From Ceratodon purpureus (Eukaryota; Streptophyta; Bryopsida; Pseudoditrichales; Ditrichaceae): a stretch of 64,000 bases of DNA. Positions within the stretch are counted from its first letter, which is position 1, and every line of letters starts with the position of its first letter. Under the pieces are notes generated by a model. That model searched no databases. It had not been told where the DNA came from and saw only the letters and a list, made by a program, of their open reading frames with translations. Of this stretch, positions 1 to 64,000 are shown piece after piece. The translations under genes and the position numbers were made by a program. The stretch covers positions 104,257,281-104,321,280 of the forward strand of contig CM026426.1 of assembly GCA_014871385.1 (NCBI GenBank), written 5' to 3'.

Positions 1-1200
1 CAAGAAATCAATGAAAAAGCTATAGTCAAGCATTAAATTGAGACTTTGAAAAGTCTCGATATAACGAATATGGTGTTTAGAATACAAGCTGGGCTTCGGT
101 GTCCTCGGATTGCAGGTCGCAACTTGCGATTGTCATCACGCGGCAATAAGTGGCGTCGTATACATGACAGGCCATCGTCGACCACTCTTTTACCCGTCTC
201 ACATGGTCGAACATGATCCAAGCGTTCTCGAGATCTTCGCTAGGTTGCATTCAACTGACCAAGTCGACACCACTACCAGGCCTGACTTCCAACATCTTGA
301 AGAAAAAGACTTTCTCACGCTCAGCTCCTTGACATGGAAACTTATTCTCCTGGACAAACGCCCACAAACTGATTCCACGGAGCTTGGTGATACCGTCCAT
401 GACACCGTACCTTCTAATGATTTTAAAAGTCATGACTTTGTTGCGAATGTTTGATGACGCCATGTCTTTGCATCGATCCAGAACGGGAACTAGCTCCTCC
501 ATGGTCAGTTTCCTCACTGATGCGTCCTCATGTTGTAGTAGATAGCTCCCAATGAGATGTTTGCTCGCCTCCAAGACAACGGCATTCTTCGTTGCTTCAG
601 AATTCATCTCTACTTGCTTTTTTATTAAGCTACTAATCTCTGCCTTAGAGTCTCTGTAATTCCCAACTTTCACAGGGTGATCATGTGTTCCTATGTGAAT
701 ACAAGCTCTAGTTTGGTTCCCTTTGCCCGCTACGTAATAAATCTTAGCATCGCATGTAGCAAAACATGATGGAGGTCCTTTACATACCTTGCACACTAGC
801 ATGGAATCAGATGGAGGGAGGTTGATCCACGAGAAAAGCTTGGAGGGTACAACCTTCAAATTCAATCTCGTTAACTTCAAATATTTTTGGTTTACCCCTC
901 AGGAAGTTGCACTCCTCGTTGTTGCAGCGCATCCATCCAACGCAGCTAGAACTTCAAAAAGAGAGTTCGTAGTTGTTCGTGATGTTTGTAGTAATGGTCT
1001 TCGTCTACAAGTGTCCGTCGTATTGTTTGTCTATCCTTTGCATTGACTTTGGGGCTAGCCTAGAGGATCCTTCATCAACTGGAGGCAACTCAAACAGAAC
1101 TAGACCATCAAACTTAGCAGGCAAGTACTCTATTCTCTCATGTCTAATACTTGAGTAGTCTGTCTTCTTCAAAAAAAAAAAATTCCCACGCGTCATTGCA
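1..1200 (-). pseudogene. Decayed DNA-transposon transposase, N-terminal and central part
   Basis: Read on the minus strand, the coding signal runs from about 1190 down past the window edge. It carries a Cys-rich stretch (CKVCKGPPSC, then an ACIHIGTHDHPV motif near 660-720), a helical middle, and then WIMFDHVRRVKEW and ACHVYD blocks near 110-240 that look like the start of an RNase-H-like DDE core. From memory these blocks match a transposase-like family common in moss and lycophyte gene sets; I cannot run the search. The frame is interrupted (for example TGA just before the MQPSEDLENAW block, and TAA near 100), so this copy is dead. The C-terminal half lies off the window to the left. Confidence 0.6.
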
Positions 1201-1318
1201 AGTTATTTGGGGAGTGGAACTATGCTAACTGTGACCTGGGCAATCAAGGAGATACTTTGGAAGGAGGAACATCAACCTTGACCTTAGGCACGAACTTGAC
1301 GGGCATTAGGGGAAGATT

Positions 1319-1728
1319 GGGGTCTCCTAAGGGCCTTGGGTCGGAATCCGTGCCTGAAAATTAGGCCATGCCCGTGCACTTTACCTGCTGGTACCAATGG
1401 TGCCAGCAGGTCGCCAAATGCTGCCAGCAGTGCCAGCACTTGGCATTTGGGGGGTCCAGCCAATTGCTTGCAGCGAAGGCGTTGCCCACTGCTGTCACCT
1501 TATTGGACAATACAAGCAGTAATGACACTGTCAACGAGCGTGTGCCCACTGCTCTCACCCCATTGGACAGTAGCGGATCATGTTGTCAGCGGGGCGAATC
1601 CTGTTGTCAGAGGGGCGAATTTTGTTGTAAGCGGGCAGGATATCCTCCAATCAGATTTTGCAGAGAAGTGTCAGCGGGCAGGAAGCGCACCTAATCCGAG
1701 CTGTCTTACAAAGCCCTTAGGAGACCCC
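1319..1728. mobile_element. Small TIR element (MITE), GGGGTCTCCTAAGG termini
   Basis: The ends are inverted copies: GGGGTCTCCTAAGGGCCTTG at the left and its near-complement CAAAGCCCTTAGGAGACCCC at the right. Both are flanked by ATT (1316-1318 and 1729-1731), a 3-bp duplication that would suit a PIF/Harbinger-like or CACTA-like mover. The 410-bp interior is much more GC-rich than its surroundings. It holds short internal repeats: a TGCCAGCAG motif near 1400-1440 and a TGTTGTCAGCGGGGCGAA motif repeated near 1580-1640. No transposase is encoded. It sits inside the decayed transposase region, so it arrived later. Confidence 0.7.
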
Positions 1729-1933
1729 ATTTTTCCCTTAATGACTGACTTCTTCATCAGAAACGAGTGAAATGACAGACGGTGGAAGCGGTTTCTCTAC
1801 ATCATAGGTATTGAGTCCAGCCTCGACTTTGACCTTGACATCACGAGATAAGGGAGTCTGAATCGTGCAAGTAGAAGAGCGACAGGGGGTGAGGATCTCT
1901 GTGGATCATCAGAGAATCAATGAGACCATAGAC

Positions 1934-2225
1934 TCAATAGGATCCAGGGAAAAGTCTCCACTGCAACATATTGTTCTCATCTCTCACTGAAAGTTGCCCG
2001 ACGGTGTGGGTAACCTCGGCAGTAACGTCATCAAAGATCTCCTCCTCGATACTAATAGTATCCTCACGGAAATGGAACCTAAGACTGAGGCGAAGAGAGG
2101 ACACTGTAGCTAGACAATCGTCATCAACGCGAAACCTTAGAGGGATTCCCATGCCTTGGGCATACAGACGAACCATCCCAATATTTGCAGGATACTCAGC
2201 TATAGTGGAAAGAGGAGAGAAGTAA
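1934..2225 (-). CDS. Unrecognised small reading frame upstream of transposase relic
   Basis: An 80-residue minus-strand frame (about 1934-2176) lies 5' of the transposase fragment in the same direction. It contains a basic and hydrophobic stretch (VSSLRLSLRFHFRED) followed by an acidic segment. It could be the 5' end of the same transposon gene. No domain is recognised, and it may be chance. Confidence 0.2.
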
Positions 2226-2786
2226 GTGTACTAACGAAGCGGTATTGCGAGAGCAAATTGAGAGGAATGATGCATCGCTATTGATCATTTTACTCAAGTT
2301 CGAAGGTCTGCATGGACGACTGAATAATAATCCATTCTGTTAGATAACCGATGTATGATTAAAGAGAGACGGCGCTAACTAATTAGAATGCTGCTTTTTG
2401 CAGGCCTCAGTATACAAGGTAAGATTTTTGGAATTGTACTTTAATTATTTAAACCGTAGAACAGATTCTATTTGATATGAAGTTTTATAAGATTAGAATG
2501 AGCCGTCATTTGCTTCTATATTTAAAACAAGGAATATTTATAGGATTATGAATGCAATTGCTTGATTCAAATCTTTTATTTTATTGTGTGCTCGGATTTT
2601 TCCCTTCAAATATAATTTGATCTGAGCAGCTTTAATTTAAAATGCATTTATTTTTAGTTTTTTATAATTTAAGTAGGTTAAGCCTAGTGTCAGTGGTCAT
2701 TATTATGGATCTAGTTAGGGTTGAATCGGAAAGATTGAAGGTTTGGGGTATATAATCTGAAGCGAAGTTCTAGAGAGAGATATATT

Positions 2787-3278
2787 GTGAGGAGAGTTCT
2801 TTCGTTAGTTAGATACATGAAGGAGAGTGAAGGGTCATCTCCCTCCACTTATGTCACTCCTAAACCTAGAAGAAAACCAAGTGGCACAGATTTTACGAAC
2901 AGAAGAGCGAGGAAGAGGAGAGAATCACGTAGAAAGGTGGAGTCAAAAGGTAACCTTCTAAGTGCACCTCTGAAGGTTCAGGGAGCTCGGCTGCCTTTGG
3001 CACTTAAATTTTGTAGCATTCGTGAATTCATTCTAGAGTCTATAGTAGAGATAAAAGAGGAGGTTTTAGAGGACACCGTAGTTGAGCATCGGGAGCATGA
3101 GGTAATAAGTAGCGCGGAAAAACAGAAAGAGATGACGGAAAAACTAGGGTTCAATTCCAGTCGGACACTTGAGACACCACAACCTTCTTTCGGTTTTAAG
3201 GACTGTTCAATAAGAGGGACGGATTCACAATCGGGCGGCCATTTTAATTCGGATGTGGTAACTTTCCTTCACAACTGA
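2787..3278 (+). CDS. Hypothetical basic protein, probable transposon accessory frame
   Basis: A 163-codon plus-strand frame rich in Arg, Lys, Glu and Ser, with a basic run RRARKRRESRRK that looks like a nuclear localisation signal, ending at TGA 3278. I recognise no domain. It points away from the transposase relic at 1-1200, a layout seen in large Mutator-like elements with accessory genes on the opposite strand. It could be a 5' exon of a longer gene, because a second Glu/Arg-rich frame follows at 3460-3975. Confidence 0.3.
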   Translation: MRRVLSLVRYMKESEGSSPSTYVTPKPRRKPSGTDFTNRRARKRRESRRKVESKGNLLSAPLKVQGARLPLALKFCSIREFILESIVEIKEEVLEDTVVEHREHEVISSAEKQKEMTEKLGFNSSRTLETPQPSFGFKDCSIRGTDSQSGGHFNSDVVTFLHN

Positions 3279-3459
3279 TTTGAGTATGCCAAATGTAAAT
3301 TATGTCTTTTCTTGGGGTCTAACATAATAAATTTAATTTAGTGTCTTTGCTGCGGGAATACTTTTTTACTGCTTAAAAATGTGATGCCGCATTAGCCCAA
3401 ATGGTTGTTTAGACTGAAGGGACCCTAAGTACTAATATTCGTCATTGTCTTAAATCTTT

Positions 3460-4085
3460 GTGAAGATAGCCAATTGGTTTAGGGTTGAACAAGAGGTCGA
3501 AGGTGAGAAGAGGGCACTAGTGGATGCGGGCGACAAGTCCGAAACTGAGACATTGAGAAAAGTGGCTCGGAGAGCAAAACGCGAAATCATGGAGGCGGGC
3601 GAAGGTAGGGAGGCTATGGCTGCAAGACGGGTGGGGCGAGGGGACCCGGGAAGTCCTTCTCAAAAGAGTGTGAAGGAGGACCAATCGCAGGGGAGTATGG
3701 GGGGCTCCGTAGACTACCACAAGTGTGAAGAGAGAGTGAGTTTGCGGATAGATGCCGCGGTCGAGGTAGATGGTGAGGTGCTTGTGGGAGAGGGAGAGGA
3801 CAAGGTGCTCGTGGGAGGGATACTCGTGAGGAAGTATCTGTACTCGCATCCGCGGCAGCGGAGGAGGAGGCGTCCGTTGGGAGTATGCATTCAGAGCGAG
3901 AAGTTGAGCGCGGCGAGGAAGAGATGGAGAGCGCAGGAGGCGAATCGGACAAAGTTGGGGCAACAGAGGAGGTAAGGAATGCGGTTTTTGTTGATGAGGA
4001 TGTGTGGGTGGCCACGAGGTTGGAAGTGGAGGATGCTAAGTTAGTAGCAGATAGATCCGGGATGTGTGAGATTGAAGGTGCGTAG
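3460..4085 (+). CDS. Hypothetical low-complexity Arg/Glu-rich frame
   Basis: Overlapping plus-strand frames (3460-3975, then 3885-4085) encode charged sequence with an RQRRRRRP cluster and no recognisable fold. Minus-strand frames over the same bases are Ser/Pro-rich shadows. Just downstream, two degenerate copies of a CTGCCAATGCCGCAAGTG-type unit occur at about 4093-4117 and 4183-4210, showing local duplication. Coding status is doubtful; it may be accessory sequence of the same decayed transposon. Confidence 0.2.
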
Positions 4086-4239
4086 GACTCTGCTGCCAAT
4101 GCCGCAAGTGCTGAGGTGGGGTATGCGATTCTTTTACCAGCCATGGTCGCGACTTGTGAGTATGGCCTTGTGAATCATTCTGCAGCCACTGCCGCAAACA
4201 GTGAGGTCGATGGTGCGAATCATGTAGCAACTCACACTC

Positions 4240-6044
4240 AGTGACGTTTGCCACGTAGACCCCTTTGAGGAGGTGCCACATAGCAAATTGGGAAACTTTT
4301 GAATTTACTTCGCCTCCCCACCCACCTTCTTGTATTTTGAGGGGAGGTGAGGAGGTACAAACCATATGGAATAACCCCCCAAGACCCCCCCCCCCCCAAG
4401 ATCCCCCTTAAGACCCCCCCAAAGACCCCTCAAACATCCTGGTTGCGCCACGTACCCCCGCCCCACTCCTAGCCCCCTAATTAATTAATTAATGCATCAC
4501 AAATGGGGAGTGAGATTTATTTTTATTTTTTTGGAGCAAATGAAATGGGGAGTGAGATTTTGGAAGATAGGTATGTAAAGATTAAAGTCATCAAGAATAA
4601 AATCAATGTATTGAAGTATTGATTTCAGGATAAATGCTTTATTTTTACTGAATACATATATATATACATTTTAGAATTTATCAATTCTACTACTTGATTA
4701 CAAACATGGTAATATTAATTCTTTCTAAAGACATGTAGAGTAAGTATTGTTTGTTTTGAAATCATTTGATTAAAAATTATTGTAATAATTTTTTAACAAC
4801 CTACTAATATTGGTCATTGTTATTAATAAAATTACACACACATGTATAGATATACATTATTTTTCTTTATATATATTCTTTAATGAATATGCAATTACAG
4901 AAGGTTATGAATCAAAAATAAATTCCAGAACCTGTTAGCAGTGCTCTTAGATATTACTAAGTATTCTAGGTAGTAATTTTGTAGGCACGTGAAGTGCATG
5001 GCTTTCCTTGAAATAAATGATATGTATACATATCGACTACTGAATAAATAGGAGCCCATCACATGCATATACATAACAACTGAATCAAACAAATCGTTTT
5101 TATGATTATCATGATTTGTTTTGTGTTATTTGGGTTTTCAAAAACCAAATATTCGCTTTACTTCCATGGTACTTGATTATTATATCTTTATCTCTGAAAT
5201 ATGCTAAATTGTGCGCAAACTCTTGCCCTCATTACACCATTATTATACAAATGAGAGCTGAAAATGAAAAGAATTCCAAACAGTTTATAAACTTCATGAA
5301 CCTCATTTGATATATGTACTTGATTATGACTTTACCTTTGCCTTATAAATTCAAGGTTTAGCCTTAATCAGATTTTTTTTCTTGAATTTTAAGATGTAAT
5401 TTCTTTTCTTTTCATAATTTTATTATTACTTTGTTGATTAATATCCTGTTACAGTAGAAATGAATATCCAAAAGCACAAATACATTACACAGAGTAAAAA
5501 TTGTTAATTTGACTACTTTCTACAAACATTTGAAAAATTTCAAACATCTATCATGTTCATTTGTAAATGAATAAAAATATGAGATTTTAATACACAATAG
5601 ATATAGACATTATCACTTCAAAATCACATTACTTGCTTTTGTTGATTGGGTATTTAATATATATATATATATATACGACATTATATAACTACCGTAAATA
5701 AATTTAACTTATAAGTCATAATTTTATAAAATTCATAGGAATTACTTTGGTATTCATCAATACTGTGCCCTCCTTAAGCTTATTGGTTCATTCAATTCAA
5801 TCTTGTAGGCTTAGAAAATACTAAAAGGCAATAATAATATTTTTGAGAAGGGTATGGATTTATTATGCAAAATTCTTACAAATGCTGAATATTATAATAC
5901 ATGCAACAATCTATTTAAGAGCACAATTGATTTATTCAATGATAAAAAAGAAATAGATTAGTATTTATTTAAATGAAACCTTCCAACAGATATACACGAT
6001 GATGATTTATCATACATAATATATCCAAGTCTAAAATAATACAG
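4240..6044. other. AT-rich dynein intron, left of first visible exon
   Basis: This stretch starts with C-rich runs (about 4370-4465). It then becomes strongly AT-rich, with short AT microsatellites (4660-4675 and 5655-5675). I see no coding signal and no copy of the AAA1 P-loop (GPAGTGKTETT type), so the exon preceding 6045 must lie left of the window. This intron is therefore longer than 6 kb. Confidence 0.6.
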
Positions 6045-6247
6045 GTATGTCATTGTATTCAATTGCTCTGATGGAGTGGATTACAAAATGACCTCAACCA
6101 TGTTCTCTGGACTAGCGCAAACTGGAGCATGGGCATGTCTGGATGAATTCAATCGTATTGAAGTTGAAGTGCTTTCTGTAGTGGCGTCTCAAATTTCTGC
6201 TGTCATGCAAGCTATAAAGGCAGAGCTAGACCGCTTTGTGTTTGACG
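6045..6247 (+). CDS. DNAH2-like: Axonemal dynein heavy chain, exon with AAA1 Walker B
   Basis: The exon encodes the core of AAA1, the main ATP-hydrolysing ring module of a dynein motor. Visible blocks are VFNCSDGVDYKM, FSGLAQTGAWACLDEFNRI (Walker B, with the catalytic D-E pair) and EVLSVVASQISAV. The intron before it ends in ACAG and the one after begins with GT. The exon opens with one base and closes with one base of split codons (phase 1), and the last G joins GG of the next exon to make Gly. CLDEF replaces the usual CFDEF. No stops. The P-loop exon lies upstream, outside the window. Confidence 0.93.
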
Positions 6248-7697
6248 GTTAATACCAAATCACATCACCTGTCTTCATCTATTCTAATCTAAATAATGAT
6301 AAACACTCAATTTTAGGATATATGTATAACTTTGCATATATGGTTGGTTGTCCTAATACCAATCACTAACCCAGAACCGATCAGGCCTAATTTCTAGATT
6401 GTGAAAAAATAGATGTACCTCACTTGATCATTAGAGCATATGATCGGTTTTGGGTCGTACAGTACTTTTCACTTTGAAAACTTGCAAAAAATTTCAATAT
6501 TGAGAAATATTGAATTAAAAAAATTGCATACTCCACAAAAAAAAAAATTCTCAATCCAAGAAAAATTTCACCCTATTAACGGCTAGTCTATAAATAGTGT
6601 AGGTAGCTTAAGTGGTTTGCTGTAGTACGATCAACCTTATACGTGACATAAAATACAGACTGTTCATAAATGAAGTCTAGTGCATGTTAAAGGACTTTGC
6701 CATTTGCTCATGATTGCTTTGGGATTTTCCTGCAGGTAACACATATATACATCAATATTTTAAATACAAGCAATTACATAAATTATGATTCTAAGTTTCA
6801 ATATGAAGATGATCATAAAATTTATAGATAAATTGGAACAAAATTGGTGTGACCGTAGCATGTCTAAGTTGGGTGTACAATTCACAATCTAAAGTTCTAA
6901 GACTTTATTCATCTTTATTCCCTACAGTTTATTTAATCCCTAATTATGTTATCATTTTAGTGAGTTTATATTTTTTGGGAATTTATTTATTTTAAATTGT
7001 TTTTATCTAATTTAAGTAAATAATTTATTTTTTTATTTCTAAATATGTTTTAATTTTTTTTTCATTGTAATGTATTATCAACCAAATTTCTACTCAAATT
7101 ATTGACTTATCTAGCTTGTAGTATACCTAAGTATTACCATGGCAGGCTTCAAAGTTTGATTGTAAAAAGTTCTACAATTGCTTAAATGTTTTTTAGCTCA
7201 CTTTGATATTTATGATTTCACAAATGAAGAAAAATAAATGGTCAAGTTTTTTAATATGTGTAGTTTATCAAGGTTTGTGTTGATTACTGGGTGGGTTCTT
7301 ATTGCAACATGATTGGAAATTTCTCATAAATTTACATTTTCATATAGTCAGTTTGGGCAATTTTGACCAATTTGCAACAAGGAACTTTAGGAATTAAATA
7401 TCATCTCCTCAAAATGAAGAGGTTTACATAGAAGAATGTCATAGAAATTTCGACATTGCATTATTACTTCAGATTTTTGTTGGATAATGTAGTTTATCTC
7501 ATCGTGACATAAGTAGAGTATAAATAAAAAATAAATAAAATTAAAAATTAAAAAAAATTAAAATTAAAAAAGTAAAAAAATTAAAATATAAGAAAGAAAA
7601 AGAGAGAGAGAAGGATTTACATATAATCAGCACTAATTACATACCATTGAGATACTTTGGTAAATGAAATAAAATTTCACATCTTTATAACTGGCAG
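6248..7697. other. Dynein intron with a short foldback
   Basis: AT-rich intron of 1450 bp. It holds a 15-bp inverted pair, ACCCAGAACCGATCA at 6369-6383 and TGATCGGTTTTGGGT at 6441-6455 (one mismatch), which would make a small stem-loop or a tiny MITE. An AAATTAAAAA-rich tract and an AG microsatellite lie at about 7520-7615. Nothing coding seen. Confidence 0.6.
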
Positions 7698-7879
7698 GGG
7701 TAGAAATGCGTTTGATTCGAACATGCGGTATTTTTGTGACAATGAATCCTGGATATGCTGGTAGAAGTGAATTGCCTGAAAATCTTAAAGCTATGCTTCG
7801 ACCTGTATCCATGATGCTTCCGGACTTTACAATGATAGCTGAAAACATGCTCTTCAGCGAAGGTTTTGCAACTGCTAAG
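7698..7879 (+). CDS. DNAH2-like: Axonemal dynein heavy chain, exon with AAA1 sensor I region
   Basis: Sixty codons continue AAA1: [21 protein letters not shown], then [12 protein letters not shown] and [20 protein letters not shown] is a signature of dynein heavy chains. CGIF before TMNP is shared with the DNAH2 class rather than with DNAH3/7/12, which have CAAF or similar at this place. The acceptor is GGCAG and the donor is AAG|GTCAGC. The exon begins with two bases of a split Gly codon and ends in phase 0, in register with both neighbours. Confidence 0.93.
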
Positions 7880-8285
7880 GTCAGCTACATATATGTGTAT
7901 AGCTGCTCATAAGGTCAACTAAATTAGCTAATGTAGCACTTGATGGGCCATTATGTAATCCCCCTAGTATTGCTAACACTTTTCCAAACCTCGTTGATGA
8001 CACTTTTCCTACAAAGAAGGTATTTTTCCCCAAAATTGAGGGGAGTTAAATTTTATCCATGGTCTTTGCTAAGGCCAAGTGCGAACGGGCCTTAAGCATT
8101 ACCACATATAAATCCATATTTTAAGTCTTTTAACAAGATTATTATATTTATGTTTTAAAGAAAATATGGGTTCATCTTTGTTCTATAATATGTATGTGCA
8201 TGTTTGCTTACATACGTCTAAAACACCATTTTGATACATTTCCTCTGTAAAGAAACACTGAGAATTTATTTATTGTAAAATCTAG
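7880..8285. other. Dynein intron
   Basis: A 406-bp intron with a GT donor and TCTAG acceptor. A segment at about 7945-8095 (GGGCCATTATGTAATCCCCC and GGCCAAGTGCGAACGGGCC) resembles short pieces at 26160-26200 and 27270-27320 in the giant intron and may be a fragment of a dispersed repeat. Confidence 0.5.
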
Positions 8286-8645
8286 GTTCTCTCCAAAAAA
8301 GTAATAGCAATTATGGAACTTTCACAAAGGCAATTATCCAAACAAGATCACTATGACTATGGGCTAAGATCATTTGTTATTCCAATAGCAAGAGCTGCTG
8401 GAAGAATGAAAAGAGTGGAGCCAGACTTACCGGAGGATGTAATTTTGCAAAGAGCAATGAGGGACTTGATCAAACCAAAACTTATTTTTGCAGACCTTCC
8501 ATTGTTTAATGCTTTACTTTCAGATCTCTTTCCAGGTGTGGAGTTAGCACCCAAAGAAGCAGATGACTTGAAAAGAGCGCTTGAATTTCAACTCAGATCA
8601 GTAGGCATGCAAATTGTCCCTCTCTATGTTATCAAAATCATTCAG
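8286..8645 (+). CDS. DNAH2-like: Axonemal dynein heavy chain, AAA1-AAA2 linking exon
   Basis: The longest visible exon, 120 codons, phase 0 at both ends. It opens with VLSKKVIAIMELSQRQLSKQ, then DHYDYGLRSF, DLPEDVILQRAMRD and LFNALLSDLFPGVEL, the conserved helical stretch joining AAA1 to AAA2. It ends at IKIIQ|GTGAAA, where the reading frame resumes 42.8 kb away. The SKQDHYD.GLR and DLFP motifs match the DNAH2 class closely. No stops or frame breaks. Confidence 0.94.
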
Positions 8646-8847
8646 GTGAAACCTTGTGACCACATTTTAAAAACAAATTTGATAGTATTCAAATGTAATT
8701 ATTAGAATAAAAGATAATTTATAGTTTGCAAGTGGAATACTGAAAATTCCACTAAGTGTGGGCCATTTCACTTGGAGCAATTTATATTTTTTGAAAATGC
8801 CTCTTTTGTTATGGACCACTCTGATTTAAGGAATCCACGTTTTTTAA

Positions 8848-9687
8848 CCCTAAATGGCCATAGTCCTAGAGGGGGCGTTTTTGGACTTTGGGCAAGTTCC
8901 TGATAATTCAAATTTACTTGAATTTTTATGATTTTTTTTTGTGGAAAAAGGTTTTTTCGTGAGGTTTATGGGGATATTTTTTTTAATTTATGTTTGGATG
9001 AAGTGAGGAAAAGTTATGCTCCTCTAAAGCATAAAATACTCTTCTAGGGGCAGGCTCTCAGCCACTGTGAATGCAGCAATTTCTGCCTAGAAGTGCCCAA
9101 AATTTCCAAAATCTGCTAAAATCTGCTTAATGACAAAACTTTGAAACTCCACCAAAAATCGAGATTTTAGTTTTTTTCAAAAATAAAAATTCCTTTATAT
9201 AGAGCGTGTTTCTTTTGTTTGGATTTTCAATCCAAGAATGTTTCATATGCTATTTTTATTGTAAAAAAAAGGCCTTTGTATGTGAATTTCAGCATACCCC
9301 CTTGTGGAAATTGATGATTTTCTCAAGATTCTACACCTTGCATGGACATGAGATTTTGTGGACATGTACCTAACTCACCTAGGAACAAGAATCCAAAGAG
9401 ATGCATTCCAAATTTACTCAAAAAAATGGTTTTTTTGGAACCCAAAATACTCTTGTCCCCTTTTTGCAGGATAAAAAAAACTTTTTTTAAACTTTGAATG
9501 TTATGATCTCTCATATGGTAAGGAATGAGAGTGTGAGATTTGGTAGGCATATAGACATAGTAGTGAGATACAAGATCTTATGGTTGGAAATACCAAAATT
9601 GGTTCCAATTTTGCACTATCTGGCTTGCTTTCAAAAGGGACTAATTGGAGGCAATTTTGAGCAAATACACCCTTGGCCGTTTAGGGT
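8848..9687. mobile_element. TTAA-flanked non-autonomous element, copy 1
   Basis: The ends read TTAA|CCCTAAATGGCC at the left (TTAA at 8844-8847) and GGCCGTTTAGGG then TTTAA at the right. The TIR CCCTAAA and TTAA target resemble piggyBac-superfamily elements. The 840-bp interior matches segments at 25490-26120 (same direction) and 26223-27075 (inverted), for example a CACTGTGAATGCAGCAATTT block near 9066 and a CACCTAGGAACAAGAAT block near 9377. No transposase is encoded. Confidence 0.7.
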
Positions 9688-9691
9688 TTAA

Positions 9692-10179
9692 AATTCTTTG
9701 TAAACCACACTATTATACACCGTAAGTTGAAACATGTTCTTAAAATACTACTGAATAAAAAATCTACACCATTTGAGATTTTAAGCATATGTAAACACTC
9801 CTAATCAAGCATCAAATTACTTGATAGTTTATAATATGTAGTGCCATTTAACTTGAACATGCTGATGAATATAATAGTTTTGATTTCTAATTTTTGTTAA
9901 ATATTAATGAATGACTAGAAGATTCTTAAAAGAAGCCATACTGTATATTACTGTAGCTAGGTAATTGTTTTGTACAGATATGATTCTTAGGTTTTTTTTA
10001 ATATTGAAGAATTTAAAGAATACAGAAGTAAAGATAATGTCCTAATGATATTTGACTATTTTAAACCACAAGAGACTATATTTAATGATGTTTTTATCAA
10101 AAAGACATAAAAAACAGTAAATTAACCTTTTGACTACAGCAGGGTAGCTGCTTTGAACACTTCCAAACAAATTCTTATT
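9692..10179. other. Intergenic-type intron sequence
   Basis: AT-rich, about 490 bp. No repeats with clear ends and no coding signal seen. Confidence 0.4.
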
Positions 10180-11078
10180 ACCGTAGGTTAGGGGCCAGTT
10201 CGACACTAAATAATTCAAACTTATAAGTTGAAAATTATTTGAAATTATTACTTAGTCTTGCCGGAATCAATCTAAAATACAGTAAGCATTTGACGAAATA
10301 AATTAAATTCATTAGGTTCAACCCTAAATGGAAGGTGTGTGAGAGATTCAATGGGGATAAGGTGCTCCTTTAGTAATCAAACCCACTTACATTAGTCCAC
10401 AAAGAGTATGGGATAAGACGTAGCAAGACTTTAGGTGAGGTTTTTGAAATGTGTTGTATACAAATTTTTGGAGTCCAATTAAGCATAGAAGATGAAGTTT
10501 AATGGAATTGTGAATTTAAAAAAAGTTGAGGAATCAATCCTTCTTCCACTTCCAACAAATTTTGTGTTAAAATAAGTTTTTATGCAAAAGTTATAGACAA
10601 AAAAGCATTGTAAAGGTCTATGTGTCAAATTGCGTTTCTAACAGATTTTCAAAGCTCATTTGTCCTTAGAGGATCAACTTTTTTGGAATTGTTTTGGTCT
10701 AAGAAAATCTTAGAAATGAAGTACTCTTTCACCTCCAATAATTTTTATGTCATTTGAAGACTTTATGCAAAAGCTATGCATGTTATAAAAATAAAGACTA
10801 CTAGGTGCTTCACCTCAAAGTTCACATATCCCATATGGATTGTTGGAAACAACTCCACTCCACTTGTATAAAGTATAGAGCATTCTTAGAACTCCACACT
10901 CAAATCTCACATGCTAACTTGTTGAAAAGACTTGGTCTTAACAAAATGATGGAATTTATAATTTGAAGGAGAAAATTGCCAAAATGATCAATAAATTAAT
11001 TTTAGGTGTCGAACCTGTTTTTTCCACTTTAATTAATTATTCGACAAACAAGTGTTGAATTGGCCCTCCACCTACGGT
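10180..11078. mobile_element. TA-flanked non-autonomous element, copy 1
   Basis: The inverted ends are CCGTAGGTTAGGGGCCAGTT (left) and the near-complement AATTGGCCCTCCACCTACGG (right), flanked by TA on both sides. That would suit a Tc1/mariner-like 2-bp duplication. The interior of about 0.9 kb carries blocks such as CTTTCACCTCCAAT and TATGCAAAAGCTATGCATG. The same blocks recur at 24527-25466 (inverted), at 30206-43286 (inverted, split by later insertions) and at 60066-60921. No protein is encoded, so the family is non-autonomous. Confidence 0.7.
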
Positions 11079-12334
11079 ATTTTTTTGAGAAAATTCGCAA
11101 ACTCCTTATTTTTTCTTCCTAGGAAGGAGTTTTAATGTCCTTGGAAAAATGAGGAAAGATTGCTGTACAATATGGCATATTTTGGATGCACACAAGAAAA
11201 TTGTATGTGGGAACAAATATTGTAAATGTCAGTCTATTTTTTTGCATTTCAACCATCAACTTCTAAAGGGCAGTTGTTCACATTTGGGTTTTTTTAGAGT
11301 TTGAGCAAGTACTTGTGATGTCAATTCTAGATAAACTTTTTTGAAACTTTTTTTCAATGTCTCTTGTAACAGAAACTTTGAGGCAATTTTTAAATACCTA
11401 ATTTTAAAATTTTAAAATAATTATGGTATCCAAAGTGGAATTTTGTGTTCGGTAAGCAATCTGGGGAGCCATGCTAAGTATGTATGTTACAATTGACATT
11501 TTTCATATAAATATTTGATGTCGTCATATTTGAGATTTCCAAAAAAACAAAACCTCTTTCATTACCATATGTTCATCCCACAAAAAATCAAAGTTTTCTC
11601 ACCATTTCGGGCAATGTACCAAAAGAAGTTCTTCCCTTCATAAAGTTAAATTTATTTATTTATTTTTAATTTTTTTTTTTATGACAAACTTTGAACATGT
11701 TCGGTTTGATATGAGTCTATGTATGCTCATTTCTCTGTTTAGAATTTACGGTTTTACTTTGAATAATGAGCTCCGTCTATGCTACTCTATTTCTAAGCTG
11801 TGAAGCTTCTGAATTCCTTCACTCCCACCCTATCGTGAACAACGTCGCTGGATCAATGAATGTAATGATCTTTGCTAGTTGTAACCAACTTCCACTCACA
11901 GTGACATTACACCTGTAGATTCATTGTTTTCCTACTTGAGCGAATTAGCTCCCATCGGGCTGTGTGCCTTGATGTACTGTGTAAAGGCTTGCGATCTATG
12001 CAAATCCTATGACCACTAAATACAGCCGCCGCTTTATTTACACACAGTCCAGAAACAACCAAATATTTGGGAGTCCCCTGTATACTGGACGTTGTCTCGA
12101 GTCTATCTTCACTGATACCGGGAGTAACAAGGTGTTGGAAGTAACGAGGTGCTGGGAGTGACAAGGATGCGAGCAGCATGGCGATGGATGGCTCTCCTCT
12201 ATGCAGCCAAGTCCATTTTTGGTTTCACTTGCTTTTGTTGTTCATGCGCTTTTCATACCACCGTAGTTATGCATTGAGGATCTCACTTGTGATGCGATAA
12301 CAAGCTGGAACCACCTGAAGACACCTCGTTCATG
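11079..12334. repeat. Dispersed-repeat segment and unassigned intron sequence
   Basis: The part at about 11265-11520 recurs at 62277-62500. Shared blocks are AAAGGGCA.TTGT, GTTTGAGCAAGT followed by ATGTCAATT, and GAGCCATGCTAA, so this is an old dispersed repeat with unknown ends. A hairpin with arms AACTCCTT and AAGGAGTT lies near 11102-11130. A less AT-rich stretch at 11770-12334 contains a 90-residue minus-strand frame (11907-12179) that I do not recognise; it may be an old gene or element fragment. Confidence 0.45.
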
Positions 12335-12662
12335 CACTACAAGGAAAATGGGCTGCGAATCAACTAAAAACCAAGTGATCTGTGTTGGTTCCAACAAGGG
12401 GCCGTGCTGTTAGTTGATTTGCAGCCCATAATCAAGATAGCCGATTTTCAGAGTCAGGGAGCAAGTAAAATGTGTTGATGCGGAGGTTGGGGGGAATTCC
12501 CGCTGATGACGTGGTCATCTCCGTGGCCTGTGATAAGAGTGGAAATACCCGGGTTGATACTAGTGAGAGTATTTGAAGAAATGAAGACGACGGCACAAGG
12601 TACTAATCTTGTGGAGCCGTTTGTGTTTGCGTGGTTGGGGTTTAGGGTTTCATTCGGAGGCT

Positions 12663-13554
12663 CGCCATGACGAGCAGGTGGCTGCGATGGAGGCTTGACG
12701 GAGGCGGGCGATTGAGCAGAACCAGGCGGTGAAGATGGTCATGGTGAGTGAGCTCGATTATGTGGAATTTTGTGTTTCGATTGTGTAGAATTATTTGTGT
12801 ATTTTATGTGTAATTAGGGGTGGGAGGTGAGGTTGGAAGTTGTAGGTTTATGTTAGGTGGTGTCAGGATGTGTGCGTTGCGGAGTTGGATTTTATGTAGG
12901 ATTTTGACTTGCATTGTTTGCGTAGGCTGCTACAAAGCGGAAGATGGGTTTATCGGACGATGAAGGGGATTCTGACATCAGGCAGCTTTGCTAGTTGTGC
13001 CTCGAGAAGGACCTCTGAGTTTTATACTTCGAAGCAGCAGAAAGTTGAAAGTGTCTGTCGTCGAGGTATGCACTTCTCCGGCAGTTAATTGATCAGTTTT
13101 CAGAAGTGGAAAACGTGAAGGCCCAGGCTCTCGTGCTGTACAGGTGTGCCTTTTGCTTGTGCAATTAGATATCAAGGTGCTTAACCTTCATTGAAGTGCA
13201 AGGTTACAAGTTCTTGCAGATGCGTGGTATGATTTCATTGTATATACATTTAGAATGATGACCTGATGTTTGTCTTGTCGGTAGGTCAAATTTTGTGAGT
13301 AGCGGGAAGGCACAAAATGAAAACGAGTCAAAAAGATTAAGGGAGCGTATTCCTTCGGCTATTGGTCGTGGATTTAGAGATTGTTATGGAGCGCTACTTC
13401 TGGTGAGCTGTACTGCAATCTTGCAAAATGTTCTGTCATAAGTTAGCACCATTCTTGATATGTGAGTAACTGAATCCTTGCTTTTCAGATCTTGAGCATA
13501 GAGAGGCGGTGGCGGAACAGGGGGTTAAGCTATCCTTTTGATGAAGATCATTAG
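12663..13554 (+). pseudogene. Captured multi-exon gene fragment, unrecognised
   Basis: Five exon-like blocks have good splice signals: one ending at 12743 (ATG|GTGAGT), 12926-13065, 13085-13143, 13285-13402 and 13489-13554. The last three join in phase to encode LIDQFSEVENVKAQALVLYR, then SNFVSSGKAQNENESKRLRE, ending ILSIERRWRNRGLSYPF and a stop at 13552-13554. The first two encode EQNQAVKMVM and AATKRKMGLSDDEGDSDIRQ but contain stops (TGA after MEA, TAG after RQLC). I do not recognise the donor gene. Retained introns show capture from genomic DNA rather than from mRNA. Confined between CACTA ends, it is most likely a transduplicated fragment. Confidence 0.55.
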
Positions 13555-14149
13555 TAGCAGGTTTTGTAAACGATTGTTGATTCTATGCATGTCTTGTGAT
13601 GACTGGCAATGTGATACTCCTGGTTGTTTTAGTGACACCTAGTTTTCCAATGTTCAAACATATCTGTTTCTATGAGTATGTCTCTTTAATCGTTTTTGTA
13701 CTGAGAATTAATCTGTGTAGAACGGTGATGTTTTTAGTTTGTTTGCATTTTGTTGTTTGTCTGTGGTGAGAATTAGCTGCTGATCTTATGTTTGGTGCAG
13801 CCAAGATTCGTGGAGGGAGAGTTTTCTTGAGGATTGTGTAGATTTGGTTAGAATGGTAGTTTCAATCTAAACACCAAGGTTGAGGATGTTTGGGATTGTA
13901 ACAGGTATCTTGAGAGTGAAGAAGATCCGGTGTACATATTTAGAATTCGAAGTTCTAGAGTACATGGGTGAAATAGTGATATAGTAATCTAGGCATGTTG
14001 TAGATTAGATGTACGCTAGGATATAGATTTATGGCATCGTGACAAAATGTTCATCGTACATTCATTATGAAATATAAAGACATTTTAACACCATATTGGT
14101 ATTCCATTGAGATATTTCATTTGAACCTCATATCTATTAAATTGCGACA

Positions 14150-14270
14150 TTTTGTCTAAAATATGTACATCTTGAAATCTATATACATTCCAAAATATGT
14201 AAATCCCAAAATATGTACATCCCAAAATATGTACATCCCAGAATATGTACATTCCAAAATTTGTACACAT
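14150..14270. repeat. CACTA subterminal tandem repeats
   Basis: About six degenerate units of the form CCCAAAATATGTACAT lie 240-350 bp inside the right end of the CACTA element at 12335-14504. Subterminal arrays of short units are the usual transposase-binding region of this superfamily. Confidence 0.6.
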
Positions 14271-14507
14271 CTTGAAATCTACGTCCCAAGCTAATGCCAC
14301 ATCGGATTGGCTGGTCCAACGCAAATGCTGACTCATCATCCAGTCATCAGCTAGGATGCACACGTGGAGGACCTAGATTTCAAAGTTCTTGAAATCAACT
14401 AAAAGCTCTTCCCTGTGTCCGAATCAAGACGTCCAATTCAACATCACCGAACAACACTTTTCTCTTCCCCAGCAGTTGATTAGGGCCCAGTTTTTCCTGT
14501 AGTGATG

Positions 14508-15346
14508 TAATCTAACCCCTCTTCTAGCGTTGGTTTGCATCGGAAGAGGTGAGGGTGGTTTCCTCTTGTGTGAATCTCTTTTATTTTCTACAGGTAGTGG
14601 CGCTTTGGCTTGTTGGACGCTTCTGGAGCTTCCCCGGCTGTCTGTTTGGTGCAATACAAGAGTTTAATACTGCTACCTCCGTTGTAGCTGTCTTGTCGTC
14701 AATATTCTCACCGGGAACTTGTTTTTGACACCTCTGCCCTTTGGGCAATTTGATTGATTCTTCGATGTTCTTGACCTGTCTGTGATAGACCCAGTCCGGT
14801 TGTGTCGACATTGTGTTTATATTGTGACACTATTTTTTTTTGGAACTTAGCCTGTTCTAGTTTGAAAGCTGCTCTGTTATGGAATTGCAAATCAAAATAG
14901 ACTGAAAAGAAAAAGAAATGCCTCGTAATGAGGATGTCCCTCCCACCCACCCGAGTGCCTTTTTTTGGGCTTAAAGAATGGAAATCAATCTTTACGTTGA
15001 GCGTTAGGATTAGGACTTTGTGGAATAATGGAATTTCTAGAAACGAAATATGAATTAACATTCTCATGTATTCAACTTAATAAATATATTGTTTTCAACA
15101 TGCTCCAATTGTCTTTTGTGCTTAACTGTATTTATACAATTAGCCAACTTAGTCATTTTTGTCATGCACTAAAGTATCCAAAATCTGTAATGCAAGAAAC
15201 ATAAGAAAAAAAAAGTTAGAGTGTGTCAATGTAGTTAAAGAGTCTTATCAAACAATTTTATTTTTTTTCAAATTTCAATCGCTAAAATCTTTTATTCTTT
15301 ATAGTCAATTATGATCAAATATTTTGAATTATTTACTTCAATAATC
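14508..15346. other. Unassigned intron sequence
   Basis: The first 550 bp are less AT-rich and carry minus-strand frames with no recognised domain. A CCCTCCCACCCACCCGAGTGCC stretch near 14939-14960 resembles, in inverted form, sequence at 28740-28775 and may mark the end of another repeat family. The rest is AT-rich and featureless. Confidence 0.35.
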
Positions 15347-15644
15347 TAGTTGAAGTAGGGTTGTCAAGACACTCGAGGACATATGGGACGTCTGGACATA
15401 CCAGGACGTCCGCAAGCGCTTCAGTACGTTCTGTGATTTTGAAAAAATAAATCACACGGACATATTTCACCTCGGGGTGAAACAAGATTTTTAAAATTGG
15501 GCATGTGCAGCGGACGAGTTGCGGGGGGCAGTCGGGGCGTTGGAAGGGGCCGTTGGCGGTGACCGTGGAAAATTGTCGCCCCGGGAGGGGCCGTCGGCGG
15601 CGACGGCCACCATTTCAAAAAAAACGCCCTGAAACTTAAAATGT

Positions 15645-15766
15645 CCATAACTCCTTCAAAGCTTGTCTGAATTGGGCTTATGAGGTGTTTTTTGGCATCC
15701 ACATTTCTTGTAGATGCCAAAAAACATCTCATAAGTCTAATTTGGACAAGTTTTGAAGAAGATACG
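15645..15766. repeat. Stem-loop in left arm of the Mutator-like element
   Basis: Two arms of about 50 bases face each other. One contains CTTATGAGGTGTTTTTTGGC and the other GCCAAAAAACATCTCATAAG, around a short loop near 15700. Related sequence forms an equivalent hairpin in the right arm at about 23196-23320. Confidence 0.75.
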
Positions 15767-17599
15767 GGGTGATAAAGTTTCCATTATGTTTTTGTAAAAC
15801 TAAGGCCAATTGGTCGTCCGCTTTCTGAGGGGGACGGCCGCTGCTTCTACTTGTATCCTCACCTCTCCCTTCTCTCACTAACTTCCTCTCCTCCCTAACT
15901 CTCTTCCCTTCCTTACACCCTCCTTCCTTGGTAAAATCAAAGTAATCCTAGACCTTCCATTTCTCGACATATAGTCTTCCATATGCAGTCGAAATGAGGA
16001 AGTTTCTGACACATACATTAGTAGGCTAAAGAATGTCCGAAAGATTCTTAGAGATTTGGATCTTATTTATTTTAAAGGGGATATAATGGGAATAGTTTTA
16101 AAATATTCTACTTAATAGTTCTTGGTTGAAGTTTTTAGTTGACGTTGAAGAATAACAGTGGAAAATTTAGTTACAGGAGAGAATCAAAGGAATGAAAATT
16201 GGATGGGGGAGGGAGCAGAGGGTGGTATATAGAGAATATGTATTAAAATTGGAACATTGGAATTAAATAAGGGATAAACTTGGAATTTAAAAATGATTTT
16301 AAATGGAAGAATTTAGAAGGTAAGTTGTAGAGGAAGCAAGACTTTGAAATTAGAATTCAAATAAAATTAGATGGAGGTTGAAATTGTGTGAGGGAGGTTG
16401 GAGGACACATTAATTAGAATTGAGGGTTGTAAATTTGAATTAGAAGTCGAAGATGGTAGACAAAACTTTCATTATAAGTAATAGAAGATAGGAATTTAAA
16501 TATAACAAATTATAGCTCTAACAATAATAAATTAATAAATTAATAAATTAAAAAACCAAGCCATATGACAAGGGTGGAGGTTTAATTTAGAAGGGTGGGT
16601 GAATTTTGAAGGTTTGGGAGTTGACATTAAGAGAAATCACTAGTAAAAAAGCGGTCCTTTATGACTAGTCTTGAAAGCCAAAATGTGGCTCGTATGGGAC
16701 AGATCTTGTCCCATACGACTGTGTCGCAAAATGCAAGTCGCTTCGGACTTTGACTCATTTGGGACAAGTCCAGTCAGCGTCGTCTAGGACAGTGTCCGAA
16801 ACCGAGCCCTGTCACGACGGACCATATGTACAAATGTATTATCCTCGTATAATCAACATATCAGAAAACGGGAGCTATACCTAGAACGTAGTTAATCTTC
16901 CGAATATGGTGTACGTATGTTGGACATCTTGGAACACTAGTAGAAATCTACTCCCTATGTATAGGATAGAGTCTTCAAATCTGAAGAAATATACTCCATT
17001 TCACATGGATTTTTAGGACGTTCACAATGTTCTCATACATAACATTTACAAAATGATATTTCCAATATAAAATCTTCGAATCACATTCAAAATGAAGCCT
17101 GGTTGTTTGATACAATGGATCAAATCTTTGCACCGCATTATAAGGATGGAAAGAATGAATACATGGGCATGCCTTAACATTATGAATACAAACTCTGAGC
17201 CTAACTGGTAAAGCTTGAATTGCTAAAATTAGCTTACAATGTATGTCACTCCTTGAAACAACTTCTTGTATCTAATTCAAAACACACAATTAACACAATC
17301 AGTGCCATGCACAAGAGCCCAAACATATATGACAGACACCACATTCAAAGGTGGAAAGATACTAACCTTAGTTCCATGTAAAATTTCTTTAAAACATGAA
17401 AATACTCAAAGCCACACAAAAGAGGAACAACAAACAGATGTTTCCAATGGAAGTTTAATTTAGATCCTCCTTTAATTTCATAAGTGGAATAATGGTTGAC
17501 AAAAAAATCCCAAGTTACAATTGCTTGGCAGGCAAGAAAATACTAAAACCATTGTTTCGTTCCAAGTGTTAAAATTAGCCACATATGCAGTGAAAATAT

Positions 17600-17955
17600 T
17601 TCAGTACCTGTAAATTGATGCCAAAGAAAAAGAGGCCTTTGTTTGAGCACGCCCTCTGCATGAGGAACATCATTCAGTCCATGCTGTTACGAGTTCAAAT
17701 TATGAAAACGAATCTTACGTCTTTCAACCATTTCAGTTTTCCTTAGGGTATCTGAGGAAACTAGAATGGCGAGAATCCTCCTGATAAAGAGCTTAATACT
17801 CTACAAAGCTAAAAAGACCAAACGCACCTGGACAAGACTTCGAGGCCTCCCCGATATGTGATCCATTCTGTCTTTCGACTTGAACCAGTCCATCCAATCA
17901 GTTTGCAGAAAGGCTCGCCTGCAACCACTGCTCATCAAACAAAACACAAAGATGT
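17600..17955 (-). pseudogene. Exon-like pieces of unknown origin inside CACTA
   Basis: Two minus-strand blocks have plausible splice borders. One near 17838-17918 encodes DWMDWFKSKDRMDHISGRPR and ends at CCAG|GTGCGT. One near 17607-17685 encodes HGLNDVPHAEGVLKQRP and ends at ACAG|GTACTG. They follow the helicase exons in the same direction but do not resemble the GDPKQLPA region expected next in a SEN1 protein, so they may come from a second captured locus or be chance. Confidence 0.3.
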
Positions 17956-18011
17956 GATGTTAAAGATCCAGTCCTAACATCAAATGACGTCTACTATATA
18001 TCAAATATTAC

Positions 18012-20447
18012 CATCACACATCTGGCTTGGGTTTGTTTTAGGAGCTGGAGCGGAATCAATGTTGCTGGCTCAAGAGCCTGCAAAAGCCATTGCAAGTGCA
18101 ATCATAAGATTGACTAGAATTTAGAAAGTACGAATGATAGGAGCAACTAAACCGTAAAAATTGCATTTACACCTGCTTGAAAACATTGAATTCCTGTGAA
18201 TAAACAAGCTTAGCTGTATCTAGTGATATGATGTTTCTATGGGTTGGAAGTTATCTGTAACCCGGGAATATCTCCAAGTCTCAAGCTAATTGAGTCACTA
18301 AAGGATCTAAAAGATTGGTATAAATATCGTCAAATATAAAGAATCCCAACAACGGTAAAAAAATTACCTGGCCAGCTTCGTCAATAACAACTGCACTAAA
18401 GAAATCGTCCTTGACGACTTCTTTCCGAGGTTGGAACTTCTTGGCAGGGATGAACCTCTCCATGCAAGCATGATATACATCTGCTCCACAGCCACTAAGT
18501 GTGGTAAGAACCACATCCGCCTCTCAAATAACAGTCCTCCGCATCTCCTGTAAAGTTTGCACCCAAATAATTTACTGGGACACCAATAAAAGCCAGTAAC
18601 ATATACGACATGGTGCGTTTATGGCCTTGTGCAAATTGAGTTAGAGGTACACCTTCAGTATATCCAAACGAACTTGGATGGACATTTTCCACTCTGTAAG
18701 TAGGATATCCTAAGTAATCCTAGTAAGGATTACTGTGCATAGCTCAAATGCATATCCTCACACATAAGCGAAAGATGGTAGAATATGACCAAATGGTCCT
18801 CGATAACTTCATTGATGCACAAGAACGCAGAAATAAGTAGCACTGATCACTTTTATAAGAACCAATATACTACACCTCACCTGTCGCTTAGTCCATTCGT
18901 CGTCACGAATTGATTTCTCTTCCTTTTTTGCATCTCTTAGCTCAGCATACAACGGTCGCCGCTGCCTAGAAAGCAGTAGAACTTCACACTTAGAATTCCG
19001 TAATAGCCTTATGGTGATACCTACGTAAGCCAAGGCTCTACTCAGCCAGACTGACTGACTGGTGCATGTAACATAGAGCACTAGCCTCGTAATAATACAT
19101 GTCTACCTATTCAACGTATCATTAGTACAATTAATACATCTATTATCCACCCAAACAGATTGCCACTAATAAGGCCTGCATGAAAATTAAAAATTAAAAA
19201 TAAGTATCGACTTGAATACCCGTGAAGCATGTTTAATTTTTCCTGGACAGCAGAATCTCCTTCTTGGACAACACGATTGACCCTCTTTGCTAATTCAGTA
19301 TTCATGTTCTCTGGAATTTCTGAGGCATCCTGTTGACCGCTCAATACATCTCTACTCAGAGGGTCCCCTCCACTTCGTTTAGCGTGAGAGGCCTCCAAAA
19401 CCTGACAAGGAGTTCATTTTACAGCTGTTAAAATGGTAGCTCAGGTTCATTCAATTTCTAAGAAAACTAAAACATGGAGACTAGTGATCCTGAAGGTAAA
19501 TTGTCAACATGGAAAAGCAACAATTGGGCTTAGACAACACATGATATAATGAACATCTTGATACCAACAATTCACTTCCTGAAGGACAACAAGGGACGCA
19601 CCTCTATTGACTCGATAACTTCCTCCAGCTTACAACGAAGCAAACCTATCCTTTGCTGCCAATTACCATCCACCAAAGTAGCACTTCTCTCAGCGGCAAG
19701 CCTCTTCTCCACCACAGTATCAATGAAAATATTCATGGAATCAGGATGAACGGTATTCATGTTTCCAACCCTCACCAAAGAGTGTCGAAAAAATTCTTCG
19801 TCCTTGTCATAAAAACCATCCTTCCACAATCGACCCACCAATTCGTCAACAGCGCCATTAGATTGAGCACACACAAGGATTCTTCGTTTCCTAGACCCTC
19901 CACGGGTCATGGTTGTCTCTTTGGCTTTTTCAAGACCTGATAAACTTTTCCCTTCCGCCACTTATCTCAGCTGCCAGCGCTGCGTCTTGCCAGGCTCTTG
20001 CAACAGCAACAGAACTGGACACACCGCCTCTTACGTTTCTAGATACGCGCGAGTTGTCCTTCTCTGAAACTTTGGACGATTGGAGCTCCCACGCTAGCAA
20101 CGCACTGACAATGCCTACGATTGTTCGAGTTTTACCTGTACCTGCTCATTCAAATGAACAATTCAGCACTTTCTGACTCAAGGCCAAAACAGAGAAGGCC
20201 TGTAAACACACGAGTGTCGAAGCACCACAACCCATTCTGGAAGCACATTGCACAATATCAGGTAAGCTGAAAGCCTGGTCAAAAATTTTGCAAGAACACA
20301 GGGTAATCAAAAAACATGATTTCTCAAGTGATAACCCTCAACCTTCCCTCCTGAAACTTTCGAAGAGATATGGAACTTACCAGGAGGTCCTTGCACCAAA
20401 GCGAGTTGGTGGGCTTCTGCGGCAAGATCTAGCTTCCACCACTCCAA
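18012..20447 (-). pseudogene. Captured SEN1-like superfamily-1 RNA/DNA helicase fragment (first RecA domain)
   Basis: Spliced minus-strand exons: 20447-20381, 20141-19602 (with a frame change near 19940-19960), 19401-19220, 18965-18881, 18547-18368 and 18077-18012. They encode LALVQGPP then GTGKTRTIVGIVSALL (Walker A, split by a phase-1 intron), SVAVARAWQDAALA, RILVCAQSNGAVDELV (motif Ia), VVLTTLSGCGADVY, FSAVVIDEAGQ (Walker B, DEAG) and ALEPATLIPLQLL. The order and wording match plant SEN1/senataxin-type helicases of the Arabidopsis At4g30100 kind, which act on R-loops and transcript ends. An in-frame TGA sits just before EADVVLTTLSG, and motifs after LQLLKQ (GDPKQLP onward) are missing. This is a dead partial copy captured by the CACTA element, not a working helicase. 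Confidence 0.88.
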
Positions 20448-21204
20448 CTGCTTTCATCACTGGGAGCAGGATGAGAATATCCTGTATGACTGTCAATGTA
20501 ATGAGCAATTCGCAACTTAAATTGAAGATGAAAGCATCAACCCTAAACCTCCAAACAAAAACCCAAAACCTCCAAACAAAAAACCCTAAACCCCTCATTC
20601 TCCCCCCTCCTCCTTCACCTCACCTCTCTCGACCAACTGCCTCGAGCTTTTCTTCCACTTCGTCTCCACTTCATTTCCCTTCAAATCACTCGGAGAAAGC
20701 TTGAAGAACAGGGGGAAGAATTTCACTCCACAAACCTGCAAATTAGCAACTCAAGTTCGGGCAAAGTTATAAGTGCAAATTAATTCCGGGTTAGAGCAAC
20801 TTGGAAAGCAGTTTGCTGGTCAGATGTGATCACCAGCAACAGATCACCTGTTCGGACTGTTGGAGGTCGGAAGACTATACATAATCTCAAAATCTACAAT
20901 TATACTCTCATATTGAAATGTATCTATACAAAACATGTCCCAAGAATTTAAATTAGATACATTGATGCGACTAGAGTGAACATTTTAGACATATCTATGT
21001 GTATTGTAATTATGCACATGACGATGCAGTCTGTTATGATGAGTGTATTGAAAATATGTCCGAAATGACATAGTCATACTGGACAAAAATTGCCACGTGA
21101 GTCGACATAGTGCTGTGAACCTCCCTTGCGCCATTTTCTAGTCATATGGGACCACATCGGATTCAGGTGCTCATCATCTCGGACCGGGATTTCTACTAGT
21201 GAAT

Positions 21205-23000
21205 GTTTCTTTCTTTTGGAATGAGGATATGCTATTACATTTGAGTAATTGGGCTAGTGAATGCCACATTGTTTGCCTTCCATTCCTTTTAAACAACCAT
21301 TGAGTCTCTATGGCTTAGAGTTTAACAAATCTGGTCAATTTTTTATTTTGAGATTTATGAATTTTTTTCCATCTTAAAGGTGATTCAAAATCATTATTTT
21401 TATGGATGAAGGACATAACATGTGGAATCTAAATGTGGAAATACAAACACATACTTCATAGCCAAAAATAAATATCTATTAAGATTAAACAACTTACTTC
21501 TTTAAAATCATTCGCATCCATATTAATATTCCATTCTTAGTATTCTATTGTTCTGGAATCAGCAAATGTTAAGAATAGGGTATTTCTACATAATGCTTCT
21601 ATAAAAAATACGTAGAATTAATGGATAATTTATATTTGTTTGTTTATTTATTGAAGTATTTATTCATTTTGTATTCTTCCATTAGTCTCCCATACTATCT
21701 TTTTAATTTTGTATTTTTTCCATTTGCCTTCCATTCTATCTTCTTACTTTTTTTTTATTACACTATTTTTCCATTTCATCATCTTATTTTTTAATATTAC
21801 ACTATTTTTCCATTCTATCTTCGCTTTATTTTTTTATTTTGACATTATTCTTCCATTCTATCTTCTCATTTCCTTTTCTTCCATTCCTCTCTCATTATTT
21901 ATTTTTTAATTTTATATTCCTCCAATCTGGCTGCCATTCTATCTTTTTATTTTTATTTATCGGGGAAAGGAAAAAAAATCAGAGATTCGGGGATTATATT
22001 ATGTACAAGACAATAATTAAAAAAACAGACAATTAGAATAAAATATAATATGACGGTAAATGAAAACATAACAAATAACCGCGAGATAAACAAACTACAA
22101 TGGAAAAAGGTTCAAAGGAAATAGATGTGTATAGAGAAGATAGATACCAAGGGAAAAAATAAAAAATAAAAAAACTACATCAGAGGTAATAATAAATCAA
22201 GAAGATAATAAGAACAAAAGATCAAATAAAAAATATATAAAAATAATTGCAAGAGTGGAAATGAGATACAAGAAGTAGTGAGGAGTATGAAGTGAATAGA
22301 GAAAACCATGTCATGGTAATAACATTATGGCAAAAGAAGAAACTAAATAAAAATATCTATTTTGGGAAGGATTTTTTTTTAAAGACGAGAGGATTAGATA
22401 AAGCACGAGACACTAATTAGAAAATAGTTAATTGAAATCACATAGAATATGATGGTACATGATAACATAAAAAATAACCTCGAGATAAACAAACTACAAT
22501 GGACGTAATTTTGAATACCGAAGAAAGCAAGTAATTAAGAAAAGAGCATTTCCATGAAAAATAAGGTTAGTCTTGCAATATAAAATTAAAGCCGAAAACA
22601 TACAAACCTGTCATATTGATGTAAGTCAAATCCATATCAAGTTCTTCTTTAATTTTATTACGTAACGACATAATGTCTTCAAATGAGAGTATATTATTTT
22701 TAATTAGCTTCTCATTACCTTTTAAGTTGTAACCCCCCATTGTAAACCTCCCTCTTTTATAGGCCCGTGGGCCATGATTTCATTCCCGAAACAAATGTAT
22801 TCTCCCTTCTAGACATTGAGATTATATTTGCAAACCGTAGTAGAGCACCAACAATTGAAGGACATATATATCTCCTTCTAAAGTATACCCCAATATCAAA
22901 GCGAACCCCACACTCCCGATCACAAGATCTTTAGGACATTTCCCATGATTTCAAGGATATGTCTGAAATTTCCAGTTTGCTAATGATTTTGTTCTTAGAG
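21205..23000. repeat. AT-rich interior of the Mutator-like element with internal repeats
   Basis: At 21690-21950 a degenerate unit built on TTCCATTCTATCTTC plus a T-rich tail repeats about seven times. A block ending CGAGATAAACAAACTACAATGG is duplicated at about 21985-22100 and 22390-22502. No coding signal is seen; long low-complexity frames here are artefacts of T-rich sequence. Confidence 0.6.
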
Positions 23001-23027
23001 TGTCCAGAAATGGAAAAATTTCTGTCA

Positions 23028-23120
23028 AGGTTGGAGGAGGGGAGGAGGGGAGGAGGGGGGGTGGGGGGGGGGGGGGAGAGGGCTCTAGAGAGAACCCAAG
23101 GGAAGAGGGGAGGCCTTGCG

Positions 23121-23154
<34 letters not shown>
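23028..23154. repeat. G-rich run followed by a 33-base C homopolymer
   Basis: A GGAGG/GGGG-rich tract (23028-23078) is followed about 40 bases later by a run of 33 C (23122-23154), inside the right arm of the Mutator-like element. The two could pair or form G-quadruplex and i-motif structures. The exact length is uncertain because homopolymers of this size are often misassembled. Confidence 0.7.
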
Positions 23155-23155
<1 letters not shown>

Positions 23156-23189
23156 CCGTCGACGGCCGACCCCAAACTCCCCGAGCTCT

Positions 23190-23846
23190 TTAGATTGCCG
23201 TAACTTCTTCAAAACTTGACCAAATTGGACTTATGAGATGTTTTTTGGCATCTAAAGGAAACGTAGATGCCAGAAAACGCCTCATAAGCCCAATTCAGAC
23301 AAGTTTTGAAGAACTTATGGACATTTTAAGTTTCGGGGCGTTTTTTTTGAAATGGTGGCCGTCGCCGAGGACGGCCTTGGCGAGCGACGGCGGCCGTCCA
23401 CGCTGACGGCCACCCAATTCAACGACCCTCATACGTCGCTTGGATTGAGCGACCGCGATGTAGCTACCATGGCCGCATCTCGGTTGTCGGATTGGAGCGG
23501 CCGCAGACGGGCCGATGTCGCGGTCGGCCCCCGCGGACGGCCGTCGGCGGCCGCTCCGATCCGGCGGCCCACGATCGCCCATTGCGGCTGCATCGTGGCC
23601 GTCGGATCGACGACGCTGAGGTCGGCCCCGCGGCCGTCGCCGCCATGATCCATCAGACGGCCGAGATGGGGCCATATGCAAGATGGGCCGATCTGACGGT
23701 CAAAAACTTTTTACCTGACCCGGTGTGCAGAAATTCTTAGGGCGACATAATTTTGGGGAGTCGAGGACGCAACGTTCGAGACGGGAGTGTCTGGACGTCC
23801 GGATTTTGGACGTGGAGTCGGAGCAGACGTCTAATTTGAAAACCCT
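23190..23846. repeat. Right TIR of the 8.5 kb Mutator-like element
   Basis: Inverted relative to the left arm. It contains a stem-loop with arms TTATGAGATGTTTTTTGGCA and TGCCAGAAAACGCCTCATAA (23237-23288), then a GC-rich GGCCG-repeat block, and terminates ...GAAAACCCT. Open frames of 60-130 codons here on both strands are by-products of GC-rich repeat sequence. Confidence 0.65.
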
Positions 23847-23855
23847 TAGTTGAAG

Positions 23856-24526
23856 ATCTTATAAGTAGAAGTGGAAAATAATGATGTTTTAGTCATTCAT
23901 ACTTTTTACGATAGAATTGGCAGATTTGGAGGGTTTTTGGGTGAAATAAAAGAGTTGTTTGGAAAGTCCTTTAAAACATGTATTTTTAATGTGTAATTTG
24001 GAAAGAATAGGATTGGCATGTTCTCACTTTAGACTTAGAATAGAACACTTGATAGATTGAAAATTTTATTCATATAAATTTGGACGGAGGGAAAAGAATT
24101 GGGTAGAGGGATGGGACTGTGAGGAGGAGGTGGAATGGTACTAGCTTTGGTCTATGAAAAATAGAGGACAAAAGATTTGATGCCTTCACAAATAACTCTA
24201 AGTCAAGGAACTTTAGTTTGTTTTAAATAGTAAAATGCGTAGACATGTATATGATTTGTGCCAACATAAATTATGCATATATGTACATTGATACAATGAT
24301 TCCTTTAATTACATGTACAAATAAGTTTAAGCTTAATCCTAAAATTGGAATGAACCCTACCAGGGTCGATTAGACTCTAGCCAGGCTCTCAATTACTAAT
24401 ATAGATCATACTAAGATAATTTTTTTGCAGATCATGGAGTTTTCTTATACCTTTCGAATCAGACCATTCATGCTTCAATATTCCTTATACTTTAGGAGAT
24501 ATCCGCAGTCAAAGTTTGAAAAGATA
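23856..24526. other. Unassigned AT-rich intron sequence
   Basis: No coding signal or clear repeat borders. A low-copy AT-rich stretch between two elements. Confidence 0.4.
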
Positions 24527-25466
24527 ACCGTACCCCAGGGTCAGCTTCGGCACCCCTTGGTCAAAAAATTAATTAATTTCAAATTTTAATGTCTGGCACC
24601 TAAAAATAGTGTATTCACAATTTCGGCAACTTTCTTTTTTTATTTTTAAAAAATTTGTATTAAAACCTTAATTGAATTTTCTACTAAAGTTTTAGTCCTA
24701 CACATCTTTTTTTGCATTGGATGATAAGCTAAATGTGATTAAGAGGTGAGAATGCTCTCTGCTTCATGCGAGTAGAGTGGAATTGTGTCCAACAATCCAT
24801 ATGGGAAATGTGAACTTTGAGGCACTTAGTTCGTCTTTTGTTTTTATAACACGCATAACTTTTGCATATAGTCTTCAAATGACATAAAATTTGTTGGAGG
24901 TGAAAGATTACTTGATTCATAAACTTTTTTTAGACCAAAAAAATTTCAAAAAAGTTATTCTTCTATGCACAAATGACCTCCGAAAAACTGTTTTGAACCC
25001 ATTTTATTTTTTTAAGCTTTACAAGGCTGCAATGATTTGTCCATATCTTTTGCATAAAGAATTATTTTAACACAAAAATTGTCCGAGCTGGAAGAAGAAT
25101 TCATTTATCAACTTTTGTTAGTTGAATGTAATTCTATAAAACTTAATCTTCTATGCTGAATTGGACTCCAAAAATCTGTGTACAACACATTTGGAAAGCC
25201 TGAATTTAACTCTTGCTACTTCTTAACCCATAATCTTTGTAAACTAATGTATGTGAGCTTGATTACAAAAGGAGCACATTCTCTCCATTGCATCTAGCAC
25301 ATGCTTCAAATATAAGTAAATGTCTAGTGTGAAATGAATTTTTTTTACTTTCCGGCAATTTTAAAAAAGAATTGCTATATTCGGCAAAAAATGCCAATAA
25401 TTTTCCAAAATTTCCGGCATCTATTTTGGGAAGTATATTATGCCAAAGTTGACCCTGGGGTACGGT
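24527..25466. mobile_element. Relative of the TA-flanked element, copy 2 (inverted)
   Basis: The inverted ends are ACCGTACCCCAGGGTCA and TGACCCTGGGGTACGGT. Internal blocks (GTGGAATTGTGTCCAACAAT at 24777, GACATAAAATTTGTTGGAGG at 24881) match copy 1 in inverted orientation. The flanking dinucleotide duplication is not clean here, unlike the other three copies. Non-coding, 940 bp. Confidence 0.6.
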
Positions 25467-25489
25467 GTTAAAGCATGCTGAAATTTAAC

Positions 25490-26160
25490 CGAAAATGCAG
25501 TAAATGCTCATTTGTCCTAAAAAATTGCCTAGAATTAAGTAGTTTACAAAAACTTTAAAAATTCACCAAAAATTGAGATTCTACTTTATTCAAGTTTTAT
25601 TTCTTTGAATATGTAAATAAAATTTAAGGGATGATCTCACCGCTCGAATTATTAATCAAATATTTCTCTATCGGCCTTTTTGCTATGAAAGACCGGCCTT
25701 TGTATAAGAATTTCAACATACATCCGCGTGAAAAACGAAACCGTTCTCTAGGTATTATAAGTTGTATGAGGGTAAATAGTGCATGGACATATTCCTAACC
25801 CACCTAGGAAAAAGAATTTGAAGAGCCGTAGTTCAAATTTACTTTTGAAATTGATTTTTTTAGCTTATGGAACAATTTAGACCCATTTCGCAACAAGGGC
25901 AAAAAACATTTATTCCAACTTTGAACATTATGATCTCACAAATGATAAAGATTTTGAATCTAAGATATAAGGTACATGCACATATACAAGTAAGATACTC
26001 GATCCTACAGTTACATCCCCCAAAATGCATTAAGACTTGAAAATTTACACCTTGTATTGAAAGAGGCTAGTTTTGAGGGATTTTGGCAGTTTTAAGGCTT
26101 TCCGACTTAAAAACCCTACGCGACCTACGACCTCCCTCAAGCAGCCCGAGCTTGGGACCC
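25490..26160. mobile_element. Partial TTAA-type element, copy 2
   Basis: Matches the right two-thirds of copy 1 in the same direction: AATTCACCAAAAATTGAGAT near 25560, CCTAACCCACCTAGGAAAAA near 25794, and TTGAGGGATTTTGGCAG near 26072. The left end is missing. It stands head-to-head with the full copy at 26223-27075, giving a large imperfect inverted repeat. Confidence 0.55.
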
Positions 26161-26222
26161 CTAAAGGTATGTTCCCACTTGGCCTTAGAGGGGGTCTTAA
26201 GAGGGGGTGTTATCTCCATTAA

Positions 26223-27075
26223 CCCCTAAAATTCTGAGGGTATTTTTCATCAAAACTGCCTCAAAACAGCCCCTCTTCGAAGCAAGGCGGATTTTGCAAA
26301 CTTGGGATCATTTTTGGTACATCTAACCGTAAGATCTTGTACCTAACTTCCATGTCTACATGTCCACCAAATCTCACACACTCATTCTTCACCAATTGCA
26401 AGATCGTAACGTTCAAAGTAGGAAAACAAGTTTTTTTTCACTGAGAAAAAAGGGGACAACAGAGTTTTGAAGGCCCAAAAAACCATTTCTTTGCATTATG
26501 GATTTTGGTGGTTTTGATGCACGTCAAAGAAGACTAAGTTAGCTAATTGTATTAAAAAAAAATTATATTCAAAAAAGTTGTGGAAGGTTTTCAAAAAAAT
26601 CATTTTCCACTAGGGGGTATGCTGAAATTCACAAACAAAGGCCGTTTTTGGACAATAAGAATAGCATATGAAAAAAATTTGGATTAAAAATCCAAACAGT
26701 GGGAACATGCTCTACTGCCTTCTCTATAGATAGAAATTTTTATTTTTGAAAAATATCAAAATCTCAATTTTTGGTGGAATTTCAAAGTTTCATCTTTGGG
26801 CAGATTTTCGCAGATTTTCGCAATTTTGGGCAGTTTTGGGCAGAATTTGCTGCATTCACAGTGGTTCAGCAGCTGCCCTACGAGCAGCGTTTGACACTTA
26901 AACCTTCATAACTTTTGATCCCGATGTCGGAATTGAAAATTAAAAATACCTACACGAGGATCTCCGAACGGCCCACCTTCAATAAAAATTTCAGAAAATC
27001 GCGATGTAAATTGCATTCATAGGTACATGCCCAAATTCCAAAAAAGCCCAAATGTGGATGATTGTCCTTTAGGGG
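26223..27075. mobile_element. TTAA-flanked non-autonomous element, copy 3 (inverted)
   Basis: TTAA at 26219-26222 precedes CCCCTAAAATTCTGAGGG, and CCTTTAGGGG precedes TTAA at 27076-27079, so the TIR and target match copies 1 and 4. Interior blocks (CTACATGTCCACCAAATCTC near 26362, TTTGCTGCATTCACAGTGG near 26847) are the inverse of copy 1. Non-coding, 853 bp. Confidence 0.75.
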
Positions 27076-27501
27076 TTAAAAAGTGTGTGTTCCCACCTAC
27101 ATGCTTTTGTAATTACCAATCCTACATGGATGTCCACATGGCACACTTTCAAGAGTGGGTATTAGTTAATATTTAAGAAGACAAAAGAGCTTTGAGAAAT
27201 AGTAGGCAATACTTATGGGGCCACCAATATTGGGAAGATTCTTTAGTTTTCCTCTCATAAGAGTGGTCTTATGTATTGTCCCATTTGAGGGACCATTACA
27301 TAATCCCCTTCCTATTGATAAAACAGTAATTCCCGCCTTAATTCTTCGTCGCATGATTGTCTTTGCGCCTAATCCAGTAAGTTCGGTTCTTCCCTCTCAA
27401 ATTGTGCTCAACTTGTTCTTCCCTCTCAACAGTGCTAAGTGTTCCAATGACTGTTGTTTTGTGAGTGATTTGCGTAGAATTTACAAATTGTTCTGTAGAT
27501 T

Positions 27502-28678
27502 ATGGCGACAGATGGTGCAGAAGGTTTGCCATACAAGATTCAAGTGGCAATCAATGGCAAATATCGACCACTAATTCTCCGAGGTCGAACAATTCACGAG
27601 CAAACACCTAGGTTTGTTTTTCCAGAGAAACTGAAAGCTGGAGAAACAAACCTTGACTTGTGGCTTGATGGTTCGATTTATCCTGCCGATTCATCAGGCA
27701 AGCGGCCAAAGTTCAGGGATGTGAGGAGTTTGCTCGAATTCGTTGGAGAGGGAGAAAAAAGATTACTGGGTTACACGTCCAGTTTAGTGAATTATGTGCC
27801 AGCGGGGGCAGTTGTTGATTCGGTGAGTTTACAGAGAGAATCTGAATTTCAGCATCTCAGGCAATGTGTAGACGACTTGACTTTGTCCTTACTCCAACAA
27901 AGTGATGAAATGAACAGCTTACGTGAGATGGAAAGTAGTCACAGAATTGAGTCAGGAGTGCTTCAAAATGAGAAATTGGAGTTGCAAAGTAGAGTAACAA
28001 GTTTACGAGCAGAATACGAAGCAAAGATAGTTGATCTGAAAAACAATCTCGATGAGAGCGTGCGATCAGAAATTGCTCTTGAATCAGATATTGATTCAAT
28101 GATCAGAGTAAATGCTGAAAAAATGCAAGCATTAGAGCAGAGCCATAAGGTTGAATGGCACAATCCTAGTATGGGGGGCAGGTGGAATTACAGTATGGAG
28201 AGAACCTGGGATTGGGTCGAAACCCCGTGATCCGAGAAGTCAGCCGGCTTGAGAGATTTTCTTGGAAGTCTGCAAGACTTCCAAGAAAATTTTTCAGCCC
28301 ACAAAATGGAGCTCTTTTGTTCTCTGGAGCTCAAGTCTCGGCAGTCAAGTCTCGGCAGTCAAGTCTGTACCTGTGATTTTGTCCCGGGTCCATTACTGAA
28401 ATTCCACCTGCCCCCCATACTAGGATTGTGCCGGTTGAATTTCAGAAATTGAAATTAGAACACGAGCAAACTGCACTGAGTCTGTCACGTCTTGAAAAAA
28501 AATGGAGTCAGTTGCATGCAACTCCATATGGCTACCGTAAGCAGGTTCGAAAGCGGAGGGATATTGCCACGCTTTCTCAAACGGGAGGCCCTGCTTGCCC
28601 GTCAACCCCTTCTCACCTTTGTACCTGCCACCCCCCTTGCCCGTACCACCCCTCCTTCCCGCGCGCCCCTTGCCCTTG
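27502..28678 (+). pseudogene. Unrecognised coiled-coil reading frame split by a MITE
   Basis: The frame starts at ATG 27502, just after an intron-like GTGAGT...TGTAG. It runs 218 codons to 28156, then resumes in register at 28441 after the insertion at 28157-28432 plus its target duplication, ending at 28678. The first 110 residues (AINGKYRPLILRGRTIHE, FVFPEKLKAGETNLDLWLDG) look like a small globular domain I cannot name. The remainder (ESEFQHLRQCVDDLTLSLLQ, ELQSRVTSLRAEYEAKIVDL) has heptad-like coiled-coil character. The tail after about 28590 is Pro/Cys-rich and probably not native. It may be a protein of a large transposon or a retained host gene fragment; the insertion shifts the frame. 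Confidence 0.5.
28157..28432. mobile_element. hAT-like MITE (276 bp)
   Basis: The TIRs are near-perfect: GGCACAATCCTAGTATGGGG onward at the left and its complement at the right, about 35 bp each. A perfect 8-bp duplication GGTTGAAT (28149-28156 and 28433-28440) fits the hAT superfamily. The interior has a hairpin CTTGGAAGTCTGCAAGACTTCCAAG and three copies of a CGGCAGTCAAGTCT-type unit. It lies within an open reading frame. Confidence 0.85.
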
Positions 28679-28699
28679 ACTCTCTGCTGGACCCTTTGT

Positions 28700-30205
28700 A
28701 TTTTTATTCACAAATATATTCACATGTGTTACTAAAAAAAACTTCCCACCCCCTAAGGGTGGGTGGGCGGGACATCCCTTTACAGGGCAGCTTTTATCAC
28801 CTTTCTCACCAAATTTCATTCTCAATCAGCCCATTCTCAATTCAAACCTAATCAAATCTGTACACTCTCTTGTTATTCCAAATTACCAGTATAGACACAT
28901 AGAGCTTTTCACCAAAGAATTCTCAATCAACACACTACTTACAATATAGTAGTGTATGACAAAACAATCCAAATAATAGAGAAAAGTTTGTCTTAACACT
29001 GACAATACAAGATCAAACACAAAATAGTTTGAGTCTCCAAAAATCTTCTCATCCCTTGAATGTTGGTGTAGTAAAGTAAGAAAAATCCAGAGGTAAAGGA
29101 CCTCACCTGTCCCCATAAACACAACCAAAACCACAGTTAGGATTATGTTTGTAGACAAGGTGTCAACAGCCCTTTACAGCTTGTTATTGCAGTCACAAGA
29201 AAAATCAAACCCTACACCAAACATACAAATCAAAGGGAGAGATGAAAGAGTCTAATTGCAATCATAAATTAGAAGACCTGAGTAGTAGTTCCACCAGACT
29301 CAGCCATGTTGCACTTTGCTTCAGCTCCACACCACCATATTCCAAACCTTCACAAGCTCTAAAAATCTCTCACACACATGTAGCAAACTAGAATTACTTT
29401 CAAAGCAGACAAGTAAAAAGATGCATATGGCCAAGAAACTCCCATGGTTTTATACCCTCAAAGAAGTTTCTAGAGATTCACTTGTTTGTTATATGGACAG
29501 GAATAGCCTCGCTGGTCCAATCATCTGTGACCCTTAGATGAAGGTTAACCTAGATCAAATGGTCATAAATTAGTGACTTGCTAGAGTAAAGTTCAAGCTT
29601 GTAGTAAGCCCCAAGTAAAGTAAGCTTCAAGTTTGGAGTAACTACCAGTAAACCATGTGTAAGGGAGGTGGGTGGGTTTCACTAATTTACACCTTATTCA
29701 GCATATCATGCCATAATAAAGTGACTATGTAATTACTTGCAAAGTTTTACAAGTAATGTGCAAATTTATTTTGCAAGCCTACAGAACTGAAGAGTGCAAC
29801 TTCTGTCTGAATCATTGTAATAAAAACCTTATTTTGAAAATAAATTCTAAATTAAATACGGGTATAAGATCTACCCAATATTTAAAAAAGAAAAAAAAGA
29901 AAAAAAAGAAAAAACTAAGGTCATTAAGGAGGAAAATGTGCAAAAAGAAAGGAAGTATTGAAAAATGAACTCAAAACACCTTCATGAAAATGAAGAAAAT
30001 TTTAATGATTTTTGCAAACTAGGAAAAATAAAATGGTAGAGAAATGTTGAAGAAGGAAAATTTTGTGATATGCAACAAAACCACTTCAATTAGCCCAAGT
30101 TGAAGGAGTTTATATTGGTCTCATTAAATATGAAGTCACCTATCGTCAAGTAACGTCAAGTGCGAGTATGGTAATTTTCAAAGCATCCTTTGTTGAGGCA
30201 CATAT
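28700..30205. other. Unassigned intron sequence
   Basis: A C-rich/G-rich boundary (CTTCCCACCCCCTAAGGGTG, 28743-28762) resembles an inverted motif near 14939 and could be an element end. The rest is AT-rich. A purine-rich AAAAAAGAAAAAA tract lies at 29884-29915. No convincing gene. Confidence 0.35.
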
Positions 30206-31858
30206 ACCGTAGGTTCATAGCTGGTCCGGGGCTTGATAGCCAAATAATTAATTAAAGTTAAAAAAACAAGTTCTATACCCAAAAATAATACATTGATCAT
30301 ATCGGCAGTTTTTTCTTTAAAATTTTGAAATCTGGCTTGTTGTTAAGACCAAGTCTCTTCTATTGATTAACATTTATGATTTGAGTCTAAAGGGCAAGGA
30401 ATGTTGTGTGCTTTATACAAGTGGAATAGAGTTGTATCCAACAATCCATGTGGGATATGTGAACTTTGAGGTGAAGCACCTAGTTAGCCTTTATAACATG
30501 CATATCTTTTGCATAAAACCTTCAATTGACATAAAATTTGTTTGAGGGAAAAGAATACTTGTTTCCTAAGATTTTCTTAGATTAAAACAACTCCAAAGAA
30601 GTTGATTCTCTAAGCACAAATGAGCTTTGAAAAATTGTTAGAAACAAAGTTTAACACATGGACCTTTACGGAGAATGCTATTTGCCATGTAGCGGAGGGT
30701 AGGGTTGGTGGACCCGCTCCTCGGCGACCTCCGTGGCCGTCCATGTCGGCGTTGCGATTTTGCCCCCAGCCACGCGGTCTTCGTAAAATCGGACGCGGGT
30801 AATAACCACTATCACGTAAACATTGGGACGCACACGTAGCAAGACACTACCCTCGCATATAACATTATCGCTACACATGACACTGCCCGTGACACAAATT
30901 ACAAAAAAATTGCCCAATCTCAAAAACATTGTAGGCAACTATGGACTGCTTTCTTGCTGAGGTATTGGGGAAAATGGAATTAGGGTTTGAGTGTTTTCGT
31001 GACGCTGACCATTGCTTCTCCTCTTTTTGTCTGCATTGTTTAGGGTTAGTTTGTGCGATTTTCAATGTGTAGAAACTTTGCATCTCTTTAGGTTTCATTA
31101 CAGGGTTCAGGATCAATGCAATTAAAGTACCCGGCATTGGATTAGTCCCATCACCTACAATTGAGAAGGCGCAATGGAGTGGGGAATTGAATGCAAGACA
31201 ACGATGTCCGTACGTGATGAGGAGACATCTTCAGAGGAGCGTATTCATGTGGACTTCACGTTCTGGGAGAGCAGTTCGCGCGGTGACAACGAAGAAACAG
31301 GTAATGCAATTGCCCTTCAAGTGGTTTTCCGTTTTTGTGTTCCTTAAGAAACCCAAATAAACTGCACTAGAAATGGAAGATTTAACGAGTGGACTCACTG
31401 GTTTCCGGATGATTAGAAGGCGCGACATCGAGGCCCCCCGAAATCAAGAATTTAGTTTCTAGACTGTCTCGAGGTACGGTATCTGGAAACCCTACTCTGC
31501 TTCAATGTTAATTTTCCGTGTATTCAACTGTTCTCAGAGACCCCTTCTGTGCGAGAAATTTGCCAATGCACTGTATACATGTACATGTAGTTATTTTTGT
31601 TTCCCTTCATTTTAAGGTTTAGTGTTTGTATCTGTAGAATGCTCCCGACATTGACAGTGTTTTTCTAAGGAGGTTGTATTGTCTCTCACGCAGCAATTCT
31701 ACAAGATTTGGGGAGGACGAGTGGTTCCACAGAGTTGTATACTGTCGCGGAGGTTGTGGCATTCAGTAGGGCTCCGGAACATATTTTAATAACTCGCGTA
31801 TAGGGCCCAGGGCTGCCCCTTTTGTGGAGCTCAGTCACTTCTTTTTTCCCCTGCAGAG

Positions 31859-32293
31859 ATGGATCCTGAACCCGTTACACTGAAAGTTCATATATACTCT
31901 GCATCGTTCAATGTCACGTACCCTAGCGACCACCGTGTGAGAGAGTTGATAGAAGAATTTGCGACTATGTGCAAGGGTGATCGGAAGCCTTGTGGCAAAC
32001 AACGTTTTTTCGTGTGTATTTACTATGGGACTGATCAATTTTCTAATAAAATGATGCTTAATTGCCACAAGTTTGTAAACGGGTGCAAGAATGCGAGGTA
32101 TCTAGACGGGAGGATGGCTCTACTATTATCCAATCCTGATTTCAAGCCAGGCGAAGGGAAGAAAGTGGAGGTGATTTGTAAGAAGAACTTGAATGTGAAG
32201 AAAGAAGGACCTTCCCCTGGTGCGGAGTCTACGATGGAAGAGGATGGTGCGGTCTGTGATACACTTAGGGAGGAGGGTGATGGTCAAGCCTGA
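31859..32293 (+). CDS. Hypothetical MULE accessory protein
   Basis: A 144-codon frame starts after a pyrimidine-rich CCCCTGCAG acceptor-like site, so it may be an internal exon whose ATG is fortuitous. It has a hydrophobic N-terminal part ([20 protein letters not shown]), a Cys/Lys-rich middle ([20 protein letters not shown]) and an acidic tail. No family recognised. It is the first plus-strand frame inside the left TIR of the 11.4 kb MULE and probably belongs to the 5' part of the protease-type gene. Confidence 0.4.
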
Positions 32294-32782
32294 AGACAAC
32301 CTCCTCTGGATTTGTTCTGGAAGGAGGTATCGAAGCAGGTAGTTGCAAAAGGACGGAAGTTGGCTACGAAGACACAAGTACCGAGAAAGCGCACCGAGCG
32401 ATCGAAGGGTACAGACGAGAAGGTAGTCGGAGAAGGACATCCCCCAAAGGCCAGAGATATTTAACTGCAAATTCAAGCAGTAACAGAGCTCCAAGTGTAG
32501 CGCACACTAGAAGAGACGCTATGATAGTGATGCTGTGGGGAAGGAGTTTGTAGAAGTAAGCGGAAGGGACCCGAGGTAGAGGATCCTGACACTGTGGTGG
32601 AAGTGACGGAGCAGGATACAAATAATCGAAATAGATATTTTGTAGGAGAGGACAACGAGCACTTGGAAATTGGAGACCAGGTTACAGGGGACGGAGAGAA
32701 CGTGTTCCATGTATCAGTGAGAGAATCAAAAAGGGAATGACCTAGCAAACAGCAAAAGCAGAACGACGAACTATCGGATGAG

Positions 32783-33299
32783 GTGAGTTCTGCCATATCT
32801 GATTTACAGTCGGTGAGGGAGAAAGCGATTTCAATGCTGTGCGAGAGGTTTATGATAAAAATTCTGAGCTTTGGAGGGAGAACCTTCCTCCAAAGCTGTC
32901 TTCCTAAGGATTTCGAATGCAATAAAAGCATTCTAGTGCTTACGAGCAAAACTCGAATTCTTAAATCTGCGGCCATTATGGCCCCTAGTAACGGTGATGT
33001 TCCAGTTTTGCAACAAAAAATCCAAGGACAAATGCGATGGTCACAATCTATGCGAAGTTACGTAAATAGAGGCCATCTCTCCAAGGGCGCTAGACGAGAG
33101 GGTCTCGGCGATGGTGATTTGGGGTGGAAATTGGGAAGTTAAAGACGACCTGCGCTTGTATTGGGCAGAGGGGGTAGGGACTCAAAGACCGTTTACTTTC
33201 CACGGTAAGCTTCTTGCAAAATACAACTACTGTGCACAGGTCTTTAAACAGCTGGAGCAGCAGCATATTGAGCGACATTGTAAGGCAAAGGTGAGTTAG
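32783..33299 (+). pseudogene. Hypothetical MULE plus-strand fragments
   Basis: Short overlapping plus-strand frames (32783-33142 and 33111-33299) have mixed charged sequence, for example FSTF-free segments such as LQSVREKAISMLCERFMIKI and QVFKQLEQQHIERHCKAKV. The last block ends AAG|GTGAGT near 33288-33295, a good donor. They look like exons of the same plus-strand gene as 34321-36440 but are not individually recognisable. Confidence 0.3.
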
Positions 33300-33649
33300 A
33301 AGAAAAAATGGAGGGTCCAAAGAGGCGTGACAAGCCTCTCATGCCGGCCCTGTATCAACTTAAAGAATTCGAAAGTGAGGTTCCATTGCCATGGTCGTAG
33401 GCATCTAAGAGTGGCAATCAGTTAGTATCGGATTGGAAGAAGATCGTCACTACTGACGAGTTCAGGGATCAACTTATGCGAGTCACATAGTGGTGGATCC
33501 GAAGAAAGGTTCACTACGATTCTCTGCTTCATTTTATGTTCTGTGACATGGCGATCAATGTCACACCAAGACAGTCTGACATTTTAGAGATGTTGCATAT
33601 GCATTTGTGTTGTGCTGTTTCCTATTCTAATCTGTGATTGAATGATGGT

Positions 33650-33921
33650 AGGGGGATAAAAAACGACCTCTACCTGCTGAGGTAATTGAGGAAATCAATG
33701 TCGCCATTGACGGTCTCGTTCAGAGTGTGGAGAAGGGGAACGTCTATGAAGAACTTCAATCGTTAGGGATCTACGTTCAATGGATTCTTAATGAAGTGAA
33801 GTACCAAAAAAATCTATCCATTCACGAGGACGAATTACGGGTCAGGCAGAATCTGAGAGTTGAAGGAACCTTGATGGATTTTAGGACCAAAAATAGGCGA
33901 CTTGCGGAGGATGTTATATGA
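33650..33921 (+). pseudogene. MULE plus-strand exon-like fragment
   Basis: An exon-like frame with RPLPAEVIEEINVAIDGLVQ and LQSLGIYVQWILNEVKY ends at TGA 33921. The composition is that of a helical protein. It sits between other plus-strand pieces of the MULE gene. No domain identified. Confidence 0.3.
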
Positions 33922-34139
33922 GGATGGTGTCCATATTGGCGTATCCTATCTGGAGATGGAAACCCGCTATAGCAACTCCTCCCCCCTCCCTGCCTTGGAG
34001 GCATGACGGTACGAACCACTCCTGCACTAAATTTTGTGACACTAAAATTTTAATTACCGAATAATAAATTACTTTATGAATTACGGTGAGTGTCGTATTT
34101 ATATAATTGGTAATTTTGTTGTTGTGTTCTATTTGCAGC

Positions 34140-36440
34140 CATGGAGGCAAATGTGGTTCGGGATGTACTCCTCGCAAATCGAGTTGACAATGCGAGGCCG
34201 ATTCCATTAGTTTACGTGCTCCGAGTGTTCTTCCTCTGTCACTACAAACTATGTAGGCCCTAATCATGCCCTATTTATGATATAACAGAGGACGAGATAC
34301 GGAGGGAATGCGCTTCTTCAATGAATCTAAGACGAGCTCTGACGATGTTCATCGAAGAGGGACAATACCTGTATGGTGGCCTTTGTTTTGCATTAGGAGG
34401 GTCGCTTCGTAGGGAGGTCGTTGCGAAGATGGAAGAAGTCAGACATGGTACCGGAGAAGGGGTGGTTCAGTCCGTGATGAGGTGGGTCCGGAACGTGCAG
34501 CTACCTGCGTTTAAAGACATGGTTGTTTGCGAGCCAATGCAGTTCAATTTGCCATGGCAAGTGACCGAGCATAAGTACTAGGACGAAATGGCCAAGCAGT
34601 GGAGGGACGCCTTGCAGACCCGTGAAGAGTTGGACATAGGCTGCATTCTTGCGATGACCTCTGCAAATTGGAGTCCTGGGGTTGCGTCCATGCGTCTACG
34701 TGTCCTAGAGATGGCTAAGGATATTGGAGAGACTATGATAAGAGAGGACAATCAACATTGGGAGCCATGTGCTAAGGAGTTCAACAAGGCTCATGTCGTG
34801 AAGGATTCTAGTGCATTGTCCGAGGAGTGTGAAGTCACTGTTCTGAAGGTTGAAGCAGGGCCAGATCTTCAAAAGAACTCCACAACGGTCAGGAAACAGT
34901 GGAGTTGCGGTGTCAAGTGGTTGACAAGGACGCTGCGGATGTGAAACATGGCAACGAATGTGACACTGAAGTTCAGGGTAACACTAGTCCTTGCAATAGC
35001 GATGGAAAGCCGGAAATAGAGAATCCGGAAGTTGCGGACTTGGGTCACCCGGGTGATACAAAAGTTCAACATGCGGTGGGTGAGACAGCACCAGTCTTTC
35101 CCGAGATTGCAGAAATTCTAGGAAACTCAGTAAACGCTACACCTGACCCGAGTCCCCTTCTCACTTTGAGCCAATTCAAGAACACAGCCCATTCGAGAGC
35201 CGATATGGTCATGAGAGGGGAGGATTTCACGCAATGTCCAAGTTTCGGAAAATGGGCAAACCAGCACTCTGACTTGGTTCCAGAGACTCCATAAAAAAGG
35301 GTCTCTATTGTTGCCATACAGAGCAATGAATCTGCCGGAGTAGCGGATACAGTTTTAACTTGCTGGAATCTGAGAGACGCCTTCGACGAACAGGAATAAT
35401 TGGACGTGAGTCATCACTTGGTGAGCCTATCTCAGTCGCTTGGAAGCGGTGCAAAATAGTGTGACACTGACAGTGTCACAGCTGTGGTGGAGGAGGATCT
35501 ATGGCCGCATCTAGAGTTCGCTACATTTGAGAAGGTTGCATCGATGACTCTGAAGGATGCGTGCAGCCATCTTCAGATAGAGGAACTCTGCTTGCGTTAC
35601 CAGGTCGCGAGGAGAAGGGCGATGGTGCCAAAAAGGTTACATTCTTCAATGAGAAAGGAAAGGAGGCAGAATTGAAGTTTTCAGCCGTACGTGACTTGAT
35701 GCGCGTAAGGACGCCCCTAGAAAATGATGTTGTTGACTTTGTCCTATCCCGATTGTATTTCTAGTGTGGTACTCATACGCGGCGTGAAATCCAATTTGTC
35801 CTATCAAGGACTAGTTCTTGCTACATGAGTGTGTTGAATGGGACTACAACGTTGGAGAGATGGGGCAAAGTATTTTTGCAACCTGCTAATTTGGTAAATG
35901 TGCACGATGTGATAAGTTGTTGTTGCCATGGGTCGGAAAGGATCAATGGTCCCTTTTAATATTTTGTATGACAGGGGTATCCACTTCGATTTGTACGAGA
36001 ATGGATGCCATTTCCCAACCGGGGAGCACTTGGATTTTGTTCAAACAGTCAGTTGCGCCTGACAAACCTTGAGGGTTATGAAGCCCTACGACGTCCCCGT
36101 TGTTGTTCAAGAAGTAGCCCAAAAACTCGATAATTACAAGTGCGGGCATCACACCTTGCGGAATGCGCTCATTTACTTGAAGGTAATTTTCTGAGCTTGT
36201 GACACAAAGCTTTGATTTCTATGTATTTCAGTGAGAGTGAGAGACCATTTGAATATGTGGGATGTGTGGGCCGGTCGCTACCAAGGAATGAATGCAGGGG
36301 ACAGAGTACAGCAGTTGAAGACGACTTTGATAGAGCCTTTTTGTACCAAGGATGTGAACGTCCAGATTCTGGCATTCGTTGCAAAGGATCTGAACCCGGC
36401 GACCAGGGACGCGCGATACAAATCTCCATTTTGAGTCTGT
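34140..36440 (+). pseudogene. Ulp1-like (C48) cysteine protease gene of the MULE, decayed
   Basis: The plus-strand frame from about 34321 encodes a helical region (MFIEEGQYLYGGLCFALGGS, then DALQTREELDIGCILAMTSA) through a TAG at 34579-34581, followed by a linker rich in Asp/Pro/Val (34899-35294). The protease-like part follows. RTPLENDVVDFVLSRLYF near 35706-35763 corresponds to the (W)L.DEVIDF start of Ulp1 domains, GIHFDLYENGCHF near 35971 to the region before the catalytic Asp, and YKCGHHTLRNALIYLK near 36134-36180 to the catalytic Cys block (usually DCGVF). Ulp1 proteases cleave SUMO-like tags; in MULEs their role is unknown. Stops and frame changes show it is inactive. Confidence 0.6.
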
Positions 36441-36449
36441 AATAAGAAT

Positions 36450-37650
36450 GTGATGTCATCAGCAGAGAGTTATGGAGAGATATGTGAGGTCCCAGACCAG
36501 CATTGCATCGGAGGTCGTAACGTTTAGAGCACGGCATTAGGCATTACGAAATCTTCAGCTGTGTGCCTGGTTTCATTTTCAAGCACGTTCGAGCACTATG
36601 TGAAGTAGTATTGCAACACTATCTTTCATCATCTAGTGAAATTTTACAGAGAACAAGAAACTATGCAATGCTTCCATCTTGCAAATTACATTATGTCTAT
36701 AAGGAACATTTCATTCATGCCTCAGATACAGGTTTATACTGTTCAATTGTTAGTGACTATGCGTCTGGATTGAATTATTGGACAAGCTTGTATAATGGAT
36801 CAACTTCAAGCAGCATTTGAGGTTGTAGATGCCTCAACGCTCGCTATTTATGGGGACAGATAATTGACTGTGTACAATAGTGTCACGCATGTCGCATAGA
36901 GGACAATGTAATGTTACAATATATAAGCAGTGTCACAAATGTTTCAAATGTATTTCATAGCACAAAGAAAACATTTCCAACACCAAAACAGGTTGTATGC
37001 GGATGTCAAAGAACCCTAAGGTTTATACGATACGACACTAGAGCTAAAAACCTTACATTGCGCTATAACAACTTAGGTTATATTCCTCCTCCTCCCCAAC
37101 TCTAGAGTAAAATTGCTTCAGAACCCAATTCGAGTTGTTTGAAGTTGCACCCGCCCCTTTAGCGCAACTGTTTGGTGTTGGTCCGAATCCACGATGGCGA
37201 TCACCGTGAGTTAGACTTCCATGTATCGCCGACTGGTGAACCATAAAACGCCGCGAAGGACATCTCCTCAGTCCGCGACTACGCGCCGTTGCGACAAATC
37301 CATTGACACTACCACTGTCGAGACTCCTTCTTGCGGCTTTGCCCTCCGTCTCATTTTGAAGTTGCCCTTGTGCTGGAAACGGCAATATCCGGGAAGCGTA
37401 TAGTGCAATGGCGAGCAAGATGATCAAAATCCAGACCGAATCTCCAACGACAACGACTTGCACAAGGAGGAACATATTTAAAGTTCTAATTACAATGTAA
37501 TGCAATTTTAGAATAATTAAGAGGCTTCAGACGAATGATGGCCTAAATGACTAACAATTTATAAAGATCCAGCTAAGAAGGAAGAATATGGGTGACGACT
37601 CGTACCCGTAACACTGTTATGTTACCTTTCCAATTTTAGATGGAATCTTC
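36450..37650. other. Convergent 3' region between the two MULE genes
   Basis: Sequence between the protease-type gene (plus) and the transposase gene (minus). It has scattered frames without domains, including a minus-strand frame (37053-37505) with one hydrophobic stretch (VVVVGDSVWILIILLAIALY) that could be a membrane segment but has no other support. Probably terminator and non-coding sequence. Confidence 0.4.
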
Positions 37651-37658
37651 GTCGACAC

Positions 37659-40461
37659 CTATAGCTGACAAACAATCGATTTCCAAGGGCATTCCAAAAA
37701 GTCTTTACAGCGCCCCAGTTTAAATCCCTGTCCGTCATCTACTCTACGGAACACTGGCGTCCCTTCCATCGGGGAAACAAAACCAGAACTGATCTCTACC
37801 TTGATCCTCTTCAGACGACCAAGTGTTTGATTAAACTCCGTGATTAAGTGCTGCATTATTACGGTATCCCTTGTAACTTCTTCTACTAACAGCAGCACTA
37901 GATTCTCCATTGCCGAAGGTAAATCCACCACCCTCTCTCCAGTTAGAGTGGGTCTGGGAACAATAAGTGGTGTATTGGACTCAGAAGGCGCAGAGAAGTG
38001 CTCTCGTCGTGGAGTAAGCAGCTGCTGTAGACCCCCGATGACATTGCCAGCCAACCGGCCACAGTAACGAGTAATAGTACCTTCTGCAATCTCAGGATGC
38101 ATCATCATAACAACCTTCACATGATGCTTACACATGTTGCCATGTTGTGCCCAGATACAATTGCAAACACCTCACTCTGACCCCAGATTATATACCGTGT
38201 ACCTCATGTGCCGATGCTCTATAGAGGTAACCAATGCAATGTCACCGTCCTCAACCGGTAGTGTCACATCGTCATCTAGTATCGCCCTAGCCTTTAAAAT
38301 AGATTTGACAACACAGTCTTGCATCTTCTTATTATCAATGAACTCCTTTTCTTTACGGAGATCCTTATACCAATAGTGGTCGAAGACATCTTCAGTCAAG
38401 GCAGTAATACACCAGTCCACCCTCCCCCCTATCATTCTACTCATTTGTGATTTCAAAATAGACTTTGCAAAACGGTGATATCCTTCGATAGCCGCATTAG
38501 TATCATGGCCACAGTAACTAAGGTTACGGAACCCCACTACCCACATGTGCACTTTGTCTAGCCATTGAGTCCTCATATAATCTCGAAACTCTACCTCTCC
38601 TGGATATGTTTTTGCCAGCTCTTCAATGTGCTGTTCAGCCCATGCACTACCCTCTTCTCCAGATGGTGAGGACCGATCGTACATGAGCATTCCTAGGTCT
38701 TTCATAATAGCTGCCCTACGGGCCAAATTGGATATCTTGTAGCAAGAGTTTTTCTACCACGCGCGTTGTACATGCCATAAGCACAGAAACAGTGCCGTAC
38801 CAGGCCATGTTTCACTGTCAAAATATACACTCATATATCAAAAATTAGATGGTCTTTAAACCTTTCGTAGAATATAACAATGCTGTACATTACATACCAG
38901 TGTCATAGACATCAATGAGTGTTAGAGAGTGAGGTGAATGTAAAAAAACAAACTGAGCTATCAAGGTGGGATGGATGCTTTACTTGATAGCCTTGATCTC
39001 TCCTTGGGCACAATCGACAATGAATGCTGAAGGCTCCCAATCCGGCTTCTCTTTGACCATCTGTTTATTCAGTGCTTTCATCTAAGGTGTCGGATCTGTC
39101 TGAGCACACCTCGACGTAAGAACAAAAGCCACCGGTATTCCATGGTGCCACTCATCAAAGACCATGAGTGTATAAAGCAAAAATTGGTCGTGACATAGGG
39201 AAAGAATGTCAGTGTCACAACAGATCCAGCAAGGTAATGAAATTGTACCGATAGGGGAATAGTATACTTTTAAGGAAAACAAATATAAGAGCATTCAAAA
39301 GCACCAGTTCAGAGTATCGTAAATGTAGATTACCTTTTTGTCATTGGTTCCAAACGTCGCATCAATTAATATCCCTCCTCTATGCCCATATTTAAGCATC
39401 ATTTCCTTCCGCCATGTTGTCTGTATCCCAAAATGTGAAAGGCATGTTCTCGCTCGTCAACTCACCTGGAACCTTCTCTAGTTTTTTTTTATTTGACTCA
39501 TTGTAGTAAAACACCTTTTCTAGATTACGCTACACCCACATCCTAACTTTGAGCGTCATTTTTGTACAACATATATGTTTCTTGGGCTAACTTACCCGAA
39601 ATATTCCATATATCCTTAGTACTCAGAAGAAGATCCCGCATAATATCCTTGCCCTCAGCCTTGTACTTCTTCAAGAGATCTAAAATGTTTTCTCATTATC
39701 TGCATGGGACTGTTATCCCTCCTTAGACAATCCTCTACAAATGCCCTGATTTCTGGAGACAGATGTGCCAAAAAAGCACTTCGCTCTCCCACTTTCATCC
39801 CGCCATGCACAACTAGACCATCAAAATTAACATGCTTCTCCTGGATTATGGTAATCTCTAATACATGCGGCAGGTACAAGAAGGTCTTCACTGTAAATTG
39901 CGCTTTGCATCCCCTTTTAATGGATTGTTCCCATTTCTTCTTCGAGTCCCTCTCAATTTTCGGCTTCTTCGTCGCAGTCTTCCCCGTGTTTGTCCCCTCC
40001 TGTCCTGGGAATGTTGCATCAGCCTCTACGAGGTTCACCACTTCACCGAAGTTGTCCTTGAATGGGGAGTCCTCCATTTTAATGTCACAGTCAGGAGATA
40101 CACCGATGGGGACGTTGCCACTAGTGCCTCCCTCATGAATTAAATTACCTGCAATAACTGATTCCAGTCGATCGACGGAAATGTGCGACCGGGGTAACAA
40201 AATAGGAGCAGCACTTTGACAGCATTCCGAATCCTGCGAAGACAATGTTTCATGTTGTACAGAGGAGACACAATTTGATGTCGCGGAATTCCCAGAAGCC
40301 GCAAGCTCAATGTTCGGAACATTACTTGGCAGACATTGTTGAGGAACGTTGAGGACACCCTTTTTCCTTGGACCACGTTTCTTGGCAGTTTTTCCCGGAG
40401 CATGGTCCGTCATCACAACTCCTTGACCGGACATGGCGACATTGTCATTCCCCACGTCCAC
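37659..40461 (-). pseudogene. MULE transposase (MURA-like) with SWIM zinc finger, decayed
   Basis: Domains in order on the minus strand: a Lys/Gly-rich N-terminus; a DNA-binding block KRGCKAQFTVKTFLYLPHVL (about 39850-39910); catalytic blocks LIDATFGTN near 39350, YTLMVFDEWHHGIPVAFVL near 39130-39190, and FIVDCAQGEIKAI near 39000; then the C-terminal NLSYCGHDTNAAIEGYHRF near 38470-38530 and a SWIM finger CNCIWAQHGNMCKHH near 38115-38165. This is the architecture of Mutator transposases, which cut and paste DNA carrying their TIRs. Interruptions include a TAG before MKALNK and a TGA before GVCNC. The block order suggests at least one intron (donor after GTNDKK). Confidence 0.85.
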
Positions 40462-40518
40462 ATCTAATACGTTGCCATTGCTTTTGGAACAGTTGGAAAG
40501 GGCGTCGCAGGATGCCGT

Positions 40519-41750
40519 CTACTTCTTAGCCGGCCCGCGTTTCTTGCGGATTGCTGTGACATTTGGGGGTTGTGTCACGGATTCCTTGACATTGCAGTCC
40601 GCCAGCTTCTTCATTGTAACTCTCTTCTTGACAGTCTTAACGGTCGGTGTAGGAGAGACATGAACTGTAGGCAGTTCATTCAAGTCTAGAATGCCACAGC
40701 ATTCGCCATATGCATCGATGTCTGTAGTTGCCAACTGATGAACTGCCTTCATTGGGTTGGCTACCATCTAGTCCATGGCGTCGAGTAGTGTTCCACCAGG
40801 CTTTGGTTTGAACCGACGAGGAGCTTTCCTGGGTTGACCTACATCGGTTCTTTTCGCACGGGCCTTTTTTGTTGGAAAAGGCGCATTGCCTTACTGCACA
40901 ACGACAGGAACTATGGCCTTCTTCCTCAGTTTCTTTCGGAGACTCTCTGTAATGAGCTTCACTATCCTACTTAAATCTTTGGGACCGTATTCCCACTTGT
41001 ACTTGCTCTCGCAGAGAATTGGAAATAATTCTATGAGGACCAAGTTGAGAAACAATCGACATTTGAATAGCTAAACCCTACGTCTAAATTCGACAAAAAC
41101 CCTAATCACAGTGATCCAGTGTCTGGGGGCATGTAAGATCTTATCCTTAACCAGGAGAATACAAAAAAAACAAAAAGAGCACATGAAGCCATAACAGGAA
41201 ATGGAACAATAATCCAACTCAATCCACAATAAATTCGTAACACTGATGTGAGGTGACACAAGAACTCACCTTACAAAATTCAATGTGGTTCGGGGCCCGT
41301 CCCTCGACTGGTTCGGCTTTCAATTCTCCTTGTTGGGGCGGAATCGACATTGTGCGCTCTCCTTTCCACATTGCTTGCCCTCTATGAAGTCCGCAACCCT
41401 GGAAGATGGGACGTAACACTGCTGCACAACGTGTGCCTTTTTATGTTCTCCTCGAGGTGCTTGGTATTCTACCTCAAGTCTCTTGGTTTGAATACTCCTG
41501 CCGGAGGATTCTGCACTGACTCTTCAATCGCTCTCAAGTGTATTGCGTGCAGGTTGAATGCACTCAAACCGACCTTGACGTCCTTTAGACATGGCACCTG
41601 ACTCTTCTCCTCCATTGGCGAGCTCTCCTCCGGCTCCATCGCAGCGCGAGGATACAATTCTAAACGAAGGTAACGCACGTTTACGCAAAAGCTACAAGAT
41701 CTGAGGCAGGTAACATCGAATGCAAATTGTTCGTGTGCAAGCAAGGTAGA
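40519..41750 (-). pseudogene. Possible 5' exons of the MULE transposase gene
   Basis: Minus-strand frames upstream of the transposase: 40519-40767 (VSPTPTVKTVKKRVTMKKL, basic), 41219-41419 and 41469-41744 (start near the right TIR; EPEESSPMEEKSQVPCLKDV). They lie in the right order and direction to be leader exons, with basic repeats (KKRGPAKK and KKRGPRKK) that look like DNA-binding tails duplicated in the 40.4-40.6 kb region. Not proven to be joined. Confidence 0.4.
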
Positions 41751-42133
41751 CTCAGTTCAGCGCAACTCTAGATCGCAAAAACTAAAACACAATGATATTG
41801 CCATGTCTGTTATGCCATTGTTCGTTGCCTACAATGTTTTCAAGATCAGGCAGTTTATTTGTAATTTGTATCATGGGCAGTGTCACATGTAGCGATAGTG
41901 TTACATGCGAGGGCAGTGTCTCGCTACGCGTGCGTCCAAGTGTTCCCGTGAAAGTGGTTATTACCCGCGTCCAATTTTACGGAGACAGCGTGGCTGGGGG
42001 CAAAATCGCGACGCCGACGTGGACAGCCACGGAGGCTGCCTAGGGACGGATCCACCAACCCTACCCTTTGCTACAGGGCAAAAAGTGTTCTCCGACCATT
42101 ACAATGTTTTTTCGTCTATATCTTTTGCATTAA

Positions 42134-42872
42134 GGGGAGAAGCACAATAAAGTGGACCACAAAAGTGCTTAGCTATTTACCAGTTTCAGCCCTTTTGCAA
42201 AAATTGCACAAAAGTGATGGAAAGATGTAATTGAAGTCAATTTTTTTGCTAATATGGATTCTCAACTTGTTTTTCTACAACTTGGAAAAGTTTTGTGCAA
42301 AGTAGACACTTTTAAGTTATTGTATGAGGGCTTTAAATCCAAGCAAAGTGAATTCAGTCATTTGAAAAAGTGGCTAGAAAAGAATCAAAAAATATCTAAA
42401 AATAACTTTTGATGAAATGAGGCCCTCTTTATGTTTAAGAGGTATTCTAAAATACGCAATTCATATACTCATTTTTTGATTTAGGGTTCCAAAAGTATCG
42501 CAAGGATGTTTTTAGGAGGGCCTTTCCCGCGATACTTTTTGTCACTTTTTTTTCACCGAACATTGTTTTTCAAATTGGAAATAAAATTTTCTAAAGACAA
42601 TAGAGGGCCCCAAATGAAGAAATTAAGACTTTGGAAAAGTTCATTTTCATCCTTTAGAACTAGTGGTCAAATTAAGTTTCAATTGAAGATGTTTTTCTTA
42701 TGGAGATGCGTATAAGATACCTTATGACACCTTAAAAAGTGACTAAAGTGCTCAAAAACTACACCAAAATGCTCAAAATCAAGATTTGAGCTTTGAAAAC
42801 CAGCACACTTCACATTCACTTCTTAGTGATCACATTTTGCACTTGGTGGTCCACTTTATTGTGCTCTCCCCC
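42134..42872. mobile_element. TTAA-flanked non-autonomous element with GGGGAGA TIRs
   Basis: TTAA at 42130-42133 and 42873-42876 brackets near-perfect inverted ends: GGGGAGAAGCACAATAAAGT at the left, and ACTTTATTGTGCTCTCCCCC at the right. TTAA targeting fits the piggyBac superfamily, although the TIR differs from the CCCCTAAA family. The flanking bases on both sides rejoin into the TA-element sequence (CTTTTGCATTAA with ACATATTTTAAC), which confirms the borders. Non-coding, 739 bp. Confidence 0.8.
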
Positions 42873-45588
42873 TTAAAACATATTTTAACACAAAGTTTGT
42901 TGGAAGTGGAACTAGGCTTGATTTTCAACTTTATTTAGTTTGACACAATTCCATAAAACTTCATCTTCTATCTTTAATTGGACTGTAAAAAACTGTATGC
43001 AACACATTTTAAAAACCTCACCTAGAGTCTTGCTACTTCTTCACCTATATTCATTGTGGACTAATGTAAGTGGGCTTGATTACATAAGGAGCACTTTTTG
43101 CCAATTTAATTTCACACAAACCTTCCATTTAGGTTCATATCTAGTCAAAAACACAAGATTCTCACTTTGTGGCAAAATAGAATTGTAATTTATATATTAA
43201 TCGACAGAAGGTGCCAATAAATTCTCAAAGTTTTAGGCACCTAATTTTTGGACTATTTTCTGCCGGATCAGCTAAAAACCTACGGTATTTGTTCTTACAA
43301 CGTTTGCAATAATACTTACACCTCTTCGAGGTACACACAACACAAATTTTGCGCAAAGTTGTCCACTTGGAAACATGGATTTCTTGAACATGTATGGGCT
43401 CCACATCTCACGTACGAGGCCAATTGCATGTGAGAGCTCCACAGAAATTTGTCTTGAATTGAAGGTGTGTCATTTGTGCTCTTCGAATCCGCCCTTGTTT
43501 CAAAATAGCCATGTAGTAAATATAAATTTTGACCATGGTTTGGTCAAGAAGGAAAAGAGAAGCCTTTTCCACCACTTGTAAGAACGATTTGGCATGTATA
43601 TAAAGCACTCAGCTGGTTTGCCACATCAACCTCTTGCATAAAAGTTTTGTACTCATGATGAATTGGGCTTGATGGCACAATGTTCTTCTTGATTGCACCA
43701 TTACAACCTGGGATCGTTGTAATTGGCATGCAAAGAAACTTGATGGGTAGAGCATAAGTGGATAAAAGAACTACTGCCTTTTTGTCCTTCCAAATGACAC
43801 TAGAAATTCCACGGGATTCGTGCATCCTCCATGCTAATGAGCCCTATGGCAATTTCTTGAATTCCTTTACATTCTTGAACTCAAGAGACAAACCATTCAT
43901 AGAGTCTTAGTCGCATAAGTCCCTAGGTTTGTTGATTCTTCAAATAGGGCAATACTTGTGAAGTATTTGTCGATTACAACACAATGTCCCTTGCCATGGT
44001 TCCCCTCCACTCTTTTTAAGACAACATCATGAGCAAGTCTTGATTCACCACAAGAAACACAAATGGGTTCTTCATTTCCATCACCATGTCTAATTCCCGC
44101 TCTATTTTTCCACAATGGATGTCAAAATTGTACATAAACTTTGAATCCGCTAAACACCACACTTTATTTGCCACTTCTAGAGTTTTTTAGGCATGTACTA
44201 ACAGGCATGGCAGTAACTACCCTAATATAAAATCATCATTTCATCTATGGTGATAAATGGATCCAATTGCCATGCACTCATAAAATTCATTCTCACAATG
44301 TCTATCACCGGTCTTACTTGGCGCATTTTATCATAATTCAAGGATAGTGGATCATCAATGTAGGATGTCAGTTTCGTGAGATGTAAACATTTTGTCAGCA
44401 TCTCAAACCTCCTTCGAGACATGAGATTGCTAATAGTTGGGCACTCGAAAAAGGATGGCTTCTTCATCCAATAACTTCTTATGTTAAGTTCACTAGAAGA
44501 AACCCATGTTATTTGTTATATCCCGAATCATGTCAGCGTGTTTTTTTGATGTCTTGGAGCTAGCCAGTAATGTCCCCGTGAATGTGAGGATGTCCACGCG
44601 TCAATATAGAACAGTGAAGGTAGGAGGGTCCCAAAACATGCGTGTGAAACAGGAGATGTGGCGATGTCTCCAACAACACGCCCGTCTCCGAGGACGTCAT
44701 CCAGGACATCATAGGTGACACAAAACTGCCACGCTGGCAACGGACAAGCGTTTCACATGGGGTAAGAATGATGAAGTTACTGCTATGCAAGGTAGAAAGC
44801 AACCCAAAGTTTAATAAGAACAGCGAAACAGGCAGTGGTATGCAAGAGGAGAAAAAAAGGGCACTAACCTTTTTTTTAAAGTTTTTAAAAAAATTAATTA
44901 TAAAAAAATTAAAAATTATCATGTATAAAATTGGAAAAAATTCCGATTATAATTATTAACTATGATCCTTTGAATTTCTGATCTTACCAGTTTGTATAAA
45001 ATATTTTCAATATTAGAATTCAGTTTTAATTATTTTTTTAAATTGATGTTATAACAATATTTTTTTAAATCAATTATTAAATAATTAAAGCGGTCATATT
45101 ATATTCAATCTTCTATATTTGAATATTAAAATAATATTTAATAATTAATATAACATTATTTTTCCAATTTTTTACCAGAACCAGAATTATAAGGAATTTA
45201 GGGTGATTTTTAAAAGTCCTTGGTGGCATACCTATGTGGACATACTATATATTTTGTAGTTTACAGCACTTAATCTACATGGCAAACACAATTCCACATT
45301 AGACAAGGTGACATGTCATTCCGTGTATAGGTCCACGTTACTTGAGACATTCAATTGAAGATGTCTCGAGTAACGTCTACATGTCTCTGAGGACATCCCA
45401 CGAGACATCCTTGAAAACATCATCATGTTTTGCAAAACATAACCATCAAGTCAGATGAATTTTTTCAAGTTCATTGGATGAATAGAGGCGGCAAGGATTA
45501 GTTACCGCAGCCATAGTTAGGTCAAGAGACCTTTAAGTAGAATTTGATGGTGCACAAAGCTCACTTTGGCCTTCATTTCTCCAAGTAG

Positions 45589-45815
45589 TTAGAGTTTAGA
45601 ATGTAGAGGTTAGAGTTTTAGATTGTAGACTAAGTTTACAAGTTAGAATATTAGAGTTTAGAGTGTAAAGGTTGGAATTTTAGAGTGTGTGAATTAGATG
45701 TTAAATTTTAGAGTTTGAGAGTGTTAGGGTTTAGAGGGTAAAGGTTATAGTTTTTTAGTGTAGAGTTTAGAGGTTAGAAGTTAGACTTTGAAAGTGTAGA
45801 GTTTAAAGTGTAAAG
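45589..45815 (+). repeat. Degenerate GTTAGAGTTTAGAGTGTA minisatellite
   Basis: About ten imperfect units of 18-22 bases built on TTAGAG, within the CACTA element. They resemble but are not telomere repeats (TTTAGGG). Confidence 0.65.
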
Positions 45816-46669
45816 GCAGCAAAGAAGAAATGAATAAAGAGGCGTGCAAGTAAGTGAGTGATTGCATAATATAATGCTGGCCCAAATGAAACTCAAGTGT
45901 GCCATTGCAGGACGTATGAACAAACACGGGAAATTTGGAAGATGTCCTAGTAAATGCGTCCACGTTTCCATCAATGTTTGAGATGTTTGGTGGAACATCG
46001 TAGGAGACGTCTTATCACATGATGCAGCTTGTATTGGACTTTGTGGGGCATGTTGAACGTTCACATAGTGTTGTGATCAGAGCTAACAATTTATTGATGT
46101 TAGGATGTAAACCATGGATATATAGCTTGTCCAACTAACTAGGTTTATAGCAATTTCCTTCTTTTTTAAATCCCTTGTTTAACCGCATGCGTTGTTGGCC
46201 TATTGAATATGTGCAGGGTTGGACATGCAATGTGCTATGAGCGTCATGTAGACGTGACCATGTTGTGGAAGACATATGCCGCAACATTTAGAAAACGCAC
46301 GGACGTCTTTTGAAACATCCCCTCGTCTATGGAGACATCCCTGAACATGGTCAGATACATGACAATGTTTTAAGCTAGGATGTTGTGAGACTTTAGCGAT
46401 GTTCAATTTTGTCAGACATGCATAAGTTCTTTGAAACGTCTACGATGACACCTTCAATGCCCAGAACCATGGGTCGGAAACGTAATCAAGGACACGGTCA
46501 TGTCCATCGCCACGTCCTCAGGGACATGGCAATGTTCAACAAAATGAGCATTAAAACCCACGCAGCGTTATTCTAGACATCAAAGCGGACATCTCCACAT
46601 TGAGCTTGGAATGTCTTTGAAAACAGAGCAATGTTTCTAGTGACGTCCTCGCGAACATAAATCTGGAAG

Positions 46670-46670
<1 letters not shown>

Positions 46671-46715
<45 letters not shown>
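46671..46715 (+). repeat. Poly-A run of 45
   Basis: A homopolymer inside the CACTA element at 44491-47093, not at an element end, so it gives no evidence of reverse transcription. Length is uncertain. Confidence 0.8.
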
Positions 46716-46717
<2 letters not shown>

Positions 46718-47400
46718 ACGCAAATCTTTGCTCACGTGGCCTGCCACATCACTTCTTTCAAGGTCCACGTTGGATTTTCCTGAGTCCAGGTCAGACACCA
46801 CGTCAGATTCCACGTCACGATTGGATGGAATGAAATTCCCGGCCATGTAGCACTGCCCATCATTCTGCCGCTTAGGTGTCGTCGACATGACGTCCAGTTG
46901 GCATTGTTTTCAACCTCCCAAAATCACCAAAAATTGTTTGTGTTATGGGGATGTCCACACGTTTTTTGTGATGTTCTTGCGCGTTACAGGGTGTTACACG
47001 TGTTAGTACCTCCAAAGGATGTAAATCCAGAAGTCACCATGTCTCCAAGGACATGATTAGCGACATTACAAAAAACACAGGTTTCTTCTAGTGGTTGTTT
47101 TTTCATACCCATATACAAAATCACTGCCAAAAATGCCTTCAATCAAGGCATTGCTATTGGCTCCCAATCCTTGCCTCTACGAGAACTCCCATTTCCATCC
47201 ACCTGCGTTGCATAATGATTTGTCTCCTCCACAATACTCATCAACGTAGACAATGGCCAGAACATATGAAGCAATGTCATGAAAGAGGGCATTCTCCTTC
47301 AAAACTTTTTCGGGCCCTCCTCCCTCATACAACATTCAAAGCGATCTAGGTTGTAAGTGTGATTTGAAGTGCTCCATGTTGAATTTCGGTATAGATATTG

Positions 47401-48706
47401 AGACTACAAGGATCAAGACCTTCACCATCATCTGCATCTTTTGATTCCTCCCCATCTGATTTACTAAATCACTCAATTCTGACACACTAAGAGGCCTCCT
47501 AAATTCCCGATACCATCTGTTTTGCAGCCCTTGTTGATCCTAATTTTTTGTCCCATGCATAGTGCCTTAGGTCGTCCTCCAACCCTCCTCCCCCTTAGCC
47601 CCAAATTCAAACCCCACTCCCAACCCAAACCCCTCCCCAATTTTGAACGCTTGACATCCTTGCTCAGAACTTGTCCCCCCATCTTAGCTCCAAACCCCCC
47701 CCCCCCCCTTCGTCCCGTGCCCGCCCCGGCCTCCAAACCCCCCTCCCTCCCCCCCGCCCCTGCCCACCCAGGCCTCCAACCCCTCCTCGTGCTTGCCTCG
47801 GCCTCCACCCGGCCTCAAGGTGAAGCCAACCCCCAGCCTCCTAGCTCAACCATGGCTCAGGCATCGCCGGAGACTCACAGCCTGCCCTGAAGGCTATCGC
47901 ACATGGAACGACGGCAGGGGGCGCAGCCTGCCGGCGCAACAACGGATGTGACGAACATCCATGGGCGGATGTATGAAATTTGTGCATGGGCAGCCCTTCC
48001 ACGATGGGCTCTGGATGAGCTGCGCCCCCTGCCAGGCAGCTCGCGCGAGCCCTCTCTCCCGAGCCTCCAAAGAAGCGCCGCTTCTTGGCTCAACGGGAGG
48101 GGGACGCAGCCTGGGCGGCGGGTTTTGGTATCATGTGCGTGAGCCACGAGGGTGGGTTCTCGCTCTACGCCTCAAAGGTGGTTTTCAAGGGCAACGACGC
48201 CGAAGTCAAGTCCCGCCTGATCTTTGTTGGGTCCTCCTCCTCCACTGTCTGCTTTGGCAGGTCCGCCGTCCTCTTCCTTAGTCCTGCGGTGCTCCTTTGA
48301 AGCCCATCTTCCATGCTCTCCCTCCAGCAGTCTCGCTACGCCAACGCTATTGGCTCCTCTCGCTTGCGGTCCGGACTCCTCCACTCTTTCTTGCACCTCC
48401 AGACGCCCTTCCCCATCTTGCTTTCTCTTTCGTTTTCTCTATGGACAATAGAGGAGCTCCGGAGGCCAAGGTAACATCTCCTCTAATTCCATCTCTGAAG
48501 CTTCTGAGTACATGCCCTCGTTGATAGAATCTTCATTGTCTTCATCGGAGTTGCTCTCTCTTGCTAAGTCCATTTGGTTTACTTGACTCTCTATGAAATC
48601 CAATGTTGGATCTCCAATTCCACCCTCTCCAAAGTCCTCTAACTCTCTCTCTTCTTGCATATGTGTATAGGTTGGGAGGATAAAACTTATCCTCAGTTTT
48701 TCTCTC

Positions 48707-48741
<35 letters not shown>

Positions 48742-49358
48742 ATCTCTCCCTCGCTGAATCCGCTCTTGCTTCTTCCCTACCCTCCTCCCCCCGCTTTCTA
48801 CTGATCTAATGGTCTCTCATGTGACACTCTTCTCTAGGAGGCTGTATGTGCATGGCTGCAGCATCTCTCACATGCTCAGTTTCATCATCAGCAGTGCAGG
48901 TCCCCACCTTCCCCGCCCGATTTCTCACCGGACCTGCTCTCATCTTTCCAAACTTCTACTCTCTTATGTCCCTGATTTCCTCACAATCCTCTCCCAAACT
49001 CACTCCCGCTCAGGCATGAGATTTCCCAAACCAACTCTCTCTGATGTCCCCGAAGTCCTCACTGCGTTCTACCGAACTCAGTCCCACTCATGCAAAAGAT
49101 ATCTCCTCCATTGTCTGCCTGTTCTCCTTTTCAACTTGCTTGCTAGTGAACTTATTACTCACCTTGCTCCTTCCGAATGCAGAGCTTGTTCTCACGGTGC
49201 CGAATGCAGAGCTTGTTTTGTAACAGATGCCGTTTTTTGTAATTATCACTTGCTTCTACTTATTAGCTAAATTGGTTTTTTTTCGGGGGTTTAGGTGTCG
49301 GTATGTAGTGTTCAGGTGGCTGCTTTGCAGACTCTTGTTGGCTGCAATTGATGTGCCA
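47401..49358. other. GC-rich segment with low-complexity frames
   Basis: From about 47560 to 48470 the base composition shifts sharply to GC/C-rich. Pro-rich plus-strand and Gly/Arg-rich minus-strand frames overlap, with no recognised domain; the plus-strand phrase AAGFGIMCVSHEGGFSLYAS looks globular but is unplaced. A 73-codon acidic minus-strand frame (48439-48660: NSDEDNEDSINEG, EASEMELEEML) is the kind of leader that precedes piggyBac transposases and lies upstream in the right direction. A run of 31 C is at 48710-48740. Two GAATGCAGAGCTTGTT copies lie at 49176-49216. Confidence 0.4.
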
Positions 49359-49362
49359 TTAA

Positions 49363-50282
49363 CCCCTAAAAATCCATGGTGTTTTTGGAGCTCTAAAACC
49401 TCAAAACTGCGATTTTCTACCTCTATGCACTCCCGGGAGTATGTACCAAATTTGTTTATTTATTTAAAACTTTCAACCGTAAGATCCTCTACATAAGCCT
49501 ATTTCAAGTTACCTTCAAAAAAATTAACCGTTGGATGTTTATCATTTGCATGATCATAACACCCAAAGTTTGTTCGAAAGTTTTTTAAGGCCTTGCTCAA
49601 GAGGCATTGTCTTCATGGTGCAAAGGAGGAGTTGAAGATTTTTACATCAAACATCATGGTCATATTTATTTCCATGTAGCTAATCAAGTTGGGTACCTCC
49701 ATGAAAAATTTGAGAGACTCATTCATCTTTTTATACCTTCATAAAAATCATTTTCTATAAGCAAATCTAAAAACAACAATATAGTAAAACATGCATGACG
49801 TTACATATATTTGGTTTTAGAAAAATCTAAACGGTGGTAAGGTCCCTTTATGGGTTTGTGATTTTTGAAAGAAATTATTTTTGAAAAATTCTAAAATCTC
49901 AAATTTTGGTAAATTTTGAAAGAATTAATTCAAAAATTTTGAAGCTTGTTATTGTAATTTTTGGAGGCTGCCCTTGTAAAAATGGTAAACTTTTTCATGG
50001 GGGTCTCTTTGGAATTTGAGTAGTGCTCTGGTTATGAACATGTTTCAAGAAAAAAAATCTTAAAAAAACCTAATTTCAAACTGCCCGCCCGAAACTTTAA
50101 ACCTAAAATTTCTAGATGAAGGTATTTAAATTGGAATTTGGCTTTGCAAATTTTACCACATACACTTTGCAGTATAATGAGTCTCCAGTAAAAATCTTAG
50201 GCGAAAATATTAATATAAACCCCTTCATCTAAGCTGCTCAAAATAGCAAAAAGCCATTTTGGTGGCCGTGGTCGTTTAGAGG
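49363..50282. mobile_element. TTAA-flanked non-autonomous element, copy 4
   Basis: TTAA (49359-49362) precedes CCCCTAAAAATCCATGG, and GTCGTTTAGAGG precedes TTAA (50283-50286). Same terminal signature as copies 1 and 3; the interior is diverged. A second right-end-like sequence, GCATGGGAGTTTAGAGG then TTAA, occurs at 50928-50948, suggesting an additional older copy whose left end is lost. Non-coding. Confidence 0.65.
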
Positions 50283-50286
50283 TTAA

Positions 50287-51030
50287 TGTTGGTTCCACAA
50301 ATTTGTACTAAATGATTTGCAATCTGATTTACAGCCACCATTTTGAGTCTAATCCAAGCCTTGTGGCTGCCTTACATTGATGTCTTTTGCTTTTTGGACT
50401 GCACATGTCAATCTAGTTGCTATTCAGGTTATGGCTCATTAGATTTTGTTGCAATTTGTGTGATTGAAGATCTTAGATCTTGCAAGTTTAGGTGCTCTTT
50501 TTCTGTAGTCTCGTGGTGTCTACTGAAGGTTGTCACAGCTACATGAAATCTAACATTGCATGCTTTCCTAAACTGTATTTTGCACCAATGAGATGTAAGG
50601 GATGGCGTCATGCCATTATTTGGCAATGGATTCCACTATTTTAACAAAAGCACAAGGTGCCCTTCCCCATGCCTCATTTTAGCTAGTCACTAGAATTTTC
50701 ACAAGGGGCAATAGTGCAAAAGCTCTCTCAATGGTCCTTACCTGCCCACGTTGAGATTTTGACTTGTTTGTGTCCATAACGTTTGCTACACAAATAATTA
50801 CAAAAAAATAATTACATCACCAAGTTTTTATTACAAGTTCCAATACACACTCAAAATTTCAAGATTTTACATCCACATCTGAGTTCACAATTGCCTGCCC
50901 AAAATAGCCGGCCGCCACATTTCAGTCGCATGGGAGTTTAGAGGTTAATACATCAAAATGTGATTGCTTCTTCTTAGTAAAAAACGTTGTCCATGATTAC
51001 CTACTCGATGCACACAAAAGACTACATCTG

Positions 51031-51088
<58 letters not shown>

Positions 51089-51484
51089 TTTTTTTTTTTC
51101 TTTTAATTCCTTCTAACCTGTTTCCAACATGTTACTTGAAATTTGCATAAAGTTTGCATCTTGTTAGTTCAGAAGGATAAGGTTTAATTTCCTTATTCTT
51201 CAAGGATAAGGTTTAGTTTCTCCAGATTAGAGTTCTGATTAGTTTTCTTCTTTGTTTTGGTGGGCAGCATTTTTTTCTTAATCAGTTATTGTACATATGT
51301 TTAGATCTATGAAAACACACATCAGATATTTAATCGATTGCCTGTATATGAAATAATGTAATAGATATCTTCTCACAATTGAATATTCAAAGGAAACTAT
51401 TGCAAAAAGTAAATTTTAAATCACTAGACATTAATTAGTTGTTTTAAGGTTGATGACATTTCAGATGATGTGAGTGTAATGCAG
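50287..51484. other. 3' end of the giant dynein intron
   Basis: Contains the extra TTAA-type right end (50928-50948) and an AT microsatellite of about 50 bases (51034-51085). The final part is AT-rich and ends at the acceptor GTAATGCAG. An upstream alternative acceptor (GTTTTAAG at 51448) would keep the frame open but add 12 residues not found in the family. Confidence 0.6.
51034..51085. repeat. AT microsatellite
   Basis: Uninterrupted AT dinucleotides, about 26 units, near the 3' end of the giant intron. Confidence 0.85.
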
Positions 51485-51685
51485 ACTTATGATTGCATGA
51501 TCTATCGTCATGGAAACATGCTTGTGGGCCGTACTGGTTCTGGAAAGACTGTAGGATGGAGAGCATTGCAAGGAGCTTGGGGACAACTGTGTGATGAAGG
51601 GCTTGAAGGATGGGTGAAAGTATGGGTTTACATTATGAATTCACTTGCATTGTCAAATGATGAGATATATGGAGCTATGAGCAAG
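51485..51685 (+). CDS. DNAH2-like: Axonemal dynein heavy chain, exon with AAA2 P-loop
   Basis: Sixty-seven codons, phase 0 at both ends: TYDCMIYRHGNMLVGRTG then GSGKTVGWRALQGAWGQL, and MNSLALSNDEIYGAMSK. GRTGSGKT is the AAA2 Walker A, which binds nucleotide structurally in axonemal dyneins. WRALQ after the P-loop parallels DNAH2 (SWRILQ) rather than the TTVYRIL type of DNAH3/7/12. I chose the start after AATGCAG because IKIIQ|TYDC aligns without insertion. Donor AAG|GTATAA. No defects after 42.8 kb of intron. Confidence 0.93.
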
Positions 51686-52600
51686 GTATAACAGTTATGT
51701 TCTTTTAGTACACTAGGTAGGCTCATAATATACTTGATGAAAAAAGTTACCTGCCATTATAAAATGGAACCATAATCTAAAAGAAAGGGAGGTTATTTGG
51801 CACATATATGGTAATTGCATACACAGTAATTTTATTGGTACATATTAATTATGTAGGGTAGAAAACTATATCCAAACACAATACAATAAATTGCTGGACC
51901 CACTTCTCACAAGGTTCATTAAAAGTGATTTTTATATTGTATTCTAAATAAATCAGTAGCTTTGAGTTTATTGACTGTATGTTTCCATTCAATTCACTCA
52001 AATCTCTAGTTATTTACTAAAAATGAAGCTTTTTATCTTTAATTTGTGAATTAACAGTATCCATATAATACAGCAATAACCAATGTTTAAGGCAAAATCC
52101 TCAAATTGTGAAATATCAGCATCCGTTCCAATCAAAATCAATAATATTGTTGACAAACCTCATGATCTACACTGATTTACTTTCTTTTTTATTTGTTCTA
52201 GAAATTAAATGGAAAACATGTTTTTTATTTAAATTATATAACTTGATAATTTAAATTATTCAAACAACAGTGTTGCACCTACAGTTACCCACAAAACAAA
52301 AATCTCCTTTTCTTTTTATATCAATAATATTTACTGTAATTGGATTCAGCCTACTGTAGCCCTACCACATGTTTTTTTGAGATTTATAAATCATTTTTCT
52401 ACAACGTTCTCAATTTTTCAATGAATATTAGAGAACGAGATATCACTGATATTGTATTTTACATGCCTAATTATAAGAAAATCAAGGTTATTTATGAACT
52501 TGGATTTCATATACTTTTGATTTAGTTGTATTTAAAATTTATCGGTAAAAGATTTCAAATTCTGCTTTTAACCAGTTGAAGAAAATTACTTGTTTTTTTA

Positions 52601-52677
<77 letters not shown>

Positions 52678-53538
52678 ATTGTCACAAGATCATCCAAATA
52701 TTACATCCATAACTTTCATCCGTGGTTCCGTTTTGTTCCCAAATTTCCCCATGTTCCTTTCATGTTTTTAATTCATTCTCACTTTCCCAACGACTAATGC
52801 AATTCTTACATTTTCATTTGTACATTGCAACACGTTGTTTGCTAATAATATATTAAATGTAGATTGTCACGACCTTTGTGTCACAAAATCTGTCACATTT
52901 TCATTCAAGTCTTCCATCCAACAATTATCATCCAATATCTCATTACATATCAATTTCATTAATTTGCATGTTTGTTTGACTATTTTCATCAATTCACAAA
53001 TTTTTCAATTTGTTTCGATCAGCATTCTTTGCAATAGAGTCAATGTTCCTTGATCATGTGTTTTTTTTTTTTTGGTTTTTTGTTGCACTGCAACACATTT
53101 TTTTGCTTTTATATATATGTTTTGGCTAGTTACAGTACATCTTCATTTTTTATGTCTCCATACACCCTCGACAGAGAAGATTCCTAATTTTAGCACATGG
53201 TAAAAAAATCAACTTGGTTTCACCAATTGTCCTGTGAATACTTGTGAACACCATTTCGTGCAAAATCTTGTCCCTCAGGTAAAATATTTATACAAAATGA
53301 CAAGCATTTAGAAAATCTTGATTCTTAGAATGTACCAATAATAAGGTCTTTTGTAAAAGGATAAATTTTGTGTATGTCTTTTAGTTTGTAAATGTGAGGA
53401 ACCATGAAAACTACAAAATAGACGAATTTATTTTGGTGTTGAGTAGTAAAAATTTAAAATACTGATTGATGAAATTATACTCAAATCGTGCAACTTGTCA
53501 AATTTGTGCATTGTTGAACTTGTTCTTCTCTTGACCAG
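51686..53538. other. Dynein intron
   Basis: AT-rich, 1853 bp, with a 72-base AT microsatellite (about 52603-52675). No element ends or coding signal seen. Confidence 0.6.
52603..52675. repeat. AT microsatellite
   Basis: Uninterrupted AT dinucleotides, about 36 units, in the intron between the two AAA2 exons. Confidence 0.85.
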
Positions 53539-53733
53539 TTAACAAATGAATGGGTTGACGGAGTGTTGGCTCGCATTATGCGAGACATTTGTGCTGAAGA
53601 AACAGTGGACCAGAAGTGGGTCATGTTTGATGGACCTGTTGATACTCTTTGGATAGAATCTATGAACACTTTGCTTGATGACAATAAGATCCTCACATTG
53701 CTGAATGGAGAACGCATTAATATGCCAGCTCAG
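53539..53733 (+). CDS. DNAH2-like: Axonemal dynein heavy chain, exon with AAA2 Walker B
   Basis: Sixty-five codons: LTNEWVDGVLARIMRDICAE, then KWVMFDGPVDTLWIESMNT, LLDDNKILTLLNGERI and NMPAQ. FDGPVD.LWIE.MN is the dynein AAA2 Walker B and the following helix. The STNEW.DG and LINGERI.MP wording is characteristic of the DNAH2 class. The acceptor is GACCAG, the donor CAG|GTATGT, phase 0 both ends. Confidence 0.94.
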
Positions 53734-55010
53734 GTATGTATGGATCACACATCACAAAACACACCACTTTTTGCCAATATAAATTGGATATGGCAATAAC
53801 AGTCATACTTCTCTACTCACATGCACTTTCAAAAATTATTAATTTTTTGACACAAATAGAACTTTCTCCGGGAAGAACAAAGCACATGGAAAACCAAGGG
53901 TCCTTTTTGAAGGAAGCGTGAGAAACGAAACGTGAGGAAGTATAGAAATATAAAGTAGAATTTGCATGTCAAAAAACTCATGTTATTTCATCCAGATGAT
54001 TTATTGTCCAAGATTATTCCAATTCCATTGGTTCTACAACCTAATAAAGGAAGAAATTGAAATTCATGCATAACAAGATTGTATGTGGAACTGTTGTATT
54101 ATAGTTATATAATAGATTTAATACAGATCATTTAACTCTTGAAGGATTTCATACATATTAAATTTTAGTGAGTCTTACGGACCTAAGAAAGCCTCATGCA
54201 TATTTTGCAGAGAGAGAGAAACTTCGGTCTCCGAAGGAGACCGACGTGAATTAAGTGTTTGTTCGATCCACCCCCAATCCAATGCCCATAGGATAAAGGT
54301 ATGGAAGTAAAGATCTACTCCCCTTTTCGAGAGTAGATACTTTAGTCACAAGTAGCTAGTAATAAGAAACCAAAAGAATTGAGTGTATGAGTTAATTTAA
54401 AATGTGAGTTTGGACACCATACCACGAGCTCATTGTTGGTTGGTGATGAGTGTTTGTCTGATATAACTAATCCTGGATAGAACATTGATGGACTCGTTTG
54501 AGGCATATTTTGCACTAGTATTTAATGTTAAAAAAAAAAAAAAAAAAAAAGATTAAAATAATTAATTGAGAATTTAACTTGATGAGGTTCCTCTTAGCAT
54601 CCATCAGTTTTTAATATGAAGATACTGCCTTCTGAATAAGTAAATTATTTGATGGGAAATATCCATAAAATTAACCCAGAAGTCAATTTTTAATATTTAA
54701 AAATTTACAAATAACAGTAAATACTTATTTCAAATGCAAATTTTTTAAGGCCATGGAAAAATTAGAATTAAAAAGAGGCTGTAAGCAAAAAAAAAAATCT
54801 AAACCATTACCATATAATGTAATATCATGCGATCAAACTTGTACAACTATTTTCTTAAAACAAGCTTAAATATAATTTCTACGTACCAAAGTTATGTGAT
54901 AAAAATCATTACTGATGCCACTAACATTAGACATGATCATTATCAATATTAAAAAAACGTATACAAAATCATAGATATATTATTTTTTAGGAATTGAAAT
55001 AAAGCATGAA

Positions 55011-55100
55011 ACATCCATCATGGAAAAATTTATATTATTTTATATACTAAGGATATAAAATATTAAATTTTTCCATGATGGATGTACTAAGGATATAAAA
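55011..55100. repeat. Foldback with interleaved direct repeat
   Basis: Perfect 22-base inverted arms (55011-55032 and 55064-55085, key core CATCCATCATGGAAAAATT) enclose one copy of TACTAAGGATATAAAA (55045-55060). A second perfect copy follows directly at 55085-55100. This looks like a recent local rearrangement or a very small MITE. Confidence 0.75.
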
Positions 55101-57204
55101 ATTTTCTTATTTTATATATTATGTTTCTTTCACACATGTAATTTGGATTGAAAGGGTAATATACTTTGAATGATATAAGACACTATGAAAATTAATTTCT
55201 TTCACAAGATTCCATTATGATAAAAAAAACATGTATAAATTGTTAAAATATGTGTGTTTGTTTGAGCATGTTTTGTATAAAAATATTGTAACTTTAATGA
55301 TTTAAGAAAAATATGTTGAAACTAACATTCTTAAACATGTTTTACTAATTCTTTCTCATGTGAATTTGTAATGCAAGAGGTATCACAAAATCTTATTAAA
55401 ATAAACAACACATAGCACATATATTTTACAATCAGATTAAGTCTAACGTGAAGCTACTAATAAATTAATTTCCAAAAGTCTAATTTTTACCAAAAAAAAA
55501 GATTTTTTTTATCATTTTTATTTGTTTTATTTTTTTCTAAAATAAAAGTTTCAAGGTTTAATTGACATTGTACAAGTTGAAATGATGATCATTGTTGTAT
55601 TTTACTGGTTTTGTTTTTGCAATTATTGTTTTATATCAAGATTTAATACATTTTTGGGAAAAATCACGTGGTTCTGGTTATAATGTTAGACCACCAGTTT
55701 TATTGACCATAAAACGTCACCAAACCTCACAAGTGTCTTATTGCATGTAGGTTGAATCCCATCATCACTATATAAACATAGTAGCTTTGTTTTGCAAAGT
55801 ATGATTGCACACCGTGTTTAGCTTACATTGTGTTTATTAAGTGTTTTCTTATTTAAAAACACACTGTACAATACAACTTTTATACTTATACTCTTACGTT
55901 CAACTTCCATACATAATCACGGTATGAATGTTTGAATAAAATGTCCATACATTTATCCCCAGTTCTGACAGATGATGTTTATTTACTTGTGTGGATATTA
56001 AATACACAAAATATGTCTGTACAATGAGCTCCTGTCATTCTCAAGTTGATATGGACAAAAATCATTTTTAAGAATTAGAATATCTCCAAAATTCCATTGT
56101 TGAAAATTTAGAAATTAATATGAGTTTATTTTTCAGATGCAAGGTTCTTAAACTTAAAGTAAATAAAAATTAAAAAATTGGTAATTTGATTCTAAATCCA
56201 AAGGTGTCCTATGAAGCAATGCTAAAAAAAGAACTTGAAACTAAAATTTCCAGATTTCTTCAGAAAATCACAGTGTTTGGAAATTACAGTGTTCTGATTC
56301 ATAATTATTGGATACATGACGTTTCATGTCCACTTTTTGAATACTTTTTCTACCTTCCACTAAATTTTTGTAATTACAAAAATTTGTTCTTAACATATGT
56401 GGTCGGAAAAACTACAAGTTGGTATTCAAATGTATTTGCAGATTGTGAGTTTTATCATTTGCATGGTTAATTTATTAATTCTTTCTTGAATAATTTTAAA
56501 TAATTTTTTCATACTTAAATCCATTTACTTCCTTGATTATTCCAAAATACCACAAGAAAAATAATATTAACAATCTATAGATGAGACTTATTGTGATGCA
56601 TTGAAATATGATACTTTAATAGTGGTGATGTTTTTACATTTTTTGATCGCTTGATACTTTGAACTTACAAATACGTTTTTAAAATGTTGTTTTTAAATCA
56701 AAATGTTGTATTTTTCTTTGAATCACTTCTATACAATATTAAGAATATAGAGTCCACTTATGAATTCCCTTCTAAAAATTTAACATGTGTAAGGGGTACA
56801 CACTTAAAACCGATAAATTAAGCATTTCAGCATACTAAATCTTGGGTTATCAAGAAGGAGTTATTTTTCGTGCGTAGGAAAATAAGATTCATGAAGAATG
56901 AGTTTTTTTTTGGAAATTAATGAAGTAAAATTATAATTAATTCAATTTTTTTGGTTCAAAAGTTGGCCATAACCCATAACCAACATATAGTTTCGCCCAT
57001 GACCGACAACAACAAGAGTAGTGAACAAACATAAGACTATTTATTTCCGTAACACTCACTAAGGCATTCTATTGGAGGACGCATCCTGAATCTCATGTTT
57101 GTCAATTCTTGGCTACTGGTTTTCTATTGCTCAAAAATGGGGAAGCCTACTTATCTGTCATGGGTGCGTTGTCGGTCATGGGTGTGTATACATTACAAAG
57201 CTTA

Positions 57205-57323
57205 CACTAGTGGAAACCATGGCCAATTTGACCAGAACTTCTGGTCAAGTTCGCCATCTTCTGGTCACCAATGGCGAACTTGACCAGAAGTTCTGGTCAA
57301 ATTGGCCATGGTTTCCACTAGTG
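57205..57323. mobile_element. CACTA-type foldback MITE (119 bp)
   Basis: The arms are perfect inverted copies of about 52 bases starting CACTAGTGGAAACCATGGCC, around a loop near TCTTCTGGTCACCAA. The flanks carry a 3-bp duplication TTA (57202-57204, 57324-57326). Within each arm GACCAGAA.TTCTGGTC forms a further small palindrome. CACTA ends plus a 3-bp TSD assign it to that superfamily. The lack of divergence between arms suggests recent movement or recent formation. Confidence 0.88.
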
Positions 57324-58053
57324 TTACAAACCTTAGGTTTGCAGGTTTAGATTCTTTTGAAGATTGAATGAATATGTTCTAAAGAGAGATCTCCCTTTTC
57401 TTGGAAGCCATATGTCCAACTTTTGGACATTGCCTTCATGCACGGTTATTGTAGCACCATACCAAGTTTTCCACTTACTGCATAAATATTTTTTTTACAA
57501 AAATTAAGGTTTGCCTTTGAAAAATATTATAAAAATGAATTTCTTTTAATTCTTTTCAATCTTCAAAACTTCCTAGTTTTTACATATTTTGTGTTTTGAG
57601 AAATATTTGAAGGTGAACCTGCTATGGTGCAATGGTACTCACTTAAATTTAACCCCATTTTCAAAGGCTAGCACATACATTATATTTTCATGTCTATGCC
57701 TATGTTTTCAACTATGAGAATCTGCTCATTTGGGCCAGGATAGGTACCTCTACCTCCAGAGGTTATACAGTCTAGAACTGGGTTACTGAAGCTGCTGACT
57801 ATCTTTTAAAAAAAAAATCATCCCTGCATGCACTTGATTCGTCTATTGCCCCCTGATATTCTATGCTAAGTCTATTGTAACAGTTTACAAATACCATGTT
57901 ATAACTTGTTGATGTAAATTATATCACTAGTCTGAGTGTATGATTATTGTCATTTTATTTCACTGGTGAACTATCACTATTAAGCATGAATCGATTTACA
58001 AATCCTGCATGCAAACAAGTTCATACTCAAATTCACCATTTACGATTCTCAGA

Positions 58054-58205
58054 TTCAGCTAATGTTTGAAGTGGAGGATTTATCTCAAGCTTCACCAGCT
58101 ACAGTTAGTCGCGCCGGTATGATCTTTCTTACTCTAGAAGATCTTGGATGGTGGCCCTATGCTGAATCATGGATTGAGCGAAGGACAGCTGATGGGACTC
58201 ACCCT
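58054..58205 (+). CDS. DNAH2-like: Axonemal dynein heavy chain, exon finishing AAA2
   Basis: Fifty-one codons (start at 58053/58054 after TTCTCAG): IQLMFEVEDLSQASPATVSR, AGMIFLTLEDLGWWPYAESW and IERRTADGTHP. LFEVEDL.ASPATVSR.GM is conserved in all dyneins (AAA2 sensor region); here SRAGM replaces SRCGM. LGW.PY..SW.E+R fits DNAH2. The donor is CCT|GTGCGT, phase 0. Confidence 0.92.
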
Positions 58206-58639
58206 GTGCGTTGCTGAATTTCCTCTAATTTCAGCATCAGTCTCTTTTTCATAGAAAGCAGTGATAAACTATGATATTCACTTTTTGTTATGGTTGATTG
58301 GATTGCTTGCCTTTGGACAGTTAGAACCAGGAACAAAACCATTATTGCATTTCTACCTTGGGACCCTCACCAAGTGATGAAAATAATATAGAGAGATCCT
58401 GTGTTTAAAGCCAAGTTATAAAGGAAGGAAAATGGGCTGATCTTTGTAGATATAAAAATTATAAAAAGCGAAGTATTATAGAAGACCTTTAAAAATACCC
58501 CATGAGCCTAATAAGGTCATAACAAGCTTTTATGTATATGAAAATATACACATATAAGCAACCACAAGTGTCAAACTACTTTTTTACATCATACAATCAG
58601 GAAATGCCAAGCTTTCCATGACTTGAAAGCAAGAAATCT

Positions 58640-58686
58640 CAGTAGATTTGAAGCAAAGTACAATGTACTTTGCAACAAATCTACTG
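58640..58686. repeat. 47-bp near-perfect palindrome
   Basis: The arms CAGTAGATTTG-AA-GCAAAGTAC and GTACTTTGC-AA-CAAATCTACTG meet around an AAT centre. The only mismatches are the two internal AA pairs. Could extrude as a cruciform or form an RNA hairpin in the dynein pre-mRNA. Confidence 0.75.
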
Positions 58687-59215
58687 TAGGTAGCATTACT
58701 GAAATTTGACATTATGTTGGTCAAAAATAAAAGGATAATTATTCTTAAAATAAAAACTTGATGCTCATATGAAACCATGGTTCACTAGCTTTATGTTGAG
58801 CAAATCCCTCAAGACTATCTACAAAAATACAGTAGACCACAAAATACCATGAGAAAGAAACAAGAAAAATATATTCTCTGAGAGGTCACTTTGCTTTTTC
58901 TCTTGAAGTGTAAATTAGCGTTGAAAGATTTCATTTTATCAAAAAAATTACAGATGCTAGAAAGTGTTTTCATTTGTTATGGTCTCAGTTATAAAGAGTT
59001 TCTTAACACCATAATTTTGGTAAAAATGAAAAATCATTTGGATGCTACACACAAACTCTGGGTACAGATAAAAATTTATGTTAAGAAGGAAAACTATTAT
59101 AGATTGTCTTATAGTCATAAGTTCCATTGTACAATCTTTATTTCATTGGATTTACAAGAAATGTCATATTTTTATGACATGTCTTTACATTGGCAATATG
59201 TTTATTCCACCCTTA

Positions 59216-59222
59216 AATATAT

Positions 59223-59300
<78 letters not shown>
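59216..59300. repeat. AT microsatellite
   Basis: AT dinucleotides with two ATAA interruptions at the left, about 40 units in all, in the intron preceding the AAA2-AAA3 exon. Confidence 0.85.
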
Positions 59301-59306
<6 letters not shown>

Positions 59307-59686
59307 GGCATGATGTTGAGAATCTAGAAATAATTGTTTATGAACAAAGTTCGAATGTCAAATTCCAAATAATTAAAAAAGTCGCCAACAGTTGGAAAAT
59401 ATTCATGGAAGTAACAAATGTATGCGAGTGATGAAAATGCTATTGGATCAAAGGCTTAATAGGAGTTTTAACAAAAGTTAATTTCAAATAAGTACACATG
59501 CAATATTGTAAGTGGTGTGGTAACAGGAGGTGACAATCATTTGTTCTTCCTATTGTACTTCGAGTAACTTGCAATAATCTCAACTTATAAAATTTATTAG
59601 TAGTTTAAAAAAATAAAAAACAGTCGTTCTCAAACGGTTTATACGGTACCTGTTAATTTATCTTTTGAATTTATCTTTTGAATCAG

Positions 59687-59982
59687 ACAATATTGGACCA
59701 GATACGGAAGCTGCTGCTACAGTATATTGATGCTGCAACAACAGTGCGCTATAAATGTGCTGAAACCATACCTATAGAGGTTCTCAACAGTTTGATGACA
59801 TTATCTAAACTTTTTGATCTCCTAGCTGTTCGTGAGAATGGAGTTCATCAAGGAGAAGGAGAACACTTTATACCCACTATTCAATCCTGGTTTCTATTTT
59901 GTTTAATTTGGTCAGTTGGAGCAAGCGTTGATGAGCCCGGACGCAACATATTTGACCTCTGGTTGCGCGACCAAGATCCAAG
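59687..59982 (+). CDS. DNAH2-like: Axonemal dynein heavy chain, AAA2-AAA3 linking exon
   Basis: Ninety-eight codons plus two bases: TILDQIRKLLLQYIDAATTV, PIEVLNSLMTLSKLFDLLAV, RENGVHQGEGEHFIPTIQSW and FLFCLIWSVGASVDEPGR. The ENGV followed by F.F..IWSV.ASVDE.GR wording is specific to the DNAH2 class; other classes read FVFCYLWSLGGN or similar. The acceptor is GAATCAG, the donor CAAG|GTCAAG (phase 2). The split Arg codon is completed by the first base of the next exon. Confidence 0.93.
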
Positions 59983-60065
59983 GTCAAGGGATAGAACAAG
60001 GAAAACCAATCTAAATTTAAATAAATTAACATTATAATATCATAAGTATTGTGAAGTTGCCTCAT

Positions 60066-60921
60066 ACGGTAGCTTACTAGCAGCTTAGTTAGAATTTTAC
60101 TAAAAATTAACGCCTATAACTTTTGGAAATTATGGGCGACTTTTGCCTAATACAATAAAATTTAAAATTCATCATTGCCTGAAATTGAGAAAAATCTACT
60201 CTTTAGTAGATCATATCTCACTATGAAGCTTAGAATGATTGAGGAGGGGGAGAAGGTGTTCATTTTGTAATCAAGCCCACTTATACTACTCCACAAAGAA
60301 TATGGGTTAAGAAGTAGCAAGACTCTAGGTGGGGTTTTTGAAATGTATTGTACACAGATTTTTGGAGTGTGATTGAGCATAGAAGATGAAGTTATATGAA
60401 AATGTGATGAACTAAGAAAAGTTGAGTAACCAAGCCTTCTTCCATCTCCAACAAGTTTTATGTCAAAAAAAAATTTTTATGCAAAAGATATGGACAAAAC
60501 AACACGTAAAGGTCCATGTATCTAAATGTGTTCCAAACAATTTTTTTAAAGCTCATTTGTGCATAGCAAATCAACTTTTTTGGAAATATTTTGGTCTAAA
60601 CAAAGCTTCAAAATCATGCTATCTTTCACCTCCAACAAATTTTGTGTCATTTGGAGACTTTTTGCAAAAGCTATGCTTTTTATTAAAATGAAGACTAACT
60701 AGTTGTTTCAACTCATGCATTGTTGAATACAACTCCACTCCTCGTGTATAAGTCACTGAGCATTCAATGCCTTTAAAGTTGGATGAGTGCGTAATTCATA
60801 TTTAATTAATGTTCAAAAATGCCTTACTTTCCGGATATCATTTTTTGAAGTGCCTAATCATTTTTTGCACTTTAATTAATTATTAGACAAACAAGTGCCT
60901 AAGCTGCTAATCAGCTACGGT
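60066..60921. mobile_element. TA-flanked non-autonomous element, copy 4
   Basis: The inverted ends are CGGTAGCTTACTAGCAGCTTA and TAAGCTGCTAATCAGCTACGG, flanked by TA. Internal blocks (GATTTTTGGAGTGTGATTGA near 60357, TTTCACCTCCAACAAATTTT near 60624) match copy 1 in the same direction. It lies in the 59983-61636 dynein intron. Non-coding, 856 bp. Confidence 0.75.
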
Positions 60922-61636
60922 AGTGTGTTCATATCATGGACATGTGCCAATGAAGATTATTGACTGCTTCTGGTGCAATGGTGTAATTCAAGAAGAGAGG
61001 GTAGAGAAGAACTCAGTTCCCTTTTAACTCGTGTGAACAAAACCTCTGTCTGATCAGTATCCTGTGGAGAGTGATAATTTTTGTCTCTTTTAAACTAGTA
61101 AAATTTATACAAATCAAGAACATTTTTTTTAATACATTCATAAAAGAGGTGTGTAGCAAATTTGTGAGGTTTTTCCTCTGCCAAAAAGAAGCCATTTTTC
61201 CATATCTCCATGCCAATACTAACTCCTAACTTTGCAGGAGCTCCTACCACTAAGATTCTTTAAACCATAATTATATTTTTTCTTAGAATGTTTCCGCTCC
61301 ATTTCTAAACTTTCACATCCCACCGTGACTTTAGTCAAACCAATTTCCTTGAGACCTTTCACCATAATCACCTTGTTATAGTTATAATTTGAGAGTAACT
61401 GGGAAAAACAAATAAAAATTAGACAGGTACCAAGGCTTGTTGCCCTTCCCCAACTTCCTCCCATTAATTTTTTGAAACCTTTATTTTATTATATATATAT
61501 ATGCATATGCATACAAGAGAATTGCTACATATTTGCATTTTTGAAAAATCTATGATTGTAAATTGGCCATTTTCCTGAATCAGAATAATTACACGTATAA
61601 TTTGTGTGATTTTGTGCTATTGGTAAAGTTGTGTAG
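60922..61636. other. Dynein intron remainder
   Basis: AT-rich sequence between the TA element and the last exon, with an AT-rich microsatellite near 61486-61505. No gene seen. Confidence 0.5.
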
Positions 61637-61781
61637 ATTTCCTGCCTCTGGACTTGTATATGACTACTTTGTCGATTTCAAAAAACATACATTTGCTCCA
61701 TGGGAAGAAAAACTAGGAGGAGTATACAAGATTCCAGCTGGGGCACCTTTTTTCAAAATCCAAGTTCCAACTGTTGACACT
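61637..61781 (+). CDS. DNAH2-like: Axonemal dynein heavy chain, exon leading into AAA3
   Basis: One base plus 48 codons: FPASGLVYDYFVDFKKHTFA, PWEEKLGGVYKIPAGAPFFK and IQVPTVDT. VYDYFVD followed by W...L....P..APF.KI.VPTVDT is the conserved approach to AAA3. I place the start after GTGTAG because the first A completes the split Arg codon. The donor is ACT|GTACTT (weaker than the others), phase 0. The next expected residues (RY.YL, then the AAA3 P-loop) are not in the window. Confidence 0.9.
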
Positions 61782-64000
61782 GTACTTCTCCAACTTTTCA
61801 TTTCATATAGTGTTATATGGTTTCATAAACAAAACATTGTTTTGATGCAAATGCTGTGTATGTACAAATACTAAAGTAGGGTGTTTAAATTATCTCAAGC
61901 TGTGTTTAAACATACAGTAGACAGTGTTATCCTACAATTCCATAATTCAAATTTACTTATCTCATAAAAGAACTATTTACATTATGTACCTAAAAAGTAA
62001 TAGTATTCTGTTGTAACTTCTATTTAATGCAATGAATCCAAATTTTTGAATCCACTACTAGTAGAAGATTGAATAGAAACAATCAAGATTTAAGAGGAGT
62101 ACCAAGGCATGGCAGGTTATACCCAACTCTGGTGTGCCTTACTCACAAGTCCAATCCGTCAAAGAATAATTAAAATTGGACATCCAATTCTTTAAAAAAA
62201 TTAATGGCAAATATTGCAAATCTAAAGAAGCATCAGAACTACACAATATTAGTAAAACCTACAATTTTAACATCTAAAGGGCAATTGTCCTAGAATGAGT
62301 TTTTTGAAAGTTTGAGCAAGTTCATATAATGTCAATTTTCGATGGAAACTTTTGGAACTTTTTGTGAATGTAGGGAACAAAATATGTTTGTTGAATTATT
62401 TTTAAATATTTTTTTAATTGGAAATCTAAGAAAATAGTTATAGTGCCCAAAGGTGTTCAGTGAGCAATTTGGGCAGCCATGCTAAATATATCTGTTTATT
62501 AAATTTCCAATTAAAAAAATATTTCTAAAATTTAGTGGGAATGTGGGAGGATCCTTCCATTTTAAAGCAAGATTTGGTGTACTCTCTCTAAATTTTAAAA
62601 ATGTGGTATTTTCAATGAGACATTTCACCTACGTCAAATTTTTTACAATTTTTTTTCTTGAGAAATATCTCACGTTTATTCCGGTGCGCTTCTAATCATG
62701 GTTTTTTTTCATTCTTTAATTTTGGGTCAGTCAAAAGATAGGTTTTGGTTTGCAGTGAGCTTTACAATGACCCACTATGGATGCACTAATGATGTGTATA
62801 TAAGTGTTTTCTCCAACGACTTGCTAAATTTTGTGTTAAGAATCCACCATGTTGAGTCCTTTGGTCTATAAGATGTGGTGTTGATACTGCTTTGCATGTT
62901 TCTTTGTTGTATTTGAATTTATATGAATTAAAATGTGTAATAGGGTGCATGATTCTTGCCATTTGTGTAAGAATTAGATGGTCATTAATTTATAAAGGTT
63001 GGTTAGGTTATTAAGTTGTATGGAGTTTTCTTCAAAGAACATTTTATATAATTTTTTAAAGATTTTCTATAGAAATGGGATATAATATTTTAGTGGACGT
63101 ATTATTTGGAGGTTTATAGGTCTTGCTACTAGAGTGTTATGTGGAATGTGTTAGGATAGTAAATAGTGATGGGAGTTTAAATTCATATTACTGTTTGTTG
63201 TGGAAAAATATATGTTATTGTTTAGTGATGTAATATACAATTCATCTATTAAATTAATTGTAGTAAACTTGTTATAGCCTTGTCTTAAAAAATTGGGTTT
63301 TTTTTTGGGGTTTATATTAAATATGGGCTTTTGATGAAAGCTTTCCGTTGTAGATCTTCATTTTTCAGTAATGAGGGAAAATTGTCATTTTGTCCTCTAA
63401 TAAGGGCAATGTCTTTATTGAAATTATTACATAAGATGTTTGTGTGATTTATAAAGGTAAATATATGTTTAGTGATTGTGTTTGTAATGTTTGGGATAAG
63501 TTGGGAGTCTTCTTGGTAAGATGGCATATACATGTGGATGATCAATCATGGTGGTGATGGTTGGCTAATTATCTGGATTACTCGAATCAATATACTAGCA
63601 AATATAGGAATCATGGTAATGTTGCAAAGAAAGGCATGTCTATTGTATATGACTATGAGCAATCCACTTCTTGTGGATGTATACGGCATTCTTTGTTGAA
63701 GACATCTTGTGAGAAAATGTGTGTTATTCAAGATTAATCTGTATTGTAGGAAGAAATTTTGGACATATTTTGTAAATATGGTTTCTGTTAATTTGATTTT
63801 ATTGCTGTTTGTATGCTGGATATAAGGTATTATAGACTTGGAAGTGTTGTATTAAGTGAAGATAAGTTCCAAGTAATCATGTATGTTTCACAATTGATTT
63901 TTATATTGATTCTAATTGTTGTTGAGGGAATGTTTGAAAGTAAAGATAACTGGGTATATTCATTTAGAGTTTCACAGCATTTAAGAGATTCATCAATCAT
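61782..64000. other. Dynein intron, continues off the window
   Basis: AT-rich. The part at 62277-62500 is the second copy of the dispersed repeat at 11265-11520. A short plus-strand phrase near 63560-63735 (YLDYSNQYTSKYRNHGNVAK) is open for about 60 codons but has no recognised family and may be an old element fragment. No AAA3 exon found. Confidence 0.5.

Follow-up and report, generated by a model that had tools for sequence, protein, structure and literature searches.

The element at positions 16638-21201 of the window, by which we mean the whole 64,000-nucleotide stretch of Ceratodon purpureus DNA that was analysed, is very probably a Pack-CACTA transposon that was built by template-switching repair, contains fragments from several host genes, has no recognised transposase, and is now silenced and decaying. 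Fragments of a SEN1-type helicase gene and of an EDR2-like gene lie inside CACTA ends, that is, host DNA of the kind that defines a Pack-CACTA.

Element borders and the surrounding dynein gene

The features that delimit the element and place it within its host gene are as follows.

8286-8702, plus strand: dynein heavy chain exon (domain match, AAA_6, 2.6e-31)
16635-16637, no strand: left target-site duplication AAT (read from the letters of the window)
16638-21201, no strand: CACTA element without recognised transposase, 4564 bp (CACTAG/CTAGTG ends, AAT duplication, sister copy L009)
16638-16666, plus strand: left terminal inverted repeat (degenerate in the window copy; CACTAGTAGAAATCNCGGTCC-like in the short sister copies)
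21173-21201, minus strand: right terminal inverted repeat (comparison of copy ends)
21202-21204, no strand: right target-site duplication AAT (letters of the window; empty site in L011)
59669-60034, plus strand: dynein heavy chain exon (domain match, AAA lid, 4.2e-17)

The element starts with CACTAGTAAAAAAGCGGTCC and ends with GGACCGGGATTTCTACTAGTG, with CACTAG at both ends and AAT flanking it on each side; sister copies have related ends. One sister, L009, is 97.2% identical over the full length of the element and has the same borders, with a TTA duplication. In all 12 copies that retain two ends (the window copy, L009, L012 and L014-L022), the 3-bp target duplications match by eye (AAT, TTA, CAT, TTT, TGG, GAT, AAA, ACT, AGG, ACA, TCA and TAT); L019 and L022 each have one altered terminal base of the element itself. 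The window element was inserted in a repeat, a second copy of which, at about position 7737 of L011, is uninterrupted at the same point. The flanks align with this empty site at 87.7% and 90.0% identity, and its single target is ACT, against AAT in the window. Hence the borders proposed in a sequence-only reading, CACTAG ends with an AAT duplication, are borne out by both ends, by the 12 duplications and by the empty site. The same evidence bears on the idea that the copies arose by segmental duplication or as an assembly chimera, without any transposon capture: the presence of 13 of the 15 copies on one large contig would suit it, but the differing duplications of the two-ended copies and the empty site contradict it, and its probability is negligible.

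The longest open reading frame within the element, of 175 aa, overlaps the captured block. Transposase_21 domains (PF02992) are abundant in the genome, with 1940 candidates, of which 150 were scored and those listed were all above the cut-off; many of the domains at the 150 scored loci sit in open frames of more than 500 aa. None of the PF02992 matches at the 150 loci scored of these 1940 was tied to elements bearing these ends, and no autonomous partner sharing them came to light, which counts against our explanation. At L039 (positions 1-651), L044 and L049, right ends of related CACTA elements lie next to similar open reading frames; the frame is 217 aa long in L039, where it had no Pfam match. 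By eye, a Tc1/mariner-like frame lies next to a CACTA right end in L041 (933-1745, minus strand), and frames resembling a MULE-type transposase occur at positions 37659-40518 of the window (minus strand).

The element sits between the two dynein heavy chain exons, which are on the plus strand, and the helicase exons are on the opposite strand, so the antisense geometry described earlier was right. A Walker-type pattern scan of the plus strand showed no further dynein exons between 8702 and 59669. Should the first AAA_6 match be part of this dynein gene, its AAA_6 domain would extend over approximately 57 kb with one 54-kb gap (window 8286-60034; C6:104209179-104265967); at seven other places with this domain the span is about 1.5-4.1 kb. 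Giant introns in a dynein gene of what is probably a sex chromosome would recall the Drosophila Y genes kl-2, kl-3 and kl-5.

Host-gene pieces inside the element

Between its ends the element contains the following recognisable pieces.

17380-17989, minus strand: EDR2-like gene fragment (donor on contig C9, L060 3277-3891, 93%)
17990-18003, no strand: filler of about 14 nt between the EDR2-like and helicase blocks (junction alignment)
18004-20437, minus strand: captured SEN1-type helicase block with introns kept (donor on contig C13, L010 3467-5919)
18012-18077, minus strand: helicase exon f (window against parent exons)
18368-18547, minus strand: helicase exon e (window against parent exons)
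18881-18965, minus strand: helicase exon d (window against parent exons)
19220-19401, minus strand: helicase exon c, with a deletion against the parent (comparison with parent)
19602-20141, minus strand: helicase exon b, with a frame-breaking insertion (comparison with parent, translation)
20381-20437, minus strand: helicase exon a, last 57 bp only, ending LVQGPPG (comparison with parent)
20431-20483, minus strand: second EDR2-like fragment (L060 196-248, 89%)
20480-20541, minus strand: third EDR2-like fragment, out of donor order (L060 1879-1940, 92%)
20606-20799, no strand: piece common with a dispersed family found at seven places on C2, 6.68-7.09 Mb (sequence matches)

The largest piece, 18004-20437, is 96.5% identical to C13:60466-62909 over 2457 aligned columns, introns included. 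This agrees with the initial view that SEN1-type exons were captured on the minus strand together with their introns, and the parental SEN1 locus that this view predicted in the same genome is thus found on C13, with intron-level similarity. The match is limited to 18004-20437 and both of its limits fall within the element; helicase exons had been expected to stop short of the CACTA borders, and a blastn comparison of the rest of the window with the fetched parental locus produced nothing at E<=1e-3. The captured copy extends 9 nt beyond exon f, and the block begins at L010 position 3467 in every fetched copy that reaches that point, L013 falling short of it. Seven exons had originally been counted; comparison with the parent gives six segments, the first of them partial (its last 57 bp), which rules the higher count out. 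When joined, the parental exons form an open frame of 372 aa that matches AAA_11 at 6.7e-45. The C13 locus also matches AAA_12 at 4.3e-30 and SEN1_barrel at 1.4e-5 (25.5 bits, under the cut-off of 27), and its best PDB sequence is Sen1 (5mzn, 6e-30).

Exon-border GT and AG are retained in the window copy and L009, as might be expected if the helicase fragment were expressed and selected as a new protein, but the joined captured exons contain 20 stops in the window copy, 20 in L009, 16 in L011 and 2 in L012, and codon positions 1, 2 and 3 of the window copy carry 11, 5 and 6 changes. With the frame broken in each of the four long copies translated (the fifth, L013, is a fragment and was left out), we rejected a domesticated chimeric gene, which is scarcely credible.

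Three pieces of the window element, along with others in L012, correspond to a single C9 locus (L060); the two small ones of the window (53 and 62 bp) lie in an order reversed relative to this donor. Two exons of the donor, joined, match EDR2_C at 2.3e-7 (31.3 bits, cut-off 24.7), a single exon frame scores 23.8 bits, below that cut-off, and the other L060 frames tried gave no informative domain match. In L012, additional C9 DNA (L060 2737-2914 and a stretch starting at 3232) takes the place of the helicase DNA that in the window corresponds to 5412-5919 of the parent. Positions 16860-17379 have partial matches on C11, C6 and elsewhere. Finally, nine of the ten short elements of the family (L014-L022) contain an EXO70 fragment of approximately 770 bp, in two parts in one of them, and L023 contains a short part. 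This fragment, at L015:3722-4488 and similar in L014-L022, has two near-equal donor loci on C10, which match it at 95-96%, and an L015 frame matches Exo70_C at 1.3e-16. The capture of a helicase stands, therefore, but not as a single capture: the window element is a mosaic of at least two donors, and probably of three.

Copies, junctions and the order of capture

At least 15 elements with helicase DNA were found, five long and ten short. The long copies (the window copy, L009, L011, L012 and L013) are all on contig C6, while the short copies (L014-L023), in which only 140-142 bp of helicase DNA is left, comprise eight on C6, one on C3 and one on C4, making 13 of 15 on C6 overall. L011 is without its left end and L013 without its right one, and L023 gave a match at neither end. 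The right end of L023 may be L035, some 17 kb off, the element being apparently split by about 16.6 kb of other DNA (C6:109.84-109.86 Mb). The right end of the window element (20800-21201) has 40 matches, some weak or doubled, of which 26 are on C6.

At the junctions between captured pieces, neighbouring donors overlap by 5 nt at 20437, by up to 4 nt at 20480-20483 and by 2 bp at both edges of the EXO70 piece, these being raw lengths; in L015 the C10 match runs from the end of the C9 piece to the start of the helicase piece, overlapping each by 2 bp. Such overlaps are short (2-5 nt), which counts against a template-switching reading, yet together with the 14-nt filler they favour template-switching repair over the tandem-insertion route proposed for Arabidopsis Pack-CACTA in the parts of PMC13317346 and PMC8903248 available. 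That route would start from two CACTA copies lying side by side in or close to a gene, which lose the ends that face each other and then move as one, along with the DNA between them. We regard this as unlikely here: on either side of the helicase block lie EDR2-like pieces and no transposon ends, the 53- and 62-bp pieces are out of donor order, and the EXO70 piece takes the place of internal DNA, overlapping its neighbours by 2 bp.

Under template-switching repair, the most probable sequence of events begins with an ancestor element that took in parts of the C9 EDR2-like gene. During subsequent repair of a break or gap inside that element, synthesis would have switched through short homology to the SEN1-type gene on C13, of which at least 2.45 kb would have been copied. 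Transposition, with a transposase presumably supplied by other CACTA elements, would then have produced at least three lineages, namely the window type, the L012 type and the short form, the last of which would have lost most of its helicase DNA and had the gap filled by the EXO70 piece. The copies would now be silenced, decaying passengers, the one in the window lying between dynein heavy chain exons.

Divergence bears on the order of these events. Differences from the parent in helicase introns number 37/1321 in the window copy, 44/1317 in L009, 36/1141 in L011, 36/1034 in L012 and 25/599 in L013; in exons the values are, in the same order, 22/1109, 23/1109, 23/1101, 24/910 and 10/133, the last of which is out of line with the other copies and counts against our explanation. 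Set beside 46/1021 between the helicase introns of the window copy and L012, these intron values suggest that the lineages parted soon after capture, as does the small number of sites at which four copies agree against the parent (5 in 1730 columns; in another tally all four depart from the parental base at 6). Relative to C9, the EDR2-like segment has changes at 40/610 positions in the window and 45/611 in L012, and those two copies differ from each other at 27/608. As 40/610 exceeds the 37/1321 of the helicase introns, the EDR2-like capture would be the older, unless C9 evolves faster; a faster-evolving C9 locus could mimic an older capture, and this also counts against our explanation. In the left transposon segment the window copy differs from L012 at 52/704 positions and from L015 at 45/733, so is nearer the short forms. 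Since this segment differs more than the captured blocks and no single simple tree accommodates both, exchange between family members is likely. Two independent helicase captures were considered, the block reaching L010 5919 in the window and only 5412 in L012 and L013, and were set aside because the common start at 3467 and the common C9 junction fit one capture with later deletions.

Decay, chromosomal setting and relation to known elements

Changes against the parent in the window copy, L009, L011 and L012 comprise 57 C:G>T:A, 16 T:A>C:G and 39 transversions. Among the C:G>T:A changes 24/57 are in CG, a context that holds 15% of the C and G positions of the parent (binomial p 7e-7); this background covers the whole 2453-bp parental block, and the changes come solely from columns shared by all four copies. 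On the individual branches CG sites account for 4/9 of these changes in the window copy, 5/11 in L009, 3/8 in L011 and 10/20 in L012, and the common stem of the first three has no CG excess (1/7). Methylated DNA leaves an excess of C>T at CG sites, and this bias therefore suggests that the copies are or were methylated.

The CpG ratio is 0.72 in the parental block, 0.65 and 0.85 in its two flanks and 0.61-0.66 in the copies; comparison of block and flanks by this ratio gave no trace of methylation at the C13 parent. It had been suggested that antisense transcripts from the dynein gene could generate small RNAs against the parent helicase; in the form weighed here, such RNA would pair with helicase RNA and the resulting small RNAs would depress the C13 gene. 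The orientation of the helicase segment opposite to the dynein exons, its high identity to the parent and the CG-biased decay, suggestive of methylated copies, are what such action in trans would predict, but the parental ratio lies within that of its flanks, with no spread of methylation to the parent, and in the lack of a matching CpG loss there the small-RNA effect is unsupported. We consider it improbable.

The window lies on contig C6, which accounts for 110.5 Mb of the 362.5-Mb assembly, and we infer that C6 is a moss sex chromosome. C. purpureus is reported to have a genome of 360 Mb in which U and V each exceed 100 Mb and jointly make up about 30%, and an RWP-RK gene is located on the U (PMC8000587, in part). 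One short RWP-RK match on C6 (C6:49062458-49062535) may help to tell U from V; a size of 110.5 Mb is attributed to the Ceratodon V. It is conceivable, and in our estimation very improbable, that helicase-fragment copies lying nearly all on one sex chromosome yield small RNAs in one sex only and so tune an autosomal SEN1-type gene differently in males and females.

Elements of the Pack-CACTA kind are already known from seed plants; the present case is from a moss and is closest to Tgm-Express1, a CACTA element of soybean that lies in intron 2 of F3H and carries five fragments of host genes (PMC1947982, as excerpted). Both have CACTA-type ends, both hold several unrelated pieces of host genes in which exons and introns are present, and both lie inside a host gene. 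The Tgm-Express1 fragments are spliced into the host transcript, whereas the window helicase exons are antisense to the dynein gene, and helicase DNA occurs in at least 15 elements of the present family. In Arabidopsis, rice and maize, Pack-CACTA elements likewise have CACTA ends and genic pieces in the excerpted account (PMC8903248), with some elements multi-locus; target duplications are 5 nt in the rice and maize CACTA set and 3 bp here, and the internal junctions of the present family are better matched by gap filling than by tandem insertion. For animal Pack-TIRs, gap-filling and FoSTeST models with template switching and a median microhomology of 2 bp have been described (PMC8277862, in the sections available), and template switching with short microhomology is a likeness to the present family; those are from other hosts, whereas here several donors on other contigs feed one multi-copy family. 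No moss Pack-CACTA was found in the Pack-CACTA literature searched, a weak negative.

Since a single family preserves legible donors and junctions, an empty site and three descendant lineages, published models of gene capture by DNA transposons become directly comparable in a moss. Its contents are layered, with EDR2-like DNA first, SEN1 next and, in one branch, EXO70, which lets the order of capture be tested against related genomes; if C6 is a sex chromosome, the family also shows where such transposon debris gathers.
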